From Aspidapion aeneum (lineage: Eukaryota; Arthropoda; Insecta; Coleoptera; Brentidae): a stretch of DNA of 64,000 nucleotides. Under the pieces are notes generated by a model. The model ran no database searches, was not told where the DNA came from, and saw nothing but the letters and a program-made list of their open reading frames with translations. Below are positions 1 through 64,000 of the stretch, in pieces. A program made the position numbers and the translations under genes. Position 1 is the stretch's first letter, and every line of letters starts with the position of its first letter. The stretch covers positions 4,470,501 through 4,534,500 of the forward strand of contig OY755048.1 of NCBI GenBank assembly GCA_963576565.1, read 5' to 3'.

Positions 1-1375
1 CCATACAACAGCGTGCTTTTCGCCATTGTTTCATATATGTTAAATTTTACACTCTTTTTTATCTCTATGCTCCATAAAATTCTGTTAAGACCTCCAATAA
101 CCTTTTTTGCTTTTACTATTCTTTTTCCAATTCTTTACAGTCTGTTCCTGTCTTATCAAAGGTGACACCCAAGTATACTTGTCCATTCTCTAGTTCTAAC
201 TCACTGGATTCGTTTCCAATACATAAGTACTGTTTCTTGTCCACGTTCACTGTTGTTCATTCCGGGTTATTATTTATTTAAAAAATAATTTATTTTGTTT
301 AATTTTATTTTTTAAGCATTTTTTTGTTTTTACTATATTTTTAAATACGGCCATTTGAATTAATTAGGCCATAATTGGGCTTCCTATAAGTTACTCTAAT
401 CAATCATAATTAAATTGTTAATTAGTTGTTAAAATAATTATAATTAAGAATAAAATCTTAAATCCATTTCTCTACTTTTAAATTAAAATTAAAATACACC
501 AGTGAAACTCCCTTAGCGCCCCTCTAAAAGTTAAAACTGGACATGTATGCGCGAACTCGCTTGTGAATTCAATAATGAAAAACAGTAGCCTTCACGCCTT
601 CAGCGAGTGTCTCTCACGATCAACCGAACAGTTTAAAAATAAAGAAAAACAATGCATTTTTTCTGATAAGAAATACGTGACAATGAATCTCGCCTGCACG
701 TTTTTCGGCTATGATTAATATTAATATATTTAACATTAAACCAAGCACACAATAAAATTTTTCACTTTTGCTAATTAACGCGATTACGCGTGTGCTCAAT
801 ATTACTGGACTAGAAGCTGGACACATGGAGTCAACCCTCTGGAAGGCCTTCCACAATCTGGAATGAAGACAATACAGCAGTAAGTGATTATATTTTTTAG
901 TGTCGAAATTCGCTTATAAAATTATATTAACGATAATAATTTCTTAGTGCATAATTTTAGTGCTAAGTTTTGAGCGGAGCTGGTTTTTTAGTAATCATAT
1001 ATTTTTATTTAGGGAAATTTCTACCCTTTCAGCTTGATATTATTGGCCAACTTAAATGCTTGTAAAATTAAAATAAACATAATCTATAATAATTCTAAAA
1101 AATAAAATAAAATATAAAATTCTAATTTCGATTTACAGTTCGCTATGCAAACCAATTTTAACTGGGCGAGAAGTAGACAACTGTTAATCCCCACTTTTGG
1201 TATTCTTCCGTTAATTTTCTCATCATATACTCCATGTCTTCTTTATCATTAGCTACAATTACTTGGTCGTCAGCAAACTGTAGTGTCTATATGGTAAATC
1301 GGTCGCTAAGTTGTATTTTCATGCCGTGCACTTTACGTTTCCAGTTTTTTAGAGCTACAGCGATAAATATTTTAA
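1..1375 (-). mobile_element. LINE family 2 fragment split by a 0.9-kb insertion
   Basis: Positions 1-254 and 1186-1375 are adjacent segments of the same minus-strand LINE found at 51279-52386 (the RT region around FADDQVIVAN and NVDKTHYLCIGN). The hexamer ACTGTT is present on both sides of the break (249-254 and 1180-1185). This suggests a 925-bp insertion at 255-1179 with a short target duplication. The insert shows no ORF or TIR that I recognise. The fragment runs off the left edge. Confidence 0.75.
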
Positions 1376-2771
1376 AAATTATTATATTATTACCTAATAT
1401 ATTTGTATTTTTTCCTAAACCAATGTCCGTAGATAAGTTTTTAACAAAAATTTTATTTTTTTTTCAATTATTTTCAATAAAAATGGGGGTTCTGGTTACA
1501 AAAAAGCATTGAGCCGGAAATCCGACAGGAGTGAAGGGATTCCCAACAAAAATAATGTCTATTCAAATTAGTTTTTTTCATACCTACATTTGTCAAAAAG
1601 CAAATATCTAAATCAGAATCACATTTGATCATATTTTCTAAATCCCAAATTCCGTCACAGGCTTTTTGAGCTATTTTCTCTGAAAATGTCTTTTAAATTC
1701 AAGGTGTCGGAATTCAGTCTGTGGTGCTATGACGGCATTCCGATTATTTTATTTTTGTTAAAAATAAGGGTGACGGAGTTCTGATGGGCAACAATTTTTT
1801 AAAAGTTTTTTCCATATCAACAACCATTTAAAGACTAAACATGTAAGAAGATAAAACCTACAATAAATCAAATTTTTTAAATTTCAAATTCCGTCATATG
1901 TTTTTTATACTCTACTCATTTAAAATCTGTGATGATTTTGGGTGTCGGAATTCAGGTTATGACAATGACGGCTTTCAGGTTGTGATTTTTCACGTTTGCT
2001 GGATTATGAAGGAGGCTGTCCCCTTTTTATATCTTACCAAAAATACCTACCTTTCCAGAATTTTTGCTCCAAATATTCTGTTTACTGTAAGAAATAAATA
2101 CCTTACAAGGCTCCACACCACTAAAAATTAATAATTATCATTTCGAATACCACAGTTATAGGTTAAGCGAATTTTTACTGTGTGACAGTCGGACAGATAG
2201 ACTGACAGATAATCCTAGAACAGTTATTCTGACACATAGACATACTACCACAAAATTTGGTAATTAGGTTTTTTTTGGGTTTTTAAACAACTCATTTGAA
2301 GTGTTAATAAAAATATTTTATTTACGAACCCATTAGGCTTTCACGTCAAATTTTATATTTTTTCGTGTGCGTACTGAGGTGCTCCAAAAATATTTGATGA
2401 ATTTATGTAAGCAAAAATAATTAGTACAATAAAAGTTAGTTGTATTTGTTATAGATTGTTTTTAGCATCCATTTTATCATATGATGGAATTCAGGTCAAA
2501 ACTATGTCGGAGTTCAGGTAAGCACTATGTCGGAATTAGAAATTTCGGATCTCTAACTTTTTTTATTTACTTAAAAAATATAGTTAGATTTAAATTCTCA
2601 AAATACAATGTTTAATCGAATGTCAAAAGTTTCAGCACAAGTGAAAATAATTCAATATATCAACACAATGTATATCATCACAAAAGTCAGTCCATGAATA
2701 CTAAGGGGCTTAAGGTGACGGAATTCGGGTCCCCTACGGTATATTCTTAGCTAAGATATAACATTACTCAC
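1376..2771. repeat. Degenerate repeats of a GTCGGAATTCAG-like motif
   Basis: A non-coding stretch. The motif GTCGGAATTCAG or close variants appear near 1703, 1942, 2504 and 2715, often followed by a short TATGAC/ACGGC stretch. This suggests a decayed tandem repeat of variable spacing within the 3' intron next to the RhoGEF PH exon. No gene is visible. Confidence 0.45.
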
Positions 2772-3162
2772 CACTTCGTCTTTTAATTCCAGCTACCAGT
2801 AATAGATCAGTAAATAAAAATAATGCTCTGTCTTTTTTTGGTCCACCGCTCATAGTAACTTGTACCATGTCAGTTCTTAAGTACTGTCTGTCTGGTGAGA
2901 CGAGGTCCAAGCTACCTTCGATAGCACTCTCGACTTCTCTCAGTTGTTCCATATCAAGAGCTTCTTTCTCCATGCAATTTATTTTTAAAAGTTGTTCATG
3001 AATTGTCTTTTGTGCATCTAATAATAACGGGTAATCTGGATGCTTTTCTGGCGTATGCTTAATCAGTCTTTGCAATAAGAGTTCGTATTTTGGAAATTTT
3101 TGAATTGGTTTTATTAATAGAGAGTCTAAAGCTAGTTTTCGATTGTTTTGTCGAGCTGTCGC
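2772..3162 (-). CDS. RhoGEF exon: C-terminal DH domain and start of PH domain
   Basis: Largest of five minus-strand exons that join in frame into a 257-residue piece of a Rho guanine nucleotide exchange factor, which would load GTP onto a Rho-family GTPase at membranes or the cytoskeleton. The exon opens after a TTTTTAG acceptor. It carries the DH conserved region 3 (LLIKPIQKFPKYELLL, followed by KHTPEKHPDYPLLL), the last DH helices, then PH strands (RTDMVQVTM..., ALFLFTDLLLV, KRRSG). It ends in phase 1 at a GTGAGT donor, so the rest of the PH domain lies beyond the left edge. The KHTP.HPD and KRRSG signatures remind me of the ARHGEF17/TEM4 or ARHGEF10 group. That assignment is from memory; RhoGEF itself is secure. 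The reading frame has no damage. Confidence 0.93.
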
Positions 3163-3292
3163 CTAAAAATTTAAATCTATTAAAGAATAATTTTGTTTTC
3201 TTTTTGAAAAAATTAAAATATTGGCCTTTTTAATAGCATTTTTTTTTTGTTTTCGTAGTGTACAGGGCTAAAAATTAAGTAAAAAAACTCAC

Positions 3293-3409
3293 TTCTAAAA
3301 ATTTACTAAAAGCGGCCTTTGTTTGTTGAGAGTTTTTAATTATGTCTCGAGAGCGTTTCCAGTTATTTACATAAGTGCTGTAGGAATCAATGATTTCTTG
3401 CTGAGAGAA
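3293..3409 (-). CDS. RhoGEF exon: middle of DH domain
   Basis: Thirty-nine codons between a TTTTTAG acceptor and a GTGAG donor, phase 0 at both ends. The peptide (FSQQEIIDSYSTYVNNW..., ending AFSKFLE) matches DH conserved region 2: the 'Y..Y..N...A' helix followed by the 'F..FLE' segment. It lies about 130 bp upstream of the 2772-3162 exon, and the two fuse in frame to read FLE-ATARQNNRKL. Confidence 0.92.
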
Positions 3410-3489
3410 CTAAAAAAATAATACAACTTTAATGGAAGAATAACAATATCAAAGTCTAAGCATAGTTGGAATAATGACAATTATAATCG

Positions 3490-3970
3490 TTTTTTTTTTG
3501 TGGCTAAGCGGGTTTAGAAAGATTTGGTTTTACATTTGTAGTATTTTTGGCTTATACCCGCTGACTCGACATAAAACGTCGCGAAAGCGGTAAAAATTCA
3601 ATATGCATTGAGCCGAACTGACAAATTATGTCACGGCCATGTGTACTATTTTTAATTTTTTCTGCCTGCCTTTTGTTTTTACTCTGATAGTTTCTTTTGT
3701 AGTCGGTAGATGTCACCAATACTTTGAAAAGCCTACGGTATCGCAGGCAATATTTATCATTTCTCTTACCAATATCATAAGACGAGATGTATATACCGTC
3801 TCTCTGGCTTTACAAAGGTGACACATTGAGTGTTCTGAAGAGTCCCTTAAGGACGAAACAGTTAGCTGTCAACACTTAATAGGTGTCCATTAGATCTTGA
3901 CCCCCGTGGCTACCCACGAAAAAATACACGAGATACAAAATCTTTCTATATCCGCTTAGCAACGAAAAAA
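3490..3970. mobile_element. TIR element (MITE-like) in a RhoGEF intron
   Basis: The ends are inverted copies of about 25 bp: TGGCTAAGCGGGTTTAGAAA near 3501 and the complement of CTTTCTATATCCGCTTAGCA near 3943. There is no transposase ORF. The exact ends and duplication are unclear because both sides are T/A-rich. It occupies most of the intron between the exons at 3293-3409 and 4474-4581. Confidence 0.5.
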
Positions 3971-3977
3971 TGTTTGA

Positions 3978-4065
3978 CAATTCGAGGGTTCAAAGCTATA
4001 GTGATGTAACTAAAAAACAGCAAATTTGTAGTTACTTCACTATGGCTTTAAACCCTCGAATTATA
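3978..4065. repeat. Long imperfect hairpin
   Basis: Two arms of about 34 bp pair with a few mismatches: AATTCGAGGGTTCAAAGCTA... on the left and ...GGCTTTAAACCCTCGAATT on the right, around a loop of some 18 bp. It is immediately beside the TIR element at 3490-3970. It could be a tiny foldback MITE or a structured RNA if the intron is transcribed. Confidence 0.6.
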
Positions 4066-4473
4066 ATTCACAAACCAGACATAAATAGTATAAAGGACCA
4101 AGAATTAATTTAAGATACTAAAATTTTGCTAATAAATAAAAAACTTTTTATTCATAACTCTTTTAAGAAATGGCTAACTACTTCTATACAAAGTCAATCT
4201 CATTTACTTGTCGTATATTGTTCGAGTTCAAATGTCACTATAATTCCGGGCTCCTATTTATTTTGTTGTTATGCTATTTTACTCTTATCATTCCTAGCAT
4301 CTAATAAAATACCACGACTTTGATATTTTATTTAATATTCACGAAGTCATTCAGTTCTTTAACTTCGTCTGCAATATCGCTGTTGATCAAAAATATAAAG
4401 GTTCACGATTTCCAGATGATGATAATAATAATGCTGGTAATACCAATGTAGATGGTGCAAAAGAAGTACTTAC

Positions 4474-4581
4474 CATTTCTAAAAAAACATCGCCAAATAT
4501 CTGATCCGTATTTTCCCAATTATCAAGTCTATGTTTTAATTGTTTTAAAAATTTCGTATGGTGTTCTAGTAAAAATGGAAT
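4474..4581 (-). CDS. RhoGEF exon: DH domain helix with IGD-like motif
   Basis: Thirty-six codons bounded by a TTTTTTAG acceptor and a GTAAGT donor, phase 0 to phase 0. The peptide has the DH pattern of 'IP.LL..H..FL..L..RL..W' then 'IFGDVFLEM', corresponding to the usual 'IGDVFL' stretch. The intron to the next upstream exon at 9913 is 5.3 kb and contains a Jockey remnant, a MITE and a 2.9-kb foldback repeat. Confidence 0.92.
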
Positions 4582-4682
4582 CTAAAAAAAGGTTTTTAAT
4601 TTTCTAAATTATATAAATCAGTTTTATTCCCAGTTAGTAAAATTTAATAAATGACAATAATATTGTATATAAAGAAATAGTT

Positions 4683-5560
4683 ATCCCAAAGAGATCAAAG
4701 ACCGCATAGTAGAAAAGAGGAAGTTGAGGCTCATATGGCAGCAAACCAGCGCCCTCTAAGATAAAACAAGTCTTAAATTCAATAAATCAAAAATGAATCT
4801 ATTAGCAGTAGCACAGCAACTATTCTCTATGGAAAGCAACGAGAAAACGCAAAGATCAATTAACATCCCGCCGATTCCTAGGCCTGATGAAAAATGGGCA
4901 CAAAAAGCAGAATTATTTGCTAACCACTTAAAATCCACCTTTATTCCAAATGAGTCTTAGGGCGGTTATCAGATTAACGACGAAAATCTAGGACAAGAAG
5001 ATGAACAAATTACAATGACATCACCTAAGGAAATAAAAGCAAAAATTAGCATTAGCAGAGCAAAATGTGTGCTCCACTGAATTTCTAGATTCTAGAAAAC
5101 TTTTGACGAAGTGTGGCATGATGGGCTTATTTATAAAATGATGAAAAATATTGATTTTTTTAATATCATACATAACGAAAAGATGTTTCAGAGTAAACCA
5201 AGGACTTATTTTAGTATAAAGAAATTAAAGCTGGAGTATTACAGGGAAGTGCGCTAGACCCTTTTTTATATCTGTTGTATACCCATTGGCGCACCCAGGG
5301 GGGGCCCGGGGCCTGGGCCTCCCCAAGCCTTTGATTTTTTACATATTTTCGACATATTTCAGAAAAAAAACCCAAAAAATAGCTTAAAATTCGACATCAT
5401 GAGGCTTCGGCCCCCCCCCATGAGGCCTCGGGCCCCCCCAAAGACATATTCCTGGGTGCGCCACTGGTATACCTGTGATATTCCAACACAGAAAACTGCC
5501 AAATAGCTACTTTTGCAGACGACATAGGCCTAATGACAGTAGGAAAGCCGCTTTTATTAT
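4683..5560 (+). pseudogene. Jockey-like LINE remnant (RT region), frameshifted
   Basis: Conceptual translation in shifting frames gives a Jockey-clade pattern in order: IKDRIVEKRKLRLIWQQT, IPRPDEKWAQKAELFANHLK, then FDEVWHDGLIYKM (motif A region), IKAGVLQGSALDPFLYLLYT (motif B) and ATFADDIGLM (motif C). The fragment is short and has several frame changes. A 183-bp MITE at 5284-5466 sits between motifs B and C. It lies in the plus orientation within a RhoGEF intron. Confidence 0.75.
5284..5466. mobile_element. 183-bp MITE with 7-bp duplication
   Basis: Inverted ends CATTGGCGCACCCAGG and CCTGGGTGCGCCACTG flank a short A-rich and G/C-run-rich body. The duplication GTATACC is present at 5277-5283 and 5467-5473. 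Removing the element and one duplicate rejoins the Jockey RT remnant in the expected order. The superfamily is not certain; the CAGTGGCG end is hAT-like but hAT elements normally give 8 bp. Confidence 0.85.
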
Positions 5561-5639
5561 TATGATATCAGAACCCTCAAAAAATTATTTTATGCTTTTT
5601 AGTCCATTTTATAAAAGCTTGTTTTCAAAAAGTTTTTTT

Positions 5640-6430
5640 TTCTAAATTTATGTTTACATTTTTAGATTTGTCTATGCATTTCAGCTAGCGCATCAATATT
5701 GCAGAGAGTCTTTCCTGTCAATCCCTAAAACTGTTCGTTATTATTATGATCATTATACGCAAGGATTAATTAATTCTGGTCGAGATCGAACAAACTAAAG
5801 CCTAACCTCTCCTACGCCCCCCACCCCTTTTTTTTAGCGGGAGAGCATGTGAATTTTGAAATCAATCAGATACCTACGTGGAAGTCAGTTGAAAGTAATC
5901 AGAAAAACTTGACGTTAAATCGTCCATTTTGAATCCGCCATATTGAATTTTTATAATCTGATCAAAAATTCGTAATCCACATCCTCAAAAACCCCCAGAT
6001 ACCAATTTTGGTGGAAATCCAACAAACTAAAATTTTACCCCCTCTCCGCCCTGCAGGTTAGGGGTGAGGTAGGCAGTCAGTGATACCACATTATTGGATT
6101 GTCATCATCATGGAAATTTGAAGTCAATCGAATACGTGGAAGTCAGTTGAAAGTAATCAGAAAAACTTGACATTAAATCGTCCATTTTGAATCCGCCATA
6201 TTGAATTTATGTAATCTGATCAAAAATCCGTAATTCTCATCCTCAAAAACCCGCAGATACCAATTTTGGTTGAAATCGGACAAACTAAAGTTTTACCCTC
6301 TCTCCACCTCCCATGTTTGGGGTGTGGTAGGTACCCGATGAAACAATATTATTGTATTGTCATCGGAACTAAGACGCTATGCGAAATTTGAAGTCAATCG
6401 TATGTTTGGAAGTTCTTTAAAAATGAGTTG
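5640..6430. repeat. Tandem repeat of about 258 bp, two to three copies
   Basis: GGAAGTCAGTTGAAAGTAAT recurs at about 5880 and 6138, followed in each copy by a segment ending in CAAACTAAA(G)TTTTACC. A partial earlier copy precedes 5850. No ORF. It abuts the GC-rich foldback element at 6478. Confidence 0.65.
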
Positions 6431-6776
6431 CAAAATTTGATTACATACATACATACCCACATACATAAATCGGTCTAGGACAACTGGGCGCCGCCAACTC
6501 GGCGCCGCCAACTGGGCGCCGCCAACTCGGCGCCGCCAACTGGGCGCCGCCAACTCGGCGCCGCCAGCTGGGCGCCGGACCAACTGGGCGCCGGACCAAC
6601 TGGGCGCCGGGCCAACTCGGCGCCGCCAACTGGGCGCCGGCCAACTCGGCGCCGGACTAAAAATTTGTTTTTGATAAAATGTGTAGATGAAAAATAAAAT
6701 AATTTATTTATATAAAAACATCTTTAAAAAATCCTTTACTAACTAACTAACTATCTATCAAATCTTGTGAAGCGTT

Positions 6777-7546
6777 TTTAACACACTTCCCATTATCCGA
6801 TTTGGATGAAATTTAATACACACGTAGTGGTCCCATGACAATACAACACTAAGAAAAAAATAACCTACCACCCCTACCCCCACCCCTTCTATAGAAAAAT
6901 GTGTTTTTGACACACTTCCCGTTATCCGATTTGGATAAAATTTGGTATACACATAGTGGTCCGATAATAATACAACAATAAGAAAAAAATATCCTCCCAC
7001 CCCTACCACCACCCCCTTCCATAGAAAAATTTGTTTTTGACACACATCCCGTTATCCGATTTGGATGAAATTTGGTATACATATAGTGATCTGATGACAA
7101 TACAATATTAAGAAAAAAAATATCCTCCCACCTCTACCCCCACCCCCTTTAATAGAAAAATGAGTTTTTGACACACTTCCCATTATCCGATTTGGATGAA
7201 ATTTGGTATTCACATAGTGGTCCAATGACAATACAACATTAAAAAAAATATATCCTCCCACCCCTACCCCCACCCCCTTCCATAGAAAATGCGTTTTTGA
7301 CACCCTTCCCATTATCCGATTTGGATGAAATTTGGTATACATATAGTGATCCGATGACAATACAATATTAAGAAAAAAATATCCTCCCACCTCTACCCCC
7401 ACCTCCTTTCATAGAAAAATGAGTTTTTGAAACACTTCCCATTATCCGATTTGGATGAAATTTGGTATTCACATAGTGGTCCGATGATAATACAACATTT
7501 AAAAAAAATATCCTCCCACCCCTACCCCCACCCTCTTCCATAGAAA
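6777..7546 (-). repeat. Left array of the 130-bp repeat
   Basis: About six tandem units, each with the core CCGATTTGGATGAAATTTGG followed by a variable TATACACATAGTGGTCC part and a C-rich CCTACCCCCACCCC block. They are oriented opposite to the units at 7945-9112. Units differ by a few substitutions and small indels. Confidence 0.85.
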
Positions 7547-7944
7547 ATTCAAATAAATTAGTAAAAAAATTTCTTTTAAGTCACAAGCTTTCATAAAATG
7601 CACTAAAAATTAAAAAATAATTTTCTAACATTCTAATATTATCATAATAATAAAAGCGATGGCCGACTGATGGAAATTTTGAGGATGTTAGCACGATAAG
7701 ATATCCGTATCAATTAAATATTACTATTTGCAAGAATCAATCTAGCAGAAAAATGCAGAGGTAAATAAATAAAGAAGAGTTTATTCTGGATTATAATGAA
7801 ATCGCTGATCGTAAGTTGTTTGGAAACTCATTTTTCTATTGGGGGAAGGAGAGGGTGGGGGTAGAGGTAGAAATATATTTTTTGTTTGGGCTGTATTGAC
7901 ATCGGACCTTTATGCATATATCAAATTTTATAAAAGTTATTTGA

Positions 7945-9112
7945 AGTGAAGTGTGTCAAAAACGCATTTTTTATGGAAGGGGGTGGGGGGTGGGGGTGGG
8001 AGGACATTTTTTCATTATTGTTGTATTGTTATCGGACCACTATATGTATACCAAATTTCATCCAAATCGGATAATGGGAAGGGTGTCAAAAACGCATTTT
8101 CCATGGAAGGGGGTGGGGGTAGGGGCGGGAGGATATTTTTTTAAATGTTGTATTGTCATCGGACCACTATGTGAATACCAAATTTCATCCAAATCGGATA
8201 ATGGGAAGTGTGTAAAAAACTCATTTTTCTATGAAAGGGGGTGGGGGTAGAGGTGGGAGGATATTTTTTTCTTAATATTGTATTGTCATCGGATCACGAT
8301 ATGTATACCAAATTTCATCCAAATCGGATAACGGGATGTGTGTCAAAAACAAATTTTTCTATGGAAGGGGGTGGGGGTAGGGGTGGGAGGATATTTTTTC
8401 TTATTGTTGTATTATCATCGGACCACTGTGTGTATACCAAATTTTATCCAAATCGGATAACGGGAAGTGTGTCAAAAACACATTTTTCGATAGAAGGGGT
8501 GGGGGTAGGGGTGGGAGGATATTTTTTTCTTAATGTTGTATTGTCATCAGACCACTATGTGAATACCAAGTTTCATCCAAATCGGATAATGGGAAGTGTG
8601 TTAAAAACTCATTTTTCTATGAAAGGGGGTGGGGGTAGAGGTGGGAGGATATTTTTTTATTATATATGTATACCAAATTTCATCCAAATCGGATAACGGG
8701 ATATGTGTCAAAAACAAATTTTTCTATGGAAGGGCGTGGGGGTAGGGGTGGGAGGATATTTTTTTCTTATTGTTGTATTATTATCGGACCACTATGTGTA
8801 TACCAAATTTTATCCAAATCGGATAACGGGAAGTGTGTCAAAAACACATTTTTCTATAGAAGGGGTGGGGGTAGGGGTGGGAGGATATTTTTTTCTTATT
8901 GTTGTATTATCATCGGACCACTATGTGTATACCAAATTTTATCCAAATCAGATGAAGGGTAGTGTGTCAAAAACAAATTTTTCTATGGAAGGGGGTGGGG
9001 GTAGGGGGTGGGAGGATATTTTTTCTTAATGTTGTATTGTCATGGGACCACTATGTGTGTACCAAATTTCATCCAAATCGGATAATGGGAAGTGTGTCAA
9101 AAACGCTTCACA
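7945..9112 (+). repeat. Right array of the 130-bp repeat
   Basis: About nine tandem units, reading CCAAATTTCATCCAAATCGG, then a GTGTGTCAAAAAC stretch, then GGGGGTGGGGGTAGGGGTGG. One unit (around 8655) has an internal deletion. The unequal copy number in the two arms fits local array slippage after formation of the inverted structure. Confidence 0.85.
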
Positions 9113-9522
9113 AGATTTGATAGATAGTTAGTTAGTTAGACAGAACATCTGAAGCTAAATATAAGCTTGTAAAAAATTGCGTAGGATTTTTTAAAGATGT
9201 TTTTATATAAATAATATATTTTATTTTTCATCTACACATTTGGTCAAAAAAAATTTTTTTAGTCCGGCGCCGAGTTGGCCGGCGCCCAGTTGGCGGCGCC
9301 GAGATGGCCCGGCGCCCAGTTGGCCCGGCGCCCAGTTGGCGGCGCCGAGTTGGCGGCGCCCAGTTGGCGGCGCCGAGTTGGCGGCGCCCAGTTGTCCCAT
9401 TCCGTACATAAATACATACATACATACATACAGGTGAAGTTAAATACAAGCTTGTAATAAAAAAATATGAATACTCTACGGTTTTGACCATTTAGAGAAA
9501 AACAGATAATTTTAAATAGAGA

Positions 9523-9792
9523 CTTATTGGAATAAAACCTGATTTTGTTTTACAGTCGGCTTTATTCTGACAGATTTACAAAGAAAACTGACAGCGGACC
9601 TCTCAAAATTGACACACCAAAGTCAAATTTAAAAATAAAGTCGCGAACTTTTATTTGATAAAAACAGACACTAATAAATCCGGTTCCTAAATACACAAAG
9701 GCCGAATTTTGAAAGAAAGCATCTGCTTTTTATATGTAAATCTGTCACAATACGGTCGATTTTAAAATAAGGTCAGGTTTTCTTCCAATAAG
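9523..9792. mobile_element. 270-bp MITE, first of two related copies
   Basis: Inverted ends: CTTATTGGAATAAAACCTGA on the left and TCAGGTTTTCTTCCAATAAG on the right. The body is closely similar to the element at 52591-52857. There is no coding capacity. A TA duplication is possible but lies within the palindromic end, so it is not independent evidence. Confidence 0.75.
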
Positions 9793-9912
9793 TGTGTTTT
9801 GCATGATGCATATTAGGGTTAAATTTACTGGTTATCACATCGCCAAAAGAATGTATTGAATTACCAGTAACCTTGTATATTATAATATAATGTAATAACC
9901 ATATTAGATTAC

Positions 9913-9990
9913 CTGAGAGAAAATTTCGTCTACTAGATGTGGATCCAGGATGTTGGAATTTTCTGGCTTAAGAAGTGGCTCGTAATAGTT
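9913..9990 (-). CDS. RhoGEF exon: DH domain 'PLLKPENSNILDPHLVDEIF' segment
   Basis: Twenty-six codons after a CTTTCTTTAG acceptor, ending CAG|GTAAT, phase 0 at both ends. The peptide NYYEPLLKPENS... then LDPHLVDEIFSQ is highly typical of DH domains after the first helix. Too short for an ORF scan and recognisable only by its family pattern. Confidence 0.92.
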
Positions 9991-10439
9991 CTAAAGAAAG
10001 AAGTTTAACAGCTAATAATAATATCTAACTAAAATTAAATGAATTATCAAAACAATAACCGAAATGAATGAAATCATTCACTCAGTTAAACATTTTGATG
10101 CAACACAACCTTTTTTAAAAGTACAAACTTATTTTCAAAAATTCCATATTTAATATTTAGAATTTTAAAATCTTACAACGATATGAAGAAAAAGATTTAT
10201 TTTAATACATAAAAGATTTTGATATAATGATAAATTTTATTTCTCAAGAAAATCTTCTTAAGGAAGGACTTAGCCGTTTCTGGAAAATTTCGTTATTGAA
10301 TTCTAGTAAACATTCTTAAATGCTCCGAAACATGTAAGTAAACAAGAGTAGGAGTTTTTGAGGTAAAAATATTTATCTAATATCTACAATCAAAAACAAT
10401 TGTGAAATACTAATTTTTAATAGAAATTAGTAGCCTAAC

Positions 10440-11160
10440 TAGCTCACACTACTACTATACTATATTAGTGTGAGCTATTGTGATCCTAATTTTGTCGAGA
10501 AAAAAAAAGTTGCACCGATTTCAAAAATTTATATATATCTTTGCGTTTCAGATGATTTTGAAACTTTTTTGTCGCGCCGTCTGTGTGTCCGTCTGTCTGT
10601 CTGTCTGTAACGACCAACGCGCATAACTCAAAAACCGCTTGCCTGATTGGAATGAAATTTGGTGCCTAGGCTGGGTTTTGGGTGGAGATCGTCAAATTTA
10701 GAAATGAACAAAATCCACCGAACGCAAGTCAAATGAAAGGGTGGGGGTAGATTCTAAAAATTAGAGTTTATGTGAAAATATAGCGTGTGTGATATTAAAC
10801 GAAAGGTAATTGAGTTTGGAGTTAAACAAAATACATTTTAGTTTATTTTAAGAAAAAAGGTGGAGGCAGATTTCAAAAATTAGAGTTTAAGTGAAAATAT
10901 GCCGTGTGTGATATCAAACGAAAGGTAATTGAGTCTGGAGTTAAACAAAATACATTTTAGTTTAAAAAAAACGGTGGGGGTAGATTTTAAAAATTAGAAT
11001 TTAAGTCAAAACATGGCTTGTGTGATATCAAACAAAAGGGAATTGAGTCTGGATTTGTATAAAACATATTTCAGTTTTTAGTTATATTAGCTCAAATGTA
11101 CGCTATAACTATAGTAGATATAGCGTGAGCTTAGGTGCCCATATTTTGGCAGAGTATTTT
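10440..11160 (+). mobile_element. Helentron/DINE-like element, copy A (short microsatellite)
   Basis: Begins with a palindrome AGCTCAC...GTGAGCT, followed by a conserved lead and a short TCTG-type microsatellite (about 10580-10609). Next come the conserved AACGACCAACGCGCATAACT block and about three tandem copies of a ~115-bp unit containing GTGTGATATCAAACGAAAGG. It ends with a second palindromic GTGAGC block and the terminal GGCAGAGTATTTT. This layout (subterminal palindromes, central TCTG microsatellite, no TIR) resembles DINE-1/Helentron-associated elements; the family assignment is an inference. Confidence 0.65.
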
Positions 11161-11619
11161 TCTTCTTGGGCTGTGTTATTCTTTTATTTTTAGACTTTCT
11201 TTAAAAATACGTTTATTAAGGAGCTCAGTATTACTTTTGTAAAAATTACCTTATTTATTCCCCAATTTTAATGAGATCTTTATTGATATTTGAGGACCTG
11301 AATAAATTTCACTTGAAGTTATCGACCTTGGCTTGCCACAGCTTTAATATTTTTCGGAAAAGATAACAATCACCGAGCTTTACTGAAAGGCTGTTTACCA
11401 ATTTATTTTCGAATGAAAAGATATATTTTTTTCTGTACATTTTTAGCAGGCGTTTCAGCTTCAAGACTAGATTATGAACAGAAAAAAATGCCAAAATATT
11501 CCTTTATAATCGCCTTCAATACACAAGATATAATATTGACAAATTATCTAGAGGGTTTGAAAATATTAGACCTTTAGTTTCTTCTCAGGGTACTCCATTT
11601 GACCTACTACCCTAGTAAC

Positions 11620-12600
11620 ACAGGTACGTTTTAAAACGTCCACTCCGGGCCTGGGGGATATTTTAAAAACGTACGCCTAGGTCCTTCTGGGTCCGATAAA
11701 GGTCCCTGGAACGACTTTGTGTGTATTATTTACGTTTTTAAAACGTCCTCACAGAACGTTTTTAAAACGTACTTGAAAAAAGTTTTTCGGACGTTTGTCA
11801 AATTTAATTTTTTATACCTTCTGCAAAATTTGGGGACGTTTAAAAAGCGTTCAGGGGACGTTTAAAAAACGTTCAGAGGACGTTTAAAAAACGTTTCAGG
11901 TGTCATATACTCCCATGGGTCGTTCGTATCATCTTTAGATAAACCAAAAATAAGATAACCAGACTTTTTAAATCTCATATTTTGGGATAGCATAATTGTC
12001 TGAAAACCATACATAAAAACTCTTCTTTAGATAAAAATATAGATTAGATGTTTGTGGGGCAAGAGGTTAAACAAACAACCCTCGGAAAGATATTATTATA
12101 GATACTTAGGTTTTAAAAGTGTGGCTGAAGAGTGGTAGTCAGTTCTGGGCATTCATTTCGAGACAACAGAAATGTTTCACGTAATAACTTTGAAAAAAAA
12201 TAAAGAAAGATTTAAGTTGCCTCTTTATATTTAACAAAGATTATATTAATATATATTTATTAACTTGATATATTACAAAAATAAATCAATTATATCGAAC
12301 ATAAAAACAAAATGTTTCATGTAAAAACTCTATTCCAAAAACAATAGTGACTCACAAAGAGTATTATTACACAGGGATCGCTGAAAAAACATTTCAGGGG
12401 ACGTTTAAAAACGTTTCAGGGACATTTTAAAAAAGTTTCTGGGACGTTTTAAAAACGTTTCAGGTACATTTTAAAAACGTTTCAGGTTAACCGAGGCGTT
12501 TCAGGGACGTGTTAAAAACGATTCAGGGACGTTTTAAAAATATTTCAGGGACGTCTCAAAAACATATCAGGGGCGTTTTAAAAACGTTCCAGCGGCCCTT
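11620..12600. repeat. Arrays of a self-complementary ACGTTTTAAAACGT-type unit
   Basis: Two blocks (about 11625-11905 and 12385-12595) consist of degenerate units of about 20-25 bp such as GGACGTTTTAAAAACGTTTC, separated by about 475 bp of ordinary AT-rich sequence. Each unit is close to palindromic. GGGCCC-type words follow at 12600-12680. No ORF. Confidence 0.7.
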
Positions 12601-12882
12601 AACAAAGTCTAGGCTTCGGGCCCCTTGGTATGGGCCCTTACATATTGGGCCCTTATGTATTTGGCCCTTTCATATTGGGCCTTCTTAAAACTTGTCTCCA
12701 CTTCAATCTGAGTTGAACTTGAACGTCTAACTTTTGAGTTTTCATACCTTTGACAGTGGGAAGGAAGAATTGTAGAAATCAGTTTGATGACTTGGTCGAG
12801 TTAATACCTTGAGAGTCTCTCGTTCTTGTATTGAGACACCGCAGACCTGCATAGATGAAAGTTTTCCGAAAATGTATGTATG

Positions 12883-12955
12883 GCTTCGGTGTTTCAATGT
12901 TTAGAATGTTTGCGTACAGAGCAAGAGATCCCGGGTTCGAGTCCCGGCCGAAGCA
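12883..12955 (+). tRNA. tRNA-like sequence, apparent anticodon ACA; probable pseudogene or SINE head
   Basis: 73 nt folding into a full cloverleaf: acceptor GCTTCGG/CCGAAGC (7 bp), a D-arm with three pairs and one T-T mismatch, anticodon stem TTTGC/GCAAG with loop GTACAGA, a 5-nt variable region, and T-arm CCGGG/CCCGG with loop TTCGAGT. The B box GGTTCGAGTCC is perfect; the A box is degraded and the D-loop lacks the GG pair. The apparent anticodon ACA would read the Cys codon UGU, which eukaryotes normally decode with GCA. A decayed gene or SINE-derived tRNA is therefore more likely than a working one. Confidence 0.5.
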
Positions 12956-13197
12956 AAAAACTTTTATCTTATTTTTCTTTCTTTAATTTCACTTGTTGTT
13001 TATAAATATTTAACTAATAAGTACAAAGGTATGGAATTAACTACGCATTACTTTAAAAACTACTTATAAAATATCCTAACGTTTGTACCTTAACGAAAGG
13101 AACTATTTTGTCTAAATCTACATCTTTCGCTCGTTGATTTTCTACTGAGATTATGGCCAATGAGCTAAGGCGATTTTGTACCATACTTTATACAGCG

Positions 13198-13260
13198 GCG
13201 TAGCGTGGGGGGGGGGGGCGGGGGTTCGTCGCCCCCCCCCCCCCCCCGACTAGCCAGGGT
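13198..13260. repeat. Poly-G/poly-C tract after a CAGCGGCGTAGCG end
   Basis: Long runs of G then C follow a CAGCGGCGTAGCG word that resembles the ends of CAGTGGCG-type MITEs. No matching right end was found, so only the simple-sequence tract is claimed. Confidence 0.5.
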
Positions 13261-13589
13261 TGACAATTGTTTGGCCGTTCACATTTTTTATGTTCGAAAG
13301 AAATGGTGACAAATTAAATATGGATTTGAAATGTTTAAATGTGCATATTTGTATTTTTGGAGTTTCTTTGATATACATAGGTAGATATTACTTTTTCTTA
13401 GAGTATATTGGGGGCCCGGGCGTCCTCAATATACACCCCCCCGCGTGGCGCGGTCTGCGGGGCCGGCTATCAACGATGTTTTTATAAGTTAGTGATTAAT
13501 AACGATAAAACTGCGTGTATGTTGTTTAAGTCAATTAGGTCTAATTTGGGGGCTGATGGCGTAATGCTGGATGTGCTCTCCATCCACAA

Positions 13590-14665
13590 AGCCAAGTTTA
13601 GAAAAACATTTCCAAACTAGTAAGAACCTTTCATTTTAAAATTTATATTGGAGAACTTGGCTTTACTTTTATCTTAATTCTTTTTACGGAATGACATTTT
13701 CGCGTACTTGGCTTTTTTTATATGAAATGTTTTTGTTACGATTTCACTTCTTTTTTAAAGGAATTGAATAATAATTAATTTTTAAAGTAGTAAATTATGC
13801 AGAATATTGTTCAAAAGTGTTGCAATGCCTTATTTAAAATTTTAAAGATTTTTTCCCATGGTTTTATCATAGTTCCTATCAGTCTTCCAAAGCTTAGCTC
13901 TCTAACGTTTCTAGAAGTAGGCAATGTTTCTTTCACATAACTTTAAATTTATAGGGCAGGAGAGTAAAGAGTAAATTAAAATTTTGGGCTTTTTGAATTT
14001 TTTCCCATGGTGTTATCAATGTTACTTTTATATAGCTCTACATTTATAGGAAAGGGAAGTAAATTAAAATGTTGGTGTTTTTAAATTTTTTCCTATAGTT
14101 TAATCATAATGCCTTTCAGTCTTAAGAAGCTCAGCTCTCTAGCGTTTCTGGAAGTGGGCAGTGTTACTTTTACATAACTTCACATTCATAGGGGAGGGAA
14201 ATAAATTAGAATTTTGGGGTATTTTAATTTTTTTCTATAGTTTTATCATAGTTTCTATCGGCCTTTCAAAGCTCAGCTCTCTAGCGCTTCTGGAAGTGGG
14301 CAATGTTAATTTTACATAACTTTACATGTATAGGGGAGGGGAGTAAATTAGAATTTTGGGCTTTTTTGATTTTTTCGAAGGGTTTCATCATAATTTCTAT
14401 CAGTGTGCCAAATGTCAGCTTTGTAGCATGTCTGGAAGTACAGTAGAATTTTGATGATCTATATATGAGTGAGTGAGTCAGTGGCAATTTCGACGTTTTT
14501 TGAAATTTCGTAACTATTTTACTATTTTATGGAAGTCCATGAAACTTAGAGGTGTTGTTATATCTATGGAGATTTACGACTGTGCAAAGTTTGAGATTCG
14601 TAGTTCATTGCAAAGTAGAATTTTAGATAGGTTAAATATGGGCTGAAATGTTTCAAGAACACAGA
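13590..14665. repeat. Dispersed composite repeat with internal ~140-bp tandem units, copy 1
   Basis: Starts with a block containing CCAAGTTTAGAAAAACATTT and CGCGTACTTGGCTTTTTT. It continues as about four to five tandem units containing CTCAGCTCTCTAGCG then GAAGTGGGCAATGTTA. It ends with GTGAGTGAGTCAGTGGCAAT and a block containing GGGCTGAAATGTTTCAAGAA. The same order, inverted, recurs at 45190-46680, which defines a family. There is no convincing ORF. Confidence 0.75.
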
Positions 14666-15212
14666 AAAAAAATTCTTTCTTCTAAAATCTTTACTCAAAG
14701 CAAGTTGACTTAACGAAACAGCCTGTTTTGCAACAATATTTTATTTTTCTTGTTATCTAGTATCAAAAGAAGACTCGGTGCTTTAAAACAAAACGCGGTT
14801 TCTCAAATCAAGATTTTTAGTTATCTTGAATATATTGTTTCACATAAAGAAAACACATTCTTAAAATAAAAAAAAATAATTACTCAAACAAAAAAAACAG
14901 ATATTTTTATTGAAGAAATACCAATTTTCTTAAAACGAGATAACAATGGATAATCTTTTCTCAAATTAAGAAAATAATTGGCAAATTTTCTCAATTTAAA
15001 AAACTCCGAATTTTCTTTGAACTAGACACCGGCAGCCAAAAGATATTTAATATCAAGACAACGGCCCCCTTATTGTCTTTCTTTGAGATAATTTTTCGGA
15101 TATTTTCTTGACTCGTTTCACCAGTCGGTACCTTTACAAACTTGTTCCGAAGGGCTCATCATTATGTGTGTGTGCAGCACGTGTCGGGCCGCCTGTCAAT
15201 TTATACATTTAA

Positions 15213-15285
15213 ATGGAAAACAAAAACATTGAACAACTTCTTCGGGAGTGGAATACTCCCGAAAATGTTGTTCTAAACTTTTTGG
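15213..15285 (+). CDS. Exon 1 of an unrecognised five-exon gene
   Basis: An ATG opens a 24-codon exon (MENKNIEQLLREWNTPENVV...) that ends in phase 1 at GG|GTAAGT. The peptide resembles the first helices of a SAM-like or other small helical domain, but I cannot assign it. The gene runs on the plus strand inside the large RhoGEF intron. The phase of this exon does not join cleanly to the next one I can see: the direct splice meets a stop in the required frame. Either a small exon is missed or the gene is decayed here. Confidence 0.55.
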
Positions 15286-15360
15286 GTAAGTTAAAAATAT
15301 ATACCTTAATATTTTTATGTGTGATTATATAAATTCTTTTACTAGTGAAGCTTGGTTCAG

Positions 15361-15497
15361 CAAACTCTCCTAGAAACAACTCCGTATGGATTCAGCATTT
15401 TAAACTATTATAAAGCAAACAACCTTCTCGACGAAACCCATAGAAATAGATTGGTGGACATAATCATTAAGCATATTTTTAACTACATTGTTAAAAA
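15361..15497 (+). CDS. Exon 2 of the same unrecognised gene
   Basis: Open from about 15361, after a GGTTCAG acceptor, to a GTAAGTT donor, ending in phase 2. The peptide contains YGFSILNYYKANNLLDETHR, then NRLVDIIIKHIFNY. The 'IL.YY..N..L....R..LV.III' pattern is one I associate with uncharacterised, often multi-copy metazoan proteins. No catalytic motif is visible. The start is uncertain because the upstream phase does not match exon 1. Confidence 0.55.
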
Positions 15498-15648
15498 GTA
15501 AGTTTTGGTAAAAATGAATAAATGCCCCCCCTTTATTCCCAGAACTTACTTATAAGTTCTAAGTAACTTTAGTTCTGTCATGACTCAATTTTTTTCAAAA
15601 ATATCAGAAAAATGCCGCAGATAAATAAACATGTTTTAGTTTTTTTAG

Positions 15649-15897
15649 TCGACTTCGACAGAACGACTACCAAATAATAGTTGGCACATACTATGTGCCA
15701 GCAATAAAAAAGTCCCTATCAATTACAGGAAAATCAGTCTGGGCAAAAGGCAAGTTAGTGGATAAAGCTCGAAATATCCTCTTCAAATCAGGAGAGTCTT
15801 TAAAATCCAGGACAAATAGAGCAAAAAAAAGATGTTTAAATGAAGACACGATAGACGAGACAGAAGTTTCAAAAATTGCAAAACTGGAAAAAGGCAT
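15649..15897 (+). CDS. Exon 3 of the same unrecognised gene
   Basis: Begins after TTTTTTTAG; its first base completes the split codon of exon 2, giving N-RLRQNDYQIIVGTYYVPAIKK. It continues with SVWAKGKLVDKARNILFKSG and a basic, charged tail, KSRTNRAKKRCLNEDT. The 'GKL.DK.RN.LF' box looks conserved. The donor is unclear: a weak GT at 15898 gives an open junction with exon 4, while a GC donor at 15894 would run into a stop. Confidence in the gene comes from three consecutive splice-compatible exons; the function is unknown. Confidence 0.6.
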
Positions 15898-15982
15898 GTT
15901 GACAAAATTATAATGAATGGTTATTGTGTTGAAAAGAAGGGTTTGTTTTAATATTTTTTTTTTAGATTTCAAGCAAGAATTA

Positions 15983-17540
15983 TATATATATTTATCGGTT
16001 TCACAACGTTCTACGTCTTCCGATACCCAATCTCCACTCGTTTCTGTTTGCCCATAATTCATCATCTAGGACTCTTATTCTTATTTCACTATCTATTCCT
16101 TCTCTCCAGCTTCTCCTTGGTCTTCCTCGTTTTCTTCGGCCAGTTGGTTTCCATTGTAATATTTGTTTAGGTAGTCTTCCATCATCCATTCTTTGTACAT
16201 GTCCGTACCACACCAGTTGTTTTGTTCTTATATCATCCACTAGAGTACGTTCACCCACTGTCATAATTTCTCTTATTCTTTGATTGGTAACTCTTTCTCT
16301 TTTTGATTTCCCTGCTGCTCTTCTCCAATAGTCCATCTCCGTAGCGGAAAGCATTTTTTCTGTTCTATCTTTGATTGGCCATACTTCTGAGCCGTATGTA
16401 ATAATACTTTTTACAATGGTGTTATATATAAGCTTTTTGTTATGTTTTGATATACTTTGGTCCCAAATTATTCCATTTAATAAAGTTATTGCTTTTCTTC
16501 CTTGTACGTTTCTATCTTTTATAGCTTTGTCTAGTGTTCCGTCAGCTGTAATTTTTAGACCCAAGTATTTATACTCATCACAGGACTGAATTCGCTGCCC
16601 AGTATTTAAGATTAGATCCTGTTTCGTTCCACCAATACACATATACTCTGTCTTATTGATATTAACCTCTAGTCCCCACTTATTGTACTCGTCTATTAGT
16701 TTTCGTGTCATATATTCGAGGTCGTCATAATCCTGAGCCACCACTATCTGATCGTCGGCGAAACATAAAGTATACAAGGTGGTTTCATTCAACGGAATTC
16801 CCATGTTTTGGCATTTTCTCTTCCAGACTTTAAGGACCTGTTCCAAATATATCTTGAAGAGCGTAGGCGAGATACAGCAACCTTGTTTAAGACCTTTATT
16901 TACTAGAAAGCCTTTGGTTAGTTTTGCTTTTATTTTAACTTTTGCCTTACTATTGCGGTATAACTCTTTGATGGCCTTAATTAGTTGTACGCTTATGTTT
17001 GTCTTTTCCAACGCTTTCCAAAGTAGATTTAGTGGTATACTATCATATGCCTTCTGCAAATCTACGTAAAGCAGATGGAGCTCTTGTCCGTATGCCATTT
17101 TCATTTCAATAACTTGGGTTATACAAAAGAGATGATCTGAAGTCGATCTACCCGCCCTGAAACCAGCTTGTTCTTCTGCCTCCATATCTTTATATTCGCT
17201 CTCCACTTTATTTCTTATTATTTTGCCATATATTCTGCTTAGCGTACTAGTTACAGATATACCTCTATAATTGTCACATATATCTTTCCTTCCTTTTTTG
17301 TGTATTGTGGATATATATGACGTTTTCCACTCAGTTGGTACTACAGCTCCATTTAAATATCTTTGGAAAAGATTCCGTAATCTACAAAACAATTCTTCAG
17401 TGCCATATTTAATAAGTTCAGCTGGGATATTTCCGGGTCCGGCAGATGTACCGCTTTTTAAGGTTTTGCACACGTTTTTGACCTCAGATATTGTGAGGGG
17501 TACTGGAGATCCCATCGTTCTAATGATATTGTCTCTTTTC
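15983..17540 (-). mobile_element. 5'-truncated RTE-like LINE (family 1), inserted in an exon
   Basis: A minus-strand non-LTR retrotransposon with a 14-bp target-site duplication. It lacks the endonuclease half and starts just upstream of the RT. The short 3' end, GTGAAACCGATAAATATA, runs straight into an AT-rich simple tail, as is usual for RTE-clade LINEs. It is very similar to the copies at 23481-26394 and 33078-33830, which suggests recent activity. The clade name is inferred from the single APE-RT ORF, the short tail and the C-terminal RRKRGRPRRSW box. Confidence 0.88.
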
Positions 17541-17548
17541 TCAAGCAA
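16001..17548 (-). CDS. LINE reverse transcriptase ORF (family 1, RT half)
   Basis: An open frame of about 515 codons encoding a non-LTR reverse transcriptase. The first few codons read through the 5' junction into host exon sequence, so the start is not native. Visible blocks: HKKGRKDICDNYRGISV, AGFRAGRST, motif A LLYVDLQKAYDS, motif B GLKQGCCISPTLFKIYLE, the catalytic FADD of motif C, the NKTEYMCIG and YKYLGLKIT thumb motifs, then a C-terminal RMDDGRLPKQ...GRRKRGRPRRSW box. The frame is intact to the stop, but without the endonuclease domain the copy cannot retrotranspose on its own. Confidence 0.9.
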   Translation of the reverse strand: MLEKRDNIIRTMGSPVPLTISEVKNVCKTLKSGTSAGPGNIPAELIKYGTEELFCRLRNLFQRYLNGAVVPTEWKTSYISTIHKKGRKDICDNYRGISVTSTLSRIYGKIIRNKVESEYKDMEAEEQAGFRAGRSTSDHLFCITQVIEMKMAYGQELHLLYVDLQKAYDSIPLNLLWKALEKTNISVQLIKAIKELYRNSKAKVKIKAKLTKGFLVNKGLKQGCCISPTLFKIYLEQVLKVWKRKCQNMGIPLNETTLYTLCFADDQIVVAQDYDDLEYMTRKLIDEYNKWGLEVNINKTEYMCIGGTKQDLILNTGQRIQSCDEYKYLGLKITADGTLDKAIKDRNVQGRKAITLLNGIIWDQSISKHNKKLIYNTIVKSIITYGSEVWPIKDRTEKMLSATEMDYWRRAAGKSKRERVTNQRIREIMTVGERTLVDDIRTKQLVWYGHVQRMDDGRLPKQILQWKPTGRRKRGRPRRSWREGIDSEIRIRVLDDELWANRNEWRLGIGRRRTL

Positions 17549-17898
17549 GAATTAATTTAAAGGTAAATAACGAGCCTTGGTCCGAAGTTATAGAGAAATG
17601 GAACAAAACGTACCCAGTACGTGAAGTAAATGAAGAAAGGACTGTGGCACAATTTTTAAATAAATGGCCAATTTTAAGGGATCTCAGAAGTGAAGTACTG
17701 GTATGTATCTTTATCTAATTGTAAAACTGACAGTCTACAATATTATTAATTTGGGACATTTTCTCAAATTTACAGGAGGGTAATTGAATTGAACAGAAAA
17801 GTTGAAGTAAATGTCGCTATACAGAAGCAAATTTTATCAAAATTACAAATTTCTAAGCACTGTTTTACACTTTTTGATTTTTATGTTTTGTATTGCAG

Positions 17899-18087
17899 AT
17901 TAACTTGGATTTCTCAAAAAAGTTTCCCAACAAAGAACTATGTTTCTATATATATTTCAAAACATTTTTTGAGAAAGTGGTGAAGGAAAAAAAGAGCACA
18001 CACCCCCACCTGGAGGAACTCTTTATCTCACTGGAAGCGATTCCAGAGGAAAGTTCGGGGAACATCGGTACTTCCGTGGATTCCTAG
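17899..18087 (+). CDS. Last exon of the same unrecognised gene
   Basis: Follows TTTTGTATTGCAG and runs 62 codons to a TAG. It joins exon 4 in phase 0. The peptide begins INLDFSKKFPNKELCFYIYF, continues with FFEKVVKEKKSTHPHLEELF and ends in an acidic, serine-rich tail. 'DF...FP' followed by an amphipathic 'W/F..F...I' helix fits the C-terminus of the same family. No known enzymatic signature. Confidence 0.6.
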   Translation: MNLDFSKKFPNKELCFYIYFKTFFEKVVKEKKSTHPHLEELFISLEAIPEESSGNIGTSVDS

Positions 18088-18863
18088 ATGATGATGATTT
18101 TTTTAACTTTGAACGGTTTGACCTACGCTGATAAAATTTAATACACGTATTGCCCTTATATCTCCAAACGACTTATTCTGAAATGATTCAGCTTCTGTAA
18201 TAATAATATGTACTATTACCTACCAGTCTATATTATCACAAAACTACCAGTCTACTACTTTTTTGTTAAAATTTTGAAATACTTATCCCTTTATACCTAC
18301 GTTCTAGCCAGTGCTAAGTACTACAGATGCAAAAATATTTTTGCCCCTCTCTAGGGCCCTCTTTTTACAGGCGAAATATTTGTAGTTTTCATAGACTGGT
18401 GAAGTAGCACATACTAAAAAATTTTTGAGTGAACAGTTTGAGTCGTTTTCGAGATATTGGGGACAATCGAAAATCACATTTTTTAAACTTGTTACCGTTA
18501 AGATTTATTTATTTCCAAATGTTAGCGACACTTTAACGCGAACCAGTATGAAAATTGACAATATTCCAGTCGGAAATTTTGATAACCAATATCCGCACAG
18601 AATATTTTTATTATTTTCATTCTGATTATTAACCCTTTGGCTCAGGTTGGTCCTAAACAACATATCGAAGCCCTAATGGTTCACGCTTTCCTAGCTTCTA
18701 TTTTTATTTCAATAAGTTTTTATTATGTATTTTTTTGTTTGTTTGTTCTAGTGTTAATAAAACCACATTTTCTTAAACACAGATTTTAATGCTTTTTATA
18801 CTTGACTTATTCCTCCTAGTGTGAGCTGTGTGAAAGCTAATTTTTTCTGTGTGAATGCTTTTT
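18088..18863. other. Non-coding stretch, nothing recognised
   Basis: AT-rich sequence downstream of the unrecognised gene. An AATAAAA word near 18758 could serve as a polyadenylation signal, but it is more than 650 bp after the stop codon. No repeats or ORFs that I can support. Confidence 0.5.
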
Positions 18864-18883
18864 AGATATCTTTCTTTTATTTT

Positions 18884-19288
18884 CTTTAGTGGATTATATA
18901 TTCAATTTGAAGGAAAATCTCTGGGTTTCGGTCAAACAACTTATTGGTAATTAGTTAGCTCTTTAACAACGCCAAGCTTTTGGAACTGTTTTGTTCCTTC
19001 TTCAGGGCTAAAATATTCTATATGTTTGGAATGTTTAAACCATTAACAAATTAATAGAATTTGTATCTAATTAAAATGGAAATAAATGGTTACATACCAT
19101 GCTGTGAGCTTATGGTAGTTGTTGATTTTCATTGTTTAAATTCTGTGATTTCTTTGTTTTGTCTGTTTCTTTTTTTTTTAAATTTAACCTTTCAAACATA
19201 TACAATATTTTAGCCCTGAAGAAGTGCCGAAAGCTTAGAGTTGACTAATTAAATAAGTTGTTTGACCGAAACCTAGCTATTTTCCTTC
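18884..19288. mobile_element. 405-bp insertion with inverted ends and 19-bp flanking repeats
   Basis: Flanked by the direct repeat AGATATCTTTCTTTTATTT at 18864-18882 and 19289-19307. The ends are inverted: GGTTTCGGTCAAACAACTTA-type sequence near 18930 and its complement near 19255, each next to a TTCAGGGCTAAAATATT-type block. The words CCTGAAGAAG and CCGAAAGC recall terminal repeats of Penelope-like elements, so this may be a non-autonomous derivative. That assignment is inferred. Confidence 0.65.
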
Positions 19289-20340
19289 AGATATCTTTCT
19301 TTTATTTATTTTTAATCTTCTTACCTAAGATTTCTCGAAACCATAAAATTAAATACCTTTCATGAGATATAAATCACTTACATCAACAATATGGGTCGTA
19401 TGGCACTTTTTTTAAAGGTTTAATTCTCTAAATAATTTTCTAAAAAATGTTAAGATTGGTTCATTGAAAAAAAAAACCTCTTATTTAACAATATAACGTA
19501 CACAAAACATACAAGTGATCTGTTAATAATTGTGAGTGTGTGTTGTTAACCTTTTATTTTATAACATCTTGCAAAAATATTTAGGGAATTAAAAAACCTA
19601 TTGCCATATTGCATTCTAAGTAATAAAAAAATTTAACCAATTCTTACATGAGTTTGATGTGTCTTATTTTTTTTCCAAAAAATGTATGCTTTCGAGAAAT
19701 CTTGGATGGAAAGTTTTAAAATAAACACCCTTTATGTTTGTGGCTTTCATGCAGACTATCCCAAAATCTCAAATAAATTAAATTAATAAAATAGCAAATT
19801 TCCCGTTTTTTATGTCATTTTGGAGGGTAGTTTTATTTTTACTTGCTTATATTAGGAACGCCCAAATTCATTGTAAAACTTTTGACAAAATACTTGTGGA
19901 AAATTTTAATATATTGATCCTAAATTTTTATAATTTATACTCGAAAATAATATAAAAAACGTTTTTGCACTTCAGTGACTAAAAACGTATTTTACTCCTC
20001 CATTTCAGGGACTAAAATAGTACTTTTTATCCCAGAATTTTAGTCCCGGGGAGTTTTTATTCAAGAAAATGAATGTTTTTATTCTTGGTAAAAAGTGGAA
20101 TTTTTCTAAAAGCAAGAACGTGGGAGACATTGTTTTCTTGCATAAATGCAATACTTCTCTTCGATTAAATTATGATTTTACAGATAATTTTCTTCAATTA
20201 AGATTTTTAATTTTCTTGAAATAGTACATTATATACCTAGGGACTAAAGTGGTGCTTTTTATCATGAAGCAAAAGATTGTAGCCCGACCGAAAAGAAAGG
20301 GCCACAGTTTGCTAAGGGATAAAACGGCACTTTAATCACA

Positions 20341-20342
<2 letters not shown>

Positions 20343-20391
<49 letters not shown>
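20343..20391. repeat. (TA)n microsatellite
   Basis: About 24 TA units bounded by CATGA and TCATG, so the whole locus can form a hairpin. The surrounding 19310-20640 stretch is AT-rich, with no gene or element I can name. Confidence 0.9.
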
Positions 20392-20392
<1 letters not shown>

Positions 20393-21442
20393 TGTTGAAC
20401 AATGTTGAATATTTGAAAGCTATTTTTAATTCTAAACATCTTTTCTTTATAACAATTTTCGATATTGTCAAAAAGAAAGGTACTTTACTCAAGAGCAAAA
20501 ATCACATTTTTTGACAAACCTCGTAATATGATGAAAAAATTTAACATCTGATGGTTGCATTTTAGGTTTTGGACCATGCAGAACTTTTTATGAAGAATAA
20601 CTTTTTTTCGTAAAGCTAATAATAAAAAAGTTTCCCATATGCCGCCAACTTACGTGGACACACTGTATTTACGATTTATTTATTATTTTTAATCTGTACC
20701 TCCTAAACATTATCGACATAGTGTGTTTAAATCAATACTAGTCGAAAGTGTTAACGAGAAACAAGCGTTACTGTGTTTTAGATTGAACCTTTATTATCAA
20801 AAGTTCTTATGGGCACAACTTAAATTAATGACCAGTTTTTAAAATACAGGGTGTTTAGTGTGATAATGCCCAAGAAGTATTATAGCTCTTTGGACGGGTT
20901 TTCCCAACGCTTACGCAATGTTACTATTAAATATATTTACGATTTATTTATTACTTTTAATCTGTACCTTTAAGACGTTATCTACAGGGTGTTTAAGTAA
21001 ATATTAGTCGAAAGTTTATTATAGTTTATTACTTTACAAAAAGTAGTATGAAGTTTTTTTAGTTTAATTTTTGAACAGAATGTTACTTTTTTGTACCTGT
21101 TTCTTTTAGTCACATGTCCAAATTAATATTTTATAAACCATACTAAGAGAAAAACTATCTAGACCTCTTCCAAGAAATGACTAAAAAGTAATTGTATTAC
21201 GTTATTTAACAACAACATTATTAGTATTTTCTTTAAAAAAAGTCTCTTAAAGTCCCCTTTTCTTTAAAATTAGTCCCTTCTCGCTTTTTTTTGCAGCACA
21301 AACTCGCTAAAAGCCCTGTTTCAATAGTAGAATGCTAAATAATATATAAAAAACATAGATTTCATGATAGTATTTAATATTTGTCGAACCACCCTGTATT
21401 AAATACTTAATAAGTCAAGAATCATTAAGAAACTAATAAATA

Positions 21443-22231
21443 GAGTAAAGTCGGCATTTATGGAATAGTCAGGCAATATGGAATTTTCTATAATTTTAAA
21501 ACGGATGGATCTATCTCTAAGGTGATGATTATATTAGAATGCTTGTTAAAATTGTAGACTTCTGGAACAGAATAAAACTGCCGCAATGCTATTCCAACGC
21601 CGAAAAACGTGAAGTTATGATTTCCACGTGTTTAAAGTTTGTGCACGGTCTCAGTTAGATCGTTTTGTGAATAAACTTTGTTGAAATAAAGTTGTGTAAA
21701 TGCATGGTAAGTTTATTTAGGCATATGATGGTAGAACTTTTAAGGATTTGCTATGATATTTTTTATAATAACTAACAGAGTACTTGTTTTGTTTACATTT
21801 TGTGGAGCGTGTAATATGGAATATTCCATATTACCCGCCCTGCAGTGCAGTGCGTAATCTGCAACGAATGGGCTCACGAAGCTTGTACCAGTGCAGAAAA
21901 AGATGTTTTTGTTTGCGATTTTTGCAATTCGTAGACGTATTTTTTGTCGGCCAATTTTCTAATGTTAAATTATTTAATTTTTTTTTGCATGTAATAAGTC
22001 TATTCAATATTACCCGATATGACCATTCCATATTACCCGCCATGTTTTATTTTCGAACAAAAAGACATTTTTTAAAAATTTTTGAAAATGATTTAATCTT
22101 TAATTTAGCAACTGTCAATTTTTGGAGATACTTAGAAATATTTTTTAATGAAATCTTGCAGCTCTAAACACTCAGGCTTTTGTGTTATCACTGTAAACAT
22201 AATTGGTATTCCATATATGCCGACTTTACTC
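21443..22231 (+). mobile_element. Non-autonomous pogo-like element with TA duplication
   Basis: The terminal inverted repeats GAGTAAAGTCGGCAT...ATGCCGACTTTACTC are flanked by TA at 21441-21442 and 22232-22233, as in the Tc1/mariner superfamily. The interior retains a transposase 3'-exon remnant (21839-21934) but no DDE domain, so it is an internal-deletion derivative. Confidence 0.85.
21839..21934 (+). pseudogene. C-terminal PHD-like zinc-finger remnant of a transposase
   Basis: After a CCCTGCAG acceptor-like site the frame reads CVICNEWAHEACTSAEKD, then VCDFCNS and a stop. The C..C....H..C...C..C spacing is that of the PHD-type finger found at the C-terminus of many insect pogo/Tigger-like transposases. 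Its position near the 3' TIR of the surrounding TA-flanked element agrees with this. Confidence 0.7.
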
Positions 22232-22949
22232 TACTCTATATGTAATGGTACCATTGCGTATATGTTTGGAAAACCCGTCTAAAGAGCAATTATGCTTCTT
22301 AAACATTATCGCTTTCAACAATCTGTATTTTAAAACTGGAAATTAATTTAAGTGGGCCAATAATAACTTCTGATGAGCAAGGTTTAATCTACAACATGCT
22401 TAAGCTTGTTTCTCATTACAACATTCAACTAATATTTACTTAAACACCCTGTAGATAATGTTTAAAAGGTACAGATTAAAATATATGTACTAGTAACATT
22501 GCGTTTATGTTTGGAAAACCCGTCTAAAGTGCCATTATGCTTCTTGGACATTATCACTTTCCACACCCTGTATTTCAAAAACTGGTCGTTAATTTGAGTT
22601 GGGCCCACGAGAACTTTTGATAAGAAATTTCATAAAGTTTGACGGATTACAGAAATCGTTGGTTCGCTGTCGTTTCACATGTAGAATGAAAAATAGGTTT
22701 CACCTATTTTTCCATTCTTTTTGATTTACCTTGTATCTTGTAGACAGTATGTTTTACTTTGTGTCAGGCAATCCACGCTAAGAAAGGAAATGCCTCTTTC
22801 CGAAACACCTGTGTCCGGGTTGAATATACCCCTATGAAGTTGCCTTTTATACATTGTTAATAAATTCCCAAGTTAAACATATTTTATTTAGTTAGATAAT
22901 AAAACGTAATAATATGTTGCCATTTTGACAAGTCTTCTTGAAATCCTTA

Positions 22950-23250
22950 AGGGGCCTACAGACACGCGAACATTTCCAGAGATTAGTACGCGCGTACAAG
23001 TTTGCGCATACTAATCTCTTCGTGTGTAGACAATATCCGCCTAAAATATCTCTCGAAGATTAGTTCGCGCGCACAATGTACGCGAGCAAATCTCTCGGTG
23101 TCTAGGCAAAACGCATTGAAATTATCGTGTTTATGTTTAGAACGTTTAATTTTGTCTTCGTGTGTGTAAGCAATTCCACCAAACGTACATGTATGCAGAG
23201 ATTAGTTCGCGTACTAATCTCAAGAAATGCTCGCGTGTCTGTAGGCCCCT
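22950..23250. mobile_element. 301-bp PIF/Harbinger-type MITE with TTA duplication
   Basis: Terminal inverted repeats AGGGGCCTACAGACACGCGA...TCGCGTGTCTGTAGGCCCCT are flanked by TTA at 22947-22949 and 23251-23253. GGGCCT-type ends and a TWA duplication are the usual signature of PIF/Harbinger MITEs. Internal palindromic words such as GATTAGTTCGCG recur several times. No ORF. Confidence 0.85.
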
Positions 23251-23480
23251 TTATACGAACTAAATTATTTTTTTTTCTTTGTATTCTTGGACTAAACCGT
23301 CTTCTTATAAGTACCAAATTTGGTCATTTTGGCTCGAAGAGTAGACTAGTAGTCTCGACAAGAATGACATAATACAAGATTTATGCAATATATTTAGTGA
23401 AATGTCATTTTTACTGTGTTATTTTTAAGGGTCATAAAGCCATAAAGTCATAAAAACCCAATCAAACGCCTCGGAAAGAA

Positions 23481-25172
23481 ATGAAAAACCTAAGACGAAC
23501 CAAGCAAAGAAACAGGAATATGATTTTTGGTACATGGAACGTACAAGGAATGAATCAAAAAATGAATGAAATAGTACATGAGTGCAGCAGAATGAAGGTA
23601 GACCTTGCTGTACTAACAGAAACGAAAAAGAAAGGAAAAGGATCTGAAAACCTAGGACAATATGACCATTTCTATAGCGGAGTGGCAAAAGAAAAACATG
23701 CCCAACAAGGAGTATCTATTTTGGTCAACAAAAGATTTAGAAAATTTATCACCAACTGGGAAGCAGTCAATGAAAGGCTAATTAAAATGAATATAACAAT
23801 AAAAGGAATGAGACTTACGATTTTTGGAATCTATGCGTATAACGACGATGCAAATGTAGCCGTGAAAGACAATTTTTTTGAAGAAATACACAATGAAATA
23901 TCAGCAGTAAGTGCATCTAGAGAAATTGTCATATTGGGAGATTTAAATAGTAGCACCGGTAACAGAGTTAATGATCTGACAGTTGGCCAATATGGAGAAA
24001 ATCTTGTTAATGACAATGGAAACCGGCTAATTACAGTATGTGAGCAATTAAACCTAAAAATCCAAAACGGTTTTTTTCAACATAAGGAAATACACAAATA
24101 TACCTGGACCAAACCCTCACAAAACCTGAAATCCGTCATTGATTATCTTATCACTAAACAAAAGACAAAACTAAAAATTCAAGATGTCAGAACAAAGCGT
24201 GGATCAACATGCGGAAGTGATCACTATTTTCTGGAGTCCAAAATTCTCTTTCCTTATCAAGGCCGAAGCCTGCATCAACAACATCTTGATGATACAGTGA
24301 TTGAAGAAATTGATCACTGTAAATATAATCTACTAAGCCTAGAACATGACAGCGTAAAAAACTTATACAAAAAGAGACTGAACGAAAAACTTAATACAAG
24401 TTCAGGTGAAACCCCAGATGAGGAATACGAATGTATTACATTAAGCATCCACCAAGCTGCAAAAGAAGCACTAGGATTAGTGGAAGAAACTTCTAAAAGA
24501 AGAAAACCATACTGGTGGGATGCTGAGATTGAGAGAGAAATAGAGGAAAAAAGGAAATTATATCACACATACTTATCCCAAAAGACAGATAGAAGCAGAC
24601 AAGAATACAAAATCGCGCAATCAAAGGTGAGAAGAATGATCAGTGATAAGAAAAATCATTCGTGGACGCAAAAGTGTCAGAAAATAGATTCATACTTAGG
24701 AGGTAGGAGAAGTACCGAAAGCTGGAAAACTATAAGATCGATTAAAAAAGAAACATGCAGAGATATCATTTCACCAATACCAGACAAAGAATGGGATGAG
24801 CATTTTAAAAAACTTTTAACTGAAGATAGAGCAGAATTCAAGGAAGACGCAAGCGACAATATAATTAGAACGATGGGATCTCCAGTACCCCTCACAATCT
24901 CTGAGGTCAAAAACGTGTGCACAACCTTAAAAAGCGGTAAATCTGCCGGACCCGGAAATATCCCAGCTGAACTTATTAAATATGGCACTGAAGAACTGTT
25001 TTGGAGATTACGGAATCTTTTCCAAAAATATTTAAATGGAACTGTAGTCCCAACTGAGTGGAAAACGTCATATATATCCACAATACACAAAAAAGGAAGG
25101 AAAGATATATGTGACAATTATAGAGGTATATCTGTGACTAGCTATTTTCCTTCAGATATCTTTCGAAGGTAA
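23481..25172 (+). pseudogene. LINE ORF 5' part: APE endonuclease, linker and start of RT
   Basis: 563 codons. An apurinic-endonuclease-like domain occupies roughly residues 14-255: GTWNVQGMN at 17-25, the catalytic Glu of LTETKKK near 47, GDLNSS at 153-158 and SDHY at 246-249. It would nick target DNA to prime reverse transcription. A charged linker follows, then the first RT blocks (GPGNIPAELIKYG, HKKGRKDICDNYRGISV). The frame then leaves the family sequence at the replaced patch and stops with SYFPSDIFRR. The downstream half continues in another frame. Confidence 0.9.
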
Positions 25173-25209
25173 AATAATAAGAAATAAAGTAGAGAGCGAA
25201 TATAAAGAC

Positions 25210-26394
25210 ATGGAGGCAGAAGAACAAGCTGGTTTCAGGGCGGGTAGATCGACTTCAGATCATCTCTTTTGTATAACCCAAGTTATTGAAAAGAAAATGG
25301 CATACGGTCAAGAGCTGCATCTGCTTTACGTGGATTTGCAGAAGGCATATGATAGTATACCACTAAATCTACTTTGGAAAGCGTTGGAAAACACAAACAT
25401 AAGCGTACAACTAATTAAGGCCATCCAAGAGTTATACCGCAATAGTAAGGCAAAAGTTAAAATAAAAGCAAAACTAACCAAAGGCTTTCAAGTAAATAAA
25501 GGTCTTAAACAAGGTTGCTGTATCTCGCCTACGCTCTTCAAGATATACTTGGAACAAGTCCTTAAAGTATGGAAGAGAAAATGCCAAAACATGGGAATTC
25601 CGTTGGACGAAACCACCTTGTATACTTTATGTTTCGCCGATGATCAGATAGTAGTGGCTCAGGATTATGACGACCTCGAATATATGACACGAAAACTAAT
25701 AGAAGAATACAATAAGTGGGGACTAGAGGTTAATCTCAATAAGACAGAGTATATGTGTATCGGTGGAATGAAACAGGATCTAATCTTAAATACCGGGCAG
25801 CGAATTCACTCCTGTGATGAGTATAAATACTTAGGTCTAAAAATTACAGCTGACGGAACACTAGACAAAGCTATAAAAGATCGAAACGTACAAGGAAGAA
25901 AAGCAATAACTTTATTAAATGGAATAATTTGGGACCAAAGTATATCAAAACATAACAAAAAGCTTATATATAACACCATTATAAAAAGTATTATTACATA
26001 CGGCTCAGAAGTATGGCCAATCAAGGATAGAACAGAAAAAATGCTTTCCGCTACGGAGATGGACTATTGGAGAAGAGCAGCAGGGAAATCAAAAAGAGAA
26101 AGAGTTACAAATCAAAGAATAAGAGAAATTATGACAGTAGGTGAACGTACTTTAGTGGATGATATAAGAACAAAACAACTGGTGTGGTACGGACATGTAC
26201 AAAGAATGAATGACGAAAGACTACCTAAACAAATACTACAATGGAAACCAACTGGCCGAAGAAAACGAGGACGGCCAAGGAGAAGCTGGAGAGAAGGAAT
26301 AGACAGTGAAATAAGAATAAGAGGCCTAGATGATGAATTATGGGCAAACAGAAACGAGTGGAGATTGGGTATCGGAAGACGTAGAACGTTGTGA
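25210..26394 (+). pseudogene. LINE ORF 3' part: RT palm, thumb and C-terminus
   Basis: 394 codons, starting at an internal Met (MEAEEQAGFRAGRST). It holds motif A (YVDLQKAYDS), motif B (GLKQGCCISPTLF), motif C (FADDQIVVAQ) and the C-terminal GRRKRGRPRRSW box, ending GIGRRRTL. It is the continuation of the upstream ORF after a frameshift, so the protein of this copy is broken although each half is otherwise clean. Confidence 0.9.
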
Positions 26395-26927
26395 AACCGA
26401 TAAATATATATAAGCACGGATCATAAGGTGATCCGTGCATAAAGCTCCCAAAAGCACTAAAATTTTATGACTGATTCTGAAGCGCCCTATCAACTGTTTA
26501 AGACATATATCATGTTGCAAAACCTTGATAAGATTAAGTAAAAAAGTCAGTTATCGTGTTTTTTGCATTTGAATTTTCAAGATCATTTGAGGTTTGATGA
26601 CTTAAAAATTAATTTTTTGAAATCTTCAATATCGAATTATATAGAAACGATCATCACCACATCATTTTAATGATTTTTCGTATTAAAGTAATGTTTTTAA
26701 TAATCATGCTTGTACTTATAAAAGCCACTTTTTTTGTAACTTATTTAAGTACAAAACAACACCTTGATACTCCTTTTTCAAAAGTTTAAAAGTAAAATGC
26801 TGGAAAAACTAGAGGAAAGTTTCTTTCTTAGTAATTTTTTTCTCAAAACTTTGTTCGGATTCATTAGAATTTTAAGTTTATCGCCCTAAATATAATATAT
26901 AATCGCGCCAGGTTGTGAATCGTCAAT

Positions 26928-29780
<2,853 letters not shown>

Positions 29781-29849
29781 AAACGTTCAGTTTTTAAATC
29801 TACTCGTATGTTGTATATTAAAAATTCAAAATTTTGGTAAATAATTAGT

Positions 29850-30502
29850 GCAGGCGCTGGAGGTAGTTGAGTTTACAAAATATGAGGAGCGCAGTTTAAC
29901 AATTGAATCTAGCAGAAAATCGGTCACAAATTAACGATCAGGATGTTGCGAAGCCAGTTTTTCGTCCAATTTATTTTTATCCCCCCTCCTCTTATAGTCG
30001 TGTTTGAATTTCTGAAAAGTTGTCGCCCTAAAGCCACAATGACACAGAAATGCATAAAAAATGTGTAAAATCTAACCTAAAAATAAAATTATATTAGGTT
30101 TTTAAATTTTAGCTGAAAAAACCCCTAAAAACCCCTCAGACCCCCAAAACCTAAAACTAAGAAAAATATGTATTTACCTTTATTGTAGATAATAAAATTT
30201 TCTTTTTATCTATGTACAACTCAGCGGGGCACGACCAATGACAAACTTTGTAATGTAAAAAAATATAAAAAAATTATTTTTTATTACCAGTTTTACCCGA
30301 TTTTCTTAAACACCAAGCTTTCACAACACATTTTAGCTCACACATATACTATACTATAGTAGTGTGAGCTTTGGTGATCCTAATTTTTTCGAGAAAAAAA
30401 AATTGCTCCGATTTCAAAAATTTTTATATATCTTTGCGTTTCAGATGATTTTGAAACTTTTTTGTTGCGCCGTCTGTCTGTCTGTCTGTCGGTCTGTCTG
30501 TA

Positions 30503-30545
<43 letters not shown>

Positions 30546-32480
30546 ATGTCTGTAACGACCAACGCGCATAACTCAAAAACCGCTTGGCCGATTTTAATGA
30601 AATTTGGTACCTAGGCTGGGTCTTGGGTCGAGATGGTCCCATTTAAAAATGAACAAAATCCACCGAACAGAAACCAAGTAAAAGGGTGGGGGTAGATTTC
30701 AAAAATTAGAGTTTATGTGAAAATATGGCGTGTGTGATATCAAACGAAAGGTAATTGAGTCTGCAGTTAAACAAAATACATTTTAATTTATTTAAAAAAA
30801 AAGGGTGGGGGTATATTTTAAAAATTAGAGTTTAAGTGAAAATATGGCGTGTGTGATATCAAACGAAAGGTAATTGAGTCCGGAGTTTAACAAAATACAT
30901 TTTAGTTTTTTGTTTTTTTTAAGGGTGGGGGTAGATTTCAAAAATTTGAGTTTAAGTCAAAACATGGCTTGTGTGGTATCAAACATAAGGTAATTTAGTC
31001 TGGAGTTAAATAAAATATATTTCAGTTTTTAGTTATATTAGCTCACACGTACACTATAACTATAGTACCTAGTGTGAGCTTAGGGGCCCATATATTGGCA
31101 GAGTATTTTCAATTGAGCTTAGTTTCTGAGCCAATTGGATAAAACCTTAAAAAAATTAATTTGTATGATGATTTGTAAAAATTGATTTCATTTACGGACG
31201 CTTTTGAAGTTTTAATCTGAAAATAAATATTACTTTGTGGTATAGTTTTTGCAAAGTCAGTTGAACAAAGATAAAAGCCGACCATCGGCATATCCTTTAT
31301 AGAAAGTGACATGGGCGGCGGTAGATATACTCATGAAAATTATTTCATTTAATGATGGCGTAAACTAAAGAAATAAAAATAGATAATAAAACTTTCTATT
31401 CCTACACCTACAGGAACGACACTGATTTATTTTCTAACTCTGCATACTGCCGACTAATGGGGTTCCGAAAAGCACACCCGAAAGCAATTAAAAGCGAATC
31501 TCAAAAAAATCTGCCAATCAGGTGCCGTCCATCCACCTGGGCTCGGTCGGTCGGAAAACAAATACTTTGTGGTCGGACCGCAAAGAGCTGCGCCTCTTCT
31601 CTGTCGGTAGGGTTGAAATTATACCAGGAAGATTTTATATGAATTTGGAACTTTTGAAGGGCAGAATGAAGCAAAATTTCATGAAATCGATAGAACCCCT
31701 TAACCGAAGTGACTTTGCAAAAACTATACAGCGTTTAAAAGAAAATTTCATTGTCTAGACACACAATTTTTGATAATCGGGTAAAACTTGTGACAAACAT
31801 GTGGTTTTTTTGCGCTGGAAAGTTTGGTATTAGTCTGACCGCACTGACTTATACATTGTTGAAAAGCGAATTTTATTTTCTACAACATAATGTAAAATAA
31901 TTGTTTTTCCAAAAAGCTTAGTTTTATTAAACTAATCTTGTCTTGTTATACACCATTTAAAAGAAAATTTCATTGTCTAAAATCGACTAAAGGACACAAT
32001 TTTTGATAGAGAGCTTAGTTTTTAAGGTAAAACCGGTAATATAACCTGTTTCTTTTTTTTTCATTTTTTTACATTATCTCACCTACTGACTTATACATAT
32101 ACATTGTTAAAAAGGAGATTTCGTTTTCTATAATAAAGGTAATGACATATTTTTCCCTAAGAAGCTTAATTTTTAAGAAAATTTGAAGGAAACTAAAAAT
32201 CTTAGGCTTTGGGGGATCGGGGGGGTTTTTGGAGGTTTTTTCAGCCAAAATTTAACATTATTTTTTTTTAGGTTAGATCTTACACATTTTTAAATTATTT
32301 CTCTGTCATTGTGGCTTTAGAGCGGCAACTTAGGTAAATTTTCAGATATTCAAACACGAGTATAAGAGGAGAGGGGATAAAAAAAATTGGACCAAAACCT
32401 GGCTTGGCAACATCCAGATCATTAATCTGTGACCTATTCTCATCTAGAATCCATTGTCAAACTGCGGTCCTCATATAAGA
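29850..32480. repeat. Inverted repeat pair flanking a Helentron-like copy
   Basis: A block at 29850-30160 (with CACGACTATAAGAGG-type and GCCACAATGACA words) reappears inverted at about 32210-32480 (TATAAGAGGAGAGGGG, GTCATTGTGGCTTTAGAGC). Copy C lies between them. The 31110-32210 part contains further short inverted words (AAAGAAAATTTCATTGTCTA repeated near 31738 and 31960) and no gene I can name. An open frame at 31522-31758 has no recognisable domain. Confidence 0.6.
30334..31109 (+). mobile_element. Helentron/DINE-like element, copy C
   Basis: Complete copy. The opening palindrome is at 30334-30370, an interrupted TCTG microsatellite at about 30472-30553, and the AACGACCAACGCGCATAACT block follows. 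Three ~115-bp units contain GTGATATCAAACGAAAGG. The closing palindrome GCTCACACGTACACT...AGTGTGAGC and terminal GGCAGAGTATTTT end the copy. It faces copy B head to head across a 553-bp spacer. Confidence 0.7.
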
Positions 32481-32614
32481 TAAAAAGGTCTTTTGCAAAT
32501 AAATTTGTACAAAATTAGTCGTATTGAAAAGTTATACATAATCATCGTTACATTGCTTATTATTAAAAAATCTAGTTGCCTTATCGAATATCAAACAGGA
32601 AAATTTAACATTAC

Positions 32615-32692
32615 CTGGTTTAAAACTTCTAACGATTCCACGTAACTTCTTTCATTTTCGTGAAGTTCAAATAAGACGTGGGTTCTAGTATC
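32615..32692 (-). CDS. RhoGEF exon: DH conserved region 1
   Basis: Twenty-six codons between TTCTTTCAG and CAG|GTAAT. The peptide (VLFELHENERSYVESLEVL inside it) is DH conserved region 1, with the acidic residue and 'E.SYV.SL' pattern that contacts the GTPase switch I in known DH structures. It joins in phase 0 to the exon at 9913-9990, leaving a 22.6-kb intron. I found no further upstream exon between here and 64000, so the N-terminal part lies outside the window or in exons I could not recognise. Confidence 0.9.
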
Positions 32693-33077
32693 CTGAAAGA
32701 AGAATATTTCCATTAAAGGCTTGCACGTGCATTATACGTAATTGTTTATACTAAATTCCACTGGCAAATGACAATGAGCTGACAGAAAAATGATTGAAAA
32801 TAGTGATCAATTCAGTAATTAAAAGGAAAATTATTAAAGCGTGTGTTTATCATATCTCGTGCTTTGTACACAGAACGAAAACGCTACGTAATAGAAAATT
32901 ATTGAAATAAAACCAGGCTATATTTGGACACCTTCACATTGTAAGATCAGCTGTGATCTTTCAATATACGGCCTTTGTTTACAATATGAACCGGAATAAA
33001 TATGGCATTATTGGCATTCCTTTATTATTGAAAAATAAACAACTTAGTTTTAAATTCGACTTTGGTATTTCAATTAT

Positions 33078-33832
33078 GTCTCGCCGATGATCAGATAGTA
33101 GTGGCTCAGGATTATGACGACCTCGAATATATGACACGAAAACTAATAGAAGAGTACAATAAGTGGGGACTAGAGGTTAATCTCAATAAGACAGAGTATA
33201 TGTGTATCGGTGGAATGAAACAGGATCTAATCTTAAATACCGGGCAGCGAATTCAGTCCTGTGATGAGTATAAATATTTAGGTCTAAAAATTACAGCTGA
33301 CGGAACACTAGACAAAGCTATAAAAGATCGAAACGTACAAGGAAGAAAAGCAATAACTTTATTAAATGGAATAATTTGGGACCAAAGTATATCAAAACAT
33401 AACAAAAAGCTTATATATAACACCATTGTAAAAAGTATTATTACATACGGCTCAGAAGTATGGCCAATCAAGGATAGAACAGAAAAAATGCTTTCCGCGA
33501 CGAAGATGGACTATTGGAGAAGAGTAACAGGGAAATCAAAAAGAGAAAGAGTTACAAATCAAAGAATAAGAAAAATTATGACAGTGGGTGAACGTAATTT
33601 AGTGGATGATATAAGAACAAAACAACTGGTGTGGTACAGACATGTACAAAGAATGAATGATGAAAGACTACCTAGACAAATACTGGCCGAAGAAAACGAG
33701 GACGGCCAAGGAGAAGTTGGAGAGAAGGAATAGCCGGTGAAATAAGAATAAGAGGCCTAGATGATGAATTATGGGCAAACAGAAACGAGTGGAGATTGGG
33801 TATCGGAAGACGTCGAACGTTGTGAAACCGAT
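33078..33832 (+). mobile_element. Short 5'-truncated copy of LINE family 1
   Basis: Begins abruptly inside motif C (reads LADDQIVVAQ where full copies have FADD) and runs to GTGAAACCGATAAATATA. The ORF is colinear with the other copies until about 33685. There, 16 bp present in the 26.2-kb copy (ACAATGGAAACCAACT) are missing, which shifts the frame and gives a false end, GEVGEKE. It may be inserted into an older TIR element, since related TIR-like ends lie at about 32904 and 33899. Confidence 0.88.
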
Positions 33833-34165
33833 AAATATAATGAAGGATCAACTGTCTGTTTTCAATGTGAAACTGTCAGAACACTGCCTGGCACTATTAT
33901 AGCCTGACTTTATTCTAATTATCGTTTTTGAGCCGATGCACAGTAGTTTCCCGTAGAACTTTTTTGGCCAATAAGGGTTATATTAGAACTCTCTTTAATC
34001 TGAGTAAATTTAAAATACAAACATAGTAGAAGGTCTAGTAGGTCTAGAAAATAAAAAACACTTAAACAAAAGAATTTTTACAGTTGTCAAAACGAAGCGT
34101 CTTCTCGATGTTCTACAATCACGCTGATAAAACTCTTGTTTTTCGAAAAAAAATGTTTGAGTTTG

Positions 34166-34169
<4 letters not shown>

Positions 34170-34226
<57 letters not shown>
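34170..34226. repeat. (TA)n microsatellite
   Basis: About 28 TA units in otherwise featureless AT-rich DNA (33840-35400), which also holds the 138-bp MITE at 34525-34662. Confidence 0.9.
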
Positions 34227-34227
<1 letters not shown>

Positions 34228-34524
34228 AATTTATTTAGAAAGATATCATAAAAAATTGATATAGAAGCTGCAGAACGACGTAAGCAAATACTAAATCATT
34301 TATTTAAAGTTTGATTTTTTGTACAGAGCAGTTGTTTTGAAAGGTTTTTTTTATTGGTGATTAAAAATGATCGAAATTTTTAGAAATTTTTCTTTTAATT
34401 GAAAATATTTATGTTTCCGTTTTCCGTCGATTATTTCTTAAAATATTCGTACAAAATAATGAAAAAAGTTTAAAAGAAAAATTGTGGGGATTTCTAATGT
34501 CTACTTCAGCAGCAATCATTTATA

Positions 34525-34662
34525 CAAAGTTGGGCATAAAGTAGTGGCACAATAAAAAAAAATTAAAGGCAACACCAGTTATTTAAAATTTCAATTTCTC
34601 CTTCAGTTTTAAGCAAAGTAAAAAAAATACAGGGTGTTGCCACTACTTTATGCCCAACCTTG
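34525..34662. mobile_element. 138-bp Tc1/mariner-type MITE
   Basis: Inverted ends CAAAGTTGGGCATAAAGTAG and CTACTTTATGCCCAACCTTG, each flanked by TATA, which fits a TA duplication. Body A/T-rich, no ORF. Confidence 0.8.
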
Positions 34663-35404
34663 TATACCTAATATTACTGATTAGTACAAATTTTAGAACC
34701 CTAGGTACAATTTTTTAATAAATTTTTTCGACAGATTATATAGTTCATACTTATAAGCGATCCTGTATATTTCCTAAACCGTAAGAGATAAAAACCCTGT
34801 ATGTATGAAATGCATACATGGTCTCTAGTAAGAGACTGCTCAACTGACAGAGTTACAAAATATTGCGAATTTTATATTCTATTTTGAAATATAATAAGGA
34901 TATTTTAAGGTGAAACCAATTATTATACCCGAAATTCTATAAAAATGTTTGAACTAAGATTGCATTTTTGCATAAGTTTCTGTATCTACGTTTTTGCAAT
35001 TTTCTTGAGTAAACTAAATTTGCTGGAATTTTAAAAGTATAATATTTCTAGTGATGTGGTTGAATATTACAAACTAGAAAATTTAGAAAACACAATTATT
35101 TTAAAGGCCAAGGTAGCGGATGTAATAAAAAAAGTCAATTGTCTTTGCATTCTAACCTTAATTAATTAGTACTTAATTACCGGCGTATATGAAATTAATT
35201 TTGGAGGGAGGGCAGACGAAATCAAGAATAATGCATTAAAATACATTTTGTAACGTAAAATTGACATGTAAAATTAAAATAAGTTTGTAAAATCTAGTTT
35301 TTGAGATTTATCATGTATTTTTTTTATTTTGAATGACCCTTTTTGAATGTATGTTTAAATTTGCCGCAGTAAAATTTATATTTTATTACTTTTTTATATA
35401 TTTT

Positions 35405-36862
35405 TTTCACGGGCAAGACCTCAGAGGTAAAAGTAGTTACGGGGACGCGTTTCTGCCTCATTAGGCTTCATTCAGCCCGAGCATAACCATAAAATGGAAG
35501 GAGATGAAATAATGATGTGGGTAACTGAAAAAGAAATATGAAATATAGTGTTTACTGAGGAGATACCAACTGTCAATTTGCAGCTTCGGTCAGGGTTGCC
35601 TCGGTTTGGAGGCTAATTTTGACGTCGCGACGGAGACAGATATAATCTGCTCCCAGAAAACAGCCTGAGCCCTGGATTTTTTTAAATTTGAAGGAAGTTC
35701 ACGAGATATAAAGTCTTAACAAAAAGTTTCACGGACAAGACCTCAGAGGTAAAGGTAGCTACGGTGACGCGTTTCTGCCTCATTAGGCTTCATTCAGCCC
35801 GAGCATAACCATAAAATGGAAGGAGATGAAATGATGATGTGGGTAACTGAAAATGAAATATGAAATATGGTGTTTACTGAGGAGAGACCAACTGTCAATT
35901 TGCAGCTTCGGTCAGGGTTGCCTCGGCTTTGAGGCTAATTTTGACGTCGCGACGGAGACAGATATAATCTGCTCCCAGAAAACAGCCTGAGCCCTGGATT
36001 TTTTTAAATTTGAAGGAAGTTCACGAGGTATAAAGTCTTAACAAAAAGTTTCACGGGCAAGACCTCAGAGGTAAAGGTAGCTACGGGGACGCGTTTCTGC
36101 CTCATTAGGCTTCATTCAGCCCGAGCATAACCATAAAATGGGAGGAGATGAAATGATGATGTGGGTAACTGAAAAAGAAATATGAAATATGGTGTTTATT
36201 GAGGAGAGACCAACTGTCAATTTGCAGCTTCGGTCAGGGTTGCCTCGGTTTTGAGGCTAATTTTGACGTCGCGACGGAGACAGATATAATCTGCTCCCAG
36301 AAAACAGCCTGAGCCCTGGATTTTTTTAAATTTGAAGGAAGTTCACGAGGTATAAAGTCTTAACAAAAAGTTTCACGGGCAAGACCTCAGAGGTAAAGGT
36401 AGCTACGGGGACGCGTTTCTGCCTCATTAGGCTTCATTCAGCCCGAGCATAACCATAAAATGGGAGGAGATGAAATGATGATGTGGGTAACTGAAAAAGA
36501 AATATGAAATATGGCGTTTATTGAGGAGAGACCAACTGTCAATTTGCAGCTTCGGTCAGGGTTGCCTCGGTTTTGAGGCTAATTTTGACGTCGCGACGGA
36601 GACAGATATAATCTGCTCCCAGAAAACAGCCTGAGCCCTGAATTTTTTTAAATTTGAAGGAAGTTCACGAGGTATAAAGGCCGAGGCAACCCCGAACAAA
36701 GCTGCAAATTGACAGTTTCTTTTTCAGTTACCCACATCATCATTTCATCTCCTTCCATTTTATGGTTATGCTCGGGCTGAATGAAGCCTAATGAGGCAGA
36801 AACGCTTCCCCGTAGCTACCTTCACCTCTGAGGTCTTGTCCGTGAAACTTTTTTGTTAAGAC
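35405..36862. repeat. 322-bp satellite-like array closed by an inverted partial unit
   Basis: Four units begin TTTCACGGGCAAGACCTCAG at 35405, 35727, 36049 and 36371, exactly 322 bp apart and nearly identical. The fourth stops near 36679 and is followed by an inverted partial unit (GCCGAGGCAACC... to CTTGTCCGTGAAACTTTT at 36679-36862). The block therefore begins and ends with inverted copies of the same edge. No ORF. High identity implies recent amplification or homogenisation. Confidence 0.9.
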
Positions 36863-38213
36863 TTAAATTTATCTCAATATGATTTTTCAAGAGACAACAT
36901 TTTTTTTCTGTATAATTTCCCTGTGCGCTCTTTTACTATGTAAGGTTTTTTCTTTACGCGCTTTTTTATCCGTGCTTTTCTCGGCGTGCTCTTTTTTCTG
37001 TGATGGACTTTTCTCCTGTGCAAATATTTATTTTTCTCTTTTTCCCTGCGCGCTTATTTAATAACTATTATTAAATTTCATAAACCTTTAAAAATTACTA
37101 AAATTTTTATTATTTCTAGTATATGTTTTAAAATTTTAACTATAACAAAATTTAGTTTAGAACCCCTTATGATTTTCGTGTAAGCCTCATTATTATTCAA
37201 GGAGCATAAATGGGCCATTAGACTGTTAATATTCAAAATTTACACTGGTAGAACCTAAAATAATAAGTGATTTGTATATTTTATCACAACCTAACTTATC
37301 CAGGGTCGGTTTTGACCAAACACCCCCAAAATTCTCGAAAATTGTAAAAACGTTGCAATTTTTCGTGCAAACACAAAAAATGCAAAAACGCTACAAATCG
37401 CGAAAAATTGAAACTAAATAATCTTAAAAAGTTTTTGAATGATGTCAAAGGTTGCTTTTTGCGAAGCAGTCAAATTATACTCAATTTTTTCTAAACTGTC
37501 TTTTTAATCTAATGTAAATAATTTTTTTTCGTTTCCACAATTTACTTAAAATTTATTGTTATGTTTGTTTGCATTCGCCGGCTTGGAAACATATATACAT
37601 AGATAGAAATGTCTGTATTCTTTATGTTAAGTTTTTTCTCTGTGCGCTTTTTTCCGGATGCGCTATTTTTCCTGTGTGCTTAGTTCCGTGATTTTGATAA
37701 AGCAAGTCAACAAAAATATTATATTTATCAGCCTTTAACTTTTATGTAGTACATACCAGCCTTTAAACCCTATATATTTTTTTGGGACTGGCTCTGGGGG
37801 GAATTGCCCCCTTTAACCCCCCCCCCCTGGAGAACCGCAGGAGATTATAGGTGACCCATTGTTAGTGTTTTTATAGGTTTTATACTACCCAATCAAGTAA
37901 CTAATATCTTATTTTCTGGTATTTATCAATCCTTATTTTATTTCATTACAATGATTCTTAAAAATCAGTTGTTTAGTAGACCACAAATGAAAAAAAAATG
38001 GGCAAAATCCAAAACTGCGGCAAAATGGTTGAAATCGTAACTCTAAAACTATTAGTCTGTCAAAAAACATATATAAAAAATATTCTTTTTTTGTAAATTT
38101 TATTGGCCATAATTTGTGTTTTAAACCTTTTTTACACAACCTTCAGAAACCAAGGTATTTTAAAAAAACTGAATAATGGTGCCACGTTTCAATACTTTTA
38201 AACTTTTTGCATC

Positions 38214-38251
38214 AAGAGAGAGAGAGAGAGGAAGAGAGAGAGAGAGAGAGA
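38214..38251. repeat. (GA)n microsatellite
   Basis: AGAG runs with a single GGAA interruption. The rest of 36863-39417 is AT-rich with scattered homopolymers and no gene or element I can support. Confidence 0.85.
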
Positions 38252-39416
38252 TGTGTGATGATTGGACTATAGGTTCTCAATTTCTTTGTATACACTTTAA
38301 ATAAAAAAAAATTTAATAAAAAAAACACCCAACTGCTAAATTTACTTGTAACTACTAGTCGCAGTTGAGTACAAAACTGATAGGTATACATGTAATGTAC
38401 GACATGCTTCAGCTTTTAGGTTTGATGACCCCACATAGAACAAAAATTACATCAACGTTAAATTAACGTGAATAAAAATAACAAGGTTTTTTTTTACTTG
38501 AAAACAACCTCATAAAATGTAATATTTGTTTTGTTAAATCTACATGCTTAAAAATAACTTAAAATCAAGGAGAAATCAAGCTACAAAAATGTACTTTTTG
38601 CTGAAGTTTCTGGTGCTGTGTATATAACGTGTTTTTTACCCTCGTTATTTTCATGTACCAAATTCACACTTGAAAAGTCCTCCATAACATGTTCTTAAAC
38701 GCCACTAGATTAAGACTTCTCAAACCTACTAACTTTCTGCGTCTTTTTTGGCCACGTTTTTTTAATAACATTTTTTAAACTTAAAAGAGACGCGAAAGGA
38801 AGTTCTAAAAGTTCACTAGTTTAAGACTACAACACTTCAAGACAATTTTAAAGATGGTGCTCAAGGCAAGACAAAATATCTATATATCTATCTATATACA
38901 TTATGTTTTTTTTTAAAAGCTAAACAAGATTTTTTAACAGTAAACACTTTCACAGAATATTAATGTGTCTTTATTAGGTTCATGATGGTCGTAATCGTGA
39001 AGAATCAGGGATCAGTTTCTTAAAAGGTTTTTGGAGTTTAGAGGCCAAAGCACTGCCTGATAGATTTCGTCAAAGTGAAAAATCTCGACAATAGGTGGCG
39101 CTGCTGCTAGTAAAATCTCAAAAATATTCAGTAGAAAAGCCATGCAAGTCGCGTTTTAAAATTCGTGTACAAAAGGCGTGAATCTAATGTGATTTTAAAG
39201 TAAAAATCACTTGAAACTAAGGTAAAAACATTGCTGTTTTAATTTTATAATGGCGTTATTACAACGCAATTTTTAGCAACGTTATTTTTTATAACGTTAA
39301 TGAATGACCTATTAAGCTTGTTTTCATATATGAAATAAACGTTTTTTTCTAGCAGCTTTTAAAATTAACTTTTTTTTTTTCTCACGCCTTTTTTACGTGT
39401 TAAACACGTGATTGTG

Positions 39417-40330
39417 CTATGTGGGTCCATTGAGTGAAGGTGGGGGAGGATAGAGGGAGGAGGGAACTAGTAAAATGGTGCCAAAAAAAATCTTAAAGCG
39501 TGTGGCGAATTTTTGAAATCGCTCTAAATCTGTGAAAGGTATAGCTACAACTATTACTAATAAGGGGGGTGGGGAGAAGAGAGGGAGACGAAAGGGAAAA
39601 CTAGTAAAATGATGTTGAAAACAAAGTCTTAAAGCGTGTGCAGAAAGAATTTTTAAAATCGCTCTACATTTGTGAAAGGTATAGCTACAACTATTACTAT
39701 TAAGGAGGGAGGGGAGAAGAGGGAGGGCGCTAGTAAAATGATGTTGGAAAAAAGTCTTCAAGCATGTGCAGAAAAACTTTTGAAATCGCTTTATATTTGT
39801 GAAAGTTATAGCTATAACTATTACTAATAAAGATGGTGGAAGGAGAGTGGGAGAGGCGGGGCGGGGGGGACTAGTAAAATGGTGTTGAACAAAAATCTGA
39901 AAGCGTATGCAGAAATAGCTCTATATTTGATAAAATTATGCGAATATGGTTTTTTAATAGGGTGGGGGGGAATGACAGGAGGGGAGATGGGTGGGAGCAG
40001 GGAGGATCACAAAGTAACTACAGCAAATTAGAGGATATTTGCAATGGGTAATCAAAGGAATTTCAATAAAATCGCCTGAAATTTAGATAATTTGTTTGCC
40101 TTAAAGCCTACATCATGTGACAAAATGGCGTCTGAAGACCGCCATGTTGATTCCTGTTTAAAAAAAATAGCCTATACCACCTTCGAGATCAGTAGCAATT
40201 CAACGACACATTTTTTGTCAAAATTGGTTCAGCCTTTTAGCCTCTAGCGTGACACAAACATACATATTTACATACATACAACAATCGAAAAACATTACCC
40301 TTCCTTTCGCCGTGCTACAGTTGGGTAAAG
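39417..40330. repeat. ~122-bp tandem repeat, about four to five units, with TACA-rich tail
   Basis: Units contain CTAGTAAAATGGTG, CTTAAAGCGTGTG, TTGAAATCGCTCTA and GTATAGCTACAACTATTACT, with G-rich purine blocks between. The region ends with a TTGTCAAAATTGGTTCAGCC core and an ACAAACATACATATTTACAT tail, a combination common at the ends of insect interspersed repeats. No coding signal. Confidence 0.75.
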
Positions 40331-40809
40331 AGGGATGCAGTGTCGTAAAGTTCGCTAAATATTGTTTACTCAGGCGTTGGAAAATCTGTTGTTTTTGTTT
40401 ACTCTGATTTTTTTCAACGAATTGAGGGCATGTTTAAAAGAACGAGGTCAACAGTTTGAGAAAAATTTGATTATCAAAGTTTATAAATAGGTACTTTTCA
40501 TTTTCTAAGAACTGAAATGACAAAAAAGAGTGGCCTGGGTAATTCATATAAAGACGTTTTTTTTTTCATAAACATAAAGTGTTCCATTAAGAGTCCAAGG
40601 GGAAGGACGGGGCTCATTGACACCCTTTTCCAGAAAACTAAAATACGAGAGGCAAACTACACACCTGAGCAAAAAAAAATTAAGTCATATACATGTTTAA
40701 AAAGCTAAACCAACGATAAATTAAATTTAGCAAATTAATTTCTAGCAATCCTGACAATTGCTTTAAATTTATGCTGAATTTAGCTAGAATTTCCTGGAAT
40801 TTGTGAAAA

Positions 40810-42710
40810 TTCCCATCTGATACTAGTGGGGGATTTCAATGCCAAATTAGGTAAGAGGATGAACATCGAAGAGACTAAAATAGGAGATTTTGGATATGGA
40901 GAAAGGAATGACAGGGGCACAACCTTAATGAACTATTTAGAGGAAAACAGCTTTATGCAATGAACTCGTTCTATGGAAAGAAACCGCAACGAAAGTGGAC
41001 ATGGCCCAGCCCTAATGGAATAACAAAAAACGAAATTGATTACATACTGACTACTGATAAAAATGTTGTTAGATATGTAACAATCCTAAACAGCTTTACA
41101 ACAGGCAGTGATCACAGGATGGTCAGAACAAAAATCTGCATTGATGGCAATTTCGAAATGAAAAGAAAAATTAATAATAAGAATGAACAACTTGACATGA
41201 ATAAACTTACACAAAATAAAGCTATCTACAAAGAAAGGCTAAAGGAACAGCTAACCCAAAACTTCGAATGCGAAAATAAAAATATAGATGAAATAAATGA
41301 TACACTGACAAGAGCTATGATCAAAGTAGGAAAAGATATCGTACAAAAAGATAAAAAGACCCTCGAGAGAGAAGGAAAAAGACCATCTATAGAATACACA
41401 GAAATAAATAAAACTATAAGAAAAATTATAAAAGAAAATATAAGAAAGAGCCAAGAAATTAAAGTTGAGAGAGTTTTACAAAATAACAGAAATATCAAAT
41501 GTCTAAAGCCAACTCTAGGTAGATATGAAATAATTAAAACAAAGGATATTAAAGGCATAGAAACTAACGTTAAAGAGGATATCATAAATATCACACAACT
41601 ATTCTATACAGAATTATACCAAACAAACAGGAAACCATCACGAGAGACCATGAAGAAACTCCAAACAAAAATAAAGAACATAAACTCAGAGCTACAACCT
41701 GAAATAAGCAGAGCGGAAATAAAGATAGTATTAAAGAAAATGAAAAATAACAAATCACCTGGAAAAGACGGAGTAACGGCAGAAATGCTCAAGTGCGGTG
41801 GTAAAGCTGTGGCTAATACCCTCCGTATTCCCCTGAATAAAATACTAACAGAAAAAATGATCCCAAACAACTGGAAATAATTATTAACCATTATTCTACA
41901 CAAGAAGGCGATAGAGCAGACCTAAAAACTATCGACCTATAACACAGGAAAATATTAACAGATAGACTAACAACAAAATTTGATGGATATCAGTCAAAGC
42001 AGACTTTAGAAAAGGTTTCAGTACAAGTTGACTACTTATTAAACATGAAAACCCTAATAGAACGAGCCGTTTATAGACTTCGAAAAAGCTTTCGACAGCA
42101 TTGAGCGCTGGGCAGTAAAAATAGCCAAAATCATAACAGACACAGATATAGATATTACGGTCAGAATAAAGCGAAAGTTAAAGCGAAAGTATTTAGAACA
42201 AGTAGAGGAACTGATACAAACTATTAAACTGAAAAAGAAAACCGAACAGCTGAAATCAAGAGACGAGTAAAATTGGCCTGGGCAGCATTCGGTAAATTAA
42301 GCTACATATTAAGAAATAAAAAATGTCTTCAGTACCTTAAAACGAAAGTGTATAACCAATGTATCTTTCTTGTACTTACCTATGGTTCCCAGACCAAAAG
42401 CCCAAAGATCAATGGAAAGACAAATGTTACATGTAAAGCTAACAGATAGAAAAAGGAATGAATGGAGAAGAAATAAAACAAAAGTAAGGGATGTTAGAGG
42501 AGAAGTAGCAAAATTAAAATGGAAATTTGCCGGTCATAATATAAGACAGAAAGACGATCGATGGAACAAATGTATTGTAAACTAGAGACTTTGGGAAAAT
42601 AAAAGAACCCAAATGAGATGGGTGGACGATTTGATGAACGCGGCGACAGATAGAGAAGATTTGAAGATATTGGGGGAGGCCTGTCCAAAGATGGATTGAA
42701 GAAGGCTAAA
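40810..42710 (+). mobile_element. Decayed LINE of a third APE-RT type
   Basis: Begins inside an endonuclease domain (LLVGDFNAKLG at about 40815, then SDHRMVRTK), continues through a lysine-rich linker into the RT start, and ends with WKFAGHNIRQKDDRW, then RTQMRWVDDL. The RT palm is largely missing: after 41880 there are several frame changes and the region with motifs A to C is not readable. It differs clearly from LINE families 1 and 2. Confidence 0.8.
40960..41880 (+). pseudogene. LINE endonuclease C-terminus, linker and RT start
   Basis: 306 codons in one frame. The first part carries the APE signatures NEIDYIL and GSDHRMVRTK (residues near 26 and 50). The middle is a highly charged linker, and the end has the RT lead-in KNNKSPGKDGVTAEMLKCGG and a NNWK stop. 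Directly after the stop another frame reads LLTIILHKKGDRADLK, the next RT block, so the end is a frameshift rather than a true C-terminus. The upstream APE half is in a different frame. Confidence 0.8.
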
Positions 42711-42839
42711 TAGATAGAAACAGATAAATGTTTAAAACATCTAAATTGCCCCCCTTTCTTTTTGAAAGTCTAGAACTGTCCCTGCCATGAATTATCTAAG
42801 TATGTCAAATTTCTTTTTAAAATATGTCTTGTTGAGGTA

Positions 42840-44113
42840 AGGTAATTCCGGGAGAGATGCCCTAGCGGTATAGATGCCCCAATATTCAAATCTCGCGCGC
42901 AAATGACAATGTCGCCATTTTTTTGGTACAGTTGTCTCAGTTACTGAAAAATATCGGTGCATGCATATGGTAACGTTAGTACTCTGGATTTTTGGAAAAA
43001 TAAAGCCTTAAAAAGGTAAGTTTAATAAAAAATAATATTCAATATAATAATAAGCAAGTTCCAACATTGTTATTTTGGATTTTTATATTGATATGCGTAG
43101 GTGTGATTTAAGAAAAATAAGTTACGTTAGATTCAAATAAAAATTAAACAAAAGGTGTCCGAATTGTGTTCAGAATGTGCAACCTAGCAACTTTCTTTAA
43201 CAAATTTCTCCAGTTCTAGTTATTAAACCTACTCAAAGAAAAAGAAAAACATGCACAAATTTTAAATAAAGAGGTATTAAAAGCAATTGAAAATAAAAAC
43301 ACAGAAACCTACATAACAGATTCGTCTTCTGATGATGAACAATTAGCTAAGATAGCGAAAAAAGTCACTGCAGCCAAAGAAAGCACAAAAACATCCAATG
43401 ATGTTCCAGTTGTTAAATCGACCAAATTAAAAGGAAAAAGCGGTTATATAAACCTGTAGAATTGTCGTCTGACGAAGAACCAATAGTTAAATTGTTAAAA
43501 AGGTACTGCTGCTAAAGAAAATAATGACAAAATCCAGGAATCAAACATAACAAGACACACAGAAAACTGCGTCGAATGTTTGCAAAATTGTTACTTAAGA
43601 ATAGAGCCTGTAGATCGGGTACAATGCGAAAGATTGTGCTGTTCCCTGTAGTTTATTAAATGCAGCAATTGTGGCAAGGGTGCCAAAATAACGGAAAAAC
43701 TCAACCATTTAAAAGCCTTTTCTAAATATTTTTTTAATTTTGTTAATGTTTTATATTTTTTGTATTTTTAGTTTAAGTAATAGGAATACACTTTATTTTT
43801 ATGTCTTTTATTTAAAAAAGGTAATAAAACTTATAAAATTATAATTTTTAATTTTACATGCCAATCAAAGATGGGGCATCTCTCCTATGCCTGTGAGTCA
43901 TCTCTCCCGGACTATCGGGAGAGATGGCCAAAATTACTATTTCAGATAATACAGTTTTGACAGTTTGTCATTTCAATTCCTCAAATTTTGAATATCGTAT
44001 ATTTTTCTAGATAGAACTATAAGTACATTTTTAATTTTTTAAAGCTTTAGACCATTCCAGTGCTGTACAGTGAATTTTTTTTGTTAAGTGGGGCATAAGT
44101 CCCGGAATTACCT
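42840..44113 (+). mobile_element. 1.27-kb pogo-like element with TA duplication
   Basis: Terminal inverted repeats AGGTAATTCCGGGA...TCCCGGAATTACCT lie between TA dinucleotides (42838-42839 and 44114-44115). The interior keeps a broken transposase tail: an acidic serine stretch (TDSSSDDEQLAKIAKK) and, after frame changes, a Cys-rich part (NCVECLQNCYL, CSNCGKG). No DDE domain remains. Sub-terminal words GGGAGAGATG recur near both ends. Confidence 0.75.
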
Positions 44114-44115
44114 TA

Positions 44116-45189
44116 TAGATAAAATTAAAAAAAAAACGTTTTTAATTATAAATTCTAGAAAAGCGTCTTTTGCTCTTTTTACCCCTATTTGGCATCATGC
44201 CACTTTAGTTTAGTTTGAATAGGTTTTTCTTACATCAAAACTTCCTCCAGCTGATGTGGAACAACCTGTTGACGCACTAAAAAATGGGACGTTTGTATTT
44301 TCTAATGGTAATGTTAATTTATTTCGATTCATCTCTAATTTATCATTGTTGTTAACGGAACATTAGTTTCAAACATTTTTATGAGCAAAGCTCGTTACAC
44401 ACCAAATTTCGTTTACACGTACAAAATAACTTTGAGTTACATCAAGACTTATATAATGTTTAAGCATTCAATTGTAAACAAGAAAATTTAACTTGGGAAA
44501 TAAATATCGAGGAAAATGAGGATAGTTGTAACGATTTTCACGAGTAACGACCAACCGTTAAGTTCACCTCGGACCGTTTTAGTGGCGGAACTAAGGGAGG
44601 ACGCGACGCCTCGCGTCGAAGAATATCCGACGCGTTGAATACGCTGCACAGTGGGCCATTCGTGTTTTAAGTATATATAGTCAGGTTTGAAATAGGCCAT
44701 TTTTAATTTCAGCTTACCTATTGATACAGAATTGTGTGATTCAGCGAAAATCGTAGAATACGAATTTTTATGGTCGAGATCTGGCTTCAAGGGTGTGATT
44801 AATTAAAAAATATAAGGAGCATCCAATTTACAAAAACTATAAATTTGAGCGCCTGTCAAATATGGTAAGCATTAGGAATAAAGTCAAGATGCAATTTAAA
44901 AGTAGAAATTTCGCGAATTCGAACACAATTTCTTGTATATTCCTATATCAATTATTAATCGTCTAAAAGGGTGGGAAAAAATATAATGAGACACCCTGTA
45001 CAGGAGAAGGGCTTTAATTCGATGTATTGTTTGTCTATATCGTCCCAAAAATAACAACCCTACAGAGTCGAATCAGGGTTAGTTTCTTAAAAGTAAAGTG
45101 ATTTTTTTAATTAAACAACAAACAAAAATTTTCAAAAAACTTTTACAGACTAATCTCGTAGAAGTTGAAACTGCCTACAAGAAATATCT
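44116..45189. other. Non-coding stretch, nothing recognised
   Basis: AT-rich sequence with a small GC-richer island around 44560-44650 (GGACGCGACGCCTCGCGTCG, itself a partial palindrome). No gene, TIR or tandem repeat could be established. Confidence 0.4.
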
Positions 45190-46680
45190 AAGGGCACGGC
45201 AGTGCCTCGCCAAGTTCGCGCGCCATAACCATTCTTGAAACATTTCAGCCGATATTTGACCTACCTAAAACTCTACTTCGGAATGGGCTACGAATCTCAA
45301 ACACAGTCGTAGATCTCCATGGAGTTAACAACCCCTCCAAGTTTTATGGAATTCCATAAAGTAGTAAAGTAGTTACGAAATTTCAAAAAACGTCGAATTT
45401 GCCACTCACTCACTCACTCACTCACTCATGTATAGATCATCAATATTCTACTGTACTTAGACTGATAGAAATTATGACCAAACCCCTGGAAAAAATCAAA
45501 AAACTCAAAAATTCCAATTTACTTCCCTCCCCTATAAATGTAAAGTTAAGTAAAAGTAACATTGCCTACTTCCAGACATGCTAGAGAGCTGAGCTTTGGA
45601 AGACTGATAGTAACTATGATAAAGTTATAGAAAAAAATTAAAACACCCCAAAATTCTAATTTACTTCCTTCCCCCATAAATGTAAATTTATTTAAAAGTA
45701 ACACTGCCCACTTCCACAAACGCTAGAGAGCTGAACTTTTTAAGACTGAAAGACAATATGATAAAACTATATGAAAAAATTTTAAAACACCAACATTTTA
45801 ATTTACTTCCCTCTCCTATAAATCTAAATTTACATAAAACTAACATTGCCCACTTCCAGAAACGCTAGAGAGCTGAGCATTGGAATGCTGATAGAAATTA
45901 TGATAAAACCATGGGAAAATATCCCCTATAAATGTAAAGTTATGTAAAAGTAACATTACCCACTTCCAGAAACGCTAGAGAGCTGAGCATTAGAAGACTG
46001 ATAGGAACTATGATAAAACTATAGGACAAAATTTAAAAAGACGACAATTTTAATTTATTTCCCTTCCCTATACATGTAAAGTTATTAAAATTAACGTTGT
46101 GCACTTTCAGAAACGCTAGAGAGCTGAGATTTGGAAGGCTGATAGGAACTACGATAAAACCATGGAAAAAAATTAAAAACCTCAAAAATTTAAGTAAGGC
46201 ATTGCAAAAGTTTTGAACAATATTCCGCATATTTTACTACTTTAAAAATTAAGTATTATCCAATTCCTTTATAAAAGAAGTGAAATCATAACAAAAACAT
46301 TTCATGTAAAAAAAAGCCAAGTACGCGAAAATGATGGCATTCCGTAAAAAGAATTGAGATAAAAGTAAATCCAAGTCCTTCAATACAAATTTCAAAATGA
46401 AAGGTTCTTACTAGTTTGGAAATATTTTTCTAAACTTGGCTATTAGGGCGGTAAATGACTCTTAGGCACAGTGCTAAATTGAACATAAAGAAGTTTGGCT
46501 ATAATAGCAAAGTTTAAAAAAACATTTTCAAACTAGTAAGAACCTTTCATTTTAAAATTTGTATTGGAGAACTTAGCTGTACTTTTATCTCAATTCTTTT
46601 TACGGAATGCCATCATTTTCGCGTACTTGGCTTTTTTTTACATGAAATGTTTTTGTTATGTATAACTTTGTTTCCTAGTT
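45190..46680. repeat. Composite repeat, copy 2 (inverted relative to 13590-14665)
   Basis: Contains, in reverse order, the CTTGAAACATTTCAGCC block, a GCCACTCACTCACTCACTCA microsatellite (expanded relative to copy 1), five to six ~140-bp units with CTAGAGAGCTGAGC, and the AAGTACGCGAAAATG block. A further forward piece with the CCAAACTAGTAAGAACC-type edge follows at 46500-46680. This shows two opposed edges at the right. Confidence 0.75.
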
Positions 46681-47898
46681 AAAATTGGTAGCAGTCCAGG
46701 TAAGCTTCAAATTGTGACTTTAGGAAAAGCTACGTTATATACTATTTTGTAGGCAGTTTCAATCTCTACAAGATTGGTCTTTACAAGTTTTTTCGACAAG
46801 CGTATGGTTTTTGTAAAAGTATTCATGCTCCTGTAGTTGTAAACGCGCCTACGACGTTTTATTAGCATTAACTTCTCAAGGGTATTTTTTGCAGACATTT
46901 TTTTTAAATTTCGTTTTTAGACCTAATTTGGGGGTTGCTGACCCACCTATGGGGGGTAGATGGTTAAAGTGTATTTCAAATTGCTGAGAAATACTGGATT
47001 AAAAAACCAATGTAAAACCAGCCCAAGTTTCCATTTAGAAAAAACGCCACCAGCCATCTCCCCCCCCCCTTGGAGGGGATGCAGAGTGGTACAGTACCAT
47101 TTGTCAGATCTTCACCATAGAAATTCGTATTCCAAGATTTTGACATATCACATAATATTGTGTCGCAAATAGGCGACCGGCAACTCAATTCAGAACTGAA
47201 TAATATGCTAATTTCTGCTGGTATTTTACTATGGAATAGCAGAATTTGTAGGGGAAACCGGGGCAGGTCGTCACACTTTTTTTATTTGCATTTTAAATAG
47301 CCATGATCTTAGTTTAGCAGCGTTATTTATATATTAATTGATGGTGTATTTATTCAAGATTTAAAAAAAAACTGTTTTTCTTCAACATTGTCAAATAAAA
47401 AACCATGTGACTTTGAACCATGTGTCCGGGATAGTTGTCACAGCACCTGGGTAATAGTCACATGTCAATTAAAACGGTAATATAAAAGAAAAACTGATGA
47501 GAATCAATTTAATCGAATAACCTTCTAGAAAAATAAAAATATTACCTAATTTACTTAGTTTTTATCTCTGTGAAATTAATTTATAGTTATTGGTTTAAAA
47601 CGTTAATATAATAAAATCACTAAAAAAACATATTTTTATCAAAGTGATTTGGTTTTTTAGCTGTGCACTTTTTGTGAGCGTATAATTGTTGATAAATATT
47701 GATATTAACTAAATTCTGTTTTTGATTTGCACGTAAAAACCAGCCCCAGTGCAACCTGAGGCAACATGCCCCAAAACACATTTTAGAAAATAGCTTCTAT
47801 AAGAAAATATTAAGCCAATGTTTATATGTAAGAATGTATCAAAGTTTTATAATAAATAAATAAATGACTGTAAACATTTCATGACCTTGTAAATACGT

Positions 47899-48024
47899 AT
47901 TTGACTATTCGTGGGTTGGAGGATACGACCAAAATAGAAACTATTAAAAATATATTCCGAAACGTTGCAAAAAACTTGATTTTATTTTTTGGTCGTGTCC
48001 TCTAACCCACGAATGGTCAAATAA
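47899..48024. repeat. Long imperfect hairpin of about 126 bp
   Basis: Arms of about 40 bp pair with few mismatches: TATTTGACTATTCGTGGGTT...GACCAAAATA and TATTTTTTGGTCGTG...AACCCACGAATGGTCAAATA. The loop is about 45 bp. It is a compact foldback or MITE relic; no duplication was identified. Confidence 0.7.
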
Positions 48025-48195
48025 ATAAAAATATTTTATTTTCAACTCAGCGAAGTTAAGTACAAGCTTCTGTTAACTGATATATAAAGCCCATATTTGA
48101 CATCATACATACACATAGACTTATATTTTTATCCAGAATTACTTTTCAGATTCGGAAGAGATCCACAAAAATTTAAGAATTGTAATATGTCGAGA

Positions 48196-49313
48196 ACGGT
48201 AGATCTTGTAGTGATAATATTTTTTGTCTTAAACAAGTAATTGAGAAAAGGAGCGTCAGAAATATAGAGACTCATGTTACCTTTGTGGACCTACAAAAAG
48301 CATATGATACCGTTCCAGTAGAAAAACTAAGGACAGTGCTAGAGCAGACTATCAATCATACATATGTAAAAGCGATAAAAGAACTATACAAAGGGTGAAA
48401 ATCCAAAATGAAAATTGGAAATCGACTTTCAAAAGAATTTCGGGTAACAAAAGGCTTAAGACATGGATGTTGTATCTCTCCAACTCTTTTTAAAATATAT
48501 ATCGCAGTAGCTCTAAAAAACTAGAAACGTAAAGTTCACGGCATAGGAATACAATTTAACGACCGATCTACCATATACACACTACAGTTTGCTGACGACC
48601 AAGTAATTGTAGCTAATGATAAAGAAGACATGGAGTATATGATGAGAAAGTTAATGGAAGAATACCGAAAGTGGGGATTAACAGTGAACGTGGACAAGAC
48701 ACAGTACTTATGTATTGGAAACGAATTTAGTGAGTTAGAACTAGACTTATATACTTGGGTGTCACATTTGATAAAACAGGAACAGACTGTAAAGAACTGG
48801 AAAAAAGAATAGTAAAAGCAAAAAAGGTTATTGGATGTCATAAAGTATTTTATGGAACAGAGAAATAAAAATGAATGTAAAATTTTACATATATGAAACA
48901 ATGGCGAAAAGCACGCTGTTGTATGGAATAGAGACTTGTAGCGTAACAGAAAAATACAGAACAAAAATGGAAAGTGTCGAAATGGATGTAATAAGAAGAT
49001 CAATGAGCATATTTAGAACAGATCACATAAGAAATGAGATCATAAAAGAAAGAATGGGAATCGATGGAAGCATAACGCATGACATCACTAAAAGGCAACT
49101 GATATGGTACGGCCATGTACAACGGATGAGCGACGAAAGATTACCAAAGCAGGTCCTGGCGCAGAAAAAGAGGGCGTGCTAAACTAGAATGGCAACAGTC
49201 AATCCAAAGATCAATGAGTCAAAAAAATCTGACAGAAGATAATTATCAGGATCGAAGGAGCATGGGCGTCGGACAACGTAGAAAAACGTTCTAAACCGAC
49301 TAAATAAAAAAAA
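48196..49313 (+). mobile_element. RTE-like LINE family 2, 5'-truncated and decayed
   Basis: Flanked by the 12-bp duplication AATATGTCGAGA (48184-48195 and 49314-49325). It carries RT pieces in changing frames: THVTFVDLQKAYDTVPVEKL (motif A), GLRHGCCISPTLFKIYIA (motif B), FADDQVIVAN (motif C), then NVDKTQYLCIGN and the C-terminal WYGHVQRMSDERLPKQ. The 3' end is GTTCTAAACCGAC plus a short A-rich tail. It has frameshifts and in-frame stops. Confidence 0.85.
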
Positions 49314-49713
49314 AATATGTCGAGAAATCTTGGTCAAAAACTACAGTTCGGCGTTTGCCGAATTCGTACAATTTATAGAAATCTAAACACAAGAACTTTA
49401 TAAACCTATTTTCCAGTGCCCAATGTACTTTATTTTAAAGAAATTAATAATTAAAAAATCACAATTTTTTGAATCCACTCTATAGAAACAAAACAAATAC
49501 CACTAGACCATAAAAATTATTTACATCAATGATTTATTTTCTATATTTACTTGGCAAAGCAACACGGCAGCAACGTCATGAGTGCGTTCAATTAAAAATA
49601 GACATTTAAAATAAATTTCACCATACGTTTACTGCTACCGATACCGTATCCGTATTATTAATACTACAACTTTGTGTATTTCCGTTTACCATTTACTATG
49701 TTAGTTTTATATT

Positions 49714-50909
49714 ATCTCACACTTATACTATAACTATAATAGTGTGGGTAATGGTTGTCAAAAAAAAGTTGCTGTGATTGAAAAAAGTCCGGATATAACG
49801 AACCCCAAAAATGAACTAAATACGGTTCGTTATATCCGAGGTTCGTTATAAACAGTAATGAATAAATTTTGTTTAATTTTTTGTGTTTCTTTTTTCAATA
49901 GTATCCAAAATTAAGAAAACTAAAAATATTACAAAAAAAACTGCAAATTTTTATATTTTTAGAAAAAGGCAGAATACATATGAATAAAGACGTTTATTAT
50001 TATTGTTATACATATAAATATGTAAAGTACATAATATGGTGGTATGTAATACATACAATCTTATATAAATTTAACGAATACAAGCCTAAATCTATTTTAT
50101 GAAATCTGTAATTTTTGTTTGACATTTCTACTTGAAAAATATTCCCTGTTTATGTAGCTTTCAAGGTTCCAAAATGATGCCCATAGTTTATCAGGAAATT
50201 GGCGTGATTCCAAAAAATTACGAGTTTTTGAAATTTTGTTTTCCATTTCACGAATGGTTGGAACATAAACCTTAGTGTCTTCAACAGAATTATCTTGAAC
50301 AAGATCATCATTATCTTCGTCATTATCACTTGAAATCAGGTTTGAGGTTACGGAGTCTATAATTTGCTCATCAGTCAACGTTTCTCTTGCTACAATGTCT
50401 TTATCAATAGTCACATAACAAGCAGTTGGCAATTGTTTCTTGGCTAAATTTTTTCCAAGCCATATGAAGAAAGTGAATAGCGTCTAATAAGTCTACAGAA
50501 AATGTTTTATTTTTGTCAATTGCGTCCAACATTTTCATAAGAAGAATTTTGACACTGCTTGACCAAATTTAAAAATATATAAATTTCACCAGACATAAGC
50601 CAAAATAAAGGGTGGCAGTAGGTTTTCAAAATTAGAGTTTTGGTAAAAATATTTCTTGTGTCTTAGATTTACCAACTTACGGACATCTAAGCTCACAAAA
50701 TCTATGTATAATGTAGATTTATTTTACGATAATACTTTAATAAACTTTTTCAAAATCGTAAAAGTCCGTATGGAGTTTTAAGCCTATCTCCCATCGGAAA
50801 CGTCCCCGAGTGGCGAATAGGGGGTTGTTATCACTACCCAAAATAGGTTAGAATGACATTGTAAATTAATCGTGTGAGCTTAGGTGCCCATAATTTGGCA
50901 GAGTATTTT
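49714..50909 (+). mobile_element. Helentron/DINE-like element, copy D, interrupted
   Basis: Has the opening palindrome ATCTCACAC...AGTGTGGG (49714-49748), a fragment of the GTAAAAATATTTCTTGTGTC unit near 50645, and the terminal GTGAGCTTAGGTGCCC...GGCAGAGTATTTT (50875-50909). The middle is replaced by other sequence, including TATAACGAACC-type pogo ends near 49785-49860 and a transposase fragment at 50097-50530. The microsatellite is absent. Confidence 0.6.
50097..50530 (-). pseudogene. C-terminal fragment of a pogo/Tigger-type transposase
   Basis: The minus strand reads MKMLDAIDKNKTFSVDLLDAI then HMAWKKFSQETIANC, and after a one-base shift PTACYVTIDKD, TLTDEQIIDSVTSN, a long acidic Asp/Glu/Asn run and EMENKISKTRNFLESR. 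The order 'V.LLDAIH....AW....ETIANC' followed by 'LTDE.II..V' and acidic tail is typical of the end of CENP-B-like pogo/Tigger transposases. The DDE catalytic core is not present. TATAACGAACC-like TIR words at 49785-49860 may be its 3' end. Confidence 0.75.
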
Positions 50910-51278
50910 TTTACACATAGCCTTATGCAATTTTGTTGTTTATTTCTAGCTTTCTGACTTACTATAATTGTATATTATTCAAAAATAGTCAAATAAACTA
51001 TACTCTATCCTTACGACAATACTATGCCAGTTAACTCATTCCATAATTTTTTTCTTTTTTGCAACAAAATGCATTAAAAGTTTTTTTTAATGATTTTTCT
51101 GGCCAGAAGATATATGTATTTATAAGTTGAGGGTCAGTGTTATTTGAACGCATCCTCACGAACTGTAGCAGTTTGTGTTAATTTCATTCAAACATTTTTA
51201 CGAATACCAAATGTGTTTTATTTTTTGATTTATAACGCGTTGAGCAAAACTTTTATTTTATAGGTAAAGAACCAAATT

Positions 51279-52386
51279 ACTACTACTATGTCGGTTTAGA
51301 ACGTTTTTCTACGTTGTCCGACGCCTATTCTCCACCTCCTTCGATCCTGACAGTCATCTTCCGTCAGGTTTTTTTGACTCATTGATTTTTGGATTGACTG
51401 TTGCCATTCCAGTTTAGGACGCCCTCTTTTTCGCGCCCTATTGGTTGCCATTCTAGGACCTGCTTTGGTAATCTTTCGTCGCTCATCCGTTGTACATGGC
51501 CGTACCATATTCTGTTGCCTTTTAGTGATGTCATCCGTTATGCTTCCCTCGATTCCCGTTCTTTCTTTTATGATCTCATTTCTTATATGATCTGTTTTAG
51601 ATATTCGCATTCATCTTCTTATTGCATCCATTTCGACACTTTCCATTTTTGCTTTTTATTTTTCTGTTACGCGACAAGTCTCTATTCCATACAACAGCGT
51701 GATTTTCATATATGTTAAATTTTACATTCTTTTTTATCTCTCTGCTCCATAAAATACTGTTGAGACAACCAATAACCTTTTTTGCTTTTAATATTCTTTT
51801 TTCCAGTTCTTTACAGTCTGTTCCCGTCTTATCAAATGCACCCAAGTATACATACTCATTACATGGAGATATTGTTTGTCCGTTTTCTTGTTCTAATTCA
51901 TTTGATTCGTTTCCAATACATAAATAATGTGTCTTGTCCACGTTCACTGTTAAACCCCACTTTTGGTATTCTTCCGTTAACTTTCTCATCATATACTCCA
52001 TGTCTTCTTTATCGTTAGCTACAATTACTTGGTCGTCAGCAAACTGTAGTGTGTATATGGTAAATCGGTCGTTAAGTTGTATTCCCATGCCGTGTACTTT
52101 GCGTTTCCAGTTTTTTAGAGCTACTGCGATATATATTTTAAAAAGAGTTGGAGAGATACAACATCCCTGTCTTAAGCCTTTCGTTACCAGGAATTCTTTT
52201 GAAAGCCGATTTCCAATTTTAATTTTAGATTTTGACCCTTTGTATAGTCCTTTTATTGCTTTTATGTATGTATGATTGATATTAGTCTGCTCTAACACTG
52301 TCCATAATTTTTCTACTGGAACGGTATCATATTCTTTTTGTAGGTCCACAAAGGTAACATGAGTCTCTATATTTCTGGCGCCAAAC
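51279..52386 (-). mobile_element. RTE-like LINE family 2, 5'-truncated, with (TAG)n tail
   Basis: Flanked by AAGAACCAAATT at 51267-51278 and 52387-52398 (12 bp). On the minus strand it ends GTTCTAAACCGACATAGTAGTAGT, a short trinucleotide tail of the RTE kind. Truncated at the 5' end inside the RT domain. A sister copy lies at 48196-49313 and pieces lie at 1-1375. Confidence 0.88.
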
Positions 52387-52388
52387 AA
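51597..52388 (-). pseudogene. LINE family 2 reverse transcriptase fragment
   Basis: 263 codons from motif A (THVTFVDLQKEYDTVPVEKLW) through motif B (GLRQGCCISPTLFKIYIAVAL) and motif C (LQFADDQVIVAN) to NVDKTHYLCIGN. It then frameshifts in the thumb region. The remaining C-terminus (KTDHIRNEIIKERTGIEGS, MVRPCTTDERRKITKA, KRGRPKLEW) is read in another frame at 51296-51610. Confidence 0.85.
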
Positions 52389-52524
52389 GAACCAAATTTC
52401 TTTATGTTTAAAAAACTATTACCATGGACAAAAGAGCTTTGCGGTACTTAAGTTCAAATACTCGATCAGTTTACTCAAAGTTCATTTTGTGTACTCGGTA
52501 CTGAGTCAAGAATTTTGTTTGTTA

Positions 52525-52950
52525 CAGTGAATACCGGTTATAAAGACATTAAAGCGACCGCTTAATTTCGGTCGTTATAGCCGAGCGTCGTTATTGAAAT
52601 AAAACCTGACTTTATTTTAGAGTCGACTTTATTCTGACAGATTTATGAAGAAAACTGACAGCTGACCTCTCAAAATTGACATACCAAAGTCAAATTTAAA
52701 AATAAAGTCGCTAACTTTCATCTAATAAATACAGACACTAATAAATCCGGTTCTTAAATACACAAGGCCGAATTTTGAAAGAAAGCAACTGATTTTTATA
52801 TGTAAAACTGCCACAATACGGTCGATTTTAAAATAAGGTCAGGTTTTATTCGAATAAGTGTCTATTATAGAACTTTGACGGGACCTTAATATGTCGTCGC
52901 TGTAACCGATATGTCCTTATATCTGATGTCGTTATAAGCGATATTCACTA
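52525..52950. mobile_element. TA-flanked MITE carrying a nested second MITE
   Basis: The ends CAGTGAATACCGGTTATAA and TTATAAGCGATATTCACT are inverted copies, with TA at both sides. An uninterrupted relative lies at 56936-57069. Comparison with it shows that this copy was interrupted after GCCGAGCGTCGTTAT by the 267-bp element at 52591-52857 and resumes at the CCTTAATATGTCGTCGCTG block. Confidence 0.75.
52591..52857. mobile_element. 267-bp MITE, second copy (nested)
   Basis: Closely similar along its length to 9523-9792, with ends TTATTGAAATAAAACCTGAC and GTCAGGTTTTATTCGAATAA. It is inserted in the TA-flanked MITE at 52525-52950, so it is the younger of the two. Confidence 0.75.
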
Positions 52951-53667
52951 TATTGAGCAATTCCACGCCAAGTCATCCAATTTACAAAAAAAGTGTTGCC
53001 GTGACATTTTATTTTTTTCTTTAATCATGCTTATTAAATGAAACACCTTATGCTTAACCACTTTTGCACAATTTTAGATTTTTAAATTTAATTAGTATGT
53101 TGTACACACATTTGAAAAGTCTAAAAACAGTCAAAATGGGACATTAAAGAATAAAATTATGCTCATAGTAAACAGCACCTAAAAAAAATTAACCTATAAT
53201 TTTGAAAACATGCATAAAAGTAGTTTTCAAAAAAATGTGATGTTTAGCAAAATCTTTTATACTGGCTTAATTAGAGTAATTTAGAGAATATCCAAAAAAC
53301 GCAGAAATTTTCGAAGTTTTCATATTTTTTTGGGGTATAAATGTAATGTTTTCTTACATTTTTGATACAGTGTTGGAAAGCTATACTCAAGGACTATATC
53401 TTCCTTGTATAAAACATATTTAAAAAGTAGACGTTACCTTGGAGTTCCACGAAGAAGTTAAGAATGTCTGGGAAATCCCTCAACTTCAGCATCAAAAATG
53501 ACCCTGTCTATCGGGGTGCTGGTGGTAATCAAGTAGGGTAAATTTTTCACTGTATCATATACTTTTAAAAACAAGAATAAAAAATCTGGGTTTCTAATCC
53601 TTAAGGTCACTACACATTTTTTTGTTATTTTAATATTTTTAGTGATGTTAAATTGCATCACAAATTA

Positions 53668-53821
53668 CAGGCGTGGATCTACGGGGGGGGGGGATGCCCC
53701 CCCAAATCTGAAACTCAGTTTTGACACATAGAACACACCTCCTGGTCACTATGCAAAATAGTTTTGTGAAATATTTATTATGATATTTTCCCCCAAAATA
53801 AAGTTTCGAGATCCACCCCTG
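53668..53821. mobile_element. 154-bp MITE with 7-bp duplication
   Basis: Ends CAGGCGTGGATCTACGGGG and CGAGATCCACCCCTG are inverted. CAAATTA occurs at 53661-53667 and 53822-53828. Body includes a poly-G/poly-C run. The same 7-bp duplication length as at 5284-5466 suggests a shared superfamily. Confidence 0.8.
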
Positions 53822-54196
53822 CAAATTAAGGTTTATCAGAAGGTAAAGTTTATTTATATGAGCACTGTTCAAAAATTATGATCTAAACTCTCTTCATAAG
53901 GTCACTACACAATTTTTTTTTAAATTTTATTTACTTTTTTAGTAGTTACCTACTGTCATATTTAAAAAATCGGAAAAGAAGTTGAGTTCTATAATTTCAG
54001 AAACCGAACAAATTTTTTTTCTGAGCTTGAAGTAAATTTAGCATCTATAGTCAAATCATCCAGAGGAGTGAAAGAATGGTGTCCAGTTGTTGTTTGTTTG
54101 AGGTTTTATTGTAAAACAAATCGTTTCACAGTACCTCCAAACGCATCACATGGGCTTTTACCATGCGTTAGTTTTGTACTTAGTTTTTTTAATGCC

Positions 54197-54367
54197 CAGT
54201 GGCGTATGCAGAAATTTTCCAAGGGGGTTGGGAGAGGGGGCTTGAGTAAAAGCAAAGTCCTGCAAAATCATTTAATTCTTCTTTCAGAAAAATTAAATCT
54301 TTAGGAGAAGTTATTCAATGGCTTTGGAAGGATTAAGTCCCAACCCTCCCTCCTACGTATGCCACTG
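54197..54367. mobile_element. 171-bp CAGTGGCG-type MITE
   Basis: Inverted ends CAGTGGCGTATGCAG and CTACGTATGCCACTG. The flanks (TTAATGCC and TTAAACTT) share only four bases, so no clean duplication remains. Confidence 0.7.
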
Positions 54368-55336
54368 TTAAACTTGAACCATTTCATTCACCAAAGAGAC
54401 AAACTAATTAATGTCAGTGTCTCACCCAAAATTTATTCTTAAAACTAAAAAAAGATATCCGAGAGTGTACGAAGATGGTACTTGAACCCACAAACTAGGA
54501 TGTCACGCGAAACAGTATGTGGGTATAAATAAGACCCCCTGACGATGATTTTTATATATAATTTTTTTCTTTTTGCCACCGAATTAAAAAATGTGATTTT
54601 TTACATGCTTTAACCAAATAGCCTAAAAGTTGATGTTAAAATGATAGACCCAACTTTTTTATTTAACTTTTATATAAATGATACATTGTCAAGTAAAACA
54701 AGCTACAAGCGAAGTGTCAATAGACAGATAGACATGCTATTTTTTTTAGTCAAAAGTTGCCAATTATGAGGTTTTTGCGGTTTTTCCAATTTTTAAAAAT
54801 TTAGTTTGCTGAAACCAATAGACCTAGAAATTTTTCTTTTACCTTGTATGATCAAGTCAAGCCACTGAGCTTTAATGTGCGCATAGACTTTTTTTTAATG
54901 GACCATATTCCGCACCGGTGTAAATAAATAAAAATTGAGAAAATCATAAAATTACTATTTTTTTAATACTATTTTTGCGATCTCAAAAAAGTGAGCTTAT
55001 TTTTTTTTTGTATAGGATCATCCAACCAATATGAAAGATTTCTTCCGTCAAATTTGTTTTTACATTAGATTTAATACAATCAAAATAAAAAAAATTATGG
55101 TCGCAACTGTTTTTCATCTTTATTTTACCTTTAAAGTTGTCTGTAAAATACAGGAGGAGACATTAAAAATTAAAATTTATTAATTTGGTATTCCTAAGGA
55201 CAGTAATACATGTTATCAAAATTTGGATTTTTTTCGTGACATGGCAGCTACCCCCATTGGATGATTTGGCGTGGAATTACTCTATTGTACTTTCACTGTA
55301 TTTGAAAACTTTTTCTACTCGAATACATTTAACAAT

Positions 55337-55554
55337 ATGCAAGTACTTTTAAAAGTACTTTTTTTAAAATTTATACTGGGACTTTCCATCCAATCAGGAT
55401 CAATCGCCCAGTTTCGCAAAGTTCTTAGCAAGTTTCAAGCATTTTTAAACAAACACAAACAACCAGGAACCAGGAATCGAACAAGGACCACCGGTGTGGG
55501 AAACAAACATTGCTACCACTACACCACGACGGCAACTTTTAAAAGTACTTGCAT
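55337..55554 (-). mobile_element. tRNA-derived SINE-like element with palindromic ends
   Basis: On the minus strand it opens with a tRNA-like head: A box TGGTGTAGTGGT, a CCC-containing anticodon region (Gly-like) and B box GTTCGATTCC, at about 55465-55534. Both outer ends are the same palindromic word GCAAGTACTTTTAAAAGT and its complement (55337-55358 and 55535-55554). Total about 218 bp. The mixture of a SINE head and TIR-like ends is unusual. No duplication was identified. Confidence 0.6.
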
Positions 55555-55982
55555 GAGTACTTTTTGTTCTCTGACTACTCTTTTACAAAAGTAATATTCA
55601 AAACACATTTTTCAACCTATAAAACGATTCCTTGATCGGCCTACTTACGCTCTTACTACCAACCCATCTTCACGTTTGATTGCTATTGAATTGTGCATAG
55701 TCTGAGTTTTTATAATAAATAATAATAATAAATTATGTTTATTTCCAAATAAAATTTACAATAAAATTTACAATATTTTTTAAACTTTTATAACAAAACT
55801 TGTGGAATTAAACAGTCTCACTTCTGAAATGTAAAAACACTTGTTGTGAAAACACTTGTAAAATATTAGAAAAGCGATCTTCCGCTAGTCCGATTTTTGA
55901 TATATTAAAAAGTAGGCAGATATAACCTAACTAACGTTAAAACTGTTCGTGTTGCAGTTTTTTCTGGGTAAGGCCTATTTTC

Positions 55983-56100
55983 AGCTCACACGTATATTAT
56001 AACATAGTAGTGTGAGCTATGGGGATCATGTCAAAAAAAAAATAAAAAAAGTCGCTTCGATTTCAATTTTTTTTATATATCGCACACCCGCTGAAAAAGA
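55983..56100 (+). mobile_element. Left-end fragment of the Helentron/DINE-like family
   Basis: The opening palindrome AGCTCACACG...GTGTGAGCT and the GATCATGTC...TTCGATTTC lead are present, then similarity stops before the microsatellite. A further family piece (TTTCAGATGATTTTGAAACG then AACGACCAACGCG) lies at 56850-56935. The 56100-56850 stretch between them holds no gene I can name. Confidence 0.6.
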
Positions 56101-56935
56101 GTCACAACTCAAAAATTGCCGTTATTCAGATAAACCTGCCGCCATCATCGAAATAAGTTGTACTTTCTTCCATAAAAGCGTCACATTTATGTTTCCACAA
56201 TTCACCGTGAGATAGCGATGTGACTCTTTTATTTTGTCCAGTTTAGCTTAGGGTTCCTTTACAGTGTCACTTCTGACTTTATAACATCGTGAACGTGGAG
56301 TTTCATCCTGAAAAGAGTCACATTTCGAGTTGTGAAAGTTTTCGTGTAAACTATTGGTTAAATCTGACCCACATAACAAGTAAAATACTTTTCTTTTTTG
56401 TGTTGTGACTGTTTTTTCGAATTGTTCTGTGTAATTAGAATTAAGGAGAATAAGAAAAAAATCTTTTGAATTTATTGGAGAATAATCACATTTCCAGTTA
56501 ATACTCAGCATTTTATAACTCGTTGTTAAAATAAATACAAAGTTTCTTCTTTATTTGTTTTCTTTTCTTATATTATTTACCATCCTGCGTGATATCCTGA
56601 TTTACAACGTCATGATGCCTTGTTTTAAAAAATTGTCACAATATCGGGTTTTTGTCTTTTTTTTACTAAAAACGACAAAAATCTTTTTTTTTTGAGAAAC
56701 GTACTGCACCAATTACATTGAGTTAATAGGTTCCTGTTGATATAAAATAACATGAATCTCTCTAATGAACTAAATTCTTTAACAGCGATTTTCTCAAAAC
56801 AATGTTTTTTGAGTTGTGACTATTTTTTAGTGGGGGGGGGGGTGCGATATCTTTACGTTTCAGATGATTTTGAAACGATAACGACCAACGCGTATAACTC
56901 AAAAACAACTTGCCCGATTTTAATGAAATTTGATA

Positions 56936-57069
56936 GAGTGAATATCGCGTATAACGATATCGGATATTACGACATATCGGTTATAGCGACGACATATTAA
57001 GATAACGACGCTCGGTTTTAAGGACCTAAATTGAGTGGTCCATTCAATGTTGTTATAACCGATATTCAC
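56936..57069. mobile_element. 134-bp MITE, uninterrupted relative of 52525-52950
   Basis: Ends AGTGAATATCGCGTATAACG and GTTATAACCGATATTCACT, inverted, with an internal GACGCTCGG block that matches the interrupted copy in reverse orientation. It sits directly inside a Helentron-like fragment after AATGAAATTTGATAG. Confidence 0.75.
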
Positions 57070-57328
57070 TGAGGTTTTTTTAATACGGATGGATTTTTGT
57101 ACAATAGAGAGTTTTAGATTGTAGATGAAGAATTTGTTTCCACTGTGCAACCGTGGCCATCACGACTTACGATTTGTTCTCAATTTCGAGAAGGGAAAGC
57201 GGGGTTGTTTTATCTTAGATAAACAAAGCACATGGATTTTCGAAAATAGCACCTAAAAATCGGCAATCGAGCTTTTTGTTCTTTCGTCATAAAATATTGG
57301 AAATTATATTAAGACCATACGATTTTTT

Positions 57329-57700
57329 AACTTACACGTATACTATAACATAGTAGTGTGAGCTATGATGATCATCCGATTTCAAAATTTGTTATAAATC
57401 TTTGCGTTTCAGATGATTTTCAAACGTTTTTGTCATGTCATGTCATGTCTGTAACGACCAACGCGCATAACTCAAAAATTACTTGCCCGATTTTAATTAA
57501 ATTTGGTACCTAGGTTGGGTTTTGGCTCTAGATGGTCCCATTTAAAACTGAATAAAGTCCACTGGACATAAACCGAAAAAAAGGGTGCAGGGAGGGAGTT
57601 ATAATAAATATATTACTTGTGGTAACTGTGCATAAAAAAAAATATTATACTGTAGAAGGGAAATCTCCAATGGGATGCTACCCGGGTGGCGGATACCCAC
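57329..57700 (+). mobile_element. Helentron/DINE-like element, copy E, left part
   Basis: The opening palindrome ACTTACACG...TAGTGTGAGCT is followed by the usual lead, a degenerate CATGT run where other copies have TCTG repeats, and GTAACGACCAACGCGCATAA and TTTGGTACCTAGGTTGGG blocks. A matching right end (GGTGCCC...GGCAGAGTATTTT) is found only at 63815-63842. The intervening 6 kb, including the Penelope-like element, may be nested inside this copy; that is an inference. Confidence 0.6.
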
Positions 57701-57953
57701 TAAACACAAAAACATTTTAATAATGTCAAAATAATGTTTAATTTAAAAACTTTGTTTGAAACTCGTAGACAATGTACAAATTGTGAAAGGCTTTCGCGGT
57801 CATCGTCCAATGGTGGGTGTGCTTTCGGGCTGTTCGGCCGTCGTCGTTGGAAATTCGTTCTCGACGTTTCGCCATCTCGAGTGGATGGCATCTTCAGGAG
57901 ATGTTGACTGTTTGTCGGCTTCTCGAAGACTGGTGGTTCGTCTGTCGCAACTC

Positions 57954-59732
57954 GCACGCACAGACAAGGAACTACTCTCAATTTTCTATCACCTAGCCAA
58001 CACCATGCACAAATCAGACTGGGACAAAATTGATGCTATTTCATACAGATCCATGGAAAACGAACACCACAGAAGTACGGAGAGGCAGAAAACCAAATAC
58101 CAGAGACTAACTGACGACAACAATAAACGGGATAACCAGCAGCCCATCCTTGATTCTACAAAAACTGTCATCAACCTATCGGACCGCCCGCTTTCTCAAA
58201 ATTAAGTCTCAGTACTCTCTAAGGGGGGGAAATTTGCTGTTGCACCTAGGGAGGTTCCCAAGGAGGAAATAATTGCCAACTTAGAATCTGCTATTAGAAA
58301 GTTGCCCGAAGATCAGGCAGAAGAAATACGCATGGAGTGTTCACAGATTTTGCGAAAAGCCAAACCACCGAAACGCAACATTACAAGGATGGAAGAAAAA
58401 GCCATTAAGGATCTCAACAAAGACGAAAACATTCTGATACTGCCTGCCGACAAAGGAACTGTAGTATTGAACAGGGATGACTACAACAGAAAGATGGTCG
58501 ATCTTTTAGAACCCTCAACATACAAGAAGCTAAAAAGAGATCCTACACAACCCACAATTAAAAAAGTGAATCACTTAATTAAGATTTCTTCATTGGAGGA
58601 CCCAGTGAAGAAGATGCTATGCCAAAGTGAAGCCCTGACTCCGAGATTGTATGGACTACCAAAAATCCACAAAAACGATGTGCCTCTTCGTCCCATTGTC
58701 AGTACTATAGGCTCACCAACATACAAACTTGCGAAACATCTTGCTTCCCTCTTGCAACCCCACATCGGACTAACGGATTCGTATGTAAGAGACTCCACCC
58801 ACTTTATTGAGAAGATCAAAAACATCGTCATGGACGAGAAAGACATCTTAGTTAGCTTTGATGTTGTGTCTTTGTTCACGATGGTACCTTTGGCCGAGGC
58901 AATGAGGGAAGTGGAACACATTTTTCCGAAGGACATCACCGACCTATTTAAAATCTGCCTAACGACATCATATTTCACCTTCAATGAACAAATTTATGAA
59001 CAGATCGATGGAGTATCAATGGGTAGCCCTTTATCGCCAGTGATTGCGAACTTTTTCATGGAGAAACTAGAAGAGAAGGCGTTGAATAATGCCCCTCATA
59101 AACCCAAAGTCTGGTTTCGATATGTAGATGACACTTTTGTCGTTTGGCCTTATGGTAGAGACGACCTTAATGAATTTCTCAACCACATTAACAGCATACA
59201 CCCCAGTATACAATTTACAATGGAAGAAGGGAACAACAGAGAATTAGCATTCCTTGACGTACTAGTAACGAGGAAAGAGGGACGACTAGGACATACCGTA
59301 TACAGAAAACCTACTCACACAGACCGCTACCTAAACAACACATCTAACCACCACCCGTGCCAACGAAAAGGGGTAATAAGAACATTGGTAGAGAGGGCGA
59401 AAAGAATCTGCGAACCAGAACATCTAGACAAAGAATTAAACCATCTTAAAAACGCCCTCGTAGCAAATAGATACACTCAAAGCGACATAGATAAATGTAT
59501 ACGACCAAAGCCGAGCACTAGAAGTAACAGTAGCGGTGGACTGAGCAGCCGCGAAGTTACTTCAAGAGCCTTTCTGCCCTACATCCCTAGAGTGACAGAT
59601 AGGATCGGACGTATTCTGGGAAAACACAACATAAAAACGATCTTCAAGCCATCTAAGAAGATCGAGAACCACCTCAGATCTGCGAAGGATATAAGGAACC
59701 CACTAAGTTCTTCGGGGGTATACCGCATTCCC
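57954..59732 (+). pseudogene. Penelope-like reverse transcriptase, N-terminal and RT domains
   Basis: Frame open apart from one TAA (58203-58205) that separates an N-terminal stretch (SQLARTDKELLSIFYHL..., VINLSDRPLS) from the main part (VLSKGGKFAVAPREVP onward). RT blocks: ENILILPADKGTVVLNRDDY, LYGLPKIHKNDVPLRPIVS, motif A VSFDVVSLFTMVP, motif B GVSMGSPLSPVIANFFME, motif C RYVDDTFVVW, and the Penelope-specific FLDVLV...VYRKPTHTDRYLN with HHP..R..V..TL..RA. The true coding part ends at SSGVYRIP (59732). The 20 codons after it (MSMKLAKHPSQIESGLGG) come from the inserted element. The start codon is not determined. Confidence 0.92.
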
Positions 59733-61840
59733 ATGAGCATGAAGTTAGCGAAGCACCCATCGCAGATCGAATCGGGACTAGGTGGATAATTTGCCGTTAA
59801 TTAGTCGTGAATTAGTTTTGTCGCTCTTATTTTTGACCGTTTTTGAGGGTGCTTCGCTAACTTCATATGAAGTTAGCGAAGCACCCTCGTAAAAATGGCT
59901 TTTATCAAAATCGAATATGGTGGATAATTTGCCGCTAATTAGTCGTGAATTAGTTGTGGAAAAATTAATTTTGTCGCTCTTATTTTTGACCGTTTTTGAG
60001 GGTGCTTCGCTAACTTCATATGAAGTTAGCGAAGCACCCTCGTAAAAATGGCTTTTATCAAAATCGAATATGGTGGATAATTTGCCGCTAATTAGTCGTG
60101 AATTAGTTGTGGAAAAATTAAATTTGTCGCTCTTATTTTTTACCCTTTTTTTGGGTGCTTCGCTAACTTCATATTTTGGCACCCATCGCAAATCGAATCG
60201 CTACTAGGTGGATAATTTGCCGTTAATTAGTCGTGAATTAGTTGTGGAAAAATTAATTTTGTCGCTCTTATTTTTGACCGTTTTTGAGGGTGCTTCGCTA
60301 ACTTCATATGAAGTTAGCGAAGCACTCTCGTAAAAATAGCTTTTATCAAAATCGAATATGATGGATAATTTGCCGCTAATTAGTCGTGAATTAGTTGTGG
60401 AAAAATTAATTTTGTCACTCTTATTTTTGACCCTTTTTTGGGTACTTCGCTAACTTCATATGAAGTTAGCGAAGCACCCTCGTAAAAATGGCTTTTATCA
60501 AAATCGAATATGCTGGATAATTTGCCGCTAATTAGTCGTGAATTAGTTGTGGAAAAATTAATTTTGTCGCTCTTTTTTTTTACCGTTTTTTGTGTGCTTC
60601 GCTTAATTCATATAAAGTTAGAGAGGCACCAAAAAAACACTCAAAACTAAACGCGACAAACTTAATTTTTCCACAACTAATTACCGACTAATTAGCGGCA
60701 AATTATCCACCATATTCGATTTCGATACGTCATGTCTAAAGCCATTTTTACGAAGGTGCTTCGCTAACTTTATATGAAGTTAGCGAAGCACCCTCAAAAA
60801 CGGTCAAAAATAAGAGCGACAAAATTAATTTTTCCACAACTAATTCACGACTAATTAGCGGCAAATTATCCACCATATTCGATTTTGATAAAAGCTATTT
60901 TTACGAGGGTGCTTCGCTAACTTCATATGAAGTTAGCGAAGCACCCAAAAAAAAGGTCAAAAATAAGAGCGACAAAATTAATTTTTCCACAACTTATTCA
61001 CGACTAATTAACGGCAAATTATCCACCATATTCGATTTTGATAAAAGTCATTTTTACAAGGGTGCTTCGCTAACTTCATATGAAGTTAGCGAAGCACCCT
61101 CAAAAACGGTCAAAAATAAGAGCGACGAAATTAATTTTTCCACAACTAATTCACGACTAATTAGCGGCAAATTATCCACCATATTCGATTTTGATAAAAG
61201 CTATTTTTACGAGGGTGCTTCGCGAACTTCATATGAAGTTAGCGAAGCACCCAAAAAAAGGGTCAAAAATAAGAGCGACAAAATTAATTTTTCCTCAACT
61301 AATTCACGACTAATTAGCGGCAAATTATCCACCATATTCGATTTTGATAAAAGCTATTTTTACGAGGGTGCTTCGCGAACTTCATATGAAGTTAGCGAAG
61401 CACCCAAAAAAAGGGTCAAAAATAAGAGCGACAAAATTAATTTTTCCACAACTAATTCACGACTAATTAGCGGCAAATTATCCACCATATTCGATTTTGA
61501 TAAAAGCCATTTTTACGAGGGTGCTTCGCTAACTTCATATGAAGTTAGCGAAGCACCCTCAAAAACGGTCAAAAATAAGAGCGACAAAATTAATTTTTCC
61601 ACAACTAATTCACGACTAATTAGCGGCAAATTATTCACCATATTCGATTTTGATAAAAGCCATTTTTACGAGGGTGCTTCGCTAACTTCATATGAAGTTA
61701 GCGAAGCACCCTCAAAAACGGTCAAAAATAAGAGCGACAAAATTAATTTTTCCACAACTAATTCACGACTAATTAACGGCAAATTATCCACCTAGTCCGG
61801 ATTCGATTTGCGATGGTTGCTTTGCTAACTTCATGCTCAT
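59733..61840. mobile_element. Foldback element of ~153-bp palindrome-separated units
   Basis: Bounded by the 9-bp duplication CGCATTCCC (59724-59732 and 61841-61849). The outer ends are inverted: ATGAGCATGAAGTTAGCGAA... with a CGCAGATCGAATC...ACTAGGTGGATAATTTGCCG continuation on both sides. The interior is about a dozen units. The left part (to about 60600) and right part are in opposite orientation, and units are separated by a palindrome. No ORF with a domain: a repeated 51-codon frame on the minus strand is a by-product of the 153-bp period. Long inverted arms made of tandem subunits and a 9-bp duplication match the layout of Drosophila FB foldback elements. Confidence 0.9.
59845..61713. 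repeat. Series of 44-bp palindromes at ~153-bp spacing
   Basis: The half-site GGGTGCTTCGCTAACTTCAT is followed directly by its complement. At 59845-59888 the palindrome with flanking GA/TC is 44 bp and perfect. Others begin near 59998, 60286, 60437, 60752, 60905, 61058, 61211, 61364, 61517 and 61670, with zero to a few mismatches, and a degenerate one marks the centre near 60600. The half-site equals the terminal sequence of the whole element, so each palindrome looks like two element ends joined back to back. Confidence 0.92.
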
Positions 61841-61849
61841 CGCATTCCC

Positions 61850-62083
61850 TGTACCTGTGGAATTGTCTACATCGGAACAACCAAACGGTCCGTAAACACA
61901 AGAATCAAAGAACACAAAGCCAACTGTCGACTCGGACATACGGAAAAATCTGCAGTTGCAGACCACACACTAAACAATGAAGACCACCGAATAAAATTCG
62001 AAGACACACAAGTTCTCTGCGCCTCCTCTTCATACTATCCAAGACTCAATAGAGAAGCAATCGAAATTCATAAACACCAGTAG
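61850..62083 (+). pseudogene. GIY-YIG endonuclease domain of the Penelope-like element
   Basis: Continues the frame broken at 59732: CTCGIVYIGTTKRSVNTRIK, EHKANCRLGHTEKSAVADH, then IKFEDTQVLCASSSYYPRLN and REAIEIHKHQ followed by TAG. The 'C.CG..YIG.T.R....R..EH' core with the conserved Arg, the Glu of NREAIEI and HH/CC residues is that of Penelope GIY-YIG nucleases, which nick target DNA. The motif straddles the insertion: its 'GVY' strand lies before the insert and 'YIG' after it. The TAG precedes NFNRSEETLKINRTW, which looks like the usual continuation. Confidence 0.88.
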
Positions 62084-62299
62084 AACTTCAACAGATCTGA
62101 AGAAACTCTTAAAATTAACAGAACATGGGTACCGGTTCTTAAAAACACTAAACGGCTCGCTTACAATAACAAAACTGAATCAAGGGAATGTGACCAATCA
62201 CCGACCAGCTCTGATATACGCCCCGCCCACCATAGCGTATATAACCTGCGTCCGCGACAGACTAACCACCAGTCTTCGAGAAGCCGACAAACAGTCAAC

Positions 62300-62340
62300 A
62301 TCTCCTGAAGATGCCATCCACTCGAGATGGCGAAACGTCG
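62300..62340 (+). ncRNA. Hammerhead-ribozyme-like core in the Penelope-like terminal repeat
   Basis: CTGAAGA (62305-62311) fits the CUGANGA core. A stem GCCATC/GATGGC (62313-62318 with 62326-62331) closes a 7-nt loop, and GAAA (62332-62335) then CGTC follow. One extra T between core and stem departs from the textbook minimal motif. Hammerhead motifs are known in the terminal repeats of Penelope-like elements. An inverted copy of the same sequence is in the 5' repeat (about 57862-57902), and another in the solo repeat at 63617-63801. Activity is not shown. Confidence 0.55.
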
Positions 62341-62459
62341 AGAACGAATTTCCAACGACGACGGCCGAACAGCCCGAAAGCACACCCACCATTCGTAGAC
62401 AATGATTGTGTAGAAATAAAATTTCGGACTTCCATTGTCTTTATTTATTTTAAAACATG

Positions 62460-62502
62460 ACGTTTCGGTTAGTAAGTACTCTAACCGTTATCAAGTGTAA
62501 AA
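62460..62502 (-). ncRNA. Second hammerhead-like core, degenerate
   Basis: The minus strand reads CTTGATAACGGTTAG, a short loop AGTACTTA, then CTAACCGAAACGTCATG. The CGGTTAG/CTAACCG stem and GAAAC box are intact but the CUGANGA core is altered. It is followed by AATAAATAAAGACAATGG. It probably marks the end of another, otherwise unrecognised Penelope-like relic. The rest of 62405-63610 contains no gene I can support. Confidence 0.4.
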
Positions 62503-63616
62503 AAAACATAACGATAGGTTGGATGTTAGTTCTAACGTCATATTCATAGTGAAAAAGAAGCTTAATAACCAGTTTTCTGACGTTAGAAAAATAATAAACG
62601 TTTTTTTAAAGTGTTTTTCAAACGTTAACAAAATATTGATTTAACAGTGAAAAATAAATGTTTTTCAAATATCTCTAAAGATAAGGTCCGTAAATAAAGT
62701 AAATAAAATGCTTCCATTTTGGAAAAGCAGAGCAGCAAGAGTCCGTTGAGGTTTTCGTGAACTCGACACTCAGTAAAGGAAATTCGGATCCGTAGCTTAT
62801 ACAAGGCAAACAATATTCAACTGAATGCTCGCTTGAAATTCTCACTCTGATTGGATGGGGTCCCGTGCAGAGGCATTCGTTTGGTCCCGCTGCGAGGCTT
62901 GCGAGTTCTGCCTCAAATGAATACACGGCTTAAGGTCCGGCGGCTAATCATTCGCGGTGAATTGTGGCATTCCCTGTCTAATTAACTGTAACGTGGGTAT
63001 GCGATATTCCATACAAAACAATTTTTTTACTTTTGTTTACTTTTCTTACCTAATTTTGTGATACTTCATTTAAATCATTGCATACATATTTGTTATTCTT
63101 TAACTATACCATCTTTTCCACACAACTGGTGTATATTCGTATCCAAATATGTATTCACTATCATTGTTAATAATTGTGCGATTAATTTGCCATGTTTGTT
63201 TTTACCAAAAGGAAAATATTTTAACCAAAATGGCACAAAGCGTATTTGCTACCGACTCGTATGATGGCCCGTTCTGGTAGTGAAACTATGCGGCAGCTCC
63301 ATAGTATCATTTTTTTTAATGTTTAAAAAACAAAACATTTATTAGCTTTATATATCTTAAATTCAACGTTAGAAATGAGATCTAGGAAAAACATTATAAA
63401 AATAACCATATATTGATAGTATTATTTTTAATGTTAATAAAATTATGGTTTTTTTAAATATTGGTTTCTTAACGTTATTAAGAAATATATTTTTGGTAAT
63501 GCTTTTACATGAAATTTTCGTTAGGATTATCAACATGTTTTTTTAATGTCAAAAGTTGACTTAATTTTAACACAAATTTGTGCAAGAAAAAAAAAATTTT
63601 TCAACATTTATTTAAC

Positions 63617-63801
63617 GTGGTGGGTGTGCTTTCGGGCTGTTCGGCCGTCGTCGTTGGAAATTCGTTCTCGACGTTTCGCCATCTCGAGTGGATGGCATCT
63701 TCAGGAGATGTTGACTGTTTGTCGGCTTCTCGAAGACTGGTGACGTCGAAAACGAATTTCCAACGACGACGGCCGAACAGCCCGAAAGCACACCCACCAT
63801 T
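63617..63801. mobile_element. Solo Penelope-like terminal repeat folded on itself
   Basis: Starts with the same 120-odd bp as the 5' terminal repeat at 57810 (GGTGGGTGTGCTTTCGGGCT...). After GACTGGTGACGTCG it immediately returns as an inverted copy of the first 60 bp, ending ...AAAGCACACCCACCAT. No coding part remains. The interior contains a hammerhead-like core on the minus strand. Confidence 0.8.
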
Positions 63802-63814
63802 GGAAATGGGTATT

Positions 63815-63842
63815 AGGTGCCCATAAATTGGCAGAGTATTTT
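63815..63842 (+). mobile_element. Right-end fragment of the Helentron/DINE-like family
   Basis: Reads TAGGTGCCCATAAATTGGCA followed by GAGTATTTT, the same terminal words that close copies A, C and D. The preceding GTGAGCT palindrome is lost. Confidence 0.6.
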
Positions 63843-63858
63843 ATATGAATGATTTTAT

Positions 63859-64000
63859 CTAATTAATTGATTCATTATAAGTAGCTCCTTCAAGACTAAG
63901 ATCTAGACCAAGTTCGGTTTTTGCTTGCATTTTGTACTTTTTGGCATCTACACGTGCACCTAGATAATTTAGTGACTTAAAAAATTCCATGTATCCAAAA
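63859..64000 (-). CDS. Possible terminal exon or partial ORF at the right edge
   Basis: From the right edge the minus strand is open for 46 codons (GYMEFFKSLNYLGARVDAKK, then YKMQAKTELGLDLSLEGATY) to a TAG. The composition is protein-like and less AT-biased than the surroundings, but I recognise no domain. It ends in a stop, so it is not an internal exon of the RhoGEF gene in this frame. It may be the last exon of another minus-strand gene or a transposon ORF. The start is outside the window. Confidence 0.35.
   Translation of the reverse strand, partial: FGYMEFFKSLNYLGARVDAKKYKMQAKTELGLDLSLEGATYNESIN

What the first reader, a model, noticed from the sequence alone, without database searches (positions are those of the whole stretch)
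59733..61840. A foldback element whose ~153-bp units are joined by 44-bp palindromes, inserted exactly between RT and GIY-YIG
Seen: 9-bp duplication CGCATTCCC, inverted outer ends, about a dozen ~153-bp units that reverse orientation near 60600, and a palindrome at each unit joint whose half-site equals the element terminus. Each unit therefore looks like a short TIR element, and the array like many such elements joined end to end. Known: FB-type foldback elements have long inverted arms of subrepeats and 9-bp duplications. Inferred: the array grew by end-joining or replication of a MITE-sized unit, perhaps mobilised by a Mutator- or FB-like transposase. Such dense cruciform-forming DNA should be unstable.
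Basis: partly seen in the sequence, partly recalled or inferred. Interest (0 to 1): 0.8.

Follow-up and report, generated by a model that had tools for sequence, protein, structure and literature searches.

The report
Mobile hairpin DNA with palindromic joints
A stretch of jumping DNA, built of repeated units that point inward from both ends, has landed inside another mobile element; it belongs to a large family that spread through this genome as ready-made hairpins rather than as single small units.

Summary
Window 59733-61840 is a 2108-bp foldback element flanked by a perfect 9-bp duplication, built of 14 units of mostly ~153 bp that reverse at 60611/60612. Other copies of the interrupted Penelope-like element show the uninterrupted site. 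The family is large: 1276 exact 23-base outer ends, reversed control 0. Of 30 delimited copies (308-2677 bp), 21 have perfect and 5 one-mismatch 9-bp duplications; 4 have none at 9 bp. It is a non-autonomous foldback DNA transposon.

Joints lack the outermost hexamer ATGAGC (0 internal ends against 127 exact joints). Unjoined left ends of the 153-bp unit number 5 against 1312 joined. Unit subtypes share one order, so a pre-formed hairpin spread and changed by whole units. One single-unit copy (155 bp) with a one-mismatch duplication exists. One arm has expanded to 25 consecutive units.

No autonomous partner was found; a Mutator-type transposase is an inference from duplication length and known relatives. 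Joints built as back-to-back copies of the end-site are the unusual part.

The parts
59733..61840 (.). Whole foldback element, 2108 bp
   Evidence: Inverted ends ATGAGC...GCTCAT and perfect 9-bp flanking duplication; empty sites in other copies of the host element
59724..59732 (+). Target-site duplication CGCATTCCC, left copy
61841..61849 (+). Target-site duplication CGCATTCCC, right copy
59733..59866 (+). Left terminal unit T (ATGAGC + 20-bp half-site + terminal-specific stretch + body); 134 bp here against a 149-bp consensus
59867..60019 (+). I unit, subtype Ib, 153 bp
60020..60172 (+). I unit, subtype Ia, first half of the 288-bp compound X
60173..60307 (+). t: internal, degenerate terminal-type unit, second half of X; its left joint is not a palindrome
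60308..60459 (+). I unit, subtype Ia, 152 bp
60460..60611 (+). I unit, subtype Ic, next to the centre, 152 bp
60612..60773 (-). Central diverged unit C, 162 bp; orientation flips at its left edge
60774..61691 (-). Right arm: six inverted I units of 153 bp (subtypes b a b a a b)
61692..61840 (-). Right terminal unit T, 149 bp
58302..59732 (+). Reverse-transcriptase part of the interrupted Penelope-like element
   Evidence: PF00078 E 8.4e-14; homologues
61850..62080 (+). GIY-YIG part of the same Penelope-like element
   Evidence: PF01541 E 0.0004, 21.1 bits against a 22.6-bit cut-off; continuous frame with flanks joined

Best explanation
A non-autonomous foldback-type DNA transposon that moves as one pre-formed hairpin. 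Shown: the ends are ATGAGC plus a 20-bp half-site (ATGAAGTTAGCGAAGCACCC) plus a terminal-specific stretch; insertion makes a 9-bp duplication; the arms are tandem units joined by two half-sites back to back; unit order around a diverged centre is shared between copies; copies differ by whole units. Inferred: a transposase supplied in trans, most likely of the Mutator (MULE) group, recognises ATGAGC plus half-site at both ends, cuts there and inserts the whole hairpin. Internal half-sites, lacking ATGAGC, would be extra binding sites rather than normal cutting sites. Because each joint repeats the same 20 bp, deletions and duplications between half-sites give copies of many lengths and, rarely, termini in which an internal half-site carries ATGAGC. 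Now and then an arm expands in place into a satellite-like array.
For: 1276 exact ends, control 0. 28 facing pairs among the first 100 listed ends, no back-to-back adjacent pair within 10 kb. 9-bp duplications: 21 of 30 perfect, 5 of 30 with one mismatch; of four further copies read from two loci each, 3 perfect and 1 with one mismatch. Empty site: 5 of 10 matches cover the whole joined 163-base query at 98-100% identity. Shared order: 11 of 11 Ic units adjoin a C unit, against 35 of 84 I units overall; in 22 copies with one C, the neighbour on its own side is Ib in 15 and on the other side Ic in 9. Units of one copy are not more alike than units overall (94.7 against 94.8%; 310 of 500 label shuffles reach it). 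L036, two units, 308 bp, perfect duplication, fits a half-site deletion. L010, 25 consecutive inverted I units, 99 of 325 I-unit pairs of that locus identical.
Against: No autonomous partner or transposase is linked to these ends. 4 of 30 copies lack a 9-bp duplication (L009, which has an 8-bp match in A/T-rich sequence; L026; L034; L037). The order is not strict: 13 of 22 one-C copies do not have Ic on the other side of C and 7 of 22 do not have Ib on its own side. No clear excess of conservation at half-sites over the unit body was seen, so their use as binding sites rests on analogy.
Confidence: 0.8

Rival explanations
1. One reading: each 153-bp unit is a small TIR element that moved by itself; arrays are many such elements joined end to end or replicated unit by unit.
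For: Unit ends are inverted copies of one 20-bp half-site; one single-unit copy, 155 bp with a one-mismatch 9-bp duplication, exists on C10.
Against: 0 internal ATGAGC ends against 127 exact joints in 30 copies; 5 unjoined against 1312 joined left ends of I units, of which one was read as a decayed joint and one as a terminus with ATGAGC; shared unit order.
Confidence: 0.08
2. Same anatomy, but the mobiliser is not a MULE: a P-superfamily (Galileo-like) or other transposase.
For: Galileo, a P-superfamily element, has foldback arms with repeats that bind its transposase (PMC3688188 passages), so foldback form does not mark a superfamily.
Against: 9-bp duplications fit MULEs (8-11 bp) and Rehavkus (9 bp) (PMC6446971 passages) and Tm1 (PMC3169594 abstract); a passage on Galileo copies speaks of 7-bp flanking sequences. 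P-type transposases were not searched for here.
Confidence: 0.25
3. A satellite array or an assembly artefact rather than a transposon.
For: Tandem ~153-bp periodicity; one locus with 25 consecutive units.
Against: Fixed ends with exact 9-bp duplications at many unlinked places, uninterrupted sites, and the same centre in independent copies. Raw reads were not available.
Confidence: 0.02

Closest known systems
Tetris, foldback transposon of Drosophila virilis (PMC4079207; abstract and sections 10 and 19 read)
   Same: Non-autonomous; long inverted arms with tandem repeats (~220 bp) of varying number; 8-10 bp duplications; repeats that grow into satellite arrays.
   Different: Here 153-bp units, each joint a back-to-back pair of the end half-site, no separate long middle domain, and over a thousand exact ends. 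No joint palindromes are mentioned in the sections read; the word is counted 0 times for that paper.
Tm1, Mutator/Foldback family of root-knot nematodes (PMC3169594; abstract, part 2 of the Results and section 9 read)
   Same: Foldback-like ends of variable repeat number; 9-bp duplications; mostly non-autonomous copies.
   Different: 14-bp repeats, low copy number, one transposase-bearing copy known (Phantom-like MULE); here no such copy found.
Galileo (P superfamily; PMC3688188 and PMC3573991, passages only)
   Same: Long internally repetitive ends; array length differs between copies; repeats bind transposase in vitro.
   Different: 7-bp flanking sequences in the passage seen; the word palindrom is absent from both main texts.
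Rehavkus and other MULEs (PMC6446971, passages)
   Same: 9-bp duplications, arthropod hosts, minisatellite beside the end.
   Different: Encode a transposase; ends were not compared with ours.
FB elements of Drosophila melanogaster (recalled)
   Same: Long inverted arms of subrepeats, 9-bp duplications (recalled).
   Different: Short direct subrepeats (recalled); here 153-bp units with palindromic joints.

Membership tests
Foldback-type DNA transposon (structural class) | Long inverted arms made of tandem subrepeats | tested here: met
Foldback-type DNA transposon (structural class) | Mobility: dispersed copies with target duplications and empty sites | tested here: met
Foldback-type DNA transposon (structural class) | Arm length varies between copies by whole repeats | tested here: met
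Mutator-like elements (MULE), including Phantom and Rehavkus | 8-11 bp target duplication | tested here: met
   9 bp in 21 of 30 copies exactly and 5 of 30 with one mismatch; family range from PMC6446971 passages
Mutator-like elements (MULE), including Phantom and Rehavkus | MULE-type transposase between, or acting on, these ends | tested here: inconclusive
   76 MULE-domain matches in the genome, 27 with open frames over 350 aa; the 4 on C1 below 99.1 Mb have none of the 100 listed ends within 10 kb; other contigs could not be compared
P superfamily (Galileo-like) | 7-bp flanking duplication | tested here: not met
   Duplication is 9 bp; 7 bp from a passage of PMC3573991
P superfamily (Galileo-like) | THAP-bearing P-type transposase | not tested
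   No search made
   0 internal ATGAGC ends against 127 exact joints in 30 copies

The most novel reading that the evidence does not exclude
The back-to-back half-sites at the joints are real, low-efficiency transposon ends: the transposase can pair or cut there, so that the element trims, extends and re-ends itself during transposition. That would explain the length series, the copies in which an internal half-site has become a terminus, the single-unit copy and the expanded arm as products of one transposase-driven process rather than ordinary recombination.
Probability: 0.15. Interest if true: 0.65.

Novelty: new variant of a known kind. Interest (0 to 1): 0.42.

Why it matters
Foldback elements are known, but how their arms grow and shrink is open. 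Here a large, recently active family keeps a readable record: unit subtypes in a shared order, termini that fit deletions between identical 20-bp half-sites, and an arm turning into a satellite-like array. The end-site is repeated as an inverted pair at most joints, which makes the suggestion that arm repeats are extra transposase-binding sites directly testable. Such elements also put dense, hairpin-prone DNA at many places of one genome, relevant to breakage and rearrangement.

Tried and rejected
Coding capacity: the 153-bp unit is 51 codons and open in one frame of the minus strand. Only 2 of 66 units of exactly 153 bp have a stop there, but silent and amino-acid-changing differences (32 and 134) show no excess of silent ones over other frames, so no constraint on a protein is seen. 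The 22 'stop' changes counted there are base differences scored one at a time; I take them to be parts of the multi-base Ia variant.

Half-site conservation: divergence windows along the unit show no clear excess of conservation at half-sites; some T ends were also chosen for exact matches. Not used as evidence.

Target preference: none beyond weak A/T richness in 30 sites.

Autonomous partner: sought by MULE domain, by ends with non-standard interiors (15 places; the filter passes about 24% of unrelated interiors and shows 31 bases) and by comparing coordinates; not found. Viral contigs: 0 exact matches to the 30-base joint core. 0 held papers contain the half-site letters. Other paper searches; no listing pointed to a foldback with palindromic joints, but I read parts of six papers only, Tm1 holds the word stem palindrom once (not looked up), and most subscription papers are not held.

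L025: the right end and its flank recur about 1.4 kb further on, with a breakpoint at a joint dyad. It looks like a local duplication and was not counted as a second copy.

Rows dropped before the count of 30 copies: the two candidate pairs in L048 (ends with 2-3 mismatches, duplications 7-8 mismatched), the pair in L015 that spans two elements, the long pair L025b, L002, L004, L007, L008 (same places as L009, L011, L014, L015), L033, L038, L047, L050, L052, L054 (same elements as neighbours), and loci with only one recognised end or none. In unit statistics, segments of odd length were left out: one search used 84 I, 41 of 59 T, 29 of 35 X and 26 C; 8 unclassified.

Full report
Anatomy. Window 59733-61840 is bounded by ATGAGCATGAAGTTAGCGAA and its inverse (right copy one mismatch) and by CGCATTCCC on both sides. 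Cutting at the joints gives segments of 134 (T), 153 (I), 288 (I+t), 152 (I), 152 (I), 162 (C, inverted), six of 153 (I, inverted) and 149 (T, inverted), that is 14 units. The orientation flips at 60611/60612. Of 13 joints, 4 are perfect 44-bp palindromes, 11 including these have at most 3 of 22 pairs mismatched, the centre has 7, and the I/t joint is not a palindrome.

Host site. The element interrupts a Penelope-like element between its RT part (PF00078) and its GIY-YIG part (PF01541, E 0.0004, below the curated cut-off). With the flanks joined and one duplication copy kept, the frame runs 554 codons through both parts. Of six homologues read, four (P0001, P0003, P0007, P0008) carry YRIPC[TS]CG uninterrupted; P0033 is diverged there and P0009 lacks it. 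The joined 163-base query gives 10 matches in the own genome: 5 over the full length at 98-100% (two at 100%), one over 20-163 and one over 69-161 that also span the junction, and three that do not, the window's own copy among them. The RT stretch is 98% identical to 39 of the 40 other near full-length places and 97% to one; only 40 of 1269 candidates were scored, so closer copies may exist. The Penelope-like copy is thus young, and the foldback insertion in it younger still.

Family. The exact 23-base end occurs 657 + 619 times, control 0. Of the first 100 places (all on C1), 28 facing pairs of 328-2886 bp were found; adjacent back-to-back pairs within 10 kb: 0; same-strand: 2. In loci L001-L058, 30 copies with both ends were delimited (308-2677 bp): 21 perfect 9-bp duplications, 5 with one mismatch, 4 without; of these L009 has an 8-bp match. 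Four more copies read from two loci each: 3 perfect, 1 with one mismatch. The loci came either from the best unit matches (40 of 824 candidates scored) or from the first 30 exact ends on C1, so they are not a random sample.

Units and order. Consensus units share a body and the right half-site; T differs in its outer stretch, C has an extra stretch and is more diverged. Subtypes Ia, Ib and Ic were defined by recurrent differences. 11 of 11 Ic units adjoin a C unit, against 35 of 84 I units overall. In 22 copies with one C, the neighbour on its own side is Ib in 15 and on the other side Ic in 9. I units of one copy are not more alike (94.7%) than I units overall (94.8%); 310 of 500 label shuffles reach the observed value; for T units 175 of 500. 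So the arrays were, as a rule, not built separately in each copy. The internal t unit looks like an old terminal unit now inside the arm, which suggests outward growth in the ancestor (inference).

Are units mobile alone? Joints lack ATGAGC: 0 internal ends against 127 exact joints in 30 copies. Genome-wide, the exact 32-base left end of an I unit is preceded by CAT 1312 times and by three bases all different from CAT 5 times (that filter would pass 27 of 64 random flanks). Of the 5, L059 is a decayed joint inside an array, L060 is a terminus with ATGAGC, and three lie about 162 bp apart at one place on C3 and were not read. Internal half-sites that have become termini: L036 (T plus one I, 308 bp, perfect duplication), L060, L062 (followed by a t-type unit), and a single T-type unit of 155 bp at C10:18745901-18746055, whose far end has one mismatch and whose 9-bp duplication has one mismatch. 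Exact matches to the right-end type number 4; one search lists 15 ends with odd interiors, some of this kind and others T ends with small changes. The four read differ from one another, as expected from separate deletions between identical 20-bp half-sites; transposase action is not excluded.

Expanded arm. L010, whose left end is missing, holds 25 consecutive inverted I units (24 of 153 bp, one of 152); 99 of 325 pairs of I units of that locus are identical, while the other 14 loci with at least 4 I units show 0 or 1 identical pair. This resembles Tetris, whose repeats seeded satellite arrays (PMC4079207, abstract).

Mechanism and class. Shown: precise insertion with 9-bp duplication and dispersal of whole hairpins. 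Inferred: a transposase acting in trans. The 9-bp size fits Mutator-like elements (8-11 bp) and Rehavkus (9 bp) (PMC6446971 passages) and Tm1 (PMC3169594 abstract). There are 76 MULE-domain matches in the genome, 27 with reported open frames over 350 aa, but none could be tied to these ends: the 4 on C1 below 99.1 Mb have no listed end within 10 kb, and other contigs could not be compared. Work on Galileo shows that repeats in long ends can bind transposase (PMC3688188 passages); that the joints do so here is untested.

Organism. Named relatives of the Penelope-like RT include weevil, other beetle, spider, lizard and other proteins, so an arthropod, perhaps a beetle, is only an inference.

Verdict. 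A real, large, recently active foldback family with an unusual joint design; a new variant of a known kind.

Noticed in passing
window 6481-9394: A second foldback-like structure: inverted arms (6523-7547 against 8355-9394, 86%) that begin with ~14-bp CAACTGGGCGCCG repeats and hold ~129-bp subrepeats. No flanking duplication was evident by eye.
   Followed up: partly
window 26923-31116: Inverted arms (26923-27553 against 30472-31116, 95%) with 118/119-bp subrepeats around a 2.2-kb ACAG array; a related single copy lies at 10440-11160.
   Followed up: no
window 13590-14659 and 45232-46658: Two inverted relatives with ~142-bp subrepeats.
   Followed up: no
window 35405-36679: Four tandem copies of a 322-bp unit, 98% matching, with partial inverted copies at 36716-36864.
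   Followed up: no
window 57809-57948, 62254-62393, 63618-63742: Nearly identical 125-140 bp pieces around the Penelope-like element, the middle one inverted (99-100%); perhaps its own end repeats.
   Followed up: no
L010:4439-8956: A copy, truncated on the left, whose one arm has expanded to 25 consecutive units.
   Followed up: partly
L025:5625-7061: The right end and flank of a copy recur about 1.4 kb on, with a breakpoint at a joint dyad, enclosing unrelated sequence.
   Followed up: no
L013:7900-8210: A decayed relative of the family next to another copy.
   Followed up: no
window 59778-60191, minus strand: The 153-bp unit is open in one frame, giving a repeating 51-residue reading; no sign of constraint.
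   Followed up: yes
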